From the NCBI RefSeq assembly GCF_021560015.1, contig NZ_CP073588.1, positions 2,108,001 through 2,172,000 on the forward strand: a stretch of 64,000 bases of DNA, written 5' to 3'. This document shows positions 1-64,000 of this stretch, piece after piece. The notes under the pieces are model-generated. The model had not been told where the DNA came from, ran no database searches, and saw nothing but the letters and a program-made list of their open reading frames with translations. This DNA is from Shewanella vesiculosa (GTDB lineage Bacteria; Pseudomonadota; Gammaproteobacteria; Enterobacterales; Shewanellaceae). How positions within the stretch are numbered: position 1 is the stretch's first letter; each line of letters opens with the position of its first letter. Made by a program: the position numbers and the translations under genes.

Positions 1-608
1 ATTATGTTGCCGATGTGCGTGCACCAACCCCGTCAGCTGGTGCCGAGTTATTATCAAAAGACAAAGGTAATAAAACTGAAAAATTAGCCCTGCTGTTATC
101 ACGCTTGCAACAGGGTATGAAACATTATCAATTACAGCAGTATGGTCGATTAACTCAGTTATCTCATCAACTACAACGTCATGAGCCACAACGTAAACTG
201 CAACAATTTGAACAGCGATTTGATGAAATGCAAATGCGCCTAGAAAATGCCTTACAGCATAAATTCAGTCGCTTAACATTGCGCCATCAGCAATTGCATA
301 ATCGCTTACAACAACGTTCACCTATTAATACCCTAACCTTAGAAAAACAGCGGCTTGGATATTTAATTGAACGTTTTAATGACGCCAGCAAAGACTGCTT
401 TAAACAAGCTGAATTACGGCTTACACAAGCAGCACATAAACTTGATACCGTCAGCCCACTGGCAACACTGAGCCGGGGTTATTCAATCACAAGTACCAAT
501 GATCATGTCGTTGAAAATGCCAATCAGTTAAGCAATGGTGATGTGATTCATACTCGGTTAAAGCAAGGAAGTCTCACCTCAACCGTGACAGATATCTCTA
601 CCAAATAA
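1..608 (+). CDS. xseA: Exodeoxyribonuclease VII large subunit, C-terminal part (cut by window edge)
   Basis: This is the 3' part of the large subunit of exonuclease VII, which with XseB degrades single-stranded DNA in the cytoplasm. The reading frame is open from base 3, and the first residues read YVADVRAPTPSAGAELLSKD. The A-D-x-R-A-x-T-P-S-A-A-E type motif is typical of the XseA catalytic core. It is followed by the long Gln/Arg-rich helical region that binds the small subunits, and by the conserved C-terminal segment around LATLSRGYSI. The true start lies left of the window; the GTG at base 15 is an internal valine codon. It ends in TAA. Confidence 0.93.
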   Translation, partial: YVADVRAPTPSAGAELLSKDKGNKTEKLALLLSRLQQGMKHYQLQQYGRLTQLSHQLQRHEPQRKLQQFEQRFDEMQMRLENALQHKFSRLTLRHQQLHNRLQQRSPINTLTLEKQRLGYLIERFNDASKDCFKQAELRLTQAAHKLDTVSPLATLSRGYSITSTNDHVVENANQLSNGDVIHTRLKQGSLTSTVTDISTK

Positions 609-650
609 ACAACATGATCTCGATGAAAAAATGGTGCGCAAGGACATAGC

Positions 651-1388
651 GTGAAACAGATAGATTATCGGCAATACAAGGATGATGAGTTACTCGATGT
701 TGAGCGCAACATTAATAAACAAGCTTTTCCTGAACGATATAAGCAATTATGCAACGAAATATCTCGACGTAAAAAACTTGGCTGTTTTAATCTTAAGCCT
801 CAATTAAAAGAAAATGGGTTCGACCGAGATGACTGGCGAAGAAGTGAAATTATTTTTGAATTTTCGACGATACCAATAGTTTGGCGTATGACTTTTGTCG
901 GAGCTTACTTGTTGGTGAATGTGGCGCTATTAGCATGGGTAATGCCTCACTATTGGGTGAGTTCATTAGATAATCTACATCGATATAACATCACAGTTGA
1001 TCAAATTGAATGTCGTAGGGACGCTGTTGAAAATCAACAAACCGGTGAAATCAATGATTTCTATGACATTGTCATTTCGGCTTATCCCAATACTTTTGTT
1101 GCACCAAATTTGCACCGTTCAAAATGCAAACAAATTGCCGCGACATTAACATCGGGGATGCGGGTATCGATTTGGCAACAAGATGAATTGATTTATCAAC
1201 TGCAAATGAATCAACAAATGTTGTTGTCGTATGATTATATGGCACCAAAGGTGAGAAATTTCCGCACAAGAGGCCAATTGGTATATTTTTTCATCCTATT
1301 TGGTCTAGGAATATTGTCATTCAAATCACTTTATAATGCTTTTATTCCAGGTACATTCAAGCAACAATACCGCGGATATGTTGACTGA
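651..1388 (+). CDS. Hypothetical protein with two membrane segments
   Basis: I do not recognise a named family. The 245-residue protein begins at GTG. It has a charged N-terminal region (1-75), a hydrophobic segment at about 82-100, a soluble middle domain with three Cys (about 120-200), and a second hydrophobic segment at about 208-226 close to the C-terminus. The layout fits an inner-membrane protein with a roughly 110-residue periplasmic loop between two helices. It lies 42 bp after xseA on the same strand and is followed by a terminator hairpin. No catalytic motif is visible, so no function is offered. Confidence 0.7.
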   Translation: MKQIDYRQYKDDELLDVERNINKQAFPERYKQLCNEISRRKKLGCFNLKPQLKENGFDRDDWRRSEIIFEFSTIPIVWRMTFVGAYLLVNVALLAWVMPHYWVSSLDNLHRYNITVDQIECRRDAVENQQTGEINDFYDIVISAYPNTFVAPNLHRSKCKQIAATLTSGMRVSIWQQDELIYQLQMNQQMLLSYDYMAPKVRNFRTRGQLVYFFILFGLGILSFKSLYNAFIPGTFKQQYRGYVD

Positions 1389-1410
1389 ACCCGTAGCGCA
1401 TCACATATAA

Positions 1411-1434
1411 AAATGCCATCTTACGATGGCATTT
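1411..1434. terminator. Bidirectional hairpin terminator
   Basis: A 10-bp perfect stem, AAATGCCATC / GATGGCATTT, with a TTAC loop and A/T tracts on both sides. It lies between the convergent ends of the two-TM protein gene and the OmpA-family gene and can serve both. Confidence 0.75.
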
Positions 1435-1454
1435 GTTAACGCTTACTAACGGGT

Positions 1455-2132
1455 TTACTTACCGATTGGCGTTAATACAATTTCTACACGACGATTTTGC
1501 GAACGACCTTGCTCGGTAGAGTTGCTCGCAATTGGGCTTGACTCACCCATACCAGTAGAAGATACACGTGAACCACTGACTTTTTGGCTAGTGATATATT
1601 GTGCAACTTCACTCGCTCGTACTTGTGACAAACGTAAGTTATAAGAATCTGAACCTGAACTGTCGGTATAACCAATTACATTCAAGCGAGTGTCATCATA
1701 TTCTTTGGCCACTAATACAACGCTGTTTAATACTGATTTAGCGCGTGCACTTAATACAGTTTGATCAACCGCAAAGGTCACTTCATTAGGCATGTTTAGT
1801 ACAATGTTGTCACCGTTGCGAGTTACACTCACACCAGTTGATTTTAGCTGTTTACGTAATTCAGCTTCTTGCACATCCATGTAATAACCAATACCACCAC
1901 CAACAGCAGCGCCAGATGCAGCACCAATTAAAGCACCTTTACCGCGATCACTTTTGCTTGATGAAAGTACACCAATAGCAGCACCAGACAGAGCGCCAAT
2001 CATAGCACCATTAGTCGCTTTCGTGTTTTCTGATTCGCCGGTATAAGGATTAGGTAATTGGCAACCTGACAACAAGAGCGCCGAACCAATTAATGAACTG
2101 CATAATAATGATGTATTTAATTTTACTAACAT
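1455..2132 (-). CDS. OmpA-family lipoprotein with glycine-zipper region
   Basis: An outer-membrane lipoprotein of the YiaD/Pal-like OmpA class. From the chosen start the protein has a signal peptide ending in lipobox LSGC. A glycine-zipper stretch follows (GAMIGALSGAAIG and GALIGAASGAAVGGGIGYY), then a C-terminal OmpA domain (last ~110 residues) with peptidoglycan-binding motifs (NVIGYTDSSGSDSYN, LSQVRASEVAQYI, GRSQNRRVEI). The start is the ATG at 2132, 16 codons inside the longest frame, because AGGAG sits just upstream and this gives a clean lipoprotein signal. The likely role is non-covalent anchoring of the outer membrane to peptidoglycan. Confidence 0.88.
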   Translation of the reverse strand: MLVKLNTSLLCSSLIGSALLLSGCQLPNPYTGESENTKATNGAMIGALSGAAIGVLSSSKSDRGKGALIGAASGAAVGGGIGYYMDVQEAELRKQLKSTGVSVTRNGDNIVLNMPNEVTFAVDQTVLSARAKSVLNSVVLVAKEYDDTRLNVIGYTDSSGSDSYNLRLSQVRASEVAQYITSQKVSGSRVSSTGMGESSPIASNSTEQGRSQNRRVEIVLTPIGK

Positions 2133-2238
2133 ACTCACTCCTAACGACTTATCCATCATGGATAAGTGAAACTGACACAATAAAAACTAATTAAAATCAA
2201 AAAGGTTAAGTATAACTCAGAAAAGCTTAAGGCTTTCG

Positions 2239-3120
2239 TTATATTTTATTAATAAAACGTCTACGCAAACCTATCACTCCGGCAAGCAACGCAATGCTTA
2301 ACCAAGATAAGGTCCCGCCAGAATGTTCCGTTTCGATATAGACCTCATCAACATAAACCGCATCTCGATCACTACTTTCAAGCGGCAGAGCATACAATGC
2401 ATTAGATTGATCACTACTAATCGTTGCGACAGGATCGGCATACCCCAACTCATATAAATCGATCAACACATCATAATGATCGGTTTGATAGCCATTAGCC
2501 AATGTCGTCAGCACTTCATAGTCATCATGGCTAGAGTCTGCATGTAAGGTGAATACATCGGTTGAGTAGTAATGAATCCAGGGACCACCATCTTGACTCA
2601 AATAGAGTTCTGCAAACACATCGGCCTGAATATCGCCCGCCCTGCTATTTATATCTGCATCAAAAGTCACGCTAAAGGTTTGATAAAAACCGTCGTAATC
2701 GTAATCTTCCAGTAAATATGAATTGGCACCGTAGAAGGAGAAATCGTAGTAAACCACCTGATTCTGCTGCGCTAATACTCGTTTTTGCTGGTTTTCAGCT
2801 GTGGCCGCAGATTTTTTATTTTTAGCCAGCACCTGTTCGCGAGTCATTTTTACCTTGATGTTGCCATCAAGGTTTTGCAACTTAGCTTGTTCATGTAACA
2901 CCATAATCCTAGCTTGCTTATCGGCATCAGACTCTGGGGTTTTAAGGTTAATGCCCCTTGCTTGGCTGTATGCCCCTAGGCCTTGTTCAGCTATGCGCTC
3001 GGCGCCTTGTGCTACAGGCGAGCTCAACCAAAGCGCACTGGCAACACATAAGCCTAAGCCCCATTTTATTTGGGTATTCATTACCGATATCTGGGTTATG
3101 TTAGTTTTATTATGCTTCAT
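2239..3120 (-). CDS. Choice-of-anchor H / GlyGly-CTERM-like surface protein
   Basis: A secreted protein of about 293 residues. It has an N-terminal signal peptide (hydrophobic core GLGLCVASALWLSSPVAQG), a lysine/glutamine-rich linker, and a beta-rich domain containing FYGANSYLLEDYDYDGFYQTF. The C-terminal tail has SGGT, a hydrophobic helix and then LRRR: the tripartite layout of GlyGly-CTERM sorting signals that rhombosortase recognises in Shewanella and Vibrio. It resembles the family called 'choice-of-anchor H'. The start at 3120 gives GAGGA a normal spacing; the next Met upstream would sit on the ribosome site. A PhoP-box-like promoter lies upstream, so it probably belongs to the neighbouring two-component regulon. 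The function is unknown. Confidence 0.75.
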   Translation of the reverse strand: MKHNKTNITQISVMNTQIKWGLGLCVASALWLSSPVAQGAERIAEQGLGAYSQARGINLKTPESDADKQARIMVLHEQAKLQNLDGNIKVKMTREQVLAKNKKSAATAENQQKRVLAQQNQVVYYDFSFYGANSYLLEDYDYDGFYQTFSVTFDADINSRAGDIQADVFAELYLSQDGGPWIHYYSTDVFTLHADSSHDDYEVLTTLANGYQTDHYDVLIDLYELGYADPVATISSDQSNALYALPLESSDRDAVYVDEVYIETEHSGGTLSWLSIALLAGVIGLRRRFINKI

Positions 3121-3151
3121 GTTCATTCCTCGCTGTCTTGATATTGAGGCC

Positions 3152-3186
3152 ATTAAAACCTAATGGAAATGAACATAAGCTGAACA
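3152..3186 (-). promoter_or_regulatory. Predicted PhoP-like box and -10 for the surface-protein gene
   Basis: On the minus strand a perfect direct repeat TGTTCA-GCTTA-TGTTCA (3186 to 3170) is followed after exactly 12 bp by TTTAAT (3157 to 3152). The repeat spacing (6+5+6) matches the PhoP-box layout of OmpR-family regulators. Two further sites with the same geometry occur at 3261 and 5843. Confidence 0.6.
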
Positions 3187-3260
3187 TAGGCTAATCATAA
3201 CAACCAAAACAATCAGCTATTTATGCGTGGCTAGCAAGAAACTTCAAGGTGCCTGTAAAT

Positions 3261-3295
3261 GATTCAGCTAATGTTCATCTGTCAGAACGTATACT
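3261..3295 (+). promoter_or_regulatory. Predicted PhoP-like box and -10 for the PepSY/two-component operon
   Basis: Reads GATTCA-GCTAA-TGTTCA (3261-3277), then 12 bp, then TATACT (3290-3295). The second half-site and the spacing to -10 are the same as at 3152-3186 and 5843-5877. It precedes the PepSY-regulator-kinase operon, which suggests autoregulation. Confidence 0.6.
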
Positions 3296-3413
3296 ACGAT
3301 GACAAATCAGCTATTTATGCCTATGGCTATTTTATCGATTAGGTTAAGTAGATGTTTCTATATAGAAAGGGATCTTTTACACTGGCAATACTGAGGTTAT
3401 TAGGGATCACAAT

Positions 3414-3761
3414 ATGCAGCGTATGCTCAACATAAATGCCATCATGTTAGGCCTAATATTAACGATACTGTCACTCACGTCGGTACCGTCTTATGCGGCA
3501 TGGTATTCATCGCCCCATGCTAGCCACTCTCCCGGCCCTAATAATAATCGCCAAAACAACAATCAGAACAGTAACCTCGTCGTGGCAAGTGCTCAACATG
3601 CGGTACAAATAGCGCAAAGTCGTTATTCTGGCAAAGTGTTAAAAGTACAATCGGCTAACGTTAATGGACATACAGGGTATCGGATTAAACTACTCACCAA
3701 TGATGGGGTTATTTTCTATGTATTAGTCGATGCCACCAATGGCGCAGTGACAAGGAACTAA
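3414..3761 (+). CDS. Periplasmic PepSY-domain protein
   Basis: A 115-residue exported protein. It has a signal peptide (hydrophobic core MLGLILTILSLTSVPSYA), an Asn/Gln-rich linker at about 40-55, then one PepSY-like domain (about residues 56-115) with the motif VNGHTGYRIKLLTNDG...VLVDATNGAV. PepSY domains are small periplasmic modules often encoded beside PhoPQ-like systems, where they are thought to modulate the sensor or a peptidase. Here the gene is the first of a tight operon: the response regulator starts 3 bp after its stop. The promoter carries a predicted binding site for that regulator, consistent with feedback. Confidence 0.85.
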   Translation: MQRMLNINAIMLGLILTILSLTSVPSYAAWYSSPHASHSPGPNNNRQNNNQNSNLVVASAQHAVQIAQSRYSGKVLKVQSANVNGHTGYRIKLLTNDGVIFYVLVDATNGAVTRN

Positions 3762-3764
3762 CCC

Positions 3765-4448
3765 ATGAGATTATTATTAGTCGAAGACGATTTAGCCTTG
3801 CAACAGAACATCAAACAACACCTTATCGAGGCGCAATATACTGTTGATGTCGCCAATGATGGCGAAGAAGGCTTATTTCAAGCTCAAGAATATCAGTACG
3901 ATGTCGCCATTATCGACGTCGGTTTACCAAAACTCGATGGCTTGTCATTAATCAGCCAATTACGCGAGCAAGACATTAGCTACCCGATAATCATTTTAAC
4001 CGCTCGAGACAGTTGGCAAGATAAAGTAGTTGGATTAGATGCCGGTGCCGATGATTATTTAAGTAAGCCATTTCAGCTCGAAGAACTGGTTGCTCGCATT
4101 AATGCGTTAATTCGCCGTTCGGCAGGTAAAGCAAGCCCTATTATCCAAAATGGTCCCTTTAGTATCAATACTCGCAGTTTAGAAATTAAACAGGGCGAGC
4201 AAATCATTAACCTAAGTGGTTCTGAATACAAACTGTTTGAATACCTAATGTTGCATCCAGGTTCAGTGCATTCAAAAAGCCGTTTAATTGAACATATTTA
4301 TGATCAAGACTTTGATTTAGACTCGAATGTGATTGAGGTTTTCATTCGCCGTTTACGTAAAAAACTCGACCCTGACAATCAGTACCAATTAATTGAAACG
4401 CTCCGCGGTCAGGGATATCGTCTGCGCCAATTAGACCCAAATGCATAA
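3765..4448 (+). CDS. OmpR-family response regulator (PhoP/QseB-like)
   Basis: A DNA-binding response regulator of 227 residues. The N-terminal receiver domain (1-115) has the acidic pocket E7-D8-D9, the phosphoacceptor D51 in IIDVGLPKLDG, T in LTARD and K in LSKPF. The C-terminal winged-helix domain (about 125-222) carries SEYKLFEYLMLHPG and VIEVFIRRLRKKL, with RGQGYRL at the end. Its gene overlaps the sensor kinase by 8 bp, so the pair is translationally coupled. It is the obvious candidate to bind the three TGTTCA-N5-TGTTCA-like boxes nearby. I do not assign a gene name because PhoP and QseB cannot be separated by eye. Confidence 0.93.
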   Translation: MRLLLVEDDLALQQNIKQHLIEAQYTVDVANDGEEGLFQAQEYQYDVAIIDVGLPKLDGLSLISQLREQDISYPIIILTARDSWQDKVVGLDAGADDYLSKPFQLEELVARINALIRRSAGKASPIIQNGPFSINTRSLEIKQGEQIINLSGSEYKLFEYLMLHPGSVHSKSRLIEHIYDQDFDLDSNVIEVFIRRLRKKLDPDNQYQLIETLRGQGYRLRQLDPNA

Positions 4449-5769
4449 TCTACTCAACTCGCTTAAAGTTCGCATTGTTGTCAGCGCCTTATTGTTAATA
4501 TTGGTGTTGCTGCCGATTATTGGCATGACAGTAAACAATGCCTTTGAGACCCAGGTGAATGTCGCCGCCAAAAATCAATTAAAAGCTTATATTTACTCGG
4601 TCTTGGCCATGGCCGAAGTGGAAAATAACCAATTACAAATGCCATCACATTTACTTGAAAACCAATTTAATGTCATTGGATCAGGTCTTTATGCGTTAAT
4701 CACCACCAAAGACAATCAGCTATTGTGGACCTCAAATTCATTTTTGGGCCTAAACACGCCAATTAATCTGCCTAAACCAGCAACGGGCAGAAGTACCTTC
4801 GACTCGATCATGATTAATGATAAACCTCAGTTGATATATAGCTTTAGCGTGAGTTTTGCCACCAGCGAACAGCCTTTTACCATGACGCTACACATTATAA
4901 AAAATAAACAGGAATACCTTCAACAAATCCAAAAATTCTCTAATACCTTATGGACTTGGTTACTGATCTTAACGGCCCTATTGTTGATAGTGCAATTGAG
5001 CTGGTTATTATGGACTCTAAAACCCTTGGGTAAATTTAGCCAAGAACTGAGTGCAGTAGAGCAAGGGACATCGATGCAGCTAAGCACCCACTACCCTGTT
5101 GAGCTGCAAAAAGTCGCTAAGCAATTAAACACCTTATTACAAACCGAACAAAATCAGCGTAAACGCTATCGTAATGCCCTGGCCGATTTAGCCCACAGTT
5201 TAAAAACCCCTTTGGCGGTAATGCAAACCCAAGCTAACTTAAGCGAGGCCTCGCTCGAGCAAATTAACCGCATAAATCAAATTATTGCCTATCAGCTCAG
5301 GCGCGCACAAAGTGCTGCTGGTAGCGCGTGGCATTTGGGGGTCAGTGTTGACAGTATAAGCGTGAGATTAGTTAGAACCTTAACTAAGATATACCAACAG
5401 CAACAACTCAGCATTGATTACCAAGGCGATCACAATGCACGTTTCAAAGGTGATGAAGCCGATTTAACAGAAATGCTCGGCAATGTGTTAGACAATGCCT
5501 GTAAAGCCGCAAATGCCCAAGTAAAACTAACGGTTAAGCAAGGGCCTAATAGCCTTCTTATTAGTGTGGAAGACGACGGTACAGGAGTACCTGAAGACAA
5601 GCAGCAGCAAATTTTCGAACGAGGCATACGCGCTGATACATACGATCAAGGTCATGGTATTGGCTTAGCGATTGTGCGCGACCTCGTCGATAGTTATCAC
5701 GGTAAGCTTACCGTAAGCCAATCGACCTCATTGGGCGGCGCCAAATTTGAATTTGAATTTACGCATTAG
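4441..5769 (+). CDS. Sensor histidine kinase (PhoQ-like)
   Basis: An inner-membrane sensor kinase of 442 residues. TM1 is at about 10-30 and TM2 at about 170-192, flanking a periplasmic sensor domain of about 140 residues. A HAMP-like linker follows, then a HisKA domain with H252 in AHSLKTPLAVM. The ATPase domain has the N box (MLGNVLDNACKAA), a G1 box (VEDDGTGVP) and a G2 box (GHGIGLAIVRDL). The AHSLKTPL form of the H box and the short ATPase lid are typical of PhoQ relatives. It is co-transcribed with the PepSY protein and the regulator. Confidence 0.92.
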   Translation: MHNLLNSLKVRIVVSALLLILVLLPIIGMTVNNAFETQVNVAAKNQLKAYIYSVLAMAEVENNQLQMPSHLLENQFNVIGSGLYALITTKDNQLLWTSNSFLGLNTPINLPKPATGRSTFDSIMINDKPQLIYSFSVSFATSEQPFTMTLHIIKNKQEYLQQIQKFSNTLWTWLLILTALLLIVQLSWLLWTLKPLGKFSQELSAVEQGTSMQLSTHYPVELQKVAKQLNTLLQTEQNQRKRYRNALADLAHSLKTPLAVMQTQANLSEASLEQINRINQIIAYQLRRAQSAAGSAWHLGVSVDSISVRLVRTLTKIYQQQQLSIDYQGDHNARFKGDEADLTEMLGNVLDNACKAANAQVKLTVKQGPNSLLISVEDDGTGVPEDKQQQIFERGIRADTYDQGHGIGLAIVRDLVDSYHGKLTVSQSTSLGGAKFEFEFTH

Positions 5770-5842
5770 TGTCTAATAATCTGATGAATAGATAACTCAT
5801 TTCTAGCTAAACCTGACTATATAGTTTAACTCTCTTGGTTAG

Positions 5843-5877
5843 CCTTCAGCTTATGTTCATCTTCGGCTCGTTATGAT
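5843..5877 (+). promoter_or_regulatory. Predicted PhoP-like box and -10 for the DUF3300 gene
   Basis: CCTTCA-GCTTA-TGTTCA (5843-5859), 12 bp, then TATGAT (5872-5877). The 16-mer TTCAGCTTATGTTCAT is identical to the site upstream of the surface-protein gene at 3.1 kb. Confidence 0.6.
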
Positions 5878-5911
5878 TGGCTTAACAGTCATAAATGACA
5901 CTGGAGATAAC

Positions 5912-7415
5912 ATGAAAAAAGCCATTCACGCACCCGCTCAGGCGCTACTTGCCTTAGCTCTGGTTTGTATGCCATTAACAAGTGTGCAAGCGGCGCAGCC
6001 AACTAATAACCTCACTTACACAGCTGCAGATGATGCGGTCAGTGATGCTGAGTTGGCACAAATGCTTGCGCCTATTGCGCTATATCCAGACAGCTTATTA
6101 ACTCACATCCTCATTGCGTCAACATATCCATTAGAAATTGTTCAAGCTAAGCGTTGGTTATCAAACCAAGGCGATCGTGATACTAAGCAAATCATGATAG
6201 AGGTCGAGTCACAAGACTGGGATCCAAGCGTCAAAGCCCTAGTGGCATTTCCCAATGTACTGCAACGCTTAAATGATGACTTAGCCTGGACACAAAGCGT
6301 AGGAGATGCCTTTTTACAAGACGAAGGCCGCATGCTAGATACCATTCAGTCACTGAGACAACAAGCCGATAAGGCCAATAACTTAGCCGACCTAGAGCAA
6401 GTCAAAGTGTCGCGGGTTGAGCGTCGGATCATTATTGAGTCGGTTCGCCCTGAAATTGTCTATGTACCTTATTACGACAGTCGCATTGTTTATGGTGACT
6501 GGCGCTGGAACCGTTACCCGCCAGTTTACTGGAGTGCACCAGCTTATGTGCACTACCGCCCTAACCACAGCGCTATTTACTGGGACACCGGCGTACACAT
6601 CAGTTTTAACTTCTTTTTTTAGTGGTTTTCATTGGCATGACCGCCGCGTTATAGCCGTACCTGTACATCAAAACTACCGTTACTACACACCACGGAAAAT
6701 AAGTTACAGCCATGGTGCACAACATTGGCAACATAAGCCTAAACATCGCAAAGGTGTGGCATACCATAGCCAAGTGATCAGCAAACGTTATAATGGCCAT
6801 TATGAAAAACGTAACCAGCAAGTAAGTTATTCACGCGAACCTAAGCGCCAGCTAGCCAATGAGCCACGCCATTACTCAACCAAGGTGAACGATGATCAAC
6901 ATAATCAAGTCAATTACGCTAAGCAGGACAAGCATAGTGACAAATCAGCGCTTAAAAGTGTCAATCGCAATGATGCTGTTGAACACAGAAGTACCCAACT
7001 AAAGCGCGAATTAAGTCAGCAGCGTCAACCAGTTGCACAGGTAAAATCGTTTGATCGTAAAGGCGAACCAATGAAGTCAAGCTACAGTCGTCAGCGCGAT
7101 GTGGCCCAAACAGGGCCTAAATATGAGGCAAAACCGTTAGCAAATATGACAAGCAAACCGCGCACTCAAGAATTACAACAAGCTCAGCGTAATACTCGAG
7201 TTGAAAAAGTGCGTGAGCCGCAGGTTAACACTATGCGCAATCAACAACAGCAAGTGAAACAAATACGCACAAATGAACCAAAGAGACAGCAAGTGCGCGA
7301 TACATCCCGCTCCACATCTCAGCAAGTTACACGATCGGTTAATCAGCAACGTGATAATTCATCACATCGCACAAGCCAATCAAGGGATATAAAGCCATCA
7401 AGAGAAAGAGAGTAA
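5912..7415 (+). pseudogene. DUF3300 protein, split by a +1 frameshift in a T7 run
   Basis: An exported DUF3300 protein. After a signal peptide (MKKAIHAPAQALLALALVC...) comes the conserved block LAPIALYPDSLLTHILIASTYPLE and then VPYYDSRIVYGDWRW. The frame then stops at 6620-6622 after the T7 run at 6614-6620. If the run has six T the frame continues as FFSGFHWHDRRVIAV into a long Arg/Gln/Lys-rich tail ending at 7415, giving about 500 residues, which is the usual family layout. The start is the ATG at 5912 because it has GGAG upstream and begins the signal peptide. It is preceded by a PhoP-like box. The function is unknown. It is either a sequencing overcall, a true lesion, or a site of polymerase slippage. 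Confidence 0.82.
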
Positions 7416-7432
7416 GCACTTAATCGATTGCG

Positions 7433-7476
7433 AAAAAAACAACATGAGCAAAGTGTGTTTGCCATGTTGTTTTTTT
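7433..7476. terminator. Bidirectional hairpin terminator
   Basis: A 14-bp inverted repeat, AAAAAAACAACATG / CATGTTGTTTTTTT, around a 16-17 nt loop. It lies between the convergent DUF3300 gene and the histidine kinase gene. Confidence 0.75.
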
Positions 7477-7508
7477 AAACTAACGTCATCAAAATTAACG
7501 ATATTGAA

Positions 7509-8906
7509 CTAAACTCGTGGCAATACGATACACACATCAAGCCCATGAGGATCGACCTGATTAAAGATCAACTCCCCATGATGTAAGCTGATAATGTGCT
7601 GGCAAATAGACAAACCTAAACCCGCTCCTTGAGAAGCATTTTCATCAACACGATAAAATCGATTTTTGGCTAAGGCTATCTCCTTAGCAGACATCCCACG
7701 ACCTTGATCAAGCACACAAATCATTGTGTACTCATCATCCTGAGAAGCCTTAATGGTAATTAATGATTCCGCAGGACTGTATTTGCAGGCATTTTCAATA
7801 ATATTTTTCAGGACTAACTCAAGGTAAAACGCATCGGCGTTAATGGTCATGTCCGCAGGAATATCAATATGCCATTCATAATCAGCAATCACGTGTAATA
7901 ACTGATTTATCACGTTATCAATGATGTCTTGTAGCTTACAATCTGTTTGATTTAACGCTTCAATCGCATCAACTCGCGACAACAGTAACAACTGCTCTAC
8001 CATATGATTAATACGGTTTACGCCCTCACCTATGGCTTCTATATAGGCCAAGGTCGCAAGTTGAACATCAGGGGCTTGGCTGGACAATACATCACTTAAG
8101 CCGTCGCTATGTAACTTAATAATCGCTAACGGTGTTTTCAGCTCGTGTGCAGCGTCTGCGCTAAAACGACGCTCACGGATCATCGTCTCGCTAATACGCT
8201 GCAAATAACTGTTAAGTGCTTTTTGTGTCGACGCTAACTCTGTTGGTAACGTGAAATTGATTGGGGTTAGGTCTTGGGCAGGACGATTGTCTAAATGACG
8301 TTCTAATAATTTTACCGGTTTAAATAGGTAGTAAGTTAACGCTAACATAAAAAACATCATGATCGGCGTAATGATCAATGGCGAGCGCCAAGTATTGCTG
8401 ATGATTAATGATACTAACTCTTGTCTGACATCATCACGCTGTGCGGTAACAATCCATACCTGCTGCGGCAATGAAAAAAAACTGTATACGTGCCATAAAT
8501 CATTACCGATACGACGAGTATCATAACCTTGAGTAAAGTTAGTTAATAGTTGATCGCCAGAACTGTCAGAGTAAGCCAGTAACTGCCCGGTGCTAGACAG
8601 TAATTGAAATGACAACTTATGCTCATAAGATAAGGTAATAGGGTTAGCTTGTTCGGCAAATGTGTCGACTTTCGAATCATCAACATGGAACAGGATAGGC
8701 TTGAGAACAAGCTGAGCCAATTGCGCTTGCGTTAGATGATCAACATAAAACTTTTCTAGCATTTTCGAAGTTTGGATCATCTGTGCATCAAATAACTCTT
8801 CAACTTCATGCGTCGCATCACGGGTGCTCAAGATGCTCGAAAACGTCACGGTGAGGACAATCCCCACCAGCATGAGCAAACTTAATAATAATCGTAATGA
8901 AAACAT
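7509..8906 (-). CDS. Sensor histidine kinase (QseC-like)
   Basis: An inner-membrane kinase of 465 residues. TM1 is at about 5-25, a periplasmic domain at about 26-170, TM2 at about 175-195. The HisKA H box is H254 in DAAHELKTPLAII. The ATPase domain has NIIENACKYSP (N box), VLDQGRGMS (G1) and GAGLGLSICQHI (G2). It is the last gene of a cluster that includes ApbE, DUF3570, DUF4266 and a thioredoxin, and it follows its partner regulator after 78 bp. A role in sensing envelope redox state or metals is an inference from the neighbours only. Confidence 0.9.
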   Translation of the reverse strand: MFSLRLLLSLLMLVGIVLTVTFSSILSTRDATHEVEELFDAQMIQTSKMLEKFYVDHLTQAQLAQLVLKPILFHVDDSKVDTFAEQANPITLSYEHKLSFQLLSSTGQLLAYSDSSGDQLLTNFTQGYDTRRIGNDLWHVYSFFSLPQQVWIVTAQRDDVRQELVSLIISNTWRSPLIITPIMMFFMLALTYYLFKPVKLLERHLDNRPAQDLTPINFTLPTELASTQKALNSYLQRISETMIRERRFSADAAHELKTPLAIIKLHSDGLSDVLSSQAPDVQLATLAYIEAIGEGVNRINHMVEQLLLLSRVDAIEALNQTDCKLQDIIDNVINQLLHVIADYEWHIDIPADMTINADAFYLELVLKNIIENACKYSPAESLITIKASQDDEYTMICVLDQGRGMSAKEIALAKNRFYRVDENASQGAGLGLSICQHIISLHHGELIFNQVDPHGLDVCIVLPRV

Positions 8907-8984
8907 AATGTCCTATGGTATTGAATAGCATCATAGCGCAATTTAGGTGTTACGCTGTTTACTGATGACTTGTCACGAAAAAGA

Positions 8985-9644
8985 TTATACCGTTTCCGTT
9001 AAAATGTAGCCTATACCACGTACAGTTTTGATTAATTCGGTGGCAGTTTTTTTGCGTAGGTGATGAATATGCACCTCGATCGAATTACTGCCGACTTCAT
9101 CCCAACCATAAGTTAATTGTTCAAGTTGATTACGGGTTAATACCCGTCCAGCAGATTGAGCAAACTCGAGCAATAATTGATACTCGCGCCGAGAGAGTGA
9201 CACTAACACGCCGCGAAAATGTACTTCACAGCGGGCAAAATCAATATTAAGCGCGCCATAACTAAATTGATTATTGTCTAGACCATGCTGGCGTCGAATA
9301 ATAGCGCGTAATCTTGCAATAAGCTCTCTGACATCAAAAGGTTTACTTAAATAATCGTCTGCGCCAATATCTAAACACATCAAACGTGTATCAAAATCAG
9401 TGTTCGCGGTGAGTACAATAATCGGTAACGAGATACCGTTACGACGCCACAGTTTTAGTAAGTCAGCGCCATTGCCATCAGGCAAACCCAAATCGAGAAT
9501 AATCGCGCTAAAATCTTCATTATTCAGGGCTACCTCCGCCTGCTTATAGGACGGCAGATGATCAACCTGGATACCTTCTTTGGCCAAACTCAGCATCACG
9601 CCTTGGGCGAGTAGTTTATTGTCTTCAACCAGTAACACGCGCAT
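8985..9644 (-). CDS. OmpR-family response regulator (QseB/PmrA-like)
   Basis: A response regulator of 219 residues. The receiver domain has E7-D8, phosphoacceptor D51 (IILDLGLPDG), T in LTANTD and K in LSKPFDV. The winged helix has SRREYQLLLEFAQSAG and SIEVHIHHLRKK, ending in VRGIGYIL. It starts 6 bp after the apbE stop, so it is co-transcribed with the redox genes, and it pairs with the kinase that follows. No obvious operator was found upstream of the cytochrome b gene. Confidence 0.92.
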   Translation of the reverse strand: MRVLLVEDNKLLAQGVMLSLAKEGIQVDHLPSYKQAEVALNNEDFSAIILDLGLPDGNGADLLKLWRRNGISLPIIVLTANTDFDTRLMCLDIGADDYLSKPFDVRELIARLRAIIRRQHGLDNNQFSYGALNIDFARCEVHFRGVLVSLSRREYQLLLEFAQSAGRVLTRNQLEQLTYGWDEVGSNSIEVHIHHLRKKTATELIKTVRGIGYILTETV

Positions 9645-9650
9645 GATGAC

Positions 9651-10571
9651 TTATCCCCTAAATACCTTAAAATCGACACCTTGCTGCTGTAAAAACGCTT
9701 CAGCATCTGGCCCTTTTAACATCGACATCGTGGCTAACATTCCCGCCATAACACAATTTGGCGCGAGTACAGTAACCGATAATGGCGCCTGTTCTATCGG
9801 ATAACCATTTTGAGGATTAATAATATGCCCATAACGCTTACCGTTCACTTCTATATAACGTCGAGTATTGCCGCTGGTCGCGAGAGCACCCTGACGGATA
9901 GTTAATAGTGCTGCAGCGTTATCAAGCTTCTGCGGGTTTTCAATCCCCACCTGCCAGCCATCCGCTTTGGAGACAGGACAAGCAATATCACCACCAAAAT
10001 TAACTAATACCGAGGTATCAGGCCAACGTTGAGCCAATATATTTGCGGTGCGATCAACGGCATATTCTTTACCGATACCGCCAAAATCGACACTCATGCC
10101 AGCCGGCATATGAACACTAGTGTTAGTCAATGTAATACGTTCAAAACCAACTTGATCTAAGGCTTTATCAATCTCAGTTTGTAGCGGTACACAATGGCTG
10201 CCATCAAAACGCCATAGGGCCATTAATGGGCAAGCGCTGATATCAAATGCTGCCTCGCTTAATTGAAAACATTGTTTAGCAAAGGTAAATAAATGAAGGG
10301 TTTCGGCATCAATAACTGTTGTGTCACCTTGAGCATGATTTAACTGCCACACCAGATTACCTTCAATAAAACGACTAAACTTATGTTCTATACGCTTAGC
10401 TTCATCATAAGCAATATTGAGCATTTGCCGAGCTACATGTTCGTCATTCACCGCCATTAACAATTCGCATGGGCTTGCCATAGCGTTAAATGAACCTAAA
10501 AAGCCCCAAGGACGAGTCTGTAAGCTTATCGCCTCTGGGGCTTTTAACACTGTAGTTAGCCGTTTATGCAC
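9651..10571 (-). CDS. ApbE-type FAD:protein FMN transferase
   Basis: ApbE moves FMN from FAD to a Thr/Ser of a target redox protein. Family motifs are in order: GSFNAMASPCEL near the N-terminus, MALWRFD, VDFGGIGKEYAVDR, LVNFGGDIA, VGIENPQ, and SGNTRRYIE...YGHIINPQNGYP, with the metal/FAD-binding residues present. It is 306 residues long and lacks the usual lipoprotein or Sec signal, so it may act in the cytoplasm or the start may be mis-set. It lies between the DUF3570 barrel gene and the two-component genes, which suggests that a partner in this cluster is flavinylated. No clear D-x-x-S/T-G-A-T flavinylation motif was seen in the neighbours. Confidence 0.9.
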   Translation of the reverse strand: MHKRLTTVLKAPEAISLQTRPWGFLGSFNAMASPCELLMAVNDEHVARQMLNIAYDEAKRIEHKFSRFIEGNLVWQLNHAQGDTTVIDAETLHLFTFAKQCFQLSEAAFDISACPLMALWRFDGSHCVPLQTEIDKALDQVGFERITLTNTSVHMPAGMSVDFGGIGKEYAVDRTANILAQRWPDTSVLVNFGGDIACPVSKADGWQVGIENPQKLDNAAALLTIRQGALATSGNTRRYIEVNGKRYGHIINPQNGYPIEQAPLSVTVLAPNCVMAGMLATMSMLKGPDAEAFLQQQGVDFKVFRG

Positions 10572-10606
10572 GTAAAGTGACTCGTTTTATGGATATAACA
10601 TCCATC

Positions 10607-11907
10607 TTAAAACGAATAACTCACTTGAGCTACAATTGCCTTCACTGCTGGGAATAAATCATAGTTCTGTAACTGCCCCGGTAATTGCGTACCATTATTT
10701 TCAGGATTTTGCTGATAATACTCAATACGATAACTTAACTCATGTCCACCGGATAAACGCTGACCAAATTTAAGCCCAATGGTATATGCCGTCATATCAC
10801 CAATACGATAATCTGCGCTGGCATACTCAGGTATGGCATCGCCACTCATTAAGAATGGTCGATAAAACTCAGCAGCCTGCTGTTGGTAATAACGTAAATG
10901 TAATTGTCCGTAGATGCTTGGGCTAAAGTAATAGCGATAATGGGTTTCTAACGTATGTGATTGAATATCCCAATCGTCAGTACTGTAACGATATGAAAAA
11001 TCGACTACACCAGAATCTAAAGCACCTTTGGTAAGTAAAAATACACTGTGTTTCAAGCGTGAGTCAGGACGATTTTCATAACGGTAAGCTTGTGTTTGAC
11101 CATTAGCATCAACTTCACTAAGAATTTTATACGGGTCAGTCATGTAACCAGACACACTGGATAAACCATAGTTAGCCTGCATTAACCAATTACGATTAAT
11201 AATCTGAGTGACACCGAACATAATATCGCTCGTTTGCTTAGTATCATCACCCGCTAAACGAGTTTGATCAAATGCGGCTTGATAATCGGCATCACTGGCA
11301 TAATTACCCCCGAAACACCATTTGTGACAAGGCTACTGGGCGACCGCCAACAGGGTCAACCACATCATTACTGAACGCGCCCGACAACGACACCGTCGTG
11401 TTGTTTTTATTGAAGCTGCGCTCAAGGCCCGCATTAATCCCCATAGAGAGGTAATCGAACTCTTTAGAGCCGTACACACCGACATTACCCGTCCAATCTT
11501 GGTTAAGCACTTCTTGCCAATTAGCGCTTAGCTGTACCCCGGGTATCGTGAAAGGTATCGTCAAGCGGCGTTTCACCTGAGCTAACGGTATATTGGCCGT
11601 CGCCTGAAGGACGAGTAAAGGTTTGGCTTTCGTCTTGGGCAACCGCACCAGAAGCCGATGCGCCTGTTAAGCTGTCGACTACAATTTTCATGTCTAGGAG
11701 TGAAGTTTCGCCAAAGGCTTTTTGCACATTACCAATGGCTTCTGCAGCTTGCACGCGGTCTTGCTCACCATAATACATAATTGCAGCATCGACTTTCCAA
11801 TCATCATTTGCAGGAGTGGCTTCAGCAGCACTCACCTGTTGATTCAGTAAACTGCAGCTTGCTAACGCCAATGCACTGGCAATATTTTGCTTAGATGTTA
11901 GTTGCAT
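10607..11907 (-). pseudogene. DUF3570 outer-membrane barrel protein, two +1 frameshifts
   Basis: The protein has a signal peptide (MQLTSKQNIASALALASCSLL...VSAAEA) followed by alternating beta strands ending in aromatic VSYSF, as in outer-membrane barrels. The three reading frames join if one base is dropped at each of two runs: C4 at 11537-11540 (frame then reads FHDTRVQLSANWQEV) and C5 at 11307-11311 (MVFRGNYASDADYQAAF). The result is about 433 residues of DUF3570 type. The ATG at 11907 is preferred: it overlaps the DUF4266 stop region and has GGAGG six bases upstream. It sits in a TlpA-DUF4266-DUF3570-ApbE cluster seen in several marine Gammaproteobacteria (from memory). Confidence 0.82.
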
Positions 11908-12137
11908 CCACAACCTCCACCCGCTAATGAACGCCCACCGCTGGTGCCTTCTTTACTGAAATAAATATGGTCATCTAAGGCAAGATCGAGTTTTTCGCTG
12001 TTTAAGGCCATGTCAGCTCTGGCTAATTGATCTTTTTCCCAAGGTTGTACACCTAGGCTTGAACATCCAGCCAAACTACTGACAATGGCTAACGCCACTG
12101 CCGCCTTGGCTAAGGGTTGATAAAACGCTTTCGTCAT
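11898..12137 (-). CDS. DUF4266 small lipoprotein with Cys-Gly tail
   Basis: A lipoprotein of 79 residues with the signal peptide ending in SLAGC. The mature region has the DUF4266 core VQPWEKDQLARADMAL, a short linker (HIYFSKEGTSGGRS), and a C-terminus GGGCGCN. The closely spaced Cys pair at the end of a glycine-rich tail is the family signature and looks like a metal, disulfide or modification site. The gene starts five bases after the corrected stop of the thioredoxin gene and overlaps the DUF3570 start. Its function is not established, as far as I know. Confidence 0.85.
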   Translation of the reverse strand: MTKAFYQPLAKAAVALAIVSSLAGCSSLGVQPWEKDQLARADMALNSEKLDLALDDHIYFSKEGTSGGRSLAGGGCGCN

Positions 12138-12141
12138 GAGT

Positions 12142-12652
12142 TTACTCCTGTAACATTTGGATTTCTTGCTCGTAGGCGGGGGTATTTTCGGTAAAAAAAT
12201 CCCATGTGAGTTTGTACCAGTTCACCTTTACGGTTAAACATAAAACTACTTGGCATTCCTTGTAACTCAAAGGCTCGAGCAATATCGCCCTCAGGGTCAA
12301 AGCGAAGATTAAATTTTCCCGGTAGCTTACTCAGAAACTCATGCGCTAATGCGGTGTCAACATCAAGGTTAATCGCTACAACCTCGAGACCTTGCTGTTG
12401 ATATTTAGCTTGCATGGCATTCATCCAAGGGAATGATTTGCGGCATGGGCCACACCATGAAGCCCAAAAGTCGACATAAACGACCTTACCGGCAAATTGT
12501 TGCAAACTGACAGACTGCCCTTGCAGATCCATCACTTTATTATCTAATGACGGAGCAGCATAAGCAGTAACACTGACTCCAAGGCTTAACGCCAAACTTA
12601 ACGCGGCAATGTTAAACTTACTTAAGCGTGAAAATAACTTTTTTGACATCAT
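12142..12652 (-). CDS. TlpA-like periplasmic thioredoxin (3' end frameshifted)
   Basis: A thiol-disulfide oxidoreductase of the TlpA/ResA class. It has a signal peptide (IAALSLALSLGVSVTAYA) and a thioredoxin fold with active site WASWCGPCRKSFPW and cis-Pro region LQGMPSSFMF. A T7 run on the coding strand (A7 at 12193-12199) shifts the last ~20 codons. With six T the protein ends HMGFFTENTPAYEQEIQ...LQE, stopping at 12142, four bases before the DUF4266 start codon and overlapping its AGGAG. As sequenced it runs on to 12134 with an unrelated tail. The ATG at 12652 is used because AGTAGG lies upstream and the signal peptide starts there. It probably reduces or matures Cys pairs of neighbours such as DUF4266. 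Confidence 0.87.
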
Positions 12653-12780
12653 ATTTTTGCCTACTGACTGAATATAGGACAAAGTAAGTTACCAAGCTTA
12701 AGGTTTACTTAAGTAAACAGATCGAACAATTTAAAAAGCTGGCCAAGGCAAATGCTGCCTCGACCAAACAATTGTTAAGG

Positions 12781-13347
12781 TTAACCACCAATCATCTTCG
12801 ACACTAAACCTTTCTCATGACCCGATTCAGCCACTAAAATACCCGCTAAATGTAAACTGATAAAAGGAATGAAATACCAAAGTGCCAGTACATGTATTGT
12901 TTCAGCCTGTCCTTCTATTGATTCTGGGCCAAATTTAAGCAACAAACCGGTTGTAACTGACAAGGCGACACCCGCATAAAATAGCCAATAGACCCACGCT
13001 TGAAACTTTTGTTTAGTGGTTGCTTGGCGCGAAAAAGGTGATGTGTAATGCAGACCAAATTTAGCCATATAAATAAAACGCGCTAACACAAATACACTGA
13101 CCGCATAGCCGAAATAAATATGCCACTGAAACATAACACCACGAATACTTCTTGCAATGCTCACCGCTTGCTTATCAGTAATGATGACATCAATTTTGGC
13201 TAAACCTTGATGAATAATCGCGGCCATATGGTTTTTCTCCATCCAGCCAAGTCGCAATAAAACTGTTAATAGCATGACCATCATAGTCAACGCGAGCCCC
13301 CAGTGAATGAGACGATGAAGCAGTGGGAAATTAGTCTGTGTTTGCAT
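12781..13347 (-). CDS. Cytochrome b561-family membrane protein
   Basis: A protein of 188 residues with four hydrophobic segments (about 8-28, 70-90, 112-132, 148-170). Candidate b-heme His ligands are HRLIHWGLAL, WHIYFGYA, ETIHVLALWY and ISLHLAGIL. This is the cytochrome b/b6-like fold that passes electrons between quinol and periplasmic partners. It is 98-129 bp upstream of the TlpA-like gene on the same strand and is probably the first gene of the redox cluster. No CXXCH motif is present, so there is no c-type heme. Confidence 0.85.
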   Translation of the reverse strand: MQTQTNFPLLHRLIHWGLALTMMVMLLTVLLRLGWMEKNHMAAIIHQGLAKIDVIITDKQAVSIARSIRGVMFQWHIYFGYAVSVFVLARFIYMAKFGLHYTSPFSRQATTKQKFQAWVYWLFYAGVALSVTTGLLLKFGPESIEGQAETIHVLALWYFIPFISLHLAGILVAESGHEKGLVSKMIGG

Positions 13348-13482
13348 ATAAACCTCGATAGGATTGCGATAATGCGGCTATTATTACGCCGAAATCTTAA
13401 CAATTACTTATGAATAACAATAATCGAAAAATATTCTAAAACATGACATTATGACAGGATAAAACATTGAAAGAGGTCACAC

Positions 13483-13884
13483 GTGACAACTATTTTGATT
13501 AAATATCGCCAAATAGTGTTATTTCTAGCCGGTCTAGGGACTTCATTAGGTGGACTGTATACTTTGTTTCCCCAATGGGCGCTGGAAAACCTAAACCAAC
13601 TGCCCTTCTTTGCCAGTGATACAATTTTCATTCAGCATTGGGGCTTTATGGTATTAATGGTGGGATGCAGTTTTTTTATTGCAATGTTTCGCTCAGATTG
13701 GGTCAAACCAGTATTTTGCATTACGCTAATTGAAAAGCTGTTTTTTATTAGCTTAGTATTGAGCAATGCCAATCAACCTTTTGTCGATGGATTTTGGTCA
13801 TCAATGGTAATGGACATGATTATATGTACTTACATCGCCGCTTACTTATGGTGGTGTCGAACCGCCAGTGAGTTAACGTCTTAA
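13483..13884 (+). CDS. Hypothetical four-helix membrane protein
   Basis: A protein of 133 residues starting at GTG with GAGG seven bases upstream. Four hydrophobic stretches (about 9-27, 46-66, 76-95, 105-124) with short loops and few charged residues suggest a small inner-membrane protein. I recognise no family beyond similar uncharacterised Shewanella proteins. It is transcribed alone, divergent from the cytochrome b561 gene and convergent with the DUF3565 gene. Confidence 0.7.
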   Translation: MTTILIKYRQIVLFLAGLGTSLGGLYTLFPQWALENLNQLPFFASDTIFIQHWGFMVLMVGCSFFIAMFRSDWVKPVFCITLIEKLFFISLVLSNANQPFVDGFWSSMVMDMIICTYIAAYLWWCRTASELTS

Positions 13885-13900
13885 GATAGGCAAACTCAAT

Positions 13901-14110
13901 TTAATCGAGCTTATCTGCCGCTGCCGCGACATCGCATTTTTTACAAATAAGGATCATGCCTAATTGTTGTTGTCGACCTTCTACCGTCGTCACCCAGGGG
14001 CGAACAGTCCAAGGTGGATTATGGCGTACATGTTGAAAATGGCCACAGCCTAATTCTGCCACCCAATGCTGCTCTTCATCCAGGTGATAACCGATAATTT
14101 GTTGCTGCAT
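13901..14110 (-). CDS. DUF3565 small Cys/His protein
   Basis: A protein of 69 residues. It has a His-rich core (LDEEQHWVAELGCGHFQHVRH), the conserved NPPW followed by V-T-T-V-E-G-R, and a C-terminal C-K-K-C. Two Cys and several His could bind a metal ion. DUF3565 proteins are found widely in Gammaproteobacteria and their role is unknown. It is convergent with the small membrane protein and lies 53 bp from the terminator hairpin that follows der. Confidence 0.85.
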   Translation of the reverse strand: MQQQIIGYHLDEEQHWVAELGCGHFQHVRHNPPWTVRPWVTTVEGRQQQLGMILICKKCDVAAAADKLD

Positions 14111-14162
14111 CCTCGTTCACCTAATCTTTAATAGCAATGCCAATAGCACGGTTAACACCGAC

Positions 14163-14190
14163 AAAAAAGCCTGAACAAGTCAGGCTTTTT
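14163..14190. terminator. Hairpin terminator downstream of der
   Basis: AAAAAAGCCTGA / TCAGGCTTTTT with an ACAAG loop. It is the rho-independent end of the rlmN-to-der transcript on the minus strand. Confidence 0.85.
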
Positions 14191-14220
14191 GAGCGATAAA
14201 TAACTTAAGTCAATACGAGG

Positions 14221-15687
14221 TTACTTAGTACGATCGCGAATGTGGCTCATTGCACGCTTACGACGACGCTCTTGACCCACGGTTAACTTTTCAGTTCTAC
14301 CTTCAAACGGGTTAGCACCTTCGTGGAAACGTAACTGAATTGGCGTACCAACTACTTTCAATGAACGACGGAAGTAGTTCATCATATAGCGCTTATACGA
14401 ATCAGGTAGCTTCTTAACTTGGTTACCATGAATAACCACGATTGGTGGGTTATAACCGCCAGCGTGAGCATATTTCAGTTTCACACGACGACCATTAACC
14501 AATGGTGGTTGGTGATCATCTTGCGACATCTGCATAACGCGAGTCAGCATTGAAGTACTCACACGACGTGTAGCACTGTCGTAGGCTTCTTCAATTGACT
14601 CATACAAATGGCCAACGCCAGTACCATGTAATGCTGAGATAAAGTGAATACGGGCGAAATCGATAAAGCCTAAACGGCGATCAAGTTCGCTTTTAACACG
14701 GTCTTTGACTTTTTGATCAATACCGTCCCACTTGTTTATCGCAATAACCAATGCACGACCAGCGTTTAAGGTAAAACCTAATAAACCAAGATCTTGCTCT
14801 GCAATACCTTCGCGCGCATCGATAACCAATAATACTACGTTAGCATCTTCAACTGCTTTTAAGGTTTTAATCACCGAGAATTTCTCGATAACTTCATTCA
14901 CTTTACTGCGACGACGAACACCAGCAGTATCAATTAATACGTACTCTCTACCTTCACGTGACATTGGAATATAAATACTGTCACGAGTAGTACCGGGTTC
15001 GTCATAAACCACCACACGTTCTTCGCCGAGGATACGGTTAATCAGTGTTGATTTACCCACATTAGGCTTACCAATAATGGCGAGCTTAATCGGTAAGTTT
15101 TGCAGGCGTTCTTGTTCTGCTTCAGCTTCTTCTTCAGTATATTCACGTTCAACTTGCTCGCCTTCTTCGTCGAGTTCGCGAACGATACCCATAGCTTCAG
15201 CATAAGGCGTTAGTGCGTAATCAATCATGTTGGTCACACCACGGCCTTGCGCGGCAGCCATTTGGTATACTTCACCTAGACCTAAAGACCAAAACTCACC
15301 ACAAGCTGAATCGGCATCAATGCCGTCGACTTTGTTAGCAACCACAAAAGTGACTTTATCACGGCTACGTAAATGCTGAGCAATCGCTAAATCGGCAGCT
15401 GTCATACCCGCACGAGCGTCAGTCATAAATAATACGACATCCGCTTCTTCAATCGCGGCCAATGACTGTTCAGCCATTTTAGTTTCGATCCCTTCTTCGC
15501 TGCCATCAATACCGCCAGTATCAACAACGATAAACTCGTAGCCAGCTAAAAATGCGCGGCCGTATTTACGGTCACGTGTTAAACCTGGGAAATCAGCGAC
15601 TAACGCATCACGAGTACGAGTAAGACGGTTAAATAATGTCGATTTGCCGACATTCGGTCGCCCTACAAGGGCCACTACAGGGATCAT
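14221..15687 (-). CDS. der: Ribosome biogenesis GTPase Der
   Basis: An essential GTPase with two tandem G domains that acts in 50S subunit maturation. Domain 1 has [18 protein letters not shown] and NKVDG; domain 2 has [20 protein letters not shown] and NKWDG. A KH-like C-terminal domain ends in a basic RRRKRA tail. At 488 residues it is a normal gammaproteobacterial length. It is the last gene of the housekeeping operon after bamB, with a terminator hairpin in the intervening gap. Confidence 0.97.
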
Positions 15688-15713
15688 GATTTTGCCTCTA
15701 AAAAACTTTTCAA

Positions 15714-15743
15714 TAAAAAGCCCCCGGAACGCTTCCAGGGGCT
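15714..15743 (-). terminator. Hairpin terminator between bamB and der
   Basis: On the minus strand AGCCCCTGGAA-GCG-TTCCGGGGGCT is followed by TTTTT. It lies between bamB and der and may cause partial termination inside the operon, or mark a separate der promoter. Confidence 0.75.
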
Positions 15744-15790
15744 CTAGTAAGGATATTATACCTTAATTAACGCAAAAATAGTGCTACGAC

Positions 15791-17026
15791 TTATTCCGCA
15801 TCAGTTTTGGTATCTTCCTCAGCATTCATTTGCTCTTGCTTGTTCAAGGAAACAATAGCAACTTTACCACTTCGGCCTTGAACATAAATGTTGTCACCCA
15901 CCACTAAAGGTTGGGCATATAATCCATCACTATCAACTTCAATGCGGCCAACAATGTCACCGCTATTACGGTCAATAAAGTGCAAGTAACCTTCAAAGTC
16001 ACCAACAACAATGTAATTGTCTATCACGGCTGGAGCGGTTAATTCACGGTTTTTAAGAACCGAATTACTCCATAATTCCAGACCATTACGACGATCAACC
16101 GAATAAATACGGCTATGATCATCAACTAAGTACAGGCCAATACCTGCAGCAGCTAAATCATTAAAGCTTGAATATTTACGTGACCAAACAATCCGTCCGC
16201 TGCGAAGCTCCATAGACACGAGATTACCGTTGTAACTCGCAACATAAATATTTTCGCCCAAAATTAATGGCGTCATATCAATATCGGCCATCCGGGTAAA
16301 CTCATTGGAACCCGTTGGGGTAAATACCGCTTGTTCCCATGCTTGTTGGCCATTACTTTTGACCACAACAGCGACTTTGCCATCTGCTGTGCCTAAAAAG
16401 AAACCGCCCGCTTCATAAGCGGCTGAACCTGTACCTCGTAAGGTAAGGTTTGGCAGCTGCATTTCATAGGTCCATAACTTTTCACCGTTATCGATATTAA
16501 ATGCTTCAAATGCACCTTTACTGGTATTTACTGCAACAACATCTTCTGCCACTGTCGGTGCCGATAATAACTCACCATTAGCTTGAGCAGACCACACTAC
16601 GTCACCCGTAGCCTCATCTAGCGCAACTAATAAGCCAGTTTCACCACCAACAAAGACTTTGTTACGTGCCGCAGTAACGCCGGCAGCTAAACGAATTCCT
16701 TTGGTTTTAATTTCAAGCTTATCTTCAAAGACATCATTAAAGTCTTGTTTCCATAGCTCCTTGCCGCTGGTTTCATCAAACGCAACCACAACACCGCTGC
16801 GATCGGCGACAAATAATTTGCCATAACGAACCGCTGGACGAAGTTGCGAGTAATAATCACCTACGCCATCGCCAACACTGGTATCCCAAGTCACTTCAGG
16901 AAATACAGTTGCTTGTATATCAACTAATTCACTCACTGGCTCTTCTTCAACATCACTTGAAGAACAAGCAGACATAAGAGCAACACTTAACCCGACGGCA
17001 AGTAGATTTTTACACCAAGACTTCAT
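15791..17026 (-). CDS. bamB: Outer membrane assembly factor BamB
   Basis: A lipoprotein of the BAM complex that inserts outer-membrane barrels. The signal peptide ends in lipobox LMSAC. The rest is an eight-bladed beta-propeller of PQQ-like repeats with recurrent G-x-x-x-W type closures (ETSGKELWKQ, EATGDVVWSA, NGEKLWTYE, RSGRIVWSRK, RNGLELWSN). It has 411 residues and an acidic C-terminal tail. It follows yfgM by 12 bp, the canonical order. Confidence 0.95.
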   Translation of the reverse strand: MKSWCKNLLAVGLSVALMSACSSSDVEEEPVSELVDIQATVFPEVTWDTSVGDGVGDYYSQLRPAVRYGKLFVADRSGVVVAFDETSGKELWKQDFNDVFEDKLEIKTKGIRLAAGVTAARNKVFVGGETGLLVALDEATGDVVWSAQANGELLSAPTVAEDVVAVNTSKGAFEAFNIDNGEKLWTYEMQLPNLTLRGTGSAAYEAGGFFLGTADGKVAVVVKSNGQQAWEQAVFTPTGSNEFTRMADIDMTPLILGENIYVASYNGNLVSMELRSGRIVWSRKYSSFNDLAAAGIGLYLVDDHSRIYSVDRRNGLELWSNSVLKNRELTAPAVIDNYIVVGDFEGYLHFIDRNSGDIVGRIEVDSDGLYAQPLVVGDNIYVQGRSGKVAIVSLNKQEQMNAEEDTKTDAE

Positions 17027-17038
17027 TGGCTAAATTCC

Positions 17039-17659
17039 TTATGCCTTATTTAGATTGTCTAACTTCATGGTCAGCGCAGGACTGGCTATCGCGCCACCAT
17101 TATCCACGGCTGCTTGATAAGCTAATTTGGCTTTATCCAAATCACCTTGACGCACTAAAAAGTCGCCTTTTAATTCTTCACGTTGCGAAGCAAATGCTTT
17201 ATCAGTCACTTGTTCTAGTGTGGCTAATGCCATACCAAGATTATTTTGCTCAGCTTGAATACGCGCTAGACGTATCATGGCCACCATGCCTAAACCTGAA
17301 CCTGGCTCTGCGGCAATTACTTTGGTAAATGAGGCTTCAGCTTTTGCTAAATCACCCGCTTCAACCGCTGATTTAGCGACCATCAACTCGAGTAATGCCT
17401 GATAACCTTGCTGATCATGTTCTGATGTAAAGCTTTCTGCCTGAACCAATAACGCTGCAGGGTTAGCTGACTGTGTCACGATAGACTGAAACGATTCGGA
17501 AGCTTTTTCGGCTGCCGTCACTTTCATATCAGAATAAGTATTCCAACCATATAGACCACCTAGGCCTACCACGGCACCCACGACAATCGAGGTACCATAA
17601 TCTTTCCAGAACTGCTTGATAGCATCTACTTGTTGTTCTTCTGTGCTATAAATTTCCAC
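17039..17659 (-). CDS. yfgM: YfgM, SecYEG-associated TPR protein
   Basis: An inner-membrane protein with a short cytoplasmic N-terminus (MEIYSTEEQQVDAIKQFWKDYG), one TM helix (TSIVVGAVVGLGGLYGW, about 22-40) and a periplasmic TPR-like domain. In E. coli YfgM associates with the Sec translocon and periplasmic chaperones. The GTG at 17659 is preferred over the GTG six bases earlier because AGGGG then has normal spacing and the N-terminus matches the family. It lies between hisS and bamB. Confidence 0.92.
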   Translation of the reverse strand: MEIYSTEEQQVDAIKQFWKDYGTSIVVGAVVGLGGLYGWNTYSDMKVTAAEKASESFQSIVTQSANPAALLVQAESFTSEHDQQGYQALLELMVAKSAVEAGDLAKAEASFTKVIAAEPGSGLGMVAMIRLARIQAEQNNLGMALATLEQVTDKAFASQREELKGDFLVRQGDLDKAKLAYQAAVDNGGAIASPALTMKLDNLNKA

Positions 17660-17685
17660 TTGCACTTCCCCTTTGAAATCAATTC

Positions 17686-18960
17686 TTAAATCAGTTCTGC
17701 AATTTTAGTTACGAGTTCACTACGCGTAACCAATTGTTGTTCGTCTTTTGTTCTTAACGGCTTGATAGCCACTTGATTATTCGCTACTTCATTTTCGCCA
17801 ATGATCAACGCAAATTGAGCACCGCTTTTATCGGCACGCTTCATTTGCTTTTTAAAGTTACCACCACCGCAATGACTCATGACTTTAAGCGTTGGTAACT
17901 GTTGACGCAACTCTTGAGCCACTTTAATGGCTTCAACCACACAATTATCACCCATAGCAGTAACATAGATATCTACTTCAGGGGCAATATCACTGGTTAA
18001 CTCAAGCGTTTCAAGTAATAGTACAATGCGCTCAAGGCCCATTGCAAAGCCAACGGCTGGAGTATCTTTCCCCCCCAGTTGGCCGACTAAACCATCGTAG
18101 CGGCCACCCGCCAACACTGTACCTTGAGAGCCCAAACTGGTGGTAACCCATTCGAATACAGTGCGGTTATAATAATCTAAACCACGAACTAAACGTGGAT
18201 TGATGGTGTATTGGATGCCAACAGCGTCTAAGAGTTCACATAAAGTTGAAAAATGTGTCTTAGTTTCTTCACCCAAGTAATCCATTAATGCTGGTGCGTC
18301 AGCTAAAATAGCCTGCACTTGCTGATCTTTAGTGTCCAGTACACGCAATGGATTTGAATACATCCGACGTTTACTATCTTCATCGAGAATGTCTTTATGC
18401 TGCTCTAAAAAAGCAATCAACGCATCGCGATAGGCCGCACGTTCAGCGGGATCGCCTAAGGTGTTTAGCTCAAGTGCAACGTGCTCTTTAATCCCTAGCA
18501 AGTCCCATAAACGGGCTGATAACATCAATACTTCAGCATCAATATCGGCGCTACCAATGCCATACACTTCAACACCGAACTGGTGGAACTGACGATAACG
18601 ACCTTTTTGCGGACGCTCATGACGGAACATAGGTCCCATATACCATAAACGTTGTTCTTGGTTGTAAAGCAGACCATGTTCGTTACCCGCACGAACAGTT
18701 GAAGCGGTACCTTCAGGACGTAAGGTTAAGCTGTCACTATTACGATCTTCAAAGGTATACATTTCTTTTTCAACAATATCGGTCACTTCACCAATAGAGC
18801 GCTTGAAAAGGTCGGTACTTTCTACGATAGGAGTGCGAATTTCGCTATAACCGAATGCACTAACAGATGAACGCAATACTGCTTCGAGTTTTTGCCATAT
18901 AGGACTTTGGGTAGGCAGAATATCATTCATTCCGCGAATAGCTTGGATTTGCTTTGCCAC
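17686..18960 (-). CDS. hisS: Histidyl-tRNA synthetase
   Basis: A class II aminoacyl-tRNA synthetase that charges tRNA-His in the cytoplasm. Motif 2 region [18 protein letters not shown], the histidine-specific motif [15 protein letters not shown], motif 3 GFAMGLERI, and the C-terminal anticodon-binding domain ([20 protein letters not shown]) are present. The GTG at 18960 makes the protein start (M)[15 protein letters not shown] as in other Shewanella. A second GTG at 18975 would add MDKLT and cannot be excluded. Confidence 0.96.
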
Positions 18961-19056
18961 TGTTAACTTGTCCACTTATTGAATTAGCTTGCGCTAATAA
19001 AATGTAAATACACCCTCTGCATCGGCAACTTTAGGTTGTCATGCACAGGATTAAGA

Positions 19057-20172
19057 TTATTCGGTTTTATCGGTTATCGCGATACGGTTGGCCATCATGC
19101 TTGCTTTTGCACGGATCTTAGCTTCTAAACCATCGACGATATTGTTATTATCAAAGCGTTCTTTTTGACGCACTCCGCCATCATAATAACCGCTTTTAGC
19201 ATGGCCACCCGTTAAACCAATATCAGACACTAATGCCTCGCCTGGACCATTAACCACACAACCTATAATGGACACATCCATTGCGGTGGTAATGTCTTCA
19301 AGACGACGTTCAAGTTCATTGACTGTGCTAATCACATCAAATTCTTGGCGCGAACAAGAAGGACAAGCAATAAAATTAATTCCACGGCTACGAATGCGCA
19401 AAGACTTTAAAATATCAAAGCCCACTTTGATTTCTTCAACGGGATCGGCTGCTAAGGAAATACGTAAAGTATCACCAATACCCTCAGCTAATAACATGCC
19501 TAAACCCACAGCTGATTTAACTGAACCGGCACGCATACCGCCTGCTTCAGTAATCCCCAAATGCAAAGGTTGACGTATTTGTTTAGCGAGTAAACGATAA
19601 GATGCGACAGCAAGAAATACATCAGAGGCTTTTACACTGACTTTAAATTGATCAAAGTTCAAACGGTCCAAAATATCCACATGACGCATTGCCGACTCAA
19701 ACAATGCCTCCGGAGTTGGCTCGCGATACTTATCCATTAAGTCTTTTTCAAGCGAACCACCATTGACCCCGATACGGATTGGAATATTTTTATCGCGTGC
19801 ACATTCAACAACGCTGCGAATACGCTCTTCATTACCAATATTTCCAGGATTTATGCGCAGGCAATCTGCACCGTATTCAGCCACTTTAAGTGCAATACGA
19901 TAATCAAAATGAATGTCGGCAATCAAAGGCACATTCACTGACTGTTTAATGATTTTAAACGCTTCAGCTGCATCCATCGTTGGCACAGAAACACGCACTA
20001 AATCAGCGCCCACCTTTTCCAACGCACGAATTTGTGCAACTGTGGCTTCAACATCATTAGTATTGGTATTAGTCATCGACTGGACAGCAATCGGTGCACC
20101 ATCGCCAATAGGCACATTGCCCACATATATACGTGTTGATGGTCTGCGAATAATTGGGGATTCGTTATACAT
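19057..20172 (-). CDS. ispG: 4-hydroxy-3-methylbut-2-enyl diphosphate synthase (IspG/GcpE)
   Basis: An iron-sulfur enzyme of the MEP isoprenoid pathway that converts MEcPP to HMBPP. The N-terminal TIM barrel begins [18 protein letters not shown] and has [15 protein letters not shown] and [11 protein letters not shown]. The C-terminal domain has the [4Fe-4S] ligands in [11 protein letters not shown] and CVVNGPGEA. Its 371 residues are of normal length. It is placed between rodZ and hisS, the common order. Confidence 0.97.
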
Positions 20173-20203
20173 GTAAATGTACTCTACTGCAGTTGCTAAA
20201 GCA

Positions 20204-21160
20204 TTATGACGCTTTAGGCAGGGTTAATCTTGCTACTCGACCATTGGCAAATTCAGCTAAACTGATTTTATTGCCATCGAGGCTGATACTGGCGACTTGA
20301 GGTGCACCTAGGATCACTTTAAACGGTTTTGTACCTTGAACTTCAATTCGCTGAGCTGAATTTTTCACGCCATCAACCATGACTTTACCTGTGGCATCAG
20401 TCACATTAACCCAACAATCACCTGAAAGTTCAATGGTTAATACACTTGCACCACTCACTAAACTTGAGCTTGTTGATGCGGCTTGTGCATTATCACTTTC
20501 AACACTACTAGGTGAAGTAATGGCTGCATCTTGCGCCGTTTGAATAAGCTTATCTTCAGCATCTATTGCAGCTTGGCTAGGAGCCTCTGTCGCACTGGTT
20601 TCGTTACTTGGCTCATTACCACTATACTGTTCAGTTTCGCTTCTAATGAATTGTTGCGGTTGGGCCATGTTACTTCCAGCAGCAATTTCTTCAACGGTTG
20701 GTTGAGATAAATCAACACTGGTTATTAACGATGACTTTTGAACCCACCACAATACTAACATGGCGATCAATACGGCAATGATAAGGTAAGTCACAAAATT
20801 TAGACGGCTATTACGAGCTTGATGCGTCGTCTTACGTGAAAAACTTTGCATTTCAGGGGCAACAATTTCAGGTAATTGCTGGCTTAAACATAGCTGAATT
20901 TTGTTCATATCAGCACTTACTGCACGAGCATAATTTTTAATATAGCCGCGCACATAAGTGGTAGAGGCAATATTATCAAAGATGTCATTTTCAAGATCAT
21001 TAATGATCTTGGGGCGTAAATGCAGTTGAGTTGCGACGGTCTCAATTGAGATCCCTTTTGCTTCGCGGGCCGCTTTTAAAATGGCCCCAGCAGTAACAAC
21101 ATTTGTTAACAATGACGCGTTCTCTTCGTCTTGTTCTACTTGTTCGAATTCTTTAGTCAT
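20204..21160 (-). CDS. rodZ: Cytoskeletal protein RodZ
   Basis: A bitopic membrane protein that links MreB to the elongasome. It has an N-terminal Xre-type helix-turn-helix (about 25-95, with [22 protein letters not shown] and [11 protein letters not shown]), a basic juxtamembrane stretch, a TM helix ([19 protein letters not shown], about 125-143), a Ser/Ala/Glu-rich periplasmic linker and a C-terminal DUF4115-type beta domain ([15 protein letters not shown]...). Its start codon overlaps the pilW stop by one base (TAATG), so the two are translationally coupled. Confidence 0.93.
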
Positions 21161-21945
21161 TAATTCAAGTTAGCTCTATAATTTTTGGCTTGTGGAGATG
21201 CAGGAAACTTCGCAATTAATAAAATGCCAAATCGTTTTACGGCCTCTACATCGTTCGCCGCCCGCTCAATCTTGATCCCTAAGGCTAAACTTTCTGCTGA
21301 TTCACTAGCAACTCGATGGTATCTTGCGAGTTGTTCGCGCGCATCGCCGTAGTCAGCATCTTCCATGGCTAACTCGGTTAATTCTAATAATGTGACTTTA
21401 CGTCTTGGATCATACTTTAACGCCATATTAAAATACTGTCGCGCTTTTTCTTTATTACCGGCTTTGCGACTGCATACACCTAAGTTTTCATAACTTGATG
21501 CGGTACGGGTATATTGAGGTGTCTCTATGGCTGCAAGAAACATTTTCTCAGACTCGACAAACTTATTTTGTTGGCACAAAAACACCCCAAAATTGTTACG
21601 CGCATCACCCGTCACATCACTCAAACTAATCGCTTTTTTGTATGACTCTTCCGTTCGCTCAATATCGCCAACGGTTTGATAATAATAAGCCATTGCCATA
21701 TGAACTTCACTGATGTTCGGCGCATATTCAACAGCTTTATTTAAATTATACTTTGCTTGCTCGCTATTACCACGCTGTAGATAAGTCAGTCCTAGTTGCA
21801 TACGTTCTCTAGCAGCTCCCTGCTTATCAAACTGACGTTCAGCTACAGGGGTATCAGTACCACTGTAAGTACGCTCAGTAACACAAGCAGTGGCAGACAA
21901 AGCCACTAAAGTCATTAAACAAACCTTTTGCATTCCATGCTTCAT
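21160..21945 (-). CDS. pilW: Type IV pilus biogenesis lipoprotein PilW/PilF
   Basis: A pilotin-type lipoprotein that supports assembly of the PilQ secretin in the outer membrane. The signal peptide has lipobox LSATAC. Several TPR units follow (RMQLGLTYLQRGNSEQAKYNLNKA, VHMAMAYYYQTVGDIERTEESYKKA, NNFGVFLCQQNKFVESEKMFLAA). Its 261 residues are the usual length. Located between rlmN and rodZ as in other Gammaproteobacteria. Named pilF in Pseudomonas. Confidence 0.92.
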   Translation of the reverse strand: MKHGMQKVCLMTLVALSATACVTERTYSGTDTPVAERQFDKQGAARERMQLGLTYLQRGNSEQAKYNLNKAVEYAPNISEVHMAMAYYYQTVGDIERTEESYKKAISLSDVTGDARNNFGVFLCQQNKFVESEKMFLAAIETPQYTRTASSYENLGVCSRKAGNKEKARQYFNMALKYDPRRKVTLLELTELAMEDADYGDAREQLARYHRVASESAESLALGIKIERAANDVEAVKRFGILLIAKFPASPQAKNYRANLN

Positions 21946-21976
21946 TTATAAGCCTATTATCTATGCAAACAACGAG

Positions 21977-23098
21977 TTATTCCATTGTGACTGAAATCTG
22001 ACTCTGTTGCATTTGTTTTTTTGCTAAACGCTTTGTTCTATCACGAATATCACCGGCTAATTGACCACAAGCAGCATCAATATCGTCACCACGCGTTTTA
22101 CGCACAATCACGGTTAGACCATGTTCCATTAACACTTTAGAAAAACGGTCAATGCGTGAGTTCGATGAACGGCCATACGGAGAACCAGGATACGGGTTAA
22201 ACGGAATTAAGTTAATCTTACATGGCGTATCTTTCATTAAGATAGCGAGTTCATGTGCTTGATCTGTGCTGTCATTTATATGATCAAGCATCACATACTC
22301 AACCGTGACACGGCCACGGTTTGCATTAGACTTTTCTAAATAGCGACGAATACCCGCTAAAAACTCTTGCAATGGGTATTTTTTATTCACCGGAACGAGC
22401 ACGTCACGTAACTTATCGTTAGGCGCATGGATACTGACGGCTAATGCCACATCGATGACATCACCTAATTTATCAAGTGCTGGTACCACACCCGAGGTTG
22501 ATAATGTCACTCGACGCTTAGATAAACTAAAGCCAAAATCATCTAACATAATGTCCATAGCAGGGATAACGTTAGCAAGGTTAAGCAAAGGCTCGCCCAT
22601 CCCCATCATCACTACGTTTGAAATTGGTCGATCGCCAGTGTCTTTATGGAAACCTAAAAATTGCGACACCCGCCAAACTTGACCGATGATTTCAGCGACG
22701 GTTAAATTACGGTTAAAACCTTGCTGACCAGTAGAGCAAAAAGTACATTCTAAAGCGCAACCTACTTGTGATGATACACACAAGGTCGCTCGGTCTTCTT
22801 CTGGAATATAGACGGTTTCGACTTCTTGGCCCTGACCAACATTAATAGCAAATTTAATGGTCCCATCAGCAGACTTTTGGAAATTAGAAATCTCAGGTGC
22901 GACAATTTCGCATCGCGCTGCTAATTTACCACGCAATACTTTATTTATATTGTTCATTTCTTCGAAGTCAGTAACGCCAAAGTGATAAATCCACTTCATT
23001 AACTGATCGGCACGAAACGGTTTTTCACCCATCTCGCTGAACAATGCTCGCAGTCCTTTACGATCAAGATCTAATAAATTGATTTTCTTTTCACTCAT
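21977..23098 (-). CDS. rlmN: Dual-specificity RNA methyltransferase RlmN
   Basis: A radical-SAM enzyme that methylates C2 of A2503 in 23S rRNA and A37 in some tRNAs. The C-x3-C-x2-C cluster motif is in [14 protein letters not shown]. Other conserved segments are [25 protein letters not shown] and the C-terminal catalytic Cys region [12 protein letters not shown]. The ATG at 23098 ([20 protein letters not shown]) is chosen over the ATG at 23119 because it matches the family N-terminus and has GAGG upstream. First gene of the rlmN-pilW-rodZ-ispG-hisS-yfgM-bamB-der series. Confidence 0.96.
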
Positions 23099-23276
23099 CT
23101 GCCTAACCTCAAACACCAAAACCTTTAACAGGGCGGCAAATTATACAGATGCTGGCCAAGATTAGCTAGTAATCAAATAGCCTTGTTATCGCATCAAAAA
23201 TCAAACATTCACCTGGTTTGGCGCCCAACATGAGTAAAATAATGTTAGAATCGATTTCCAATTAAAGAGGGAAATT

Positions 23277-25013
23277 ATGAAGCAACGCTACACATTAACT
23301 TTAGCCCACATTAATGATACCCACTCTAACTTTGAACCCAGCCCCGTTCAGTTTAGCCTCGAGAATCAACAAAAATCATATACCCTCGAAGCACATTCTG
23401 GCGGATATGCACGTTTAGGTTATCAAATTGAACACGCCAGGCAACAAGCAGCAATCAAACAGTCGCCTTTTATTTTTTTGCATGGTGGTGATAGTTTTCA
23501 AGGGACATTATATTTTAGAGAGTTTAAAGGTGCAGCCAACGCGCATTTACTAAACTTACTCAAACCTGATGCTATGGTAATAGGTAATCACGAAGTCGAT
23601 GCAGGCAATAGCCCAGTTCAAGCTTTTCTAAACCGTATCGATTTTCCGGTACTAGCTGGCAATATGGACCTCAGCCAAGAAGACCGACATAAATCGGGCC
23701 GACTTTATGGCCATCCAATGCTGTACGATTTTGATGACTCAACTGAAACAGCCAAAGTATTAATTAAGCCATTTCATGACACTAAGTTAGCCATTATTGG
23801 TATTACATTAGATCAAATGCGCTTAATTGCACGGCCCGATCCTGACACCCACTTTGCCAACGCCATCGACACGACTTTGCGGACAATACAACGCTTACAC
23901 CAGCAGGGTATCTATCACATCATAGTATTGAGCCATTTAGGCTTAGATCAAGATCGAGAACTTGCTGCAAAAGTTGATGGGATCAGCTTAATTGTTGGCG
24001 GTCATTCTCATACACTGCAAGGCCAACTGAGTGATATTGGTTGGAGTAATATTCCTTATGCAGAAACGATTAATTCAACGCCTATTTTACATGCAGGTAA
24101 ATATGCAGAAACAATTGGCTTGGCTGAAATATGTTTTGATCAACATGGCAAAATAGTTGAGTTACAGGGCAATAACTATTTTATGGTCGATGAAAACATC
24201 ACAGTAACCACCAAAGACGGTCATGCCACAGACAGTAATACTGCCGCAACCTTAGTCAAACAACTTTTTGCTCATCCGAGCATTAAAGACGCACAACATG
24301 ATGAACATATTCACTCAGTAATCCATACTCAATACAGACCATCATTAGATGCGATAGAAAATCAAATCCTTGGCCATATTCCTCGCGACTTTGTCCATAC
24401 ACGCTTACCAAGCAAACACTTACCTCATGGCAGTGAAATCGCCCCCTGGGTCAGTCGAAGCATGTATAAAGCGGCTAAAAATATTGAACCAACAATAGAT
24501 TTTGCCTTGCACAATGCTGGTGGGGTAAGACAGTCACTGAACAAAGGCCAATTATCTTTAGCTGATGTTGTGGGACGAATTTTGCCCTTTGAACTCCCTC
24601 TTACCTTATATAAAATTCAAGGTAAATACGTTATCGAAGCATTAGAGTCCGCGATAAACTCCGCGACCAATAACGGCATAATGGGTACCGGCGCAGGCAG
24701 TTTCCCCTACCCTTATGGCTTGCGCTACTTTTATGACGGTAAGCAAGCTAAAGGCTTAAGGATAACTCAGATTGATATCTACAAAGACGATCAATGGCAA
24801 ACACTAGAACCTAATAAGCTGTATTTGGGAGTATCAAGTTCTTATACTGCTGCAGGTAAAGAAGGATACGAGGCATTATTACATGCTCATTGGCAGCAAC
24901 CCATTAGTAATCAAACACTGCCTGAAGCTTTTATCGATTTTGTAAGCCAGCATGGACACCTTATTACTGGGCAACTATTTGCTAATGTTCACTACATTAG
25001 CCATCACGATTAA
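23277..25013 (+). CDS. Bifunctional metallophosphatase/5'-nucleotidase
   Basis: A 5'-nucleotidase/UshA-family phosphohydrolase of 578 residues. The metal-binding motifs of the N-terminal calcineurin-like domain are present in order: AHINDTHSNFEP, HGGDSFQG, VIGNHEVD, VLSHLG and VGGHSHT. The C-terminal 5'-nucleotidase domain includes HNAGGVRQSLNKG and LPFELPLTLYKIQG. Unlike UshA there is no signal peptide, so it probably acts in the cytoplasm, like YunD-type enzymes. A good RBS (AGAGGGAAATT) precedes the ATG. The last 45 bases of the gene are the first part of a 136-bp tandem repeat that continues downstream. Confidence 0.9.
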   Translation: MKQRYTLTLAHINDTHSNFEPSPVQFSLENQQKSYTLEAHSGGYARLGYQIEHARQQAAIKQSPFIFLHGGDSFQGTLYFREFKGAANAHLLNLLKPDAMVIGNHEVDAGNSPVQAFLNRIDFPVLAGNMDLSQEDRHKSGRLYGHPMLYDFDDSTETAKVLIKPFHDTKLAIIGITLDQMRLIARPDPDTHFANAIDTTLRTIQRLHQQGIYHIIVLSHLGLDQDRELAAKVDGISLIVGGHSHTLQGQLSDIGWSNIPYAETINSTPILHAGKYAETIGLAEICFDQHGKIVELQGNNYFMVDENITVTTKDGHATDSNTAATLVKQLFAHPSIKDAQHDEHIHSVIHTQYRPSLDAIENQILGHIPRDFVHTRLPSKHLPHGSEIAPWVSRSMYKAAKNIEPTIDFALHNAGGVRQSLNKGQLSLADVVGRILPFELPLTLYKIQGKYVIEALESAINSATNNGIMGTGAGSFPYPYGLRYFYDGKQAKGLRITQIDIYKDDQWQTLEPNKLYLGVSSSYTAAGKEGYEALLHAHWQQPISNQTLPEAFIDFVSQHGHLITGQLFANVHYISHHD

Positions 25014-25316
25014 ACCATCTAGTGATAATACCTAGCCACTGGCACACTCAAACGCTGCCAGCGGCTTTTACGACTTTGTCAGCCGGTATCGACAACTTAA
25101 GAGTGGGCAACTATTTGCTAATGTTCACTTCATTAGCCATCACGATTAAATCAACTAGTGATAATACCTAGCCACTGGCACACTCAAACGCTGCCAGCGC
25201 CTTTTACGACTTTGTCAGCCGGTATCGACAACTTAAGAGTGGGCAACTATTTACTAATGTTCACTACATTAGCCATCACGATTAAACCATCTAGTGATAA
25301 TACCTAGCCACTGGCA
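24969..25316 (+). repeat. 136-bp tandem repeat, about 2.6 copies, overlapping the nucleotidase 3' end
   Basis: Copies begin at 24969, 25105 and 25241 (period 136 bp each time); the third stops at 25316. The first 45 bases of copy 1 encode the last residues and stop of the nucleotidase, so each further copy carries a duplicate of that C-terminal coding tail (GQLFANVH..SHHD-stop) without a gene attached. Copies differ by a few substitutions. The unit also contains the transcription terminator. The arrangement looks like recent unequal duplication. Confidence 0.9.
25035..25069 (+). terminator. Terminator of the nucleotidase gene, inside the repeat unit
   Basis: GCCACTGGCA / TGCCAGCGGC with an 11-nt loop, then TTTT. 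In copy 2 (from 25171) one base change shortens the stem to CTGGCA/TGCCAG; copy 3 lacks the right arm. Confidence 0.7.
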
Positions 25317-25432
25317 GATAACAATTATTCGTGCTAGATCACAGACCATAATCAGCTGAGATGGTTAAATAGCATAAAATTGAGCCAATCTCGTTATCCA
25401 GTGTCATCTGTAGATAAAATAGGAATACATAC

Positions 25433-25735
25433 ATGAAAGCTAAATTAATCGCATTTGCTGCCGCAGCCACTTTGGCTTTAGGTGTTTCCTCTGTGTGGGC
25501 ACAAGGTGCTTTGCATCAAGCAGAAGTCATCGACACTATGAATGGTGGCGGTTACACCTATGTTCAGCTAAAAGAAGCCGACAAAACATACTGGGCAGCA
25601 GGCCCACAAACAGAAGTGAATAAAGGCGATAAAGTTGAAGTGTCTGAGCAAATGTGGATGACCGATTTTAAAAGTTCAAGCCTAAACAGAACATTTGATA
25701 AAATCATGTTTGTTGGCAACATTAATAAAAAATAG
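25433..25735 (+). CDS. NrfJ-like small periplasmic protein
   Basis: A protein of 100 residues. The signal peptide (KLIAFAAAATLALGVSSVWA) is followed by a small OB-fold-like domain with G-G-G-Y-T-Y-V-Q-L, YWAAGPQTEVNKGDKVE and MWMTDFKSSSLNRTFDKIMFV, the pattern of NrfJ-related proteins found in Shewanella. NrfJ relatives occur beside nitrite/tetrathionate reductase genes, but here the gene stands alone. The ATG has a weak ribosome site (AATAGGAATACAT). It is followed by a strong terminator. Confidence 0.75.
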   Translation: MKAKLIAFAAAATLALGVSSVWAQGALHQAEVIDTMNGGGYTYVQLKEADKTYWAAGPQTEVNKGDKVEVSEQMWMTDFKSSSLNRTFDKIMFVGNINKK

Positions 25736-25765
25736 TACGTTTTATCGCAAAAATCTTACATAATT

Positions 25766-25792
25766 GACCAATCTTACCGATTGGTCTTTTTT
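25766..25792 (+). terminator. Rho-independent terminator of the NrfJ-like gene
   Basis: GACCAATC-TTACC-GATTGGTC followed by TTTTTT. Confidence 0.85.
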
Positions 25793-26291
25793 ATGAAAAA
25801 CTCAATAAATCAACCAAGTCAAATCGTTGATTTTTCAGCGTCATACGCTACTCAAGTAAGCCAGTTATACCATACTGCTGTGCAAGGTATTGAACATCCG
25901 AGATACCCGAAACTAAAACTTGATGCATGGTCATTAGCCCCCCCGTTCAGCTAAGTTCTGGCAATTACAATACAAGCGAAATAAAGCTTGGATTGCATTA
26001 AACAAGCAACAGGTCATCGGTTTTATTAGCCTAGAAACTCATTTTAACCACCAGGGTTATATTGACTGTTTATACGTGCACCCCAACTTCCAAAATCAAG
26101 GTATAGCAAGCTCGCTATACCAACACCTTGAACATTGGGCACAGCAGCAACAATATCCATTTGTCAGTGTCGATGCGTCATATTTATCTAGAGCTTTGTT
26201 TGAGGCCATGGGTTTTGCCTTACAACAAGTCAGCTACCAACAAAAACGTGGCCAAACTTTCACCGGTTTTTACATGAAAAAAGCGCTCTGA
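25793..26291 (+). pseudogene. GNAT-family N-acetyltransferase, frameshifted at a C7 run
   Basis: With one C removed from the C7 run at 25938-25944 a single frame of about 165 residues reads through: the N-terminal part (LYHTAVQGIEHPRYPKL..AWSLAP) joins RSAKFWQLQYKRNKAWIALNKQQVIGFISLE. This leads into the acetyl-CoA binding motif A (LYVHPNFQNQGIASSLYQHLE) and motif B (VDASYLSRALFEAMGF). Uncorrected, the frame stops six codons after the run and the rest starts again at about 26076. The ATG at 25793 touches the terminator T-run and has no ribosome site, so the true start may differ. The substrate is unknown. Confidence 0.8.
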
Positions 26292-26315
26292 GCGCCAAGA
26301 GAGGCCTCAAAAGGA

Positions 26316-26489
26316 CGGTGACTAGCGGTAACGGTATAAGTGTTAAAAGCCAAGATGCTAGGATGATAACGAGCGAACGCTTTGGCCGCTTTATTTAGCA
26401 GCGTAGCGATCTAGCAGGACGCAGTTCGCCCTAGCCTCAGGGCTGTTACGTTCGTTATCGCTTGCCATCGCTTATTACCAAGGTCACCG
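26316..26489. repeat. Imperfect palindromic intergenic element (about 174 bp)
   Basis: Nested inverted matches around a centre near 26405: CGGTGAC (26316) pairs with GTCACCG (26483), and GATAACGAGCGAACG (26366) pairs with CGTTCGTTATC (26449). The GC content is higher than in the neighbouring spacers. There is no ORF. It looks like a miniature repeat element of REP or MITE type and just touches the end of the DUF3820 gene. Confidence 0.45.
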
Positions 26490-26696
26490 CTTTAAAAGCG
26501 GTTGCAGCATTTCTTCTAATCCATTGAGCTTCACTTCATACATTAATGCAAGCTGCTCACCAAGCTTACCTTCTGGAAAGCCTTTTGAATGAAACCACAC
26601 TAAATAAGGTTCAGGCAACTGCAGTAACTTACGGCCAGCATATTTACCAAATGGCATGGTTTGATTAATCGCTTCTAATAATTGTTGTTCATTCAT
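26484..26696 (-). CDS. DUF3820 family protein
   Basis: A small cytoplasmic protein of 70 residues. The family core is TMPFGKYAGRKLLQLPEPYLVWFHSKGFPEGKLGEQLALMYEVK, which covers almost the whole protein. The family resembles a piece of the exonuclease-associated 'quorum-sensing regulator' DUF3820 group, and no activity is established. The ATG at 26696 (MNEQQLLEAI) is used since it gives the usual family length; the longer frame from 26768 adds an unlikely N-terminus. Confidence 0.85.
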   Translation of the reverse strand: MNEQQLLEAINQTMPFGKYAGRKLLQLPEPYLVWFHSKGFPEGKLGEQLALMYEVKLNGLEEMLQPLLKR

Positions 26697-26861
26697 GACT
26701 TCGGTCCCACAGCTTTGATGGCTAAAACCCAAGTGTAACACGCTGCAAACCGTAAAAAAGTCCCTCATAGCGCCAACTATTACTTATATCAATTTCGAAT
26801 AACAAAAGTAAAAATAAGATGTAAAAAGTGTATCAACAAGATATGAAAGCATAATATGCCA

Positions 26862-27045
26862 AATTAGCTGGCCAGTAATAGGGTACATGTTCCTCAGTAA
26901 AGTGCTTTAAGTGATTATAAAGTTTAACTTTTAAATAACATTCCTCCGTGCGACACCATGTTGTCAATTTTTTGCCGTACAAGCTAATTTAGTCAATTAA
27001 ACATCTAGGCGACATTTATAAAAAACTGTCAAAAATCAGCTAATT
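26862..27045. promoter_or_regulatory. Three AGCTAATT motifs upstream of the parA-like gene
   Basis: The 26697-27126 spacer has no gene. It contains AGCTAATT at 26982 and 27038 and the inverse AATTAGCT at 26862; the two nearest the gene are followed by TAGTCAAT/GACCAAA-type sequence. They could be operators for the ParA or the partner protein. This is only a pattern observation. Confidence 0.25.
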
Positions 27046-27126
27046 GACCAAACCTAATTCAGTATTTAAAGTGAGTTTAGAATTATTTTTAGGTAAATAA
27101 CAAACTTGGTTGGGAGGGCTGTATAG

Positions 27127-27873
27127 ATGATCATATTAGTAGGTGGTGAGAAAGGCGGCAGCGGTAAAAGCTGTTTAGCGCAAAATATTGCGGTGTTCCT
27201 GACCCAAGAGGCAGATGCCTGCGTGATTATGGTCGACTGCGATCCACAAAGAACAACATCAGACTGGATCCAAGCTCGTAACAACAACCCCAAATTATCG
27301 GCGATAAACTGCGTACAGCTTTATGGCAAAATCCGTAATGACCTCCTCAGCTTAGAGCAACATTATGACTATGTAATTGTCGATTGTGGTGGTCAAGATA
27401 ACCTTGCCTTACGAGCATCTATGTCAGTTGCATCACATGTATTAATGCCGTTAAGACCAAAACGTCGCGACTTGAAAACGGTCAGCCACATGGATGATAT
27501 CGTGTCCACTTGTTTGATGATAAATCCCAAAATGAAAGCATCATTTGTAATCACACAATGCCCAAGCTTACCTAACCAAGCAAGTAGAATCATCGAAGCA
27601 AAAGATGTTTGTCGTACTTACGATATTAACGTATTAGATGCAGTTAACTACAGTCGTAACATTTATGACGACAGTGAAGAATCGGGCTTATCAGTATTTG
27701 AATTAGAACCCAAAGGTAAAGCAGCAGAAGAGATGCGCAGTATTGCTTGCGAATTACTTGAGATTACCGATGCAAAGCAACTCCTTAAACAGCGCAATAC
27801 AGCATCGAATGTGACCACATTGGGAGGAAATTATGGGACTAGCCGATCTCAAGAAAAACGCTTCGTCATGTAA
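27127..27873 (+). CDS. ParA/MinD-family ATPase (orphan, chromosomal)
   Basis: A protein of 248 residues with the deviant Walker A motif GGEKGGSGKSCLA (residues 6-18), Walker A' VDCDPQRTTSDW and Walker B-like VIVDCGGQDN. Such ATPases position plasmids, chromosomes, chemoreceptor clusters or other cargo by ATP-driven dynamics on the nucleoid. It lacks the N-terminal HTH of plasmid P1-type ParA and is not next to parB, rRNA genes or flagellar genes. The 41-bp overlap with the next gene (27833) suggests a two-gene unit with a dedicated partner. GGGAGG lies upstream of the ATG. Confidence 0.88.
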   Translation: MIILVGGEKGGSGKSCLAQNIAVFLTQEADACVIMVDCDPQRTTSDWIQARNNNPKLSAINCVQLYGKIRNDLLSLEQHYDYVIVDCGGQDNLALRASMSVASHVLMPLRPKRRDLKTVSHMDDIVSTCLMINPKMKASFVITQCPSLPNQASRIIEAKDVCRTYDINVLDAVNYSRNIYDDSEESGLSVFELEPKGKAAEEMRSIACELLEITDAKQLLKQRNTASNVTTLGGNYGTSRSQEKRFVM

Positions 27874-28246
27874 GCAAACCAATAACATCGCAGTATCAAT
27901 TGATGACTTTATTGCAGCTGCAGATCTGTACGCAGCCGGTAAAGGTGGGGCTCGACATGCGGTAACCTCTGAGGTTGTTGGCACAGAGAGTCAAACGAAT
28001 ATAATCGATTTTCTACAGCGTAAATACCCGCAGAAATTGGGGGCAATAAAATCAAATAGCAACAACAAAAAGCAACCTTATAAGCGCTGCACTTATACTT
28101 TAAGCGAGACAGCTATCACTCAGTTAGCCTTGCTGAGCCAGCAAGGCGGCATAGCAAAGTCAAAACTGATTAGACAATTGATTTCACAATATTTCAGCTT
28201 ATCGCCACTACAACAAAAAAGCTTAGAAGCTAATTTTAAAGATTAA
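27833..28246 (+). CDS. Ribbon-helix-helix-like partner of the orphan ParA
   Basis: A protein of 137 residues. It has an unstructured, basic N-terminal half with SVDDFIAAADLYAAGKG, and a C-terminal segment (about 90-125) reading YTLSETAITQLALLSQQGGIAKSKLIRQLISQYF. That pattern of a short strand followed by two helices is typical of CopG/ribbon-helix-helix DNA-binding domains. GGAGG precedes the ATG and the gene overlaps the ATPase gene. By analogy with ParA-ParG/Omega pairs it is probably the centromere- or cargo-binding partner; this is inference. Confidence 0.75.
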   Translation: MGLADLKKNASSCKQTNNIAVSIDDFIAAADLYAAGKGGARHAVTSEVVGTESQTNIIDFLQRKYPQKLGAIKSNSNNKKQPYKRCTYTLSETAITQLALLSQQGGIAKSKLIRQLISQYFSLSPLQQKSLEANFKD

Positions 28247-28301
28247 TCGTTAATTTACTTTGTGATTGGTCAGGATGTTCCCCTTTCTCCCCCCACCCTT
28301 T

Positions 28302-28349
28302 CACTGGCTAATAAATATGAAGGTCATATTTATTAGCCAGTGCTTTTTT
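28302..28349 (+). terminator. Strong terminator after the ParA-partner operon
   Basis: A perfect 19-bp stem running from CACTGGCTAATAAATATGA to its inverse, with a three-base AGG loop, then C and TTTTTT. Its 240-base remainder up to the mtfA-like gene shows no gene. Confidence 0.88.
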
Positions 28350-28590
28350 CTAAAAACTCAACCTCTCATACCGCTGCATAAGTTAATATTTGCCCAGCAC
28401 CTAGAGTTAATTTTTGCTAAAGCTTGAATTTGTTTACAGACAGCCCCATTAATCTCACATAGGGCAAAATTTTATAACAAACACAGCTAAAGCTATCGAA
28501 TAACACCACGGAGTAGTGCGAAAACTTGTCAGCACAGATATAAGCTTGAGATAACAACCAAAAAACCTTTTTGACTATTAGGATCCTTCT

Positions 28591-29415
28591 ATGATCGCGA
28601 TTGTAACATTGCTCATTATATCAATGACTGCTATTGGATGGATTACCAGTAGTCAATGGCGCCTCAATCGTCAACGTAGCATAGTGGCTAGCAAACCATT
28701 TCCAACACTATGGCGTAATATATTAAAAAAGCGCTTTCCTTACTTTAAAGCCATGCCAACAGACTTGCAGCTACAGCTTAAAAAGCATATCCAAGTGTTT
28801 ATTAGTGAGAAACAATTCGTCGGTTGTGACGAATTCGACATAAATGATGAAGTAAAAGTCACCATAGCAGCCCAAGCCTGTTTATTATTGCTCAACCGAA
28901 AAACTGATTACTATCCTAAACTGAAACAAATTTTGGTCTACCCAAGTGCATTTATTGTTCATCAAAACCGCACTGATATAGCAGGCGTGTATTCTACTCA
29001 GCGTAATGTGTTGCTGGGTGAATCTTGGGAATATGGCAAGGTAGTGTTGTCATGGAACAGCACTGTAGAAGGCGCTGCAGATCCGTTTGATGGCAGCAAT
29101 GTGGTTATTCATGAATTTGCTCACCAACTTGACCAAGAAGATGGCAGCGCCAATGGTGCGCCTCCTTTACGAGATATCACCTCATATCGTTCTTGGTCTG
29201 CTACTCTAGGGCAGGAATTTAAACAACTTCAGCATTGCGCTCAACAGCATATCCCGTCATTATTCAATTATTACGGCGCAACTAATCCCGCAGAGTTTTT
29301 TGCTGTAATAAGTGAAACATTTTTTGAACGACCTATTGAGTTTTACCAACAACATAATCAATTATATAAAGAATTAAGCCAATTTTATCAGCTAGATCCA
29401 ATAAATTGGCATTAG
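28591..29415 (+). CDS. mtfA: MtfA-type zinc peptidase (M90)
   Basis: A peptidase M90 family protein of 274 residues. The zinc-binding motif H174-E175-F-A-H178 sits in VVIHEFAHQLDQEDG, and the downstream glutamate of the family is likely in PAEFFAVISETFFERP. In E. coli MtfA interacts with the glucose PTS repressor Mlc. The first ~20 residues are hydrophobic and could anchor the protein in the membrane, which E. coli MtfA does not show so clearly. It is monocistronic or paired with the following exported protein 45 bp downstream. Confidence 0.9.
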   Translation: MIAIVTLLIISMTAIGWITSSQWRLNRQRSIVASKPFPTLWRNILKKRFPYFKAMPTDLQLQLKKHIQVFISEKQFVGCDEFDINDEVKVTIAAQACLLLLNRKTDYYPKLKQILVYPSAFIVHQNRTDIAGVYSTQRNVLLGESWEYGKVVLSWNSTVEGAADPFDGSNVVIHEFAHQLDQEDGSANGAPPLRDITSYRSWSATLGQEFKQLQHCAQQHIPSLFNYYGATNPAEFFAVISETFFERPIEFYQQHNQLYKELSQFYQLDPINWH

Positions 29416-29460
29416 ATAAGTCATCAACATAATAATAATTCATAACGTAAAAGGAATACT

Positions 29461-30066
29461 ATGCAATCAATCATTAACAGACTTGGATTTATTGCGGTGT
29501 TAATGACCACAGTAGCAGCCTTCGACTTGCATGCAACAGAAGCCGATGACACCTCACTTGGTCAAAGCCAAACCGAACCAAAAAACAAGCAAGTGAGCCA
29601 ACAAGTAAGCTCCGAAAGCGAAGCAGTGATTAAGAATATTAGCCAGGCAAATGAATTAATTGACAGCCAAGGTTTATCTGCAAAAGACAGCCAGGCCGTC
29701 AGCGCTTTATTAAACCAGTTACATGAAAGCGCAGCAGCAGCTGACTGGACGACTTATTTTAGTCTTTATCACCCACAAGCAGTGTTTATTGGTACCGATA
29801 AGTCAGAACGATGGGATATGCTTGAGTTTGAACGTTATGCCAAACCCACTCAAGGTTGGCGTTACGATGTAAAGTCTCGTCACTTACTGCAAATTGACGA
29901 TACCATTGTATTTGACGAACAGCTTTATAGCCCAGAGTATGGCATTAGCCGAGGAACAGGTGCATTAGTTCAAACAGTTGATGGTTGGAAAATAGCACAA
30001 TATCATTTGAGCTTTCCGATACCAAACGACAAAGCTAAACGTATTACTAGCTTAATTATGCAATAA
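29461..30066 (+). CDS. Exported NTF2-like (DUF4440/SnoaL-type) protein
   Basis: A protein of 201 residues. It has a signal peptide (about 1-25, RLGFIAVLMTTVAAFDLHA), a Ser/Gln/Glu-rich linker, and then an NTF2-like cone-shaped domain at about 80-195 with SAAAADWTTYFSLYHPQAVFIGTDKSERW and GWKIAQYHLSFPIP. Such domains bind small hydrophobic molecules or act as enzyme scaffolds; nothing here fixes the ligand. The ribosome site AAAGGAA precedes the ATG. Confidence 0.8.
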   Translation: MQSIINRLGFIAVLMTTVAAFDLHATEADDTSLGQSQTEPKNKQVSQQVSSESEAVIKNISQANELIDSQGLSAKDSQAVSALLNQLHESAAAADWTTYFSLYHPQAVFIGTDKSERWDMLEFERYAKPTQGWRYDVKSRHLLQIDDTIVFDEQLYSPEYGISRGTGALVQTVDGWKIAQYHLSFPIPNDKAKRITSLIMQ

Positions 30067-30080
30067 TCATCAGTTCATCA

Positions 30081-30118
30081 GGGTGACCATGTTTATTATC
30101 ACGGTCACTCTTTTGTTT
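30081..30118 (+). terminator. Terminator after the NTF2-like gene
   Basis: GGGTGACC / GGTCACTC stem (14-nt loop) then TTTTGTTT. Confidence 0.7.
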
Positions 30119-30190
30119 AAGAGCAGATGCTTAATATCCAGTGATAAATCTTTAATTCACCCAATAATAGTCAATAACTAAATAGCCTTG

Positions 30191-31706
30191 TTATGCCATC
30201 GACACCGCAAAACACACATTTGCCAACTCACTAAAGTGAGTAAAACTGTCAAAATCATCTTGTTCAAAATGACGCCCAGAGCCCAACCTATCGGCATAAA
30301 ACAAGCCTAATACTTTATTTCCAACAGATAGTGGGGCTAATAGAAATCCATTTTGGGAAAATCGCTCCACAAGCACATCATCTACTTGTACTTTGCATTC
30401 ATTGCTGGTTGGTGCATTAACCCAAAAGCTCTTTTTTTGCCCAATGCACTGAGTAAAGACCGATTGGGGATCATCAAGTTCAATCACAAATGCTTGCTTT
30501 AATAATTCAGCGCCATCGCCCATCATCACTCTTGGCTGTAATAGTTTACGACTCGGTGATAATAACAATACACCGCATCGGTCTAAACCAACACCGGTTA
30601 ACATGCCCTCTAATGTCGTGTGCATGATTTGATTAAAATCAGTTTTTACCGCAGCGTAATGGGTTAATTGCCTCAGTTTACTTAATTGATAAGCGTGATT
30701 GGTTTCACGTACCTCAGAAGGCACAACTGGAGCATCAATATTGTCTAATACATTAGCGGTATGAGGTAAATAAGACACAATCGCTTTAGCACCGTATTCG
30801 ATAGCTAGCTTATGGGTTGTTTCACTGCAATCAATAAACTTTTCAGTAAATTTAGCCACACTGATGTCTAACATATCTGCGGCTTGGGATAAGCGCTTAT
30901 GCAACTCTTCAGCATTAACGTTAGGTTGCGATACTATCTCCGATAACTTATCGGGCTAAAAAAATACAACGGATTTCGGGCATACGTTCATCTGGCTGCG
31001 TTAACGATTTAATTAACACGTCACCTAAACCCCAGCTTCTGGCAATACTCTGGGTAAGCTGAATAAATGACGTACCAAGTTCAGCTCGTATCAATGAGTT
31101 TTGCTCTATTTTATCATCGGTTGATAACAGTTTTTTATCTAGCTGTTCGGTTAGCTCACCGCCCATGCTCCAAAAAGCACTTTCACCGATGCGATACAAC
31201 AAAGAAGCGATAAAAACCTCTTCACGTAACGATTCTCCTCGATCGCTCATCATCATTCTGGCGAGCATGGCCGCCTGAAAAGATTGCGCCATCAGCTTTA
31301 ACAAGCGTTGATAAACACTGGCACTCAGATGTTTGTTTTCGAGTAAACTGGTCAGTAGTTTTGCGGTAATGCAAATATTACGAATAGTATCAAATCCGAG
31401 TACTACGGCTGCGCGGCTGACAGTCGACACCGGATTAATACCTTTATTGTAGGTAGCACTGTTTGCTACTCGCAAAATTCGCGAGGTAAGTGCGTTGTCG
31501 TGCATGACACTTCGACCGAGTAAAGATAACGAAGATACATCGTCTTTAGCCAGCTTTTCTAAATCACGCACTGTGGAACATAATGCAGGCATTTCTTGAT
31601 CACTGATACGCTTGGTCCAATAATCAGCCCCTTTTTGCTGAGTCATCGCCTTCAAAATTTGACCTAAATGTAACAAATATTGATTTAGTATACTCAATTT
31701 CAACAC
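30191..31706 (-). pseudogene. HDOD-GAF signalling protein, one +1 frameshift
   Basis: The N-terminal half (31706 to about 30950) is an HDOD domain: LCSTVRDLEKLAKDDVSSLSLLGRSVMHDNALTSRILRVANSATYN is typical. The C-terminal half is a GAF-like domain (HTTLEGMLTGVGLDRCGVLLLSP, KVLGLFYADRLGSGRHF). The two frames meet at 30953-30955 (GGG on the plus strand). Dropping one G gives IRCIFLADKLSEIVSQPNVNAEELHKRLSQAADML without a stop, about 505 residues in all. HDOD proteins take part in two-component and c-di-GMP signalling. As sequenced, the HDOD part ends early and the GAF part would need an internal TTG start. Confidence 0.8.
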
Positions 31707-31933
31707 AGTGTCTTGTAGAGATTGTCATTAGAGCAAGCTAGCTCACGTATCAAAGTAAAACAACGATATTTGCTTTCAAATGACGTGGCAATAAACCAAT
31801 GAATAAGTCGCAATCACTCTCATGGTTATTAAATGATGTGCTAACTGCGTCACTTTATTTATATTTTAGTGAATCTAATTTGAGTTGAATCTGTTTGATG
31901 TGCAGAGTAACAAGCATGAGATAAAAATTAAGC

Positions 31934-31959
31934 AAAAAAAAACGGCTCACAAGAGCCGC
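31934..31959 (-). terminator. Distal hairpin downstream of aceA
   Basis: On the minus strand GCGGCTC-TTGT-GAGCCG followed by a run of nine T. Terminates aceA read-through. The rest of the 31707-32143 spacer shows no gene. Confidence 0.75.
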
Positions 31960-32055
31960 AATCACAAATAATGTGGTTAAAAAGCTTACGGGTAGGAAGT
32001 AGCCAAACAATCAGGATTAACAACTAAGTAAAACTTATAATCCAACATCCTTGGA

Positions 32056-32092
32056 TAAAAATCCCGTGCTGCCTGTAGGTGAGCTGCACGGG
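32056..32092 (-). terminator. Proximal terminator of aceA
   Basis: On the minus strand CCCGTGC(AGC) pairs with GCACGGG, followed by ATTTTTATCC. It lies about 50 bases after the aceA stop. Confidence 0.65.
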
Positions 32093-32143
32093 GTTACAAC
32101 AGCCACAAAGTGACTAAACTTGTAAAACGGTTGGGACTATAGG

Positions 32144-33460
32144 TTAAAACTGTTCTTCTTCAGTAGAACCTGTTAGCGCTGTTACTGATGATTTACCACC
32201 TTGAATACAGGTTGTGACTTGGTCAAAGTAACCAGTACCCACTTCTTGCTGATGCGATACGAAGGTATAACCTTTCTTAGCCGCAGCAAATTCAAGTTCT
32301 TGAACTTTTTCAACATAATGCTTCATGCCTTCACCGCGAGCATAGTCATAGGCTAAATCGAACATGTTGTACCACATGTTATGAATGCCCGCTAACGTGA
32401 TGAACTGATACTTGTAACCCATGTTAGACAGCTCTTGCTGGAATTTAGCAATCGTGACGTCATCTAGGTTCTTCTTCCAGTTAAATGATGGAGAACAGTT
32501 ATAAGCTAATAGTTGATCTGGGTACTTAGCATGAATAGCATCAGCAAACTTCTTCGCTTCTTCAAGACAAGGTTTAGCCGTTTCACACCAAATTAAATCA
32601 GCATACGGAGCATACGCAAGACCACGTGAAATGGCTTGGTCTAAACCAGCTTTAACACGGTAGAAACCTTCGCTAGTGCGTTCGCCAGTTACAAAGTCAC
32701 GGTCATATTCATCACAATCTGAAGTCATTAAATCTGCAGCATTGGCATCAGTACGTGCAATAACTAACGTATCAACACCGCTCACATCTGCAGCTAAACG
32801 CGCAGCCACAAGCTTTTGTACTGCTTCTTGGGTTGGAACAAGAACTTTACCGCCCATGTGACCACACTTTTTAACCGACGCGAGTTGGTCTTCAAAGTGA
32901 ACCCCAGCAGCACCAGCATCAATCATCGACTTCATTAGTTCGAAAGCATTCAGTACGCCACCAAAACCGGCTTCAGCATCTGCAACGATTGGTAAAAAAT
33001 AATCAGTATAATTGTCATCACCAGGATTAACTTCTTTGCCCCATTGAATTTGGTCAGCTCGGCGGAATGAGTTATTAATACGGCTCACAACAGCTGGAAC
33101 TGAGTTTGCTGGGTAAAGTGATTGATCAGGATACATGGTGCCCGCTAAGTTAGAATCCGCAGCAACCTGCCAGCCTGATAGGTATATTGCTTCGATACCT
33201 GCTTTTGCTTGTTGTACTGCTTGACCACCAGTAAGTGCACCCAGCGAGTTTACGTAGCCTTTTTTAGCGCCGCCGTTAACCAGTTCCCACAATTTTGCAG
33301 CACCCATTTTAGCAATCGTGTTTTCTGGTACAACAGATCCACGTAATGCGACAACTTCTTCAGCAGTAAAAGGACGCTTAACAGATTTCCAACGTGGATT
33401 TTCAGCCCAATCTTTCTTAATTGCATCAACCTGTTGCTGACGAGTTAGTTGTGTAGTCAT
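32144..33460 (-). CDS. aceA: Isocitrate lyase
   Basis: Splits isocitrate to glyoxylate and succinate, the first step of the glyoxylate shunt. Conserved segments are [44 protein letters not shown], the catalytic loop [17 protein letters not shown], and [15 protein letters not shown] [11 protein letters not shown]. It has 438 residues. The start is ATG 33460, with AAGGAG upstream; the longer frame adds 15 residues unlike the family. It follows aceB by 91 bp. Confidence 0.97.
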
Positions 33461-33551
33461 AGTGTCGCTCCTTTCTGTGTGAGGGTAGCAAAGTGAATCG
33501 TTCAACTTTGCTTAATTCAGTCGTGTTGTAATTAATATTCTGTTACTGGCA

Positions 33552-35204
33552 TTAAGCCGTTAACAGTTCGTATCCGGGTAATGTTAAGAAATCAACTAAC
33601 TCATCTGAGGTAGTAATTTGTTCAAATAACGTTGATGCTTTAGCGAACTGGCCTGCATTAAAGCGTTCTGCGCCGAGTTCCTTCTTAACGTTGGCCATTT
33701 CTTCTTTCAACATATCTTTAAATAATGCTTTAGTGACAAGCTTGCCATTTGATAGACTTTTGCCATGTTGAATCCATTGCCAAATAGAGGTGCGTGATAT
33801 TTCTGCCGTAGCAGCATCTTCCATCAAACCGTAAATGGGTACGCAACCATTGCCCTGGATCCATGCTTCGATGTACTGCAATGCAATGCGAATATTCAAA
33901 CGCATGCCCGCTTCGGTTTTTTCACCATCGCAAGGTTCAAGTAACTCACTGGCTAAAATCGGCGCATCAACATCACGAGTAATGTGCAATTGATTGGTTC
34001 TATCACCACCAATGTAATCATTGAAAATTTTCATTGCGGTATCAGCTAAACCAGGATGAGCCACCCAAGTGCCATCGTGGCCATTGCGAGCTTCTAATTC
34101 TTTATCACCACGTACTTTTTGCAGTACCAGCTCGTTAGTCGCTTCATCTTTTGCTGGAATAAATGCCGCCATTCCGCCCATCGCTAATGCACCACGCTTA
34201 TGGCAGGTTTTAATCAATAAGCGTGAATAGGCACTTAAAAACTTGGTGTCCATGGTGACTGCTTGACGGTCTGGTAAAACACGATCTGGATAATTTTTTA
34301 AGGTTTTTATGTAACTAAAGATATAGTCCCAGCGACCGCAGTTTAGTGCGACTATGTTTGAACGAAGCTCATAAAGAATCTCTTCCATTTCAAACACTGC
34401 AGGCAAGGTCTCAATTAAACAGGTACATTTAATCGTGCCAGGTTCTAAGCAGAAACGCTCTTCAACAAACGCAAACACTTTAGCCCACCAACGCGCTTCC
34501 ACATGACTTTCTAGCTTAGGAATATAAAAATAAGGCCCTGATTTTTTGGCTAAAAGTTGGCGGTAGTTGTGATAAAAATACATCGCAAAATCAACTAAAC
34601 CACCAGGTATAGGTGTGCCTTTGTACTCAATGTGTTTTTCAATAAGATGTAAACCACGTACACGAGCAATTAACACTGCTGGATCTGGATTTAACGAGTA
34701 ATGCTTACCGGTTTCTGGAGCGGTAAAATCAATATCACCACGAACGGCATCGCGAAGGTTAATCTGACCTTCAACAATCTTTTGCCAGCTCGGTGCTAAT
34801 GAATCTTCAAAATCAGCCATAAACACTTTTACATTGGCGTTTAAGGCATTAATGATCATCTTACGGTCAACCGGGCCAGTAATTTCAACTCGTCTGTCGG
34901 TCAAATCATTAGGCATACCTCGGATAGTCCAATTGCCATCTCGTATTGCACGGGTTTCAGGTAAAAAGTCTGGTAGTTCGCCATTATCAATACGTGCTTG
35001 CTTTTGCTTACGCAGTTTTAGTAGTTCTGGCACTTCATCAACAAACTTGGCACATAACGAATCAAGGAAAGCCACGGCACCAGAATTAAAAACCTCTTCT
35101 TGGCCATTAACAGTGGGGCCAATAAAAGTGAGATCGGTTTTAACCGAATCATCAGCATTTGCTGTGGACTTACTGTACTGGGCTACTAGTTGTTCTGCCG
35201 TCAT
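33552..35204 (-). CDS. aceB: Malate synthase A
   Basis: Condenses glyoxylate with acetyl-CoA to malate. It has 550 residues. Conserved regions include FMADFEDSLAPSW, NLRDAVRGDIDF, the catalytic stretch KLESHVEARWWAKVFAFVEERF, IETLPAVFEMEEILYELR and CGRWDYIFSYIKT, followed by AHPGLADTAMKIFN. GGGAG lies upstream of the ATG. With aceA it forms the shunt operon; no aceK is present in the window. Confidence 0.97.
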   Translation of the reverse strand: MTAEQLVAQYSKSTANADDSVKTDLTFIGPTVNGQEEVFNSGAVAFLDSLCAKFVDEVPELLKLRKQKQARIDNGELPDFLPETRAIRDGNWTIRGMPNDLTDRRVEITGPVDRKMIINALNANVKVFMADFEDSLAPSWQKIVEGQINLRDAVRGDIDFTAPETGKHYSLNPDPAVLIARVRGLHLIEKHIEYKGTPIPGGLVDFAMYFYHNYRQLLAKKSGPYFYIPKLESHVEARWWAKVFAFVEERFCLEPGTIKCTCLIETLPAVFEMEEILYELRSNIVALNCGRWDYIFSYIKTLKNYPDRVLPDRQAVTMDTKFLSAYSRLLIKTCHKRGALAMGGMAAFIPAKDEATNELVLQKVRGDKELEARNGHDGTWVAHPGLADTAMKIFNDYIGGDRTNQLHITRDVDAPILASELLEPCDGEKTEAGMRLNIRIALQYIEAWIQGNGCVPIYGLMEDAATAEISRTSIWQWIQHGKSLSNGKLVTKALFKDMLKEEMANVKKELGAERFNAGQFAKASTLFEQITTSDELVDFLTLPGYELLTA

Positions 35205-36892
35205 AATAATGGCTCCCTAAATGCTGTCTGTTTTGATATTGGTGGTCATGCTTCACTGTATAACGCTATCTACTGCTAACTCATTTATGCCACATTCTTG
35301 TATCAACTGAATCACTGTTGTACTTAACGATTGAATGCTTTTTATCGAGCCCAGTAACCGCTTACTCATAAGATTAAGTTGAAGCTGACGTTGAAGAAGC
35401 TGACGTTGAATCAAAAACTTTCAAATGTCTGTTTCGTACTAAAAACTAACCAAAAACGTTTGTAATTGCAACAGTTATCAGTTTACCAAAACGTGTTAAA
35501 AACGACTGTCAACAGCACAGTAAATTGGTAATACCAAACAACAAAATAACACACAAATACTTGTTTATAAAAAGCTTTAATTTTTAGAGCTTATACTTTA
35601 AATCAATCGTTAGAAATTCATCTTACCAATTGACCAATAAATTACTTTGGTAAAAATGGTTGTAATAAAAAACCTAACTGTAAATATTATCTTACATAAC
35701 TTTAGTCTATATTCGTGAATGAAACAATTTGATAACGTTTTTAGCTTACCCGTACGTAATCACTTTTAATTGTTTTAAAACATAAGCTTAAACAAATCTA
35801 TTTATAACCCAAATTTAAACAACTGTTTTAAATTTACGTTTACGTCAACGTTAAAAAATACAGCGGTAATGTCATTAAAAATGTGAGTTACGTCACCCGA
35901 TCAACAAGTTCAGCTATATTGGTTTGTTTTAAATAAAGGTAAATTTTTTTTGAAAAAAATTAAAAACAATCACAAATGGGGCAATAGAGAACCAAAATGG
36001 TGCAATAGCAGAGATTTATTGCAGTAATAGCCAAACAATGAAAAAGGCATTGCAACTCATGATGATAGGAAAAACGGCCAAAATTTAGCTTGAGTTCGGG
36101 CAGAAAGTGACTTAAATAGTCGATAATTTACCGATTAACAATAACGAGATACAGAAATGAATCAAAGAGGGAGTGTGCTTGTTCGTCGTAGTCGTAATAA
36201 CTTGGTAGAGTTGTTTTGAAGCAATTTGGTGCATAGGGTGTTCATTCTTAGCCCCTACTCTACTTAATAGAGATTATCTGTTTGGTAAGATCTTACCCGT
36301 TAACGAGCAGCAGAATATATCACTCGCCTCATATTATTCAGAACAGTCGCTCCATCAAGATAAATTTTGCCGCAATATTTGCCGCAATATAAGGCAATTT
36401 ATATCTGCCGCAGTTTGTGAGACCAAATTATGGTTTATTCGTAAGCGATGACGCTCTAAAAATAAGCCATAAACACCACCAGAAGAGATCCGCTAAATGG
36501 TATTTGCTATTTAAATAGAATGTGTTTGTTGTAAGGCATTATTCTCGCTTGAGGCACTATCTATATGATTTACAAAACATTTCTATGTAAAAATGAAGTC
36601 GCTACATGGCGTAATAGCGATACAATTACCATCGTTTTTAACAATAAAATGTACAAAGAGTAAGATGACCTGGAGATGCTGCTAACCAAACACTAAAAAG
36701 TGCTTTTCAATTATACAGAAATTGAGCTTATACACTTCAAAGTAGCCTATTAACAACTATGCCATTTACTGTTGCTGTGTGCATTTAGTCATAGACTGCA
36801 TTGCTGATAATGTGATGAGGTTGTAGAACGCATGGTCGCTATCGAAGGGCTTGTGTGATGACTTTTGATGATGAACCCCGCTTAGCTGATGA
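35205..36892. other. 1.7-kb gene-free AT-rich region
   Basis: No frame above 60 codons with coding character was seen. The aceB promoter must lie at the left end. Small repeats are visible: GAAGCTGACGTT twice (about 35384-35414), GGGCAATAG / GGTGCAATAG (35978 and 36000) and TTTGCCGCAATA twice in tandem (36367-36390). An unrecognised small RNA or decayed gene is possible. I see nothing definite. Confidence 0.5.
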
Positions 36893-38642
36893 TTAAGGCT
36901 TCATGGTGTCGTCATAAGATATTACGCAGTTTCGACCATTATGTTTGGCTCGATAAAGGGCTAAATCAGCACGATGAATTAAAGGATCAAGGCTTAAGTC
37001 ATCTTTAGTAACAGTGCTGACACCACAACTGACTGTGACCGTAAAATCGTGTCCAGAGAAACGAGTGTTAATATTGGCTACCTCATTACGAATACGTTCG
37101 GCAAAATCAACAGCCATATCTTCGGCTTGCTTTGGCATAAAGACAGCAAACTCTTCGCCGCCCATTCGGGTAAAAATATCTGTCGGTTTCAACATGCCCT
37201 CGATGACATTAGTCACTTTTTTTAATACCCAGTCACCTGTACCGTGGCCATATTGGTCATTAATATTTTTAAATAGATCAAGATCCATTAACACAACAGA
37301 GAATCTTTCACCTATTGTTTGAGCTTGAATAAATTCATTTTCCGCCATTTCTTGTCCAGTACGGCGATTAAAAATACCGGTTAATCCATCTCGCTGCGCT
37401 TGTTTCATAAATTGATTACGTTGCAGCCAAGCCGAGATCAATAACAATAATAAACCGACAGAAAGACCTACAAGTAAAGTAGAGAACATGATAGATGAAC
37501 TTTTTTCCTTCATAAACAAATCTTTTTGTTTCATCAGTAACTCGTGATCTTGGATCAAACTGCTATTTTCACGGCTTTTTTTCAACACTATCAAAGCGAG
37601 CCATTTGATAAGCATTTTCTTTGACTTTCTGCTCATCAAGCAGCTGCTGGCCAAGTGCAGAAGCGACAACTTGAAACTGGTATGCTTTATCAAATTGCCC
37701 GCGTTTACCTGCAATTAAAGAAAGAGTTTCGTTAACTCGTTTTTTCACTATCATGTTACTGGGTTTATTAGGTAACGCATTAACCATTTGCGCATACATT
37801 TCAGCTTGTTGGTAATCGCCTAAATGAAAATAAATAACACTTAAATAAGACCTTATCTCATTAATCTCAACTTCAAATTTAAACTTTTGGTAACGCTCTA
37901 AAGCAACAAGATACAAACTTTCTGCAGCCTCATATTGTCCTTTATCAAACAACACTGTAGCCAAGCCTCTAATAGACATGATTTCAATTAATGGCAGACC
38001 ATGATCTTTACAATAAGCTTGAGTGTCTTTAAATAATGTATCCGCTTGGTCAAAATGAGCTAACTTTGAATGGGCCACTGACAGGTATAACATTGAATAA
38101 CATTGATCTTTTGGGTCTTTACCTTGATTTAAATTCAGCGACAATTTTGCTATACGTAACATTTCATCATAAGCGCCCAGCTGTAAATACACATTCATCA
38201 GACGGTTATAAGACTTTATTTTGATACTTTGGTTTTGATAGTTATCAATACGAGAAAGATTTTCTTCCAGAAGAGAAAAGGCTTTTTGGTAGTTGCTAAG
38301 CCCAATATTTGCAGTGATTTTCAATAGATAAATATTAGTGAGTTCTTCACCAGTTGGACCGTCTATCAGTGCTTCATCGAAAGCTTTATCTGCTGCGACA
38401 AAATGACCTAAATAAAGCTCTTTGGAACCGACCAACCTATGTAGGCGGCTGTGTTGTGATGAGGTAAGTGACGATTCAGAGGCTAATACGGTTTCAATCT
38501 TTTTAATTGCATAACCAGTATCTGTCGCCAAATATTGTTCAATAGTATCGAGTTCTTTATCATAATCGATATTGTCAGCTATCGCCGCGCGGCTAAAAAG
38601 CAACACGATGATAATAAAAAAATACCTCGATGTATGATGCAA
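36893..38642 (-). pseudogene. TPR-GGDEF diguanylate cyclase, one +1 frameshift
   Basis: A signal peptide (FFIIIVLLFSRAAIA) is followed by a periplasmic region of about seven TPR-like units, a TM helix (TLLVGLSVGLLLLLISAWL) and a GGDEF domain (DGLTGIFNRRTGQEM, LMDLDLFKNINDQYGHGTGDWVLK, MGGEEFAVFMPK). The active-site motif is GGEEF and no RxxD inhibitory site precedes it. The frame breaks at T7 (37576-37582 on plus). With one base fewer, VEKSRENSSLIQDHELL joins the parts into about 582 residues. It makes c-di-GMP from GTP if intact. Its start lies 6 bp after the stop of the borosin precursor gene, so the two are almost certainly co-transcribed. Confidence 0.85.
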
Positions 38643-38648
38643 GAATAA

Positions 38649-38861
38649 TTACTCTGTAGGGTTAGTTATAATCATGTACATAGCCATGTCTTTATCACCA
38701 ACTAACTGGCTCACACGTGCTTTATCTCCCGACATTACAGCGTCAATCTCTTCTTGTGTTAATCCATTTGATTTCATGACAGCACGAGGATCAAGCTTAT
38801 ATGCTTCTAATAACAGGGCATTAGTCGCAAGCTCAGTAAAAAAGGCACTCATGTTTGACAT
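38649..38861 (-). CDS. Split-borosin precursor peptide (SonA-like)
   Basis: A 70-residue peptide. Residues 1-58 form an all-helical leader resembling the borosin-binding domain of SonA from Shewanella oneidensis (MSAFFTELATNALLLEAYKLDP, GLTQEEIDAVMSGD). The last ten residues, MYMIITNPTE, are the likely core, rich in the hydrophobic residues whose backbone amides are N-methylated in borosins. The methyltransferase gene is 330 bp upstream on the same strand. The peptide gene is immediately followed by the TPR-GGDEF gene. The assignment rests on size, leader pattern and pairing, not on a database search. Confidence 0.82.
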   Translation of the reverse strand: MSNMSAFFTELATNALLLEAYKLDPRAVMKSNGLTQEEIDAVMSGDKARVSQLVGDKDMAMYMIITNPTE

Positions 38862-39190
38862 ATTGTCACTCTCTGTTTTAATAATTTTATTGTTAATTTA
38901 TGGGCATAATGACATAACATCAGACAATTCAACACATAAAGTACATTCAACTGATTTAACTAGCTTTTTAAACTTGTGCGTACTTTACACTCAAGTCAGT
39001 TTAACAACAAACGCTGATAGTTGTTAACTTGTATCGGCTAACAATTTTAACAAAAAACTGACTATAAAAAAATTAACAATTGCAACTTCATCTTCAATTA
39101 ATCTGCTGTCTATATCAGGTCAAGATATAAGCCAAAACATGCAGCGTAGAGCACGATTATGCCATATTATCTTTTAATGTTAACAGATAC

Positions 39191-40027
39191 TTAACCTATA
39201 TCTGATTCGGTAATACCTAACTTAGCCAACATCTCATGGTTTAATGTGATCTGTTTAGCTGGAGGGATCAATAGTGTGCTAATTGGGGTCAACCTAGCCT
39301 CAGGTAAAGACGACAAAGCCATGCGCTCGATTACTGGTGATTGAAATGGCAAATTGGCGGCTTCATATATCATCACTTGATGATCAAGAGGATACCATTG
39401 CGTTAAGTGCTCAACCAAAATCTGTAACCTCGCTTTAGTGGTACTAAATTGAGTCAAAGTATGTTCACCCGCTAGGGCTATCTGCCACAGTAAAAGATGC
39501 GTAGTAGGATCGGGCACATGATGATAAATCATGAACTGAGTCGCTTCAAAACTTTGATGGCCACTATTACCAGGATCGATTCCTAGGTCAGCCCACAAAC
39601 AAGCTTCCGCAGAAATACCCGGTAACATACTCGCATCATACCCCTCCAAACGAGCTTGTTTTATGGATAAATGCCCAACACAAGCAAATACTCCAGGATG
39701 ACCATATAAGGCGCATACGACTAACTTACCTAGGCGTACTTCACGCAAAACAGCATTAACCATTTCAGCATAAGTAGCACGGCGGTTTTTTATCTCGCCG
39801 CATTGTGCGTAATAAGGCTGCAGCGAACGCACGTCAGAATTAAGCGACATTAGCCATCGTTCAGAAAAACCATCGGGCACTAACGAAAACACCACATCAG
39901 CATGCTCAATATAACTCAAACTCAACGCGCCTATTTGCCCTGCTAACTGCAATCCTGTTCCAACACAAATCAGACGGCCTTTTTTTACATTGGATAATGT
40001 TGCACTTTGCGATTGTTGAATAGTCAT
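39191..40027 (-). CDS. Borosin alpha-N-methyltransferase (SonM-like)
   Basis: A SAM-dependent methyltransferase of the tetrapyrrole-methylase fold, 278 residues. It has the N-terminal GTG loop (ICVGTGLQ, G23-G25) and the Y-G-H-P-G-V-F motif at 108-114. The catalytic pattern of borosin N-methyltransferases is visible as Y72/Y73 then R82/R83 and Y86 (in NRRATYAEM). Cobalamin-pathway methylases lack that R-x3-Y motif. It should install successive backbone N-methyl groups on the core of the adjacent 70-residue peptide. The 329-bp spacer between the two genes holds no gene but room for a second promoter. Confidence 0.85.
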   Translation of the reverse strand: MTIQQSQSATLSNVKKGRLICVGTGLQLAGQIGALSLSYIEHADVVFSLVPDGFSERWLMSLNSDVRSLQPYYAQCGEIKNRRATYAEMVNAVLREVRLGKLVVCALYGHPGVFACVGHLSIKQARLEGYDASMLPGISAEACLWADLGIDPGNSGHQSFEATQFMIYHHVPDPTTHLLLWQIALAGEHTLTQFSTTKARLQILVEHLTQWYPLDHQVMIYEAANLPFQSPVIERMALSSLPEARLTPISTLLIPPAKQITLNHEMLAKLGITESDIG

Positions 40028-40334
40028 TGTTGTTTCTTTTTTGAACGCTGCAACTTGGATAAAGTTATTAATAATAAATGCTTAGTTAGATATAGCACTT
40101 AATAGTGACATAATTTAGTTCGATCGTTTAAATTGAACGATTTAACAACATCCTACCAACATTTGCTGTAATGCGTTAAATAAATATGAAAATTTACCTT
40201 AGATTTATTTACTGAAAAAATGGAACTTAGGGCGCTAAATTGACTCAAAGCCACAACATCTTTTAATAGACCCTTGTCAGCATAGGGACAGCTTGGGTAT
40301 GATGACCGACAGAATTTAGGAAGTAGCGCAGACA

Positions 40335-40838
40335 ATGATAAACAAAAAACAAAGTCTTACCCTTGTAAGCGCAGTAGCGCTTTCATTATCTCTTAGCGGA
40401 TGCAGTGTATTTGACTGGTTAATATATAAACCAGATGTGCCACAAGGCAACTACATGGAAACACAACAAGTCGAAAAACTTCGTGTCGACATGACTAAAG
40501 CACAAGCAGAATATATTTTAGGTCGCCCAGTATTACGCGACAGCTTCTCTGATGACACTTGGTACTATGTCTATCATTTCAAAAGTGGTCGAGATGCTAG
40601 CATTACTCATAAAGAGTTGATCATTCACTTTAATGGCGACACAATTTCCAGTGTTAGCGGCGATTACGATCTCAGTAAAGAATTTAATACTCCGCTGGAA
40701 CAAAGCTCATTGCCGTCCGTTAACGACCCAGATATGAAGCCTTTACTACCTGAAATTCGCCCAGATGCAAAACCGTTAGTTGAAGAACAACGTCCGGCAT
40801 TAAAGAACCAGGCAGAAAATGATAATACACCAACATAA
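40335..40838 (+). CDS. bamE: Outer membrane assembly factor BamE (SmpA)
   Basis: A lipoprotein of the BAM complex. The signal peptide ends LSLSGCSVFDWLIYKPDVPQGNY, and the conserved BamE core follows (VEKLRVDMTKAQAEYILGRPVLRDSFSDDTWYYVYHFK). At 167 residues it is longer than E. coli BamE because of a Pro/Asp-rich C-terminal tail (about 110-167), usual for Shewanella. Transcribed alone; a strong hairpin follows. The 307-bp spacer to the left shows no gene. Confidence 0.93.
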   Translation: MINKKQSLTLVSAVALSLSLSGCSVFDWLIYKPDVPQGNYMETQQVEKLRVDMTKAQAEYILGRPVLRDSFSDDTWYYVYHFKSGRDASITHKELIIHFNGDTISSVSGDYDLSKEFNTPLEQSSLPSVNDPDMKPLLPEIRPDAKPLVEEQRPALKNQAENDNTPT

Positions 40839-40865
40839 GCCACACAATAACATGTGATTTATACC

Positions 40866-40906
40866 AAAAAAAAGCAGGATCTCTCATGAGAGTCCTGCTT
40901 TTTTTT
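40866..40906. terminator. Bidirectional terminator after bamE
   Basis: AAAAAAAAGCAGGA...TCCTGCTTTTTTTT with CTCTCATGAGAG extending the hairpin. T-runs on both strands. Confidence 0.85.
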
Positions 40907-41141
40907 GGCATTTTTTTCATTGCCACACATCAATCGAGTTAACCTTAAACTAGCGTTAACACATGGATAAATTAACCAAAATAACTGTGCTTAACCTATT
41001 TAAAAATTAACATAGACGATTTATTTTGCAAACTTTGCCCTGCTTATTGCATCCATTGACTTGCGATAAACTCATCATTGACCCAAAGGATAATACTCAA
41101 AGGCCTAAGGCACATTTTGATAAACGGATATTATTCTATTT

Positions 41142-41477
41142 TTAGTTAACTTTAGCACCGGTTATTTTATTAATACGACCTTCATCTTTAGCTTTTTCGG
41201 CACGCTTACGGCGAACATCTTTAGGATCGGCAATTAGTGGGCGATATATTTCAACACGCTGCCCAGGAACAAGCACCTCATCATGTTTGGCCTGGCGGCT
41301 AAACACCCCAAGCTTAACTTCTTCAAGGTTAATATCTGGAAAAAATTTAACCATATCACTTTGCTTAACGGCTTCAATAAATGTGGTTCCTGGAGACACC
41401 ATCACCGAAATAATTTTCTGCTGTTTTGGTAATGCATAAATAACATCTACCGAAAACTTTTCTGTTTCATTCATCAC
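41142..41477 (-). CDS. rnfH: RnfH/RatB family ubiquitin-like protein
   Basis: A protein of 111 residues with a beta-grasp fold (FSVDVIYALPKQQKIISVMVSPGTTFIEAVKQS, LGVFSRQAKHDEVLVPGQRVEIYRPLIADPKDVRRKRAEKA). Found next to ratA in most Gammaproteobacteria. Its role is not firmly established, despite the RatAB toxin-antitoxin and Rnf names. It overlaps the ratA end by 11 bp. Confidence 0.93.
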   Translation of the reverse strand: MMNETEKFSVDVIYALPKQQKIISVMVSPGTTFIEAVKQSDMVKFFPDINLEEVKLGVFSRQAKHDEVLVPGQRVEIYRPLIADPKDVRRKRAEKAKDEGRINKITGAKVN

Positions 41478-41904
41478 GATAAATCACCTTTGCCCTATCG
41501 GTAAACGCCATTACCATAGACGACATTAAATCTTTAAACACTTTACCAAACGCCATATCAACCAGCATGTTTGAAAATTCAAAATCTAAATCAAACTCAA
41601 CTTTACAGGCATCTTCGGTTAGTTCAGTAAACTTCCATAGACCATGCATGTACTTAAAGGGACCATTTTCCAGTTCAAGTGAAATAGATTTAGCTTGCAC
41701 CACTTGATTACGAGTAGTAAATGTTTTACTGATCCCGGCTTTACTGACATCAACTGATGCCACCATGGTTTTGCCATCAAATTCCAGTACCTTGCCCCCA
41801 ACACATCCAGGTAGGAAAGCATGATACGATTCAACATCATTGACTAAATCATACATTTCTAAGGCACTAAATCTAACCAGCATACTTTTGGAAATCTTAG
41901 GCAT
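41467..41904 (-). CDS. ratA: RatA / coenzyme Q-binding START-like protein
   Basis: A protein of 145 residues with a START/polyketide-cyclase-like fold: YDLVNDVESYHAFLPGCVGGKVLE, NGPFKYMHGLWKFTELTEDACKVEFDLDFEFSNMLVDMAFGKVF. Relatives are Coq10-like lipid carriers, and in E. coli RatA inhibits 70S association. Divergent from smpB, the usual arrangement. Confidence 0.93.
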   Translation of the reverse strand: MPKISKSMLVRFSALEMYDLVNDVESYHAFLPGCVGGKVLEFDGKTMVASVDVSKAGISKTFTTRNQVVQAKSISLELENGPFKYMHGLWKFTELTEDACKVEFDLDFEFSNMLVDMAFGKVFKDLMSSMVMAFTDRAKVIYRDE

Positions 41905-42153
41905 CTGACATCACTATCCTTAATACAATAGCGGGATTTTATCACGTTAAACAAAAAAGGCATCTCTGAGAGTGTTAAATCGCGTTGGAAATAACACAAT
42001 CATCAAGAAACTCGGTATAATCGTTGTAATATCATAAATCTCCCCCATATCTATTATAGTTAGTAAACATAATAGAGTTTATCAAATGGGCTCACTGCGG
42101 GTTGTCCAGCACCATCCTTCAGGTCAATAACGGCAATCAGAACGGTAATAATA

Positions 42154-42642
42154 ATGGTAAAAAAGAAATCAGCAAACGCCTCAGCGAGCATCGCACGCAA
42201 TAAACGCGCGACCTTTGAATACCGCATTGAAGACAAAATCGAAGCGGGATTACAACTTATGGGCTGGGAAGTTAAGTCCATTCGCATGGGTAAAGTCAAT
42301 TTATCGGATTGTTATGTCTATATTAAAGAGGGTGAAGCTTTTATGCATGGTTGTACTATTCAACCACTGAATACTGCTTCAACCCATGTAATATGCGATC
42401 CAATCAGAACCAAAAAACTGCTATTGAAGCGCAGTGAAATTGACAAGCTTGCCGGCTTAATCGAACGTCAAGGCTATACGTTAATTCCTTTATCAATGTA
42501 CTGGCGCAAAGGTGCCTGGGTAAAAGTCGAAATAGGCTTAGGTAAAGGTAAGAAAGATCACGATAAACGTGAAGACACCAAAGAACGCGAGTGGAAAATC
42601 GAAAAAGCCCGCGTAATGAAAAAAGACAAAGAAAACGCTTAA
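42154..42642 (+). CDS. smpB: SsrA-binding protein SmpB
   Basis: The tmRNA partner in trans-translation. It has 162 residues: basic N-terminus ([19 protein letters not shown]), the OB-fold ([35 protein letters not shown]) and the C-terminal Lys/Arg tail ([21 protein letters not shown]) that mimics mRNA in the decoding site. It lies 145 bp upstream of ssrA, its functional partner. The ribosome site is weak. Confidence 0.96.
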
Positions 42643-42771
42643 TATTGTTAATGGGCCACTGAAACGATGAAAACTGATAAGTTGTTATTGAACATAGGCC
42701 TATAACGAACAGATAGTGAACAAACGATTATATTTTGTTAATGGATACTAGGTATTCATCTCACAAAGCGT

Positions 42772-42777
42772 TATAGT
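42772..42777 (+). promoter_or_regulatory. Predicted -10 of ssrA
   Basis: TATAGT, ten bases before the mature tmRNA 5' end; no good -35 was picked out. Confidence 0.45.
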
Positions 42778-42787
42778 TAACTCAATT

Positions 42788-43143
42788 GGGGGCGATTCTG
42801 GATTCGACAGGATTCACGAAACCCAAGGAGCATGTCGAGGGGCGGTTGGCCTCGTAAAAAGCCGCACCGTTATAGTTGCAAACGACTCTAACTACTCTCT
42901 AGCAGCTTAGGCTAGCTAGCCATCAACCACACGTTTCGCACGTGGACAGTGGATTCTGATGGTCATATTACAGTGTGCTAGCGAGGGAACTCCGTCCGGG
43001 GGTGAACCGCGAAACAGTACCGGACTCACCAAGTAGCATCCTGTCTTTCGGAGACTGCTTGGTTAAATAAAAGAGAGACTAAACATGTAGTGCCGAGGAT
43101 GTAGGCTTTCTGGACGCGGGTTCAAGTCCCGCCGCCTCCACCA
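42788..43143 (+). ncRNA. ssrA: Transfer-messenger RNA
   Basis: A tmRNA of 356 nt. The 5' end GGGGGCG pairs with CGCCTCC before ACCA at the 3' end (one G-U pair), forming the acceptor stem, and GGTTCAAGTCCC is the T-loop region. The resume codon GCA at 42878 opens the tag ANDSNYSLAA, ending at TAG (42908-42910). Pseudoknot arms are evident in the middle. It rescues stalled ribosomes with SmpB. The prophage begins at or just within its 3' end, and the gene is intact, so integration rebuilt the 3' sequence. Confidence 0.96.
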
Positions 43144-43146
43144 ATT
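43110..43146 (+). other. Predicted attL of the prophage in the ssrA 3' end
   Basis: Chromosomal gene order stops at ssrA and phage-type sequence begins directly after it; the T-arm/acceptor 3' part of ssrA is a common integrase target. The exact crossover cannot be set without the second copy (attR), which should lie beyond the right edge. The integrase gene is not in the window. Confidence 0.6.
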
Positions 43147-43151
43147 AAAAC

Positions 43152-43182
43152 AAAGGGTTAGCCGAAAGGCTAACCCTTTTTC
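43152..43182 (+). terminator. Terminator downstream of ssrA
   Basis: AAGGGTTAGCC-GAAA-GGCTAACCCTT then TTT. A stable 11-bp stem with a GNRA loop. Confidence 0.88.
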
Positions 43183-43189
43183 TTTGCCT

Positions 43190-43230
43190 AATGGCGACAA
43201 AATGGCGACAGCGGAATTTTAATGGCGGCA
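43190..43230 (+). repeat. Three short direct repeats beside attL
   Basis: AATGGCGACA at 43190 and 43201 and AATGGCGGCA at 43221. Repeats of this kind next to an attachment site may be integrase or excisionase arm sites. The following stretch to about 43800 shows AGATCT palindromes near 43450 and a hairpin-like AAAGCCCGC...GCGGTTTT near 43540, but no convincing gene. Confidence 0.4.
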
Positions 43231-43811
43231 GTTAGTCGCATTCGGTTAAGCAATTTCTGATTTCAGTTTTATTTTGATCTAATTCATTGTTTTAATTTAG
43301 CTTGATCCAACCACATTATTTTATACCTACCTATAAAACATCCACGAAAACCATCGAAACCCAACAAAAATAAACACTTATATTTTCAAAAGGCATTAAC
43401 CCCGCTGTATGGAACTGTAAAACAGTGAAATAAATCGCGATCTTTTCAGATCTTAGATCTTTTAAAAGTCCCAGTATCTACGCTGGTTAGCCCTATGAAC
43501 TGCATTATTGTAAAACTGAAAAAAAATTAACATAAAAAGCCCGCAGGAGGGTGAGGAAGAGTGCGGTTTTCGTGACTTTGTTTTTGTGTTGCTGAGGGTT
43601 TATGTGGTTAAAACTGGTGTGAGGTAAATGGTGGACGATTTAGTGTATAGGTTTGTACTGACGTAGATTAAATTCCCAAAGCAGGAACTTAACCAGTATC
43701 ATGTCGAATGTTGATATAAAAGCTATAACCCTGATGATTGTTCTAACAGAAATAAAAGTTATAGTGCTTAGAATGGTTAAACCCGTGAGCGCAACTGTTC
43801 TTAATAAACAA

Positions 43812-44036
43812 TTACCATGGCTCACCGCAATTAGGACAATAACCTGAATCATGTGAAATCATCCCATAGAATGAATTGCACTCTTCACATTTTTTATTCA
43901 TACCTACAGGTTGCGAAACCTCGTTTGGAATCATCTGCTTCCCACAAACATTGCAAGTTGGATGAGCAGACCCAGAAAACACTTGAACTTGTACATGACC
44001 TAATGGGCACTTCATTCCAAATGCTACTGTGATCAT
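43812..44036 (-). CDS. Zinc-ribbon protein, prophage cargo
   Basis: A protein of 74 residues with three C-x2-C-type pairs (HPTCNVCGKQM, KKCEECNSF, GYCPNCGEPW), preceded by a single Cys and His (KCPLGHVQV). The last two pairs could form one zinc ribbon and the first pair plus Cys/His a second. It overlaps the upstream gene by 4 bp (ATGA), so the two are coupled. It lies outside the structural block, next to attL, where temperate phages often carry accessory genes. The function is unknown. Confidence 0.75.
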   Translation of the reverse strand: MITVAFGMKCPLGHVQVQVFSGSAHPTCNVCGKQMIPNEVSQPVGMNKKCEECNSFYGMISHDSGYCPNCGEPW

Positions 44037-44461
44037 ATCTTTACTCCGGTAATATTTTTTGAATTTTTACCTTCAACATTTACTACAGTACCAGGCTTAA
44101 ACGAGACAGAACGGTCTGATGAGACATCTATGCCTGTAACATTATCAGCTCCCTCCCCTCTAACATTGATTGTCCCACTTACTTCAACGAAGGGAGCCCC
44201 TTTTTGTTGGGCATCATTTAACATCTCAGTGATACATACATCAATTTTCTGAACTAACTTGCATAGAAGGTCTAGCTGAATTTCTTGCTTTTCAGCCTTT
44301 ACTTCTTTGTCACCGGCGGTTAATGCATGTAAAAGAGAATCCCCCACTACAGGAATCAGCTTAACCAGCGCGCCAAAAGCAGCTTTGTTTCTGATCGACT
44401 TACCTTCCTTTTCAAGCTTATCAGAAATCACTTTATCAATACTCGAACAAGAATTGCTCAT
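44033..44461 (-). CDS. Unknown two-part protein, prophage cargo
   Basis: A protein of 142 residues that I do not recognise. The N-terminal half (1-90) is helical and amphipathic, with a hydrophobic stretch AAFGALVKLIPVVGDSLLHALTAG (about 27-50) that may insert into a membrane. The C-terminal half (95-142) is a short beta-rich repeat: VSGTINVRGEGADNVTGIDV and VNVEGKNSKNITGVKI share the pattern of N-V-x-G-x(3-4)-N-[VI]-T-G. The upstream 65-95 bases hold a pentanucleotide repeat. It is coupled to the zinc-ribbon gene. Candidate phage-defence or lysogenic-conversion pair, by position only. Confidence 0.7.
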   Translation of the reverse strand: MSNSCSSIDKVISDKLEKEGKSIRNKAAFGALVKLIPVVGDSLLHALTAGDKEVKAEKQEIQLDLLCKLVQKIDVCITEMLNDAQQKGAPFVEVSGTINVRGEGADNVTGIDVSSDRSVSFKPGTVVNVEGKNSKNITGVKI

Positions 44462-44525
44462 AGTTACTCTTACTTTGACTATTTATTGAAATTGCGTTCT
44501 AACGTGAGTTGTGACAATGCCACAC

Positions 44526-44555
44526 CTAAACTAAACTAAACTAAACTAAACTAAA
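44526..44555. repeat. CTAAA x6 simple-sequence repeat
   Basis: Six perfect copies of CTAAA, 65 bases upstream of the cargo gene start. Because it is in the promoter region, copy-number change could alter promoter spacing and switch expression. The rest of the 44462-44840 spacer shows no gene. Confidence 0.85.
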
Positions 44556-44840
44556 CAGTTATGCCATAAACATTTTGACCCGTTTAGAATAAAAATCAAT
44601 TATTATTAATATATTACAAGCAATTTGTAAAATTCACAATTGCGATTCACTTCTCTTCGAACTCCCAATGCTCAACACCTTTTGGGATTAAGTGTTTGTA
44701 AATTCGTCTACATTACAAAGCAAGGATTTCATGCTTGGATTACTGCAAATTAATTAGCGTGTTTTGTGGGAAGTTAATTCAGCGGTGCCCTTTATCTAGT
44801 TAGATAAAGGGTATAGTTAAGTTTGAAGGGATTAGCTTTA

Positions 44841-45602
44841 TCACTTAGTTATTGGGTCAAGTCTGCCTTTTTGGCTGCTGGCTTCTGATGCTTTGCCATT
44901 GAAGTCGCCTGACTGGTTTGGTGGTTGCGTTGAACCTGGCCCAGATGCAATGCCCGGATGTGTGTGGCCTGCGCATGTTGTTGCTAATGCGCTAACAGTG
45001 GCCATGAGTTCTGATAGTAGTTTCAGCACATTTTCGCCATCGCTACCTATCCATGTTTTGGGGCTGCGGTGGTCTTGTTCTATGCTGGCTGTGACTTTGC
45101 GGGTTTCACATTGTAGTTCGGCCAGTTTACCAATGATGTCTTTTAATGATTCATCGGTTTTGTTCTCAAAGTTACCTTTGTCGTCGATATGCTGATAAAC
45201 CCCATCGCGTACTTGGGTGCGGGTTTCGCCCTCTTTGATAGCAGGTAAGTCCCAACCAAAGGGTAATACAGTTCTGATGAATGGTTTATCTGGTCTGCCA
45301 TAGGCAAAAGCAATTTCGACAATTGCACCAATAGCCGGCGGTTCTAGTCGGCCTGCTTTATTGCCTGCACCTGGTAATGGTAACGGTACGGCTTGAAGTA
45401 CCTTTGATTTTGTCTCAGTGCCATTTTCGTCAAGCAGCTGCACGTCAACTGCATAACGTGGATAAAATGGATCACTGCCGCGTTCTCCGTCTATGTCGGG
45501 TAATTCCGGCAAGGAAACTACTTTACCCCAACGTGGTAAATGCAGCTTTGAGGTTAGTTCTGGGAATAAGCGGCGAATAATTCTATTGATTATGGTTTCC
45601 AT
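44841..45602 (-). CDS. Baseplate spike-like protein (gpV-type OB fold)
   Basis: A protein of 253 residues. The N-terminal half has an OB-fold signature of baseplate spikes (WGKVVSLPELPDIDGERGSDPFYPRYAVDVQLLD, PAIGAIVEIAFAYGRPDKPFIRTVLP). The second half is helical with a C-terminal GHTHPGIASGPGS segment, the H-x-H type loop seen where metal binds near the tip of spike proteins. It is the last gene of the tail block before the cargo genes and overlaps nothing. Confidence 0.7.
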   Translation of the reverse strand: METIINRIIRRLFPELTSKLHLPRWGKVVSLPELPDIDGERGSDPFYPRYAVDVQLLDENGTETKSKVLQAVPLPLPGAGNKAGRLEPPAIGAIVEIAFAYGRPDKPFIRTVLPFGWDLPAIKEGETRTQVRDGVYQHIDDKGNFENKTDESLKDIIGKLAELQCETRKVTASIEQDHRSPKTWIGSDGENVLKLLSELMATVSALATTCAGHTHPGIASGPGSTQPPNQSGDFNGKASEASSQKGRLDPITK

Positions 45603-45605
45603 ATA

Positions 45606-46295
45606 TCACCACGTTATGGTCATTTGAGTTTCTTTAAACTCAACGGTTTTGATGCGGCTACCGTTGGCTAATACGTTTGGCCTAATCATTGGTGCTGCTG
45701 GTATGGTTGCCGTTCGTCCGGCTTGGTGGTTAGTCATTAATCTGTTTTGGATGACAATTGGCTTATCTGCCCAAAAGCTATCTTGATAGCTACCAACGTA
45801 TATTTTGCCATTACCTTGCTGTTGCCAAATAAAATCGTCAATACGGAATGAACGGCCAATGTTGTCTAGCATGGCGTAACCTGAACTGTCGCAGTAAAAA
45901 CACGGTATTGCGGTATCAGCGTAAGCGCTATCAGGTACTAAAAACTCAAGCCCTGTTAATTGGCTTAGTTCGTCTAATACTTGCTTTAAGGTTGGATGAC
46001 GTAGCATGACGCTGTAATTCAGTGCTAACGATGCTGATAATTCACGACAAAATAAGGTATACCAGCCATTAACTGCAGGCATGACACGTTCAACATAACC
46101 TATAAACACTCTATCAATCATGTCACCCCAACCAAGATCCACCGCAACAATCGCATGCTGTTTAACTTTGGTGTTTACGGTGATTTGGCAATTACCTGGT
46201 GTAGTTGATTGCAGCACGACCCAATGATCAGCCATATCGACTTTTTGATTGTCGATATAGGCTCTGGCAATAAATCGTGCATTAGGGGTACTCAT
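45606..46295 (-). CDS. Phage baseplate hub-like protein
   Basis: A protein of 229 residues. The repeated beta-strand pattern and segments such as DRVFIGYVERVMPAVNGWYTLFCRELSASLALNYSVMLRHPTLKQVLDELSQLTGLEFL resemble hub proteins of the gpD/gp44 class that hold the spike to the tail tube. It is three bases from the spike gene and shares a base with the upstream gene, as in other HP1/K139-like tails. I am unsure of the exact family. Confidence 0.55.
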   Translation of the reverse strand: MSTPNARFIARAYIDNQKVDMADHWVVLQSTTPGNCQITVNTKVKQHAIVAVDLGWGDMIDRVFIGYVERVMPAVNGWYTLFCRELSASLALNYSVMLRHPTLKQVLDELSQLTGLEFLVPDSAYADTAIPCFYCDSSGYAMLDNIGRSFRIDDFIWQQQGNGKIYVGSYQDSFWADKPIVIQNRLMTNHQAGRTATIPAAPMIRPNVLANGSRIKTVEFKETQMTITW

Positions 46296-46795
46296 TACGA
46301 CCTCAAGCTGCCAAAGTTATCCGTTAGGTTTTGTTGCAGTGATGCATATTGAAAACCCGACTCGCCAGTAGCGCTAGCCCCTTGCTGATTAGCAGCCGCA
46401 TCTGGTTGGCGTTCTTCTACCTTTTGCGGCACGCTTCTATATTCTTGCAAGGTAAAACTAATTGACCATTGCCGAGTGGTTTGTTGCTCAACGGCTTCAA
46501 TTTTACTGGCGAATTTGATTTGCTTAATGCCTAACGCATCAGCGGTTTTATTGCTGATGCGGTACATAACACGCGCCCCGGCTTCTGTCGCCTCGGCCAA
46601 CTTAAATAGGTTTGTTAGCTGTTGTGCATCCGCAAATGGAATAAATCCCGATACTGCCAGCATCTTTGCCTTGGTACCCGTTTCGGCTACATCAGTACTT
46701 GAGCTTTGGCCACTGGCATCATCACTAGCAAGCTCTTGGCTTGCCGTGATGCGTAGTGATTTAAGGATGATTTTCGTCGCATTGATAGTTAGCAT
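46295..46795 (-). CDS. Phage baseplate complex protein
   Basis: A protein of 166 residues. A beta-rich core (LTINATKIILKSLRITAS, ALGIKQIKFASKIEAVEQQTTRQWSISFTLQEYRSV) is followed by a Gln/Ala-rich C-terminal tail. The position between the tail fibre and hub genes fits a baseplate component of HP1/K139-like phages. There is no clear match to a named P2 protein. Confidence 0.55.
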   Translation of the reverse strand: MLTINATKIILKSLRITASQELASDDASGQSSSTDVAETGTKAKMLAVSGFIPFADAQQLTNLFKLAEATEAGARVMYRISNKTADALGIKQIKFASKIEAVEQQTTRQWSISFTLQEYRSVPQKVEERQPDAAANQQGASATGESGFQYASLQQNLTDNFGSLRS

Positions 46796-46798
46796 TTT

Positions 46799-49246
46799 TT
46801 AAAACCATTTTACTAATATTTGTTCGTTTTCTAATGTCGTATCACTTGCAACAACTGGCGGTGAAGTCGTTAAATCTGCAATGGTTATGTGTATCGACTG
46901 TCGTCCAACTATCCGCTGAAAACATGACAAAAATTTAGTCACTGTCCCTGTTTGCTCACAAGTAAACATTAATCCGTTTTCGTCTTCGCTTCTTAATGTC
47001 ACATAGTTAATAGTAATTTCTAATGCACCACTATTAAATCCTGCAGGCTTTCCAAAACTGGATATAACCCCTTCATAATCGCCAATTTCTGTAATTTCCC
47101 AAACTCCGCTATTCATGCTAAAAATGGCATATCCTTTTGGCTTAATCACAGCCTCTGTCGATTGTGCTAATCTTGCTTGCTTCGCCATCAATGTACCAGA
47201 GCGATAATACTGTGTGCCATGAAAATGGCTATATAGCCCATTTCCTGCAATACATAATTTACTCAAAATAGCTTTAAACCAAAGCGAATTTCCGTACCTA
47301 TTTAAATGAATTTGATCATGTAAATAATTTTTTTGGTCATAAAAATAACGATACGTATCTAGAAATATTACATCTAATTCTGTTCCAAGCCTTTTTTCTG
47401 CCTCTACCATTTCACGCATTGTAAATCCATTAAATCTAACGTTGTCAGGATAATGGTTTGGTAACAGTGCAGGATTTCCCGGAGTGCTATTCATTAAGAT
47501 AATTTGCACATTAGGATTATCAGCTTTGGCGTTTAGTATTATGCTTCGTAAGTTGTATATATGCTCATCTAACGTGAGCATTAACCGATCATTGGCGCCT
47601 AACTGCATAATCAATATATCTGGTGCATACTGACCTATTCTGACTTGATATTCTTCCAGAATATCAGCTGATGTGGCACCGCCTTTCCCTGTGAGTTTGA
47701 TGTTAGTTTGTTTTGTACCGACCGCATTAACAAAAAAATATCCGCTCTCTCCAACTATAGGGCTGTCATCAATATTTCTGAAGTTTTTAAACGACACTTT
47801 TATTGGTTTGTCACTTTTAGAATATTTTGAGAGAACCAGCTCAAATGGAGCAAATTTTTTAAACTCGCTTTTATCTCCAATAGTCAACGTGCTTGCAAAT
47901 GCTGCTCCCGTTCCTTCATCGCAATACACATCAAACTTAAACTGATCTCCCTCCTCATTGTGCATCATGTAAATAACTGTTTTTGTTGATTGGATATTAG
48001 CAGAACGAACCATGAAGCTAATAACGTCATCTTGCGTTCTTGCTTTAAGTTTTGTGACCCTACCGTTAAACGGTGATTTGAACGATGACTCTGATGCTTT
48101 ATTTATCTGTGGGTTACCATGCTCAGCTGTAAAGCTAATATTGTCGCCATACACAAACCATCTGTCGCAAGTGTGTATATAGTCACGCAGCATGAAAGAC
48201 CACGATCTTATCCCTGGATAACAATCATAGGCATTAAGTTCATAAGCAAAGTTATAACCATAATTATTAAACGAAAGAGAATCTCCAGTGATTACCACTG
48301 TATTGCCGTGTTCTTCCAGCTTAGCCGATATATCTGAAGCTTTTACCTGATAAAACTCATCTTTAATAGGTACAGCTTTAACTTCATTTATTGTTGAAAC
48401 TATATCGCTGATCCCTCGTAAATCCTCAACTACATCAGCAGCAGTAATTCGCGCTAACTTAAACACATAATGTGGCTTACCATTTACATCAATGTAATCG
48501 TCCATCTCGCCGTTAGTCACGGTAAATGCTGTCTTTGGAGCCCATTTACTTGACGCATCACCATCAAACCATGCATCGACGTAAACAAATTGAGGATAAG
48601 ATTGTAGGGTTAAAATATGGTCTTGTTTCAATTCAACACGCAGGCCAGATACATAACCCGCACCAGGCGTGACTTTAAATGTGTTGGTAGTTGAGCGAGG
48701 TACGACTTTAAAACCGTCACCAATAAACCAATCTTTGCCGTTCATGTCGGCAGCTAATTGACGGGTTAACTCGTCCATGCCACTTAAACGCGCGGTAAAA
48801 TCTAACTGCCATGTTTCAGGCTGTACCGTAATACCCGCTAAGTCAGCAATGCCTGAATATTCAATACCAAAGTTACGATTTAACGTATTACCTGCAGTAC
48901 CTGGCACGGTAATCGTTTTGCTCACATTTGGAATATGGCTTACCGCAATGAGAGTTTGGTTTGCAGATGAATATAGCCCTACCCAGTTAAAGTCAAATGG
49001 ACCGGTTACGCTATCAAGCACCGTTGAGTAAACAACAACGTTATCGTTGATGCGGCCAACTTGCTGCACAATTTGCTGGTGCACTCTTTGGGCCACCGGT
49101 GGTAAACCTTCGTTGCGGTCAATAGTGGCATTTGGATCTTGCCCTGGCACATTGGCAAAAATGAACGTATCGATATCGAGTTGTTCATTGTTCTGTGCTT
49201 TAAGTGCAAATAAACGTTCGCCTGCAATGGTAATTACTTGTGCCAT
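46799..49246 (-). CDS. Tail fibre with SGNH/GDSL-hydrolase domain
   Basis: A protein of 815 residues. The N-terminal ~280 residues are a tail-fibre attachment domain of the kind that follows gpI in P2-like tails. From about 310 to 655 lies an SGNH hydrolase: block I ITGDSLS (S323), GAND (N552) and the catalytic dyad D-Q-I-H (D644, H647). A beta insert between blocks I and III (about 380-510) may bind sugar. The domain probably deacetylates or cleaves surface polysaccharide at the receptor. The C-terminal ~140 residues look like a beta-rich knob. No separate tail-fibre chaperone gene follows. Confidence 0.88.
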   Translation of the reverse strand: MAQVITIAGERLFALKAQNNEQLDIDTFIFANVPGQDPNATIDRNEGLPPVAQRVHQQIVQQVGRINDNVVVYSTVLDSVTGPFDFNWVGLYSSANQTLIAVSHIPNVSKTITVPGTAGNTLNRNFGIEYSGIADLAGITVQPETWQLDFTARLSGMDELTRQLAADMNGKDWFIGDGFKVVPRSTTNTFKVTPGAGYVSGLRVELKQDHILTLQSYPQFVYVDAWFDGDASSKWAPKTAFTVTNGEMDDYIDVNGKPHYVFKLARITAADVVEDLRGISDIVSTINEVKAVPIKDEFYQVKASDISAKLEEHGNTVVITGDSLSFNNYGYNFAYELNAYDCYPGIRSWSFMLRDYIHTCDRWFVYGDNISFTAEHGNPQINKASESSFKSPFNGRVTKLKARTQDDVISFMVRSANIQSTKTVIYMMHNEEGDQFKFDVYCDEGTGAAFASTLTIGDKSEFKKFAPFELVLSKYSKSDKPIKVSFKNFRNIDDSPIVGESGYFFVNAVGTKQTNIKLTGKGGATSADILEEYQVRIGQYAPDILIMQLGANDRLMLTLDEHIYNLRSIILNAKADNPNVQIILMNSTPGNPALLPNHYPDNVRFNGFTMREMVEAEKRLGTELDVIFLDTYRYFYDQKNYLHDQIHLNRYGNSLWFKAILSKLCIAGNGLYSHFHGTQYYRSGTLMAKQARLAQSTEAVIKPKGYAIFSMNSGVWEITEIGDYEGVISSFGKPAGFNSGALEITINYVTLRSEDENGLMFTCEQTGTVTKFLSCFQRIVGRQSIHITIADLTTSPPVVASDTTLENEQILVKWF

Positions 49247-49269
49247 GGTATTTAGTCCTCTGTTCTCTA

Positions 49270-49896
49270 TTAGAGCTGTTTTATTTTTGCAACTAGGAAG
49301 CTAGATTCGCTGTCCATCATCATCAGTCTTTTTGCAGGCAACAAATTGGTATTCACCGTGGCCATGCTTATATCGTTATGGTTATCAAAGTTTTTAGGTG
49401 GCGACATCACAGCCATTTTGGCAATAGTGGTGTACTGGTATCGTCGAGTTGTGCGGCCATATTGGCGGCAGATGTAATTAATCAGGTTTTGACGATCACC
49501 AAAATCGACATCTAATAACTGCAAGTCGACGACATCCCAATCCGTTTCACTGACTCGCTCATCAATATTGACCCAAGGCATGCCTAATTTTTCAAACATA
49601 TCCAGCCAGCCTGTTTTGCTGCCTGCACCCTTAGCAAATGGCAATGCGTACTTAACACGAATGCGATACATCAACTCGGTTTCACTGGGTATCTGCTCAA
49701 TGTCGCGCTCCCATGCCAAGAGGTGCACAAATGCTAATTCGGCTGTCATTGGGTCGAGTTGTTTTGATGGGAACGCCAACATTTCGGTCAATCGCTGCCA
49801 AAACCTAACGGCACCTTTACGCAATTTATCCAACTCACTGCCCGGCCTTGCTAACCAGTACGGCATTTTGGTAATGGCTTGCCAGTCAATGTTCAT
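49270..49896 (-). CDS. Phage tail protein (gpI-like)
   Basis: A protein of 208 residues with W-x-x-I/L-x-x-M-P-Y-W type opening (NIDWQAITKMPYWLARPGSELDKL) and LAFVHLLAWERDIEQIPSETELMYRIRVKYALPFAKGAGSKTGWLDMFEKLG. This is the baseplate wedge gpI-type found between gpJ and the fibre. Its end overlaps the baseplate J gene by one base. Confidence 0.75.
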   Translation of the reverse strand: MNIDWQAITKMPYWLARPGSELDKLRKGAVRFWQRLTEMLAFPSKQLDPMTAELAFVHLLAWERDIEQIPSETELMYRIRVKYALPFAKGAGSKTGWLDMFEKLGMPWVNIDERVSETDWDVVDLQLLDVDFGDRQNLINYICRQYGRTTRRYQYTTIAKMAVMSPPKNFDNHNDISMATVNTNLLPAKRLMMMDSESSFLVAKIKQL

Positions 49897-51095
49897 TACG
49901 CGTTACCGTTTTCAATAGTAAGTGCGGTTAAGCGCGGCACATTATTACCACTGGTAATATCTGTTTGATGCCAGTTAAGCGACTCCAACCCAGTGAACTC
50001 TTTGTGTAGCTCTTGGCTTAAACGACTAAAGCTAAAGCGGGTTGCGGGTTCTGTTCTGGTGGCGGTGTAGTTGGTGTTTTCACGAAATGCACAGCGAATA
50101 AAGTCTTCAATGCCATTAAGCAAGGTGATCACTTCTGCTGTTAATAATTTAGGATCAGGGTATACCGTTACACCTATGTTGGTATCAACACCTGGCAACG
50201 GCAAAATCAATAAGTCATCCCCGTGGCCATGGTAGCCTTTGTCCATCACATATTGATTTAAGTCGGTAATGAGCTCGCTTGATGGTTCACCGGTATCAAG
50301 CAAAATATACGCATTTGCAGTGCCCGGACCGCGTGGTGCATCGTGTTCAAAAAATATATTGTCGGCGTCTAGTCCTGCGCGTTCGGTAAGCATGGCGCGA
50401 TAAACTGCATCAATATGCCAAGGTGCAGCGGCGGTAAATGCGTTACGGGTGCGTAGTTTTAAATCATCATTACTTTCAGCATCGGCACCTAATACGTCTA
50501 TCCAGTCAGCATCATTGCTCACACTACCAATGCCGGTTACTGACTCAGGTAAAACATGGTAATAACCTGCACCTAGGTTGTATGCTGCGCCTGCTTTTTC
50601 TGCAATAACGGGCACTAATACGCTTAAGCTGTTTTGTAGCAAAATCACATCATCAGTGGTTATCACACGGTAAACAATGCCTTTAATGGCATCGGTTTGA
50701 ATAACGGTTTCGGCAGGTATTAACAAACTAGGACCACTTGCTGCAGCGCGATTAAAGCGCACTTTACCCTTGGCAAATTCGTCTTCTTTGCGGGTTAAGT
50801 CGTGTTCCCATGCTTTGGCTTCTATAAACGAATCGTCGTTTGCCGTTAGCAAAAACAAATTTGGTAGTATTGCATCAATAAGTACCTTGTTAACAATCCA
50901 CGTTGCAGGTTTGGCAACAATGGCTGAGATCACACGCCAAAACGGTGAATAAGGTGAGTCGTTGGCAATAATACTGCCCTCGGCTTCTACATCTTGTTTA
51001 AACAAGGCTTTCCAGCCGTCTTCGGTGGTTGGTATACCTGCTGCTTCAACAATTTTGGCAAAGTCGATGTTAGGTACGTCTATTTTGTCAGCCAT
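49896..51095 (-). CDS. Baseplate J/gp47 family protein
   Basis: A 399-residue baseplate wedge protein. Typical features are the early helix-rich part (FWRVISAIVAKPATWIVNKVLIDAILPNLFLLTANDDSFIEAKAWEHDLTRK), the segment RFNRAAASGPSLLIPAETVIQTD, then VPVIAEKAGAAYNLGAGYYHVLPESVTGI and the acidic LRTRNAFTAAAPWHIDAVYRAM. Complete and in the usual order between the DUF2590 protein and gpI. Confidence 0.88.
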   Translation of the reverse strand: MADKIDVPNIDFAKIVEAAGIPTTEDGWKALFKQDVEAEGSIIANDSPYSPFWRVISAIVAKPATWIVNKVLIDAILPNLFLLTANDDSFIEAKAWEHDLTRKEDEFAKGKVRFNRAAASGPSLLIPAETVIQTDAIKGIVYRVITTDDVILLQNSLSVLVPVIAEKAGAAYNLGAGYYHVLPESVTGIGSVSNDADWIDVLGADAESNDDLKLRTRNAFTAAAPWHIDAVYRAMLTERAGLDADNIFFEHDAPRGPGTANAYILLDTGEPSSELITDLNQYVMDKGYHGHGDDLLILPLPGVDTNIGVTVYPDPKLLTAEVITLLNGIEDFIRCAFRENTNYTATRTEPATRFSFSRLSQELHKEFTGLESLNWHQTDITSGNNVPRLTALTIENGNA

Positions 51096-51431
51096 TTAAA
51101 GCGCTCCGCCTGATGTAATTTGTGAAGAAACAGCGCCAAAGTTAATGGTGTCGGCATATACCCACCATTGACCTGATGACACTTGCTCAACGCGCACTGT
51201 GCCAGGCATGATGCGAATATCATCTTCAACCAATAACTTGATTTTTATTTGGGTGTCAGCCGTTACACCTGTTCCGCGATCACTCACTAAAAGATGTGCT
51301 AAGCCGGTGTCTAAAATGGCATGCACTATGTCTTGGGCTATTACAGCTCTGTCAGTTAAGTAAGTTGGCGTTAATCCGGCATCTAGCACCACGTCACCAT
51401 TATTAATGTGTAAATCAATAAATAGACTCAT
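51096..51431 (-). CDS. DUF2590 family phage protein
   Basis: A protein of 111 residues (MSLFIDLHINNGDVVLDAGLTPTYLTDRAVIAQDIVHAILDTGLAHLLV). Found between tape measure and baseplate J in HP1/K139-like phages and probably the gpW/gp25-like baseplate position. The function is not established. It overlaps the tape-measure stop by 4 bp. Confidence 0.75.
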   Translation of the reverse strand: MSLFIDLHINNGDVVLDAGLTPTYLTDRAVIAQDIVHAILDTGLAHLLVSDRGTGVTADTQIKIKLLVEDDIRIMPGTVRVEQVSSGQWWVYADTINFGAVSSQITSGGAL

Positions 51432-53179
51432 GCGTGCATCTCCAAGTAAGCTGGAATATTCACGTTATCGCCTTTTGCTGGGTACACGTTTACTGTGCCT
51501 ACGGTGGTTGATTTTTGTTGGTTGGCCGTTGATAGGCTTTGGGTAATACCACCACGTGCAACACTGGTTTTTATTGGGGCTATTGCGGCAACGCTTGGAA
51601 TATTAGCGCTCGATATGTTGGCATCAATATCAACACCCGGGATCATGTTTAGCTTGTCGATAATCCAATTCATGGTGTCATTGAAAATGGCTTTAACTCC
51701 GCCCCACACAGTGGCGAAAATCCCTGTAATGGCATTAAGCCAACCCCAATCGCTAAATACAGCGATTAGGTCATCCCAGTAGTAAATTAATGCAGTGACA
51801 GCAGCAATGACTCCCCCAATAGCAAGAACAATCCAGCCTATTGGCGTAGAAACTAGCACCATATTGAAAGCAAACATTGCTGTTCTTAACGCAACTAAAC
51901 CTGATGACAGAACTGCGCTAATTGCTGATAAAGCCATGGCAGCAACGCCCCATGTCGTCATAATCATTTGGCCAGCACCCATGGTTAAGGTAAATAGACC
52001 ACCTGCAGCAACTAAACCTAGTATGCCTATTGCTGCATAGCCCATGTATTTAGTCAGTTCTGGGTATAGCTGAGTAAATGCCATCACATCGCGGCCCATG
52101 TCAGCAATCCAACCAACAAAGCTATTAAATGCAGGTAATACTGCGGTGCCAACGGCGGCGCGGATCACGTACCAACTTTGGGCTAGGCGTTCGCTTTGGT
52201 CTGTCATGTCTGCGGCCATAATTTCGGCTTGTTTCATGCCTTTAACTTTGCCCAAACTTTCAATTGAACCGTTTAGGCCGTTAATGTCGTTAAGTAATAA
52301 CTTAACCATTGAAACAGCTTCTTGCGAACCGAACGCGGTAGCTAAAGCGTCACCTTCAGCCACGTCGATCACGTCACCGTATTTACCTTTTATCTTATTA
52401 AGAATATCGACAATGGGTAACATGGTGCCGTTCGCGTCGGTAAATTGCAGGTTAAGCGCTTTTTGTGCTTTACCTACACCCGCTAAAAATGATCTGTATT
52501 TTGTCGCTGACTCACTGCCCTGCATGGTGGCTTGCAGTGTGCCCATAATCGCCATTTGTTCTTCAAGTGGTGCAAGCCCTGCTGAGGCACCTAGTGCACC
52601 AAAGGCGTCAGCCATTTTTTTACCGTCAGTTTTAAAGGCTTTTACCGCCGTTGCTGTCATGCCTGTTAAGCGTTCAACCCATGCACCTTTACCCATTTGC
52701 ATGGCATCATTTTTAAAGATGCCGTACATGGTACCCATATAACTGGTTACCGTTGCCGCATCGGCTTTAGTCGCTGCGGCCAATACGTTACTGGATAATG
52801 TAAACGCGGATAAATCGGCGTCATTTAACCCGGCAATAGCCGATTGAATGTCATAGCTAGACTTAACAAACTCAGTGGCCGACTTACCGTATTTAAGCGC
52901 GTACTTGTATGACGTATAAGTGAGCATTTTCAATGCTGACTCTCGCACACCCAAGGATTTAACCTCACCCAGTGCACGGTCCATTTCAATGGCTGGCATT
53001 AGTGCTTTTTGCAGTGCATACCCACTGGCCGCAATGCCACCAATGCCCGAGGCCATTTTCATGGTTCCGGTTTGGTAGTTGGACGCTAGGCCATTAAATT
53101 GCTGGCTGATTTTGGCAATCGGCTTAGTAATTTGGTCTATTAATCCAACGGTAAACATTAACGGTGCGGGTAAGCTCAT
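51428..53179 (-). CDS. Tail tape measure protein
   Basis: A protein of 583 residues that sets tail length. The N-terminal ~330 residues are helical with the core region of the family (LPAIEMDRALGEVKSLGV-like ALMPAIEMDRALGEVKSLGVRESALKML; SYDIQSAIAGLNDADLSAF; AFGALGASAGLAPLEEQMAIMGTLQATMQGSE). Two hydrophobic blocks follow at about 395-420 and 440-490 (YAAIGILGLVAAGGLFTLTMG, LVSTPIGWIVLAIGGVIAAVTALIYY), then a C-terminal part. It is placed straight after the assembly chaperone frames, as expected. Confidence 0.87.
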   Translation of the reverse strand: MSLPAPLMFTVGLIDQITKPIAKISQQFNGLASNYQTGTMKMASGIGGIAASGYALQKALMPAIEMDRALGEVKSLGVRESALKMLTYTSYKYALKYGKSATEFVKSSYDIQSAIAGLNDADLSAFTLSSNVLAAATKADAATVTSYMGTMYGIFKNDAMQMGKGAWVERLTGMTATAVKAFKTDGKKMADAFGALGASAGLAPLEEQMAIMGTLQATMQGSESATKYRSFLAGVGKAQKALNLQFTDANGTMLPIVDILNKIKGKYGDVIDVAEGDALATAFGSQEAVSMVKLLLNDINGLNGSIESLGKVKGMKQAEIMAADMTDQSERLAQSWYVIRAAVGTAVLPAFNSFVGWIADMGRDVMAFTQLYPELTKYMGYAAIGILGLVAAGGLFTLTMGAGQMIMTTWGVAAMALSAISAVLSSGLVALRTAMFAFNMVLVSTPIGWIVLAIGGVIAAVTALIYYWDDLIAVFSDWGWLNAITGIFATVWGGVKAIFNDTMNWIIDKLNMIPGVDIDANISSANIPSVAAIAPIKTSVARGGITQSLSTANQQKSTTVGTVNVYPAKGDNVNIPAYLEMHA

Positions 53180-53199
53180 GCTATTCCTTTCTACCTGTT

Positions 53200-53654
53200 T
53201 TACTTACCACCAAACGCCTTACATACGGCGTTGGTGACAATGGCTTCTAAATCTTCGCGCTGTCGTTTAAACAGCCATGCTGCTCTTGCTAAACTTCGCG
53301 GTTCATCATCTTCTGTGGGCAATAAATGCCGACGTAAAATCATGAATTGCTCTAGCTGATTTGAATCAATAGAATCAATCAGCCCATCTATTTTTTTACG
53401 GCAATGTCCAACACTGGTGAAAACTCAGATTTTAGTGCTCCAGCAATCTGCAGTTCTGCACCTGGCGCTTCATCAAGCACTTTTCTAAATGCTTCTTTTT
53501 GGTCGCTTTCAATCGCACGCATAACAAGGTTGTGTGATGCAGCAGTCATTGAGCTACCACGAGCAACACTGTCAATAAAATCACTGTGGTCTTGTACTGC
53601 TACGTTGAAGCTAAAGTCAGTACCTGCGATGGTTAAAATAATTGTCTTTTTCAT
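53200..53654 (-). CDS. Tail assembly chaperone extended by -1 frameshift (G-GT type)
   Basis: The 88-residue upstream frame (53388-53654) ends GTA AAA AAA TAG. The heptamer A-AAA-AAA is in the right phase for -1 slippage, giving IDGLIDSIDSNQLEQFMILRRHLLPTED... to the stop at 53200-53202: a product of about 151 residues. Two nested frames directly upstream of the tape measure gene are the signature of lambda gpG/gpGT-type chaperones. The extension has no start codon or ribosome site of its own. This site needs -1, while all ten suspected sequence errors in the window need the opposite correction, so it is likely genuine. Confidence 0.8.
53388..53654 (-). CDS. Tail assembly chaperone, short (zero-frame) product
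   Basis: A protein of 88 residues (TIAGTDFSFNVAVQDHSDFIDSVARGSSMTAASHNLVMRAIESDQKEAFRKVLDEAPGAEL). It is acidic and mixed alpha/beta, as expected for the gpG-like product made without frameshifting. It follows the small TM protein gene with a 4-bp overlap. Confidence 0.8.
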   Translation of the reverse strand: MKKTIILTIAGTDFSFNVAVQDHSDFIDSVARGSSMTAASHNLVMRAIESDQKEAFRKVLDEAPGAELQIAGALKSEFSPVLDIAVKK

Positions 53655-53911
53655 GCTGCTTTGTCCTTGTTAGTGAGTAATTGTTTTAGGTTGTCGAATC
53701 CGGCTTGCATCTGGCGTTCCATTCGGTCACCAAGATCTTTCACGTCATTTTTAGTGGCGTAGTTTTCGGCAACATGGGTTTTATGGTTGCTCAGTTCTGT
53801 GCTGGTCTTGTGGGCCACACTGTTTAAATAGGCAATTAACGGCACGGCAATAGTGAGTAACACGCCAACAATGCCTATGATCACAACAAGCCAACTGGTT
53901 AAACTCTCCAT
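53651..53911 (-). CDS. Small single-TM phage protein with coiled coil
   Basis: A protein of 86 residues: one N-terminal TM helix (WLVVIIGIVGVLLTIAVPLIAYLN) then a charged helix with heptads (ATKNDVKDLGDRMERQMQAGFDNLKQLL). It is encoded in the lysis block between holin and chaperone, so an accessory lysis role (XhlA- or spanin-like) is possible. Confidence 0.65.
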   Translation of the reverse strand: MESLTSWLVVIIGIVGVLLTIAVPLIAYLNSVAHKTSTELSNHKTHVAENYATKNDVKDLGDRMERQMQAGFDNLKQLLTNKDKAA

Positions 53912-54477
53912 TAGCTCGACTCCTTGTTGTTAACTATTTGCATGGGGTTTTGCTTCAGTAGTCCCATCATCTTGTCTTTGTCGCTAGACTCTTTGGTTGA
54001 GCTCACCCAGTACGTCACCGCTCCCGCTACTAAGGTGAATAAATTACCCACCAAATACACAATCAAATCTCGGTTACCTTCAATCACTGGTCCGTAAAAT
54101 AACGCCCATAACACGGCAGCAAATAACCCAAGCAGCACAAGTGTTAATGTGGCTGGCATCCAATGGTCTTTGTGTTCTCTTCTGGCATTTTGACGATCGG
54201 CTAAATCTGCTTTGTATTCATCTAATGCAATGCGTTGTAGCTCAATGTTGGCTTGGCGAATTTGCTCACGTTCTTGTGCTGCCCACTCTTGCAGTTTTAA
54301 CGCTGCATTTGGGTCATTACGCAAAGCTGCTTGCACGGCTTCTGGGGTATTTTCGGTACCCAATGCACCCGCAATTTGACTGCCAATACTGACAGCCAAA
54401 CCAATAGGGCCACCCAGTAATGGGGCGACTGCTCCGGCTATTGTGCCAACGGTTCCGCTAATTGATTTCCAGTCCAT
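53911..54477 (-). CDS. Phage holin (3TM type)
   Basis: A protein of 188 residues. It has a hydrophobic Gly/Ala-rich N-terminal segment (GTIAGAVAPLLGGPIGLAVSIGSQIAGALG), a charged central helix (KLQEWAAQEREQIRQANIELQRIALDEYKADLADRQNARR), then two TM helices (ATLTLVLLGLFAAVLWALFYG, LIVYLVGNLFTLVAGAVTYWV). This is the Holin_3TMs layout. It makes pores for the muralytic enzyme encoded just upstream. Confidence 0.82.
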   Translation of the reverse strand: MDWKSISGTVGTIAGAVAPLLGGPIGLAVSIGSQIAGALGTENTPEAVQAALRNDPNAALKLQEWAAQEREQIRQANIELQRIALDEYKADLADRQNARREHKDHWMPATLTLVLLGLFAAVLWALFYGPVIEGNRDLIVYLVGNLFTLVAGAVTYWVSSTKESSDKDKMMGLLKQNPMQIVNNKESS

Positions 54478-54478
54478 G

Positions 54479-55033
54479 TTACATTCCCGCCATGTCTAAA
54501 TAGTTCGCTTCACGATTTCGTCGGCTGTGGTAGCGGTCGCCAAAATCACGTAATTCGATAGCCATTTGCTGCCAGTTCTGTTGCGTAGCGGCTCTCCAAA
54601 AGTTAGGGCAGCGACGCGCTAAATTGCCGTATTGAAACGCCACTGACGCTATTACGGTTTGCTGTTGCTCTTTTAGTTGGTCAAAAGGCAATGCAGAATC
54701 TCGGTTGTATCTATGCTGCAGCTGTTGAAGCAATTGACTTTTTACACATAGGTCAATCATGTGTGCTTCATCTGCTGTGATTGATAGCGGCGCAGCATGT
54801 AAGGCTTGCACCGCCGATTGTTGAGTTAATCCACAATATTTAGCTAACTTCTGCACTAATGATTGTGGTAAAAACTTTTGCAAATCATCAGTTGAGCGCT
54901 GGCCAAGATCAAAGCCAGTGGCAATAGTGACGCCCGATTTTGAATACACAGGATCCGGCACGTATCCTGTGCATGTTGGGCCGCCTTCTAATCCAGAAAT
55001 AAAGCCAAAATTCACTTTTGTTTTATTCATCAC
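54479..55033 (-). CDS. Phage lysozyme (pesticin-type muramidase)
   Basis: A protein of 184 residues. The N-terminal part has the catalytic Glu in SGLEGG, and the core SGVTIATGFDLGQ matches the D/T active-site loop of pesticin C-terminal-like and T4-lysozyme-like muramidases. VAFQYGNLARRCPNFWRAATQQNWQQM is the typical following helix region. There is no signal peptide, so it depends on the holin. Order: zinc-finger protein, lysozyme, holin. Confidence 0.8.
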   Translation of the reverse strand: MMNKTKVNFGFISGLEGGPTCTGYVPDPVYSKSGVTIATGFDLGQRSTDDLQKFLPQSLVQKLAKYCGLTQQSAVQALHAAPLSITADEAHMIDLCVKSQLLQQLQHRYNRDSALPFDQLKEQQQTVIASVAFQYGNLARRCPNFWRAATQQNWQQMAIELRDFGDRYHSRRNREANYLDMAGM

Positions 55034-55227
55034 TTATGCTCACTTAACGTTTGGCACTCAACACACAACTGCACACCCGGTACGAACTGGCGGCGCTTTT
55101 CAGGTATTGCGATGTTGCATTCAATACACTGTGTTGCGCTTGGCCGACTCGGCGGCATGGTTCGCTTGGCTAAAAAGGCTTTTTCAAGGCGTTCTTGCTC
55201 AATGCCTGCTCTGTCGGCGTCATCCAT
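55030..55227 (-). CDS. TraR/DksA-type zinc-finger protein
   Basis: A protein of 65 residues. The zinc finger is C-x2-C...C-x2-C (QCIECNIAIPEKRRQFVPGVQLCVEC), preceded by a short helix (DRAGIEQERLEKAFLAKR). It resembles TraR/DksA-like phage proteins (P2 ORF82 group), which may bind RNA polymerase. It overlaps the lysozyme gene by 4 bp. Confidence 0.85.
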   Translation of the reverse strand: MDDADRAGIEQERLEKAFLAKRTMPPSRPSATQCIECNIAIPEKRRQFVPGVQLCVECQTLSEHK

Positions 55228-55257
55228 TCGTTATCGACTCTCTATTAACTGCTTGGC

Positions 55258-55707
55258 CTACTGCGTAATGTTTTCAATTTCGTCTGGGCGTAAATATGGC
55301 ACCCCATCGATATGCACAAAGTCAGGGTCGGTTACATCAAACGGAATTTTAAATAACGAGGCTTGACCGCCTTTTTTGTCGATATCTAAAATGTCGCTCA
55401 ACTTAATGCGGCATCCAAAGGCTTCAACTTTCATTTCATCTTTGGCCGTTTTGGCGTAAAACATGATGTCGAACGTTTTCATGCCGCGCCACGAACCGGC
55501 TGATTTGGCTGAGTTTGAAATCAGCTTGAAATTGCTGGCGTTAATGCTCAGTTCACCACTAGCCGCCACATCGCCATCGACATAACCATCTGGTACACCG
55601 CTGGTTTGGCTTACGCCACTGTTGTCGGTAATGGTTAATGTTGCCGTGTCCACTTGCAGCATGATGTCGCCCAAGTTGACGGTAAAATTCATTCCAGATA
55701 AACGCAT
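55258..55707 (-). CDS. DUF2597 phage tail tube-like protein
   Basis: A protein of 149 residues (MRLSGMNFTVNLGDIMLQVDTATLTITDNSGVSQTSGVPDGYVDGDVAASGELSI). The beta-rich pattern and the position directly after the sheath match the tail tube of HP1/K139-like phages. Complete. Confidence 0.82.
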   Translation of the reverse strand: MRLSGMNFTVNLGDIMLQVDTATLTITDNSGVSQTSGVPDGYVDGDVAASGELSINASNFKLISNSAKSAGSWRGMKTFDIMFYAKTAKDEMKVEAFGCRIKLSDILDIDKKGGQASLFKIPFDVTDPDFVHIDGVPYLRPDEIENITQ

Positions 55708-55719
55708 GTTGGCGATTCC

Positions 55720-56837
55720 TTATGTATTGCTTAGATCAAGCATGATGTTGACCGTGATGGCTTTCGGGCTGTTGTATGGGCGAACCACCATGTAAATCAC
55801 CACGCTTTTGTTGGTTGGCCATACAATTTGAATATCACCGTCAATGGGTGGAGTAATTTCACCTGGGAACGGAGTCCCTAAAATAGTGGTGCTTTTGCTC
55901 ATGTTGCGCAGTGGCTTCATAGTAGCCTTTGTTTAACTCAATACTGTTAGGTGTTGAATTAAGGGCGCGATTACCAATGCGACGAATGGCGAGAATACGC
56001 ACTTCACGGCTGGCTTTATGCACTACACGAATGTTTTCAATGTACTGATAGTCACCGCCTGCAGCGTCTAATGTTGAACCGTCACCCCAATAGATCCCCT
56101 TCAAAGTCTGGGTACCACTGCGGCACACTAAAACGGGCGGTGGCTAAGGTGTTTAAGGTGGCTAACGCTAATGGCTTTTCGGCACTGTCTACTGGTGCAT
56201 TCTCTAAACCAGAACCTAATCCCATTACGCTACCTGTTGCCACGCGCATTGGGCTGTCGGCAATACTCACAGCGTAGTTACATAAGCGACCAGCCAACAC
56301 GCCCACGTTATTAGCGTGCAATTGCGGCACTGGGATCACTAAGTGATTTGCAAGCCCTGCAACCAATGCGACTTGCGCAGCTTCATACGCTGACCATGTT
56401 TGGGTAGCAGCGTCGATACCTGGCACTGCAACCAAACCAGACACAAAACGGCCATGTGTTGCTTGCAAGCTAGCTAAGTAATCGTGCTTGGCGCTAATTT
56501 CTACGGCTGTATTGCTGATGTCACAGAACACTACCGTTTCAAAGCTTTGCACTTCGTTAGCGCGATCAATCGCTTCAAATACGTCTTCACCGTCTGCCAG
56601 TGGATAAACTGCAGCAGTCCAGTTTTGCCCCGCATTTAATTGCGCCGCAATCACTTGATCGCGCAGGCCACTGTCGGCTAATGCGTCTTCAAGATCCGTT
56701 TGGGCGTTTACGCTAAACAGTTGGCTTTCTTCGCCTACTGAACCCGCACGACCAATAAATAGAAAGTGGCGTTCGATGGCGGCAATGTCACCTTGGCCGA
56801 GATTCAAATTGTTAACTTGTACTTTACCTAGTGCCAT
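55720..56837 (-). pseudogene. DUF2586 tail sheath protein, two +1 frameshifts
   Basis: The contractile sheath. The N-terminal 251 residues are in one frame (MALGKVQVNNLNLGQGDIAAIERHFLFIG...). Dropping one base from C4 at 56096-56099 joins FEGIYWGDGSTLDAAGGDYQYIENIRVVHKASREVRILAIRRIG. A second one-base loss near 55928-55930 joins LNKATMKPLRNMSKSTTILGTPFPGEI to the end at 55720, for about 372 residues. DUF2586 is the HP1/K139 sheath family. As sequenced the protein ends at residue 251 and the phage could not make a contractile tail, unless the bases are overcalls. Confidence 0.82.
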
Positions 56838-56839
56838 GG

Positions 56840-57499
56840 TTAGCCTCTTTTGCTGTTGATATGGTCAATGATTTTTACTAATTCACGTTGTACGTTTTGG
56901 GTCGTGTCACCCAAGAACGGACGCGCTTTAACGGGTATTGGCCAACGATTTTTATTTGGCTTATCGCGCAGTACCGACAAAATCACACCCGCTTTGCCTT
57001 GGCTTAGGTTTTCCGTTATTTCGCTTATGGTTGCGCGACGGTAACCTTTGCCTTTGGTTTTTTTAGTTTTATAACCCAATGCAATAAGCGCTTTAGCTTG
57101 GCTGCGTGTTGCGGCAGCTTTGTAGTCTGGTTTGCCATGAATGCGTGCCATGCGGCTGGCGCTCATAGACTCTGTGCCACCGTCTTGATGCAGCGCAGCT
57201 ATTCGGCCTGTTAGTCCCGCTTTATGCTTAAGCTCTAAACGGTTGGCGTTTTTCACGTAAGGTTCTAATGTTCTGCCCATGCGTTTAAGCATCTTGGCTT
57301 TTTTACCATCGGCGCGGCTGGCCATGTGAGTGCCGTCAACCGTGGTTTGAGTGCGTATCCGTTTGCGTGCTAATGCGCGTTCGTATCGCCCCAGTGTTTT
57401 TAAAATACGAGTGCGCTTGTTTGCTGGCAGTGATTGCAGTATCAACTGATGCTTTACGCTCAATGCTTGCTGTTTGTTTGGGGTGATAACTAAGCTCAT
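56840..57499 (-). CDS. Phage virion morphogenesis protein (gpS-like)
   Basis: A protein of 219 residues, very basic. Segments such as KQQALSVKHQLILQSLPANKRTRILKTLGRYERALARKRIRTQTTVDGTHMASR and SRMARIHGKPDYKAAATRSQAKALIALGYK match tail completion proteins of the P2 gpS type. It lies between gpR and the sheath, in the P2 order. Confidence 0.82.
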   Translation of the reverse strand: MSLVITPNKQQALSVKHQLILQSLPANKRTRILKTLGRYERALARKRIRTQTTVDGTHMASRADGKKAKMLKRMGRTLEPYVKNANRLELKHKAGLTGRIAALHQDGGTESMSASRMARIHGKPDYKAAATRSQAKALIALGYKTKKTKGKGYRRATISEITENLSQGKAGVILSVLRDKPNKNRWPIPVKARPFLGDTTQNVQRELVKIIDHINSKRG

Positions 57500-57981
57500 T
57501 CGGCCCCCTTCTGCTGTACATCAACGGTTTCAGCTATGTTTAATGGCACTAATGACACACGGTAGCGTTCGCCGTTAAATAGCACTGGGCCGTTATCATC
57601 TGGTAGCAGTTCAATGTCATCCATTAACTGCACTTCAATTAATACTGTGGCGTGGTCTTTACTCACCACGTCTATATCCAGTTGTGGATCATCTAGGCCG
57701 TATTCATCACGAGCCCAATTGCTGTCAATCAAAAAGGCAGCAACCATGGCGAGTAGGTTGTATGGGTTAATGCGGCGGTGCGGAAAGCGCTCTAACGCAA
57801 TCACGGCGTTGTGTTTCCACTTCGCGACTTGATAGCCTTCGATGCCTTTGTCTTCACCGTTGAGTATTAAGGTGCCGTTTTCTTGCCACGCATCAAGATC
57901 GTTGGCTTTAACAATTGGCGATAAGCTTGTGAGTAAAAATTCTGCCAATAGTTGTAATTGGGTCTTGGTTTGAGTGCTCAT
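57496..57981 (-). CDS. Phage tail completion protein (gpR-like)
   Basis: A protein of 161 residues with the family region LAEFLLTSLSPIVKANDLDAWQENGTLILNGEDKGIEGYQVAKWKHNAVIALERFPHRRINPYNLLAMVAAFLID. Needed at the head-tail junction. It overlaps both neighbours by 4 bp (gpL upstream, gpS downstream). Confidence 0.85.
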   Translation of the reverse strand: MSTQTKTQLQLLAEFLLTSLSPIVKANDLDAWQENGTLILNGEDKGIEGYQVAKWKHNAVIALERFPHRRINPYNLLAMVAAFLIDSNWARDEYGLDDPQLDIDVVSKDHATVLIEVQLMDDIELLPDDNGPVLFNGERYRVSLVPLNIAETVDVQQKGAE

Positions 57982-58433
57982 AATGAATGCACTCCGGCGC
58001 GGCCAAGGCCCATCAATAAACGCACTGATCGGTTTGATTGCGCTAATATGGCGTCTTGTTGTGCTTCGTCGCTGGCTTTGTTGTTGCCTGCTTCTTTTTG
58101 GTCAACAGCAGAAAAATAGCCCAGCAAATCGGCATGAGAACGGGCATAAATAGCCCCGCGGTAAATGCTAATTTGCTGCGCACTGAAATCAGGCGCTAGA
58201 CTGGCGTCTAAGGCAAAAGGGGCTTCCGTTCCCTGTGCTGTCATGATGAAACTAAGCAATTGCTGCTGTATTTCTGCCACGCTACGATTGAGCGAATCAG
58301 CTAATACTGATTCTTCAAAATATTCAGGGATGCGACGATGTTGGCGAAATTCACCCGTTGACAATGCAGGCCAGCCGCTATCGTTATCGATAGCAATGCT
58401 TTGTTGTTGTCCGGCTTCAAATCCAAATGTCAT
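57978..58433 (-). CDS. Head completion/stabilisation protein (gpL-like)
   Basis: A protein of 151 residues with FRQHRRIPEYFEESVLADSLNRSVAEIQQQL and IYRGAIYARSHADLLGYFSAV-type motifs of P2 gpL. It works with the terminase products to close the head. It follows the terminase small subunit after a 111-bp gap. Confidence 0.85.
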   Translation of the reverse strand: MTFGFEAGQQQSIAIDNDSGWPALSTGEFRQHRRIPEYFEESVLADSLNRSVAEIQQQLLSFIMTAQGTEAPFALDASLAPDFSAQQISIYRGAIYARSHADLLGYFSAVDQKEAGNNKASDEAQQDAILAQSNRSVRLLMGLGRAGVHSL

Positions 58434-58544
58434 ACATCACCTGTGTTAATTGGGTTCAGTTCGGTTAGCGTCACAGTGGTTATTAACAGTCACCTGTTAA
58501 ACACTCAGCTAGCGAACTGGAGGGTTGGGAGTGGGTCCCTTACG

Positions 58545-59312
58545 TTATTGGCCTTGTTCTTGTGAGCCACTTTCTTGTGACCCATAAGCCTCTAACGCAC
58601 GTATTCGCATATCAATTTTGTTTCTTACTGTTTTCACCTGGGCATGCTTGTGCAAACTGGCCGCTTTTTCGAGTAACGCATCTGCTTGTTGCAAGCGGCT
58701 AATGTCGCCAACCTGTGTCGGTTTAATGTCGCCGTTAGTTGTGCGTAGTAATGCCAGCCCCGCGAATTTGTAAAACTTAGCGGTAACCGGTTCTGGCAGT
58801 TTCCAATCGTTAACCACGCGCTTAAACACCATGCTGAAATACGGTTCAATACTGTTGCCGTTTTCTGCTTGCACTTCTGCCCAATCAAATACCGTGTCGG
58901 CAATAAAGCCAGCCCACTGACGGCGAATGCTTCCCGCCATAGGTTGATCAAGTTCGATAGCGCGAAACGCCAGTTCAATAGCTCGGCCAAGCTCACCAAC
59001 ATCAAACAGCCACACAATGCAGTAAGCAAAAATAGGATGATCATCAACTTTGTCCTTTGGTTTAGCATCAAGCTTGGTTAAATAATCAGTGGTAATGGGT
59101 AGCCACTTTGGTAACAACACATCACGTTTATGGCTTACCTTGTCGCTGCGTCTTGCAAAGGCTTTTAGCCGTGTTAAATCTGCTTCAAGTTCGATCAGCT
59201 GTAAGTGCAGGCTTGGGGCGTATTGGCCGCTACCTGTTTGGCTTACTTTTTCGAGTTGTTTTTGGGCGCGGCGGTTTTCTTTGAATGCGAGGATTCTGGC
59301 GCCGCCGATGGC
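58545..59312 (-). CDS. Terminase small/endonuclease subunit (gpM-like), N-terminus reached by -1 frameshift
   Basis: The P2 gpM-type core LHLQLIELEADLTRLKAFARRSDKVSHKRDVLLPKWLP... is clear, with a helical C-terminal part (LQQADALLEKAASLHKHAQVKTVRNKIDMRIRAL). Homologs start near ARILAFKENRRAQKQLEK, but this frame has no ATG, GTG or TTG between an upstream TAA (about 59343) and 59120, inside the conserved part. The overlapping coiled-coil ORF carries A-AAA-AAG (59318-59312) in the correct phase, followed by an CGGCGG/CCGCCG hairpin. A -1 shift would fuse 153 residues of that ORF to 255 residues of gpM. Alternatives are a non-standard start or a missing base. Confidence 0.78.
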   Translation of the reverse strand, partial: AIGGARILAFKENRRAQKQLEKVSQTGSGQYAPSLHLQLIELEADLTRLKAFARRSDKVSHKRDVLLPKWLPITTDYLTKLDAKPKDKVDDHPIFAYCIVWLFDVGELGRAIELAFRAIELDQPMAGSIRRQWAGFIADTVFDWAEVQAENGNSIEPYFSMVFKRVVNDWKLPEPVTAKFYKFAGLALLRTTNGDIKPTQVGDISRLQQADALLEKAASLHKHAQVKTVRNKIDMRIRALEAYGSQESGSQEQGQ

Positions 59313-59770
59313 TTTTTTAGCTCTGCTGTCGCTTCTTTAATGTCGTTCGCTGAATTGGCAATGCTGTCAGCGCTGTAGGCTAAATCATTGGCACTGTCGT
59401 CAATGGCGCTGGCGCTTTGTTCTACTGAGTCAGCGGCATGGTTCACGCTGTCAGCTGCATCGTTAACAGAATCTGATAGCTCAGTGATGGCGGTAATATT
59501 GCCGTCATCGTCAAGTTTGACGTCGGCTATTACGCTTTTGTCTTCACCAGATGAAAAATCCATATTCATGACAACAAATCGTGCTTTTTGCTCTGCAGCT
59601 TCACGCGCTTTTGCAATAGCTTCTGATTCATCACATCCAAATAAATATGCCAGTAATGCTAAAGCTTCATTTTCTGGCGCTGGCGTTGATGCTGCATCTT
59701 GATTTGATGGATTTTGTTGTTTAGCTTTTTCTGCTGCACGGCGTTTTTTAAAATTAGCGATGGCACTCAT
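59243..59770 (-). CDS. Coiled-coil phage ORF between capsid and terminase small subunit
   Basis: A protein of 175 residues, not recognised. The N-terminus is basic (MSAIANFKKRRAAEKAKQQ), then comes a segment AYLFGCDESEAIAKAREAAEQKARFVVMNMDFSSGEDKS. Residues 95-150 are a strongly periodic Ser/Asp/Ala helix (SDSVNDAADSVNHAADSVEQSAS, IDDSANDLAYSADSIANSANDIKEAT). The zero-frame end is a Pro/Ser/Lys tail. Most P2-like phages lack this gene here. See the terminase entry for the slippery heptamer at codons 151-153. A palindromic hairpin separates it from the capsid gene. Confidence 0.72.
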   Translation of the reverse strand: MSAIANFKKRRAAEKAKQQNPSNQDAASTPAPENEALALLAYLFGCDESEAIAKAREAAEQKARFVVMNMDFSSGEDKSVIADVKLDDDGNITAITELSDSVNDAADSVNHAADSVEQSASAIDDSANDLAYSADSIANSANDIKEATAELKKPSAAPESSHSKKTAAPKNNSKK

Positions 59771-59805
59771 GGCGATGTCCTATTTAGCTATTTGATAAAG
59801 GATTA

Positions 59806-59830
59806 ACTAGGCACTCAGTGAGTGCCTAGT
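59806..59830. terminator. Palindromic hairpin after the capsid gene
   Basis: A perfect 12-bp inverted repeat ACTAGGCACTCA / TGAGTGCCTAGT around one base. No T-run follows on the minus strand, so it may be an mRNA-stabilising or attenuating structure instead of a full terminator. Confidence 0.55.
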
Positions 59831-59837
59831 GATAGGG

Positions 59838-60866
59838 TTAAGCCGCTGGGGCTGCGCCAATATTCATTGCAGCTTCATCGATTGCACCGTATGCCTGCAT
59901 TTCATCAACTGCATACCCTTCAAAGCGCCAATACTTGTCTTCCCAGCGCTTACGGTCTTCTACGTTTTCAGACTTGCGCGAGCGGGTGCCTTTTTGGGTG
60001 TAGCAATGCAAGTTAGAAAGCAATGTCACCACTAGGCGTTTACCTGGGAAGAACGGTGGTGTGTATGCCTTTAAACCACCAATGGATTTATCCATCATTT
60101 GCGCGGCAACACGTTCGGTTGGCTTGTCTGCTTGGTTCATCAACTTAGTCTGAGCGGTTGCGGTTAAGTCACTGCCAACCAATACAACCAAGCGTGGGTC
60201 GTTGCGGAATTGTTCAGGGATCAAGGTGTTCTTAACTTCGGTAACAATGGCGTCTAATGTTTTGTATTCACCGTCTTTCAAAACACCTGTTGCATCAGGG
60301 TTAAAGTAAATCGGGTCAGTCATTACCTGATCAGGCGCTTTCTCTTTTACTAACTGATGCCAGCCTTTGTTAACGTCTTGACCAAGCGGGTTGGCAACAG
60401 GATCTGTGTCTATTGCGGCAGAAGTACCATTAAAGCCAATGCGTAAAATGTCGAGGGCAAAACGCATAGTGGCGTTTTCACTCATTAGTTTCATGAATTG
60501 ACGTTCACTGCCTGCGTTGGCCCATACTGCTAATGTGCCCCAATCAACAAAGGCACAAGAGTCAGTTTCGACCAGTTCATAGGTATTACCGTTAACATCT
60601 TGTCCTGAAGTAAATCGACCACCAGACTTACGCCCTGTGGCAATGCCTGTATTACCTACGCTAACCACTTGACCTTTAATTTGGTCAACGTCCATCATGG
60701 TGATCAGTTTTAAAAACTCGACTGAATCAAGAATGGCGGCGCGAAGTTTGGTTTCCATTGGGCCAGTAACGCTAAATTGCTTACTCACGTCTGGTGTTTG
60801 ATATCCGGTGGCCATGTTGGTGCTGTATGCAAGCAAACAGGCTAGTGCAATTGGTGTTAAATTCAT
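59838..60866 (-). CDS. Major capsid protein (P2 gpN family)
   Basis: A protein of 342 residues. Features of the P2 family include FSVTGPMETKLRAAILDSVEFLKLITMMDVDQIKGQVVSVGN, the ATGRKSGGRF segment, CAFVDWGTLAVWANAGSERQFMKLMSENATMRFALDILRIGFNGTSAA, and FFPGKRLVVTLLSNLHCYTQKGTRSR. It follows the scaffold gene by 46 bp. Confidence 0.92.
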   Translation of the reverse strand: MNLTPIALACLLAYSTNMATGYQTPDVSKQFSVTGPMETKLRAAILDSVEFLKLITMMDVDQIKGQVVSVGNTGIATGRKSGGRFTSGQDVNGNTYELVETDSCAFVDWGTLAVWANAGSERQFMKLMSENATMRFALDILRIGFNGTSAAIDTDPVANPLGQDVNKGWHQLVKEKAPDQVMTDPIYFNPDATGVLKDGEYKTLDAIVTEVKNTLIPEQFRNDPRLVVLVGSDLTATAQTKLMNQADKPTERVAAQMMDKSIGGLKAYTPPFFPGKRLVVTLLSNLHCYTQKGTRSRKSENVEDRKRWEDKYWRFEGYAVDEMQAYGAIDEAAMNIGAAPAA

Positions 60867-60912
60867 GATGCTATCTCGCTGCTAATAAATGACTAAAGTG
60901 GTTTAGTGGGTC

Positions 60913-61809
60913 TTAAACCACTGAGTAAGATTCGCCTAGACCTGCTGGATCAGGCTCTTGGCCTGCAGTTTCTTTGCTTAGCGCATTGAACTTGGTTTCC
61001 ATTGCACCGAGCTTTTCTGTTAGTCCGGTTAATAGGGTTTCAACTTTGCTGAACTGTTCAGCACTAACACCTGGCGCGTCTGTTTTATCAGTCGCTGTGG
61101 TGGTATCAATTTCACTTTTTTCGGTACCAGTTGCTTCTGGCTTTTTGCCAAAGGTGTCAACTTTGGTTTCAAGCTCTGTTAGCTTGGTGTCAAAGGTTTC
61201 AAACTTGCCCATTAGGGCGTCAAATTGTGCTTTGTCCATTGCTGGTTCCTCGGTTGGGTCGGTTGCCGCGTTTGGCTTATTAAAGTAATTGCGTAGCATG
61301 GCAAACAAGCCCTGTTCCGTAGGCGTTGCTTGTTCCGTAATGAAGTCACTTTGCTGTAACTCTTCTAATTGGCTGTATTCGTGGTCGTGGTGATTGTCAC
61401 CGGCTGAAAACTTAAGGCGGGTTGTACCCGTTGATGCAGGCGAGTCGGTAACGGCAATACCCGATAAATAGGCTTTGCCCGTTCCTTTGTAATCAATGTT
61501 TGGCTCGATCGACATAAATAGCTTTTGGCTGTCTTTGTTGGCTTCAAGCAAGTAATCGTTGGCGGTTAACTTGACATATAAACGCAGTTTGCCGTCTTTA
61601 GTTGAGGCTTTGACTTCATCCACTGAGCCCCAGTTTTTACCCTCAAACGGGCCCCATGATGAACGGAAGTGTTCCGGCCAAATCATGGCGGTGTATTCAT
61701 CCACTGAATATTGTGCGGCCATGTCTTCAATCCACTGTTTGGTGATAGTGCGACCGTCGACTGTTGCGCCTTCGGTTGCTGCGATAACCCACCCAGTTTG
61801 CTTGCTCAT
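60913..61809 (-). CDS. Capsid scaffolding protein/protease (P2 gpO family)
   Basis: A protein of 298 residues. The N-terminal protease domain has WIEDMAAQYSVDEYTAMIWPEHFRSSWGPFEG (His) and SQKLFMSIEPNIDYKGTGKAYLSGIAVTDSPAS (Ser), matching the gpO triad. The C-terminal half is a helical, acidic scaffold (DALMGKFETFDTKLTELETKVDTFGKK, LTGLTEKLGAMETKFNALSKE). Complete. Confidence 0.9.
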   Translation of the reverse strand: MSKQTGWVIAATEGATVDGRTITKQWIEDMAAQYSVDEYTAMIWPEHFRSSWGPFEGKNWGSVDEVKASTKDGKLRLYVKLTANDYLLEANKDSQKLFMSIEPNIDYKGTGKAYLSGIAVTDSPASTGTTRLKFSAGDNHHDHEYSQLEELQQSDFITEQATPTEQGLFAMLRNYFNKPNAATDPTEEPAMDKAQFDALMGKFETFDTKLTELETKVDTFGKKPEATGTEKSEIDTTTATDKTDAPGVSAEQFSKVETLLTGLTEKLGAMETKFNALSKETAGQEPDPAGLGESYSVV

Positions 61810-62007
61810 GTGTTTGCCTGCCTAAAGTCGTTTAATGCGTAAATGCTGTTTAGGCCTACAGCTTAAGGCTTTGACAAGGTGCAATCACTTGGCAAAGTTC
61901 GGCGCAATTCCGATTTTTGCATTATCGGAACTGAGCCGATATTTAGTCCGTTATGAGTGCTCCGATAGTCAATACACTGGCAACATTAATCATTAACCCT
62001 GAGTGAT
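61810..62007. promoter_or_regulatory. Divergent late-gene promoter region
   Basis: The 198-bp gap between the minus-strand capsid operon and the plus-strand terminase/portal operon. It holds an inverted repeat TTCCGAT-N9-ATCGGAA (61908-61930), a third CCGAT at 61937 and a fourth at 61961. Such dyads in the gpO-gpP gap of P2-like phages bind Ogr/Delta-type activators, but the P2 consensus itself (TGT-N12-ACA) was not recognised. Confidence 0.45.
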
Positions 62008-63799
62008 ATGGCCTACTCTCCTGAAATCCGTGAAGCCGCAAAACGGCTTTATTTACGCAGACACACCCCTGATGAAATTCGGGACGAGTTAGCCCTGCCC
62101 AATAATCGGGTGGTGTATTACTGGGCTGATAAATATGGCTGGCGTGATTTACTGCGAGAGGAAGAAGTAGACGAGGCAATTGCGCGTCGCATTGTGATGC
62201 TGTCGGATATTCAGGACAAATCAGGTAATCAAATAAAAGAACTCGACATGCTGATTGAAAAGCATGTGAAGTTGAAAAAGCAGCGCTTAATCAGCGAGGG
62301 CCATTCGTTTGGTTCCGGTTCAGGTTCCAAGTCTAGTAATAAAGGGAGTCCAAAAGGTGGCGAACGCTCTGGTAATGACGATAAACCACGTAAAGGCCGC
62401 AAGCGCAAAAATGATGTGAGCCATTTAGACGCTGAAGACTTTGGCACCTGGTACGCATCGCTTTTTGAATACCAAAAAACCATGCATGAAAACTTGCATC
62501 AGCGTATTCGTAACATTCTAAAAAGCCGTCAAATTGGTGCTACTTATTACTTTGCGGGTGAAGCATTTGAACAGGCAGTATTAACTGGGGATCCGCAAAT
62601 ATTTTTGTCGGCGTCACGTTCGCAAGCTGAAGTATTCCGCAGTTACATTATTGCCATCGCGCAAGAATTTTTTTGAGATTGAATTAACCGGTAACCCGAT
62701 TGTGTTGCACACCAAACACGGTGATGCCGAACTGCGCTTTTTAAGTACCAACAGTAAAACCGCCCAAAGTTATCACGGCCATGTGTACGTGGATGAATAC
62801 TTTTGGATTGGCAAGTTTGATGTATTAAACAAATTAGCCTCTGCCATGGCGACCCACAAAAACTGGCGTAAAACCTACTTTTCAACCCCATCCACTAAAG
62901 CGCATCCGGCTTATTCGTTTTGGACTGGCGACCATTGGCGACAAGGTAAACCCGACCGCGAAGAAGTTGAGTTTCCCACATTTAATGCCATGCGCGACCG
63001 TGGCCGATTATGCCCAGATAAACAATGGCGTTTTGTGGTCACGATTGAAGATGCATTGGCTGGCGGCTGCGGCTTGTTTGATATTGACGAACTGCGCGAT
63101 GAATACAACGGCGATGATTTTTCCAACTTGTTTATGTGCGTATTTGTTGATGATGCCGACAGTGTATTTAAGTTCAGCGACCTTGAGAAATGCATGGTTG
63201 ATGCGGCGCGATGGCAAGACCATAAACCCAATGATTTGCGGCCATTTGGCAACCGTGAAGTGTGGCTTGGATATGATCCGTCACGTACCCGCGACAATGC
63301 GACTTTGGTTGTGGTTGCACCAGGTGAAAAGAAAGGTGAAAAGTTCCGCGTATTAGAAAAACATTATTGGCGAGGGCTTAACTTCGCCCATCATGTTAGT
63401 GAAATTCAAAAGGTCTATTCACGTTACCGGGTGACCTACATTGGCGTTGATACCACAGGCATTGGTGCTGGGGTGTTTGACTCGATTAGTACCTTGTTCC
63501 CGCGTGAGGCCACGGCGATTCATTACAGTGTTGGCAGTAAAACCCGTTTGGTGCTGAAAATGATTGATGTAATTGAAGGTGGCCGCATTGAGTGGGATGC
63601 CTCACACAAAGACATTGCCATGAGTTGTTTAGCGATACGACGAACTACCACCGATACTGGCGGGGCCATTACCTTTAAAGCTAGCCGCGACAATGCCACT
63701 GGCCATGCCGACGTATTTTTTGCGATTGCCCACGCGGTGATCAACGAACCCCTTAATTATGAACACAAGAGATCATCATCATGGACAATGCAACACTAA
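62008..63799 (+). pseudogene. Terminase large (ATPase) subunit, gpP-like, +1 frameshift
   Basis: The packaging ATPase. N-terminal part: HTH-like start ([37 protein letters not shown]), a Lys/Ser/Gly-rich linker, and the Walker A region [18 protein letters not shown]. After the T7 run at 62668-62674 the frame shifts. With six T it continues [25 protein letters not shown], reaching Walker B VYVDEYFW and the nuclease part ([33 protein letters not shown]). The whole is about 596 residues, a normal gpP length. The second part as sequenced could only start inside the overlap. Confidence 0.88.
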
Positions 63800-64000
63800 C
63801 TGCCGCGAACGACGACACGACTGACGCCACTGAGCAACCGAGCAGTAATGCACCTGTGGTGTTTAGTTTGCCCGAACAAGTGATGCCTAATATGTGGCTT
63901 ACCGATTACGACTCGTTGTATTACAACTCAAGCGATGAATATTGGGAACCGCCCATTGATAGGCATTTGCTGGCTAACCTTGTTCGCCGTAATGCGCAAC
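63781..64000 (+). CDS. Portal protein (P2 gpQ-like), 5' part
   Basis: Starts at ATG 63781, overlapping the terminase end by 19 bp. After an acidic Ala/Thr-rich start the segment [27 protein letters not shown] is typical of the portal N-terminus in P2-like phages. It is truncated by the window edge after 73 codons. Confidence 0.85.

Follow-up and report, generated by a model that had tools for sequence, protein, structure and literature searches.

A candidate TPR sensor partner of split borosins in Shewanella and its relatives, covarying with the peptide core at the main locus

Introduction

Why does a gene for a borosin precursor peptide lie directly ahead of a gene for a diguanylate cyclase? 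The question is raised by a locus of Shewanella vesiculosa (assembly GCF_021560015.1, contig NZ_CP073588.1) within a stretch of 64,000 nucleotides (positions 2,108,001 to 2,172,000, forward strand), which as a whole is termed the window here. The original prediction for this DNA was a split borosin locus with a new core next to a TPR-GGDEF gene, the methylated peptide and c-di-GMP signalling belonging to one programme. The features of the locus, in positions of the window, are as follows.

40335..40838, plus strand: BamE, divergent conserved neighbour (PF04355, E 1.6e-23)
39191..40027, minus strand: SonM orthologue, borosin alpha-N-methyltransferase, 278 aa (PDB SonM 7ltc, E 4.9e-131; TP_methylase PF00590)
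38649..38861, minus strand: SonA orthologue, precursor, 70 aa (PDB SonA 7ltc_B, E 2.2e-15, residues 1-67)
about residues 1-56 of the precursor: leader (borosin-binding domain), by homology to SonA
38652..38681, minus strand: predicted core MYMIITNPTE, residues 61-70, from ungapped alignment with SonA
37569..38642, minus strand: 357-aa open frame with a TTG start, TPR sensor domain and a signal-peptide-like start (by eye)
37576..37582, minus strand: A-run at which the TPR/GGDEF frame breaks (from the sequence)
36893..37714, minus strand: open frame for the GGDEF domain, preceded by a hydrophobic, transmembrane-like segment (PF00990, E 1.5e-42; translation)
about 36929-37399, minus strand: GGDEF domain with the motif GGEEF (PF00990)

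In the direction of transcription, the minus strand carries the enzyme, the precursor peptide, the TPR frame and then the overlapping GGDEF frame. Downstream of bamE on the plus strand are rnfH, a gene that we presume to be ratA-like (Pfam gives Polyketide_cyc) and smpB. At 44033-46295 there are minus-strand ORFs, two of them phage-tail-like by eye, without a Pfam match. A scan for promoters and terminators gave counts not above those of shuffled sequences (7 versus 5.1 +/- 2.9; 1 versus 0.7 +/- 0.9).

Enzyme and precursor

The original prediction of a 70-residue peptide and a tetrapyrrole-methylase-like borosin enzyme about 330 bp upstream of it is borne out by the two ORFs, which are separated by 329 bp, and by the matches of the enzyme to TP_methylase and to the SonM structures. 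Because the enzyme (E 4.9e-131) and the peptide (E 2.2e-15) match SonM and SonA, respectively, the locus is not a chance arrangement, and the borosin itself is of a known kind. The catalytic Y-...-R-x3-Y pattern holds as well: Y73, R82, Y86 and Y108 are invariant in 22 aligned enzymes, and with the offset of 15 given by the alignment they correspond to the SonM residues Y58, R67, Y71 and Y93 (PMC8429565). As in type IV split borosins, enzyme and precursor are thus separately encoded, the SonM catalytic residues are present and the leader is a borosin-binding domain by homology. Assignment of the enzyme to the precorrin/cobalamin methylases was considered and rejected, as the NCBIfam scores for YabN (31.8 against a cut-off of 525 bits) and CobI (25 against 163) are far below those required; comparison with SonM/SonA contradicts both such a grouping and a leader unlike that of SonA.

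SonA is methylated at L63 and I65 (PMC8429565), and in the ungapped alignment these residues correspond to M63 and I65 of the window core. By homology, backbone N-methylation of the window core would be expected at M63/I65, and the peptide of the enzyme-precursor-sensor trio is probably backbone-methylated. The core differs from that of SonA, but as ordinary between-species variation, so that the earlier description of it as new does not hold.

Among the other loci, L041 has two different precursors that flank a second, truncated copy of the enzyme (an ORF of 200 aa). Less hydrophobic cores, for example KKHIRNPD, are found in L048, L052, L061, L062, L066, L073 and L074; the TPR partners of these seven loci give weak or no tblastn matches from the TPR domain of the window.

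The sensor of the window

The TPR frame begins 6 bp after the peptide stop, as predicted, at 38642 and with TTG as the putative start. A single intact TPR-GGDEF gene is not confirmed in the window: the two parts lie in different frames, and the frame between them is lost at the A-run. In the relatives L032 and L033, TPR and GGDEF are encoded in a single uninterrupted frame of 581 and 582 aa, respectively. A programmed frameshift joining the two parts was considered, and nothing speaks in its favour, the relatives being simply in frame; the break is therefore taken as a lesion or a sequence error. As the sensor is interrupted, signalling may be broken in this genome, unless the A-run contains a sequence error. 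The GGDEF part is likewise split in L060 and L082. Elsewhere in the genome of the window, at least two more GGDEF genes look split or stop-containing (G000:C1:2625045-2625517 and G000:C1:3639047-3639538), so that the window is not the only place with decay or sequence error. The GGDEF part itself bears the GG[DE]EF motif of diguanylate cyclases, as GGEEF.

By eye, the sensor has a signal-peptide-like start and a hydrophobic stretch ahead of GGDEF, from which the TPR domain is predicted to be periplasmic; C181 and C211, invariant in 31 TPR sequences, suit this location. The structure model of the TPR domain is all helical (pLDDT 91.3). In profile searches the domain matches RapF (E 2.4e-9) and NprR (2.8e-5), and by fold the model resembles, among others, pheromone-bound Rap (TM 0.67) and NprR. 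Ranked by Z, eukaryotic TPRs are at the top (APPBP2 and APC/C, 24.2-27.8), followed by Rap at 24.0, and in the E-value ranking of Foldseek consensus TPRs and LGN come first. Since many other TPRs match, some with higher scores, a peptide receptor cannot be recognised from the fold alone.

Distribution of the sensor partner

Three sets of loci around enzyme matches were compared. The relatives' set includes 89 loci (64 of 99 relatives had a match). The named set consists of the best 80 of 592 loci found, and is therefore weighted to close relatives. The distant set comprises 15 loci; class- and phylum-wide samples matched in 15 of 369 and 15 of 398 genomes, and six weak matches were excluded.

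A GGDEF domain is encoded within 3.3 kb of the enzyme in 80 of the 89 relatives' loci and a histidine kinase in seven (either one in 87). The corresponding figures are 74/80 for GGDEF in the named set and 9/15 for either domain in the class- and phylum-wide loci. Counted by distinct enzyme sequences, mostly from Shewanella, 151 of 164 have one of the two domains within this distance; these locus counts are not independent, because species recur between the sets and Shewanella supplies the majority of the loci. The chance of finding GGDEF in such an interval is about 8%, given 58 GGDEF matches in the 4.78-Mb genome of the window. The GGDEF neighbour is conserved in most relatives' and named loci and is not accidental.

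The 13 sequences without such a partner are of several kinds. Four are near a contig end (L065, L161, L175 and L203); at L065 a TPR match is still in view, and at L203 there is one on the other strand. At L153 a TPR match is accompanied by a partial, weakly scoring GGDEF. In L195 (5836-7966, Kangiellaceae), a precursor and then an enzyme are followed by two TPR proteins with signal-like starts and without a GGDEF or kinase domain. L114, L213-L217 and L225 have no partner of this kind, and all of these except L114 belong to the distant set (6/15). L213-L217 and L225 encode distant borosin-like methyltransferases of a different branch, with no TPR sensor nearby, and in L214, L215 and L217 a short ORF is located directly upstream of the enzyme.

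Pfam analysis of 18 partners revealed GGDEF in 11 and HisKA plus HATPase in seven, some with receiver domains. TPR repeats were found in 16 of the 18 at E 1e-3, several under the curated cut-offs. TPR was missed by Pfam in L110 and L113, the latter being a place that the TPR profile detects at E 1.8e-42; it was also missed in L153 and L219, both of which are matched by tblastn with TPR probes. This profile, built from 31 domains, was run against 60 genomes with a threshold of E 1e-20. It detected the TPR subfamily in 34 of the 36 that have a strong enzyme match and in none of the 24 others, the latter including G030, which has one weak enzyme fragment (E 2.3e-4). The two enzyme genomes that the profile missed, G072 (L117 and L119) and G074 (L104), have kinase-type loci. 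Compared by eye, 51 of the 52 profile places are at most about 6 kb from an enzyme gene; the sole exception (G065:C1:72666-73703) is a 367-aa open frame. Going by these genomes, this TPR subfamily is one that belongs with borosins.

One might suppose that an unrelated diguanylate cyclase has been retained by synteny alone, and the main Shewanella locus is indeed syntenic with bamE in all 52 loci of its family (L031-L082). A similar partner, however, accompanies a paralogous second locus and recurs in further families and under different gene orders. The phylogenetic profile of the TPR subfamily also argues against this explanation, which is very improbable.

Gene order and output domains

Most loci are arranged as enzyme, precursor, sensor. 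The order precursor-sensor-enzyme occurs in Kangiella, Undibacterium, Rhodoferax and a Burkholderiaceae MAG, and in L219 the precursor-sensor pair is directed away from the enzyme. The usual sensor, by sequence, has a precursor gene directly before it and consists of a signal-peptide-like start, a TPR superhelix, a transmembrane-like stretch and GGDEF or a histidine kinase. In L173, L190, L204 and L206, where one enzyme was seen, a precursor precedes each of two sensors. In six of the ten tandem loci (L151, L156, L159, L174, L192 and L200), no second precursor was found for the second sensor, and a precursor for every sensor is therefore not the rule.

Judged from gene content, the predicted TPR sensor is a more constant partner than GGDEF, and both the output domain and the gene order vary. 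Of the proposal that borosin and c-di-GMP form one programme, the linkage stands; the restriction to c-di-GMP looks too narrow, because a kinase replaces GGDEF in 7/89 relatives' loci and L195 has no output domain.

In the second locus family (L085-L103 and L168-L206), many precursors have a hydrophobic stretch of the CPDVVCxxxPAEDE type followed by an acidic tail, and release would therefore need two cuts. Between enzyme and precursor, L168-L196 (Rheinheimera and similar) and L171 (Colwellia) often have an additional ORF, about 165-200 aa long, that looks acetyltransferase-like by eye.

Block differences between close lineages

Comparison of close relatives reveals a sharply bounded difference. 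Between L039 and each of L036, L038 and L040, BamE is 99-100%, the enzyme 99%, the leader 94-96% and GGDEF 98% identical; the core is 21-29% and the TPR domain 50-51% identical. At the DNA level, L040 and L039 are 92-100% identical over the enzyme and 95-97% over most of the leader. Identity is 38-62% from the core to about sensor residue 310 and 85-100% thereafter, the break being at the leader/core junction. The candidate ligand and the sensing domain thus differ as a block between conserved flanks, as in a pherotype pair. It was also considered whether the precursor of L039 and L056 is a relic of the other type; this was rejected, as on alignment both turn out to have similar extended precursors of 93 aa.

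L042 and L054 provide a further case: the enzyme is 97% and GGDEF 99% identical, but the core is 36% and the TPR domain 53% identical. L042 shares its core (77%) and TPR domain (91%) with the more distant L040. The DNA pattern of L054 versus L042 is similar to that described above, and identity recovers by about sensor residue 345.

Among 38 close pairs (enzyme identity at least 88%), TPR identity of at most 62% goes with core identity of at most 50% in 22 of 25, and TPR identity of at least 67% goes with core identity of at least 64% in 12 of 13. The total agreement is 34/38, for pairs that share members and with cut-offs picked after the table had been seen.

Covariation of core and TPR domain

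Distance matrices were compared by multiple regression with 2000 permutations, BamE serving as the control for species distance. From the 52 main loci, L065 (contig end) and L046 (in which the precursor overlaps the sensor ORF and was missed by the rule) were removed, leaving 50; removal of L031, L060 and L082, with a broken sensor frame, gave the 47 loci tested. A set of 40 loci was obtained by omitting seven with unusual cores.

In the 47 loci, core distance depends on TPR distance (beta 0.74, P 0.0005; 0.61 with the leader included), and its dependence on GGDEF or enzyme distance is not significant. The core also tracks BamE, less strongly (0.27, P 0.0095; 0.22, P 0.037). In the 40-locus set the coefficients are 0.55 for TPR (0.54 with the leader) and 0.37-0.39 for BamE. 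Over all main-locus models the BamE coefficient, that is, species distance, is 0.22-0.39 (P 0.0005-0.037). The core-TPR effect survives the use of ranks and dereplication, at a smaller size (0.31-0.58). The leader follows the enzyme (0.57, P 0.002) and not the TPR domain (0.00, P 0.996) in the 40-locus set; in the full 47-locus set it tracks TPR too (0.36, P 0.0055).

The second locus family was analysed as 44 precursor-sensor pairs without the BamE control. Twelve sensors had been dropped, since the rule gave no precursor; by eye some have one (L094, L095 and L206). In this family core distance depends on TPR (0.37) about as much as on GGDEF (0.38), and the strongest dependence of the leader is on TPR (0.59). 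Because this result is mixed, specificity of the core-TPR relation is shown for the main locus only.

Because the core covaries with the TPR domain and differs together with it as a block, we infer a ligand-receptor module, in which the methylated core would be the ligand of the periplasmic TPR sensor and the allelic types would resemble pherotypes. From the sequence comparisons we regard this as slightly better founded than its negation. Its support also includes the linkage of enzyme and sensor, the phylogenetic profile, the joint movement of precursor and sensor, and the resemblance of the TPR model to Rap and NprR among many other TPRs. The existence of cores that are not hydrophobic (KKHIRNPD type) counts against such a module, as do the dependence of the core on BamE, the less specific outcome in the second locus family, the six tandem sensors with no precursor of their own, the six distant loci that lack a partner and the broken sensor frame of the window.

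Covariation could also be an artefact of linkage: a fast-evolving TPR domain would be exchanged or diverge independently, and the core, located between the conserved leader and the TPR domain, would hitch-hike. As the two are physically adjacent, shared recombination tracts could carry both; the exchanged pairs are highly homologous only in leader/enzyme and GGDEF, and the second locus family is less specific. The correlation, however, does not drop with distance from the core: it is 0.32 at sensor residues 6-45, beside the core, and 0.48-0.50 roughly 1 kb further on, at residues 326-385, the near segments being more saturated because they are more diverged. The co-occurrence of enzyme and TPR subfamily also speaks against linkage alone, which we regard as an unlikely explanation.

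A possible peptide-receptor module

If the ligand-receptor module is correct, the following steps are envisaged. The SonM-type enzyme would bind the SonA-type leader and N-methylate the backbone of the C-terminal core, as shown by others for homologues. A protease would then free the methylated core, which would cross the inner membrane and bind its own periplasmic TPR domain. Binding would alter the activity of the cytoplasmic diguanylate cyclase or kinase, and allelic core-TPR types would act like pherotypes. Among the genes that were annotated, none could be recognised as an exporter or a leader protease.

The lack of a recognised exporter among these genes is also compatible with the sensing of a cargo. 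The borosin could be a metabolite with metal, redox or envelope activity that builds up in the periplasm and is sensed there by the TPR protein, with no cell-cell signalling involved. The same genomic facts would fit this explanation, and the TPR proteins of L195, which have no output domain, would be in line with it. The presence of allelic types in close relatives, though, looks more like signal specificity than like a conserved chemical activity, and we assign to cargo sensing the same low probability as to linkage.

Toxin-immunity pairs undergo similar allelic block exchange. A core toxic to relatives, with the TPR protein as its antidote, would accordingly co-vary with it and be swapped together with it. 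An antidote role is unexpected, however, because the TPR protein bears enzymatic output domains that differ between lineages, and a bacteriocin/immunity system is improbable.

The ligand-receptor module can be extended to a more general proposal: the split borosins of Shewanella and its relatives might be N-methylated Gram-negative pheromones with periplasmic TPR receptors and exchangeable outputs (c-di-GMP synthesis or a phosphorelay), with pherotypes arising by exchange of core and TPR domain. This wider version is tentative, and in our estimate more probably wrong than right. Were it true, bacterial cell-cell communication would gain a backbone-methylated peptide signal with a periplasmic TPR receptor, and would be tied to c-di-GMP in the well-studied genus Shewanella. 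That the sensing domain changes with the core offers a direct and cheap functional test, namely whether a methylated core switches only the sensor of its own allele.

Comparison with known systems

The TPR superhelix is shared with the RRNPP receptors (Rap-Phr and NprR-NprX), as indicated by the RapF, NprR and Rap-CSF matches described above. In Rap-Phr and NprR-NprX, too, the peptide gene adjoins the receptor gene. Unlike in RRNPP systems, the TPR domain here is predicted to be periplasmic, the output is GGDEF or a kinase, the hosts are Gram-negative and the peptide would be backbone N-methylated. The agr/com pherotype systems of Gram-positive bacteria resemble the present loci: between conserved flanks, one block of difference takes in the peptide together with the receptor's sensing half. 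Their peptide chemistry and receptor fold are other than borosin and TPR.

Control of a GGDEF domain by a TPR domain, as proposed here, is known from RcbAB of V. vulnificus, in which the TPR domain of RcbB represses RcbB activity; the same source describes two cyclases of V. parahaemolyticus whose TPR domains are predicted to lie in the periplasm (PMC12282931). RcbB differs in being predicted to be cytoplasmic and in having a protein partner, and the available part of that paper makes no mention of borosins (PMC12282931).

SonM/SonA of Shewanella oneidensis (SO1478/SO1479), a type IV split borosin, is the closest relative: enzyme and precursor are orthologous, catalytic residues and leader are alike, and the core sequence of the window differs. 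The main text on this system mentions no sensor, GGDEF, diguanylate or tetratricopeptide (PMC8429565). The TPR-GGDEF gene is present in ANA-3 (L131), a strain related to S. oneidensis MR-1. The legend of Figure 1 in PMC11395268 lists GGDEF among borosin architectures. The earlier statement that the association had not been described is therefore only partly true. In the literature search, borosin with diguanylate cyclase gave nothing and borosin with GGDEF only PMC11395268; a TPR sensor, kinase replacement, covariation or allelic exchange was not found for borosins in the literature covered, which left the main surveys outside its scope, so that absence is not proven. The arrangement is thus partly known: the kind of borosin and the GGDEF link have precedents, and the dedicated TPR sensor partner and the covariation of core and TPR domain are apparently new.
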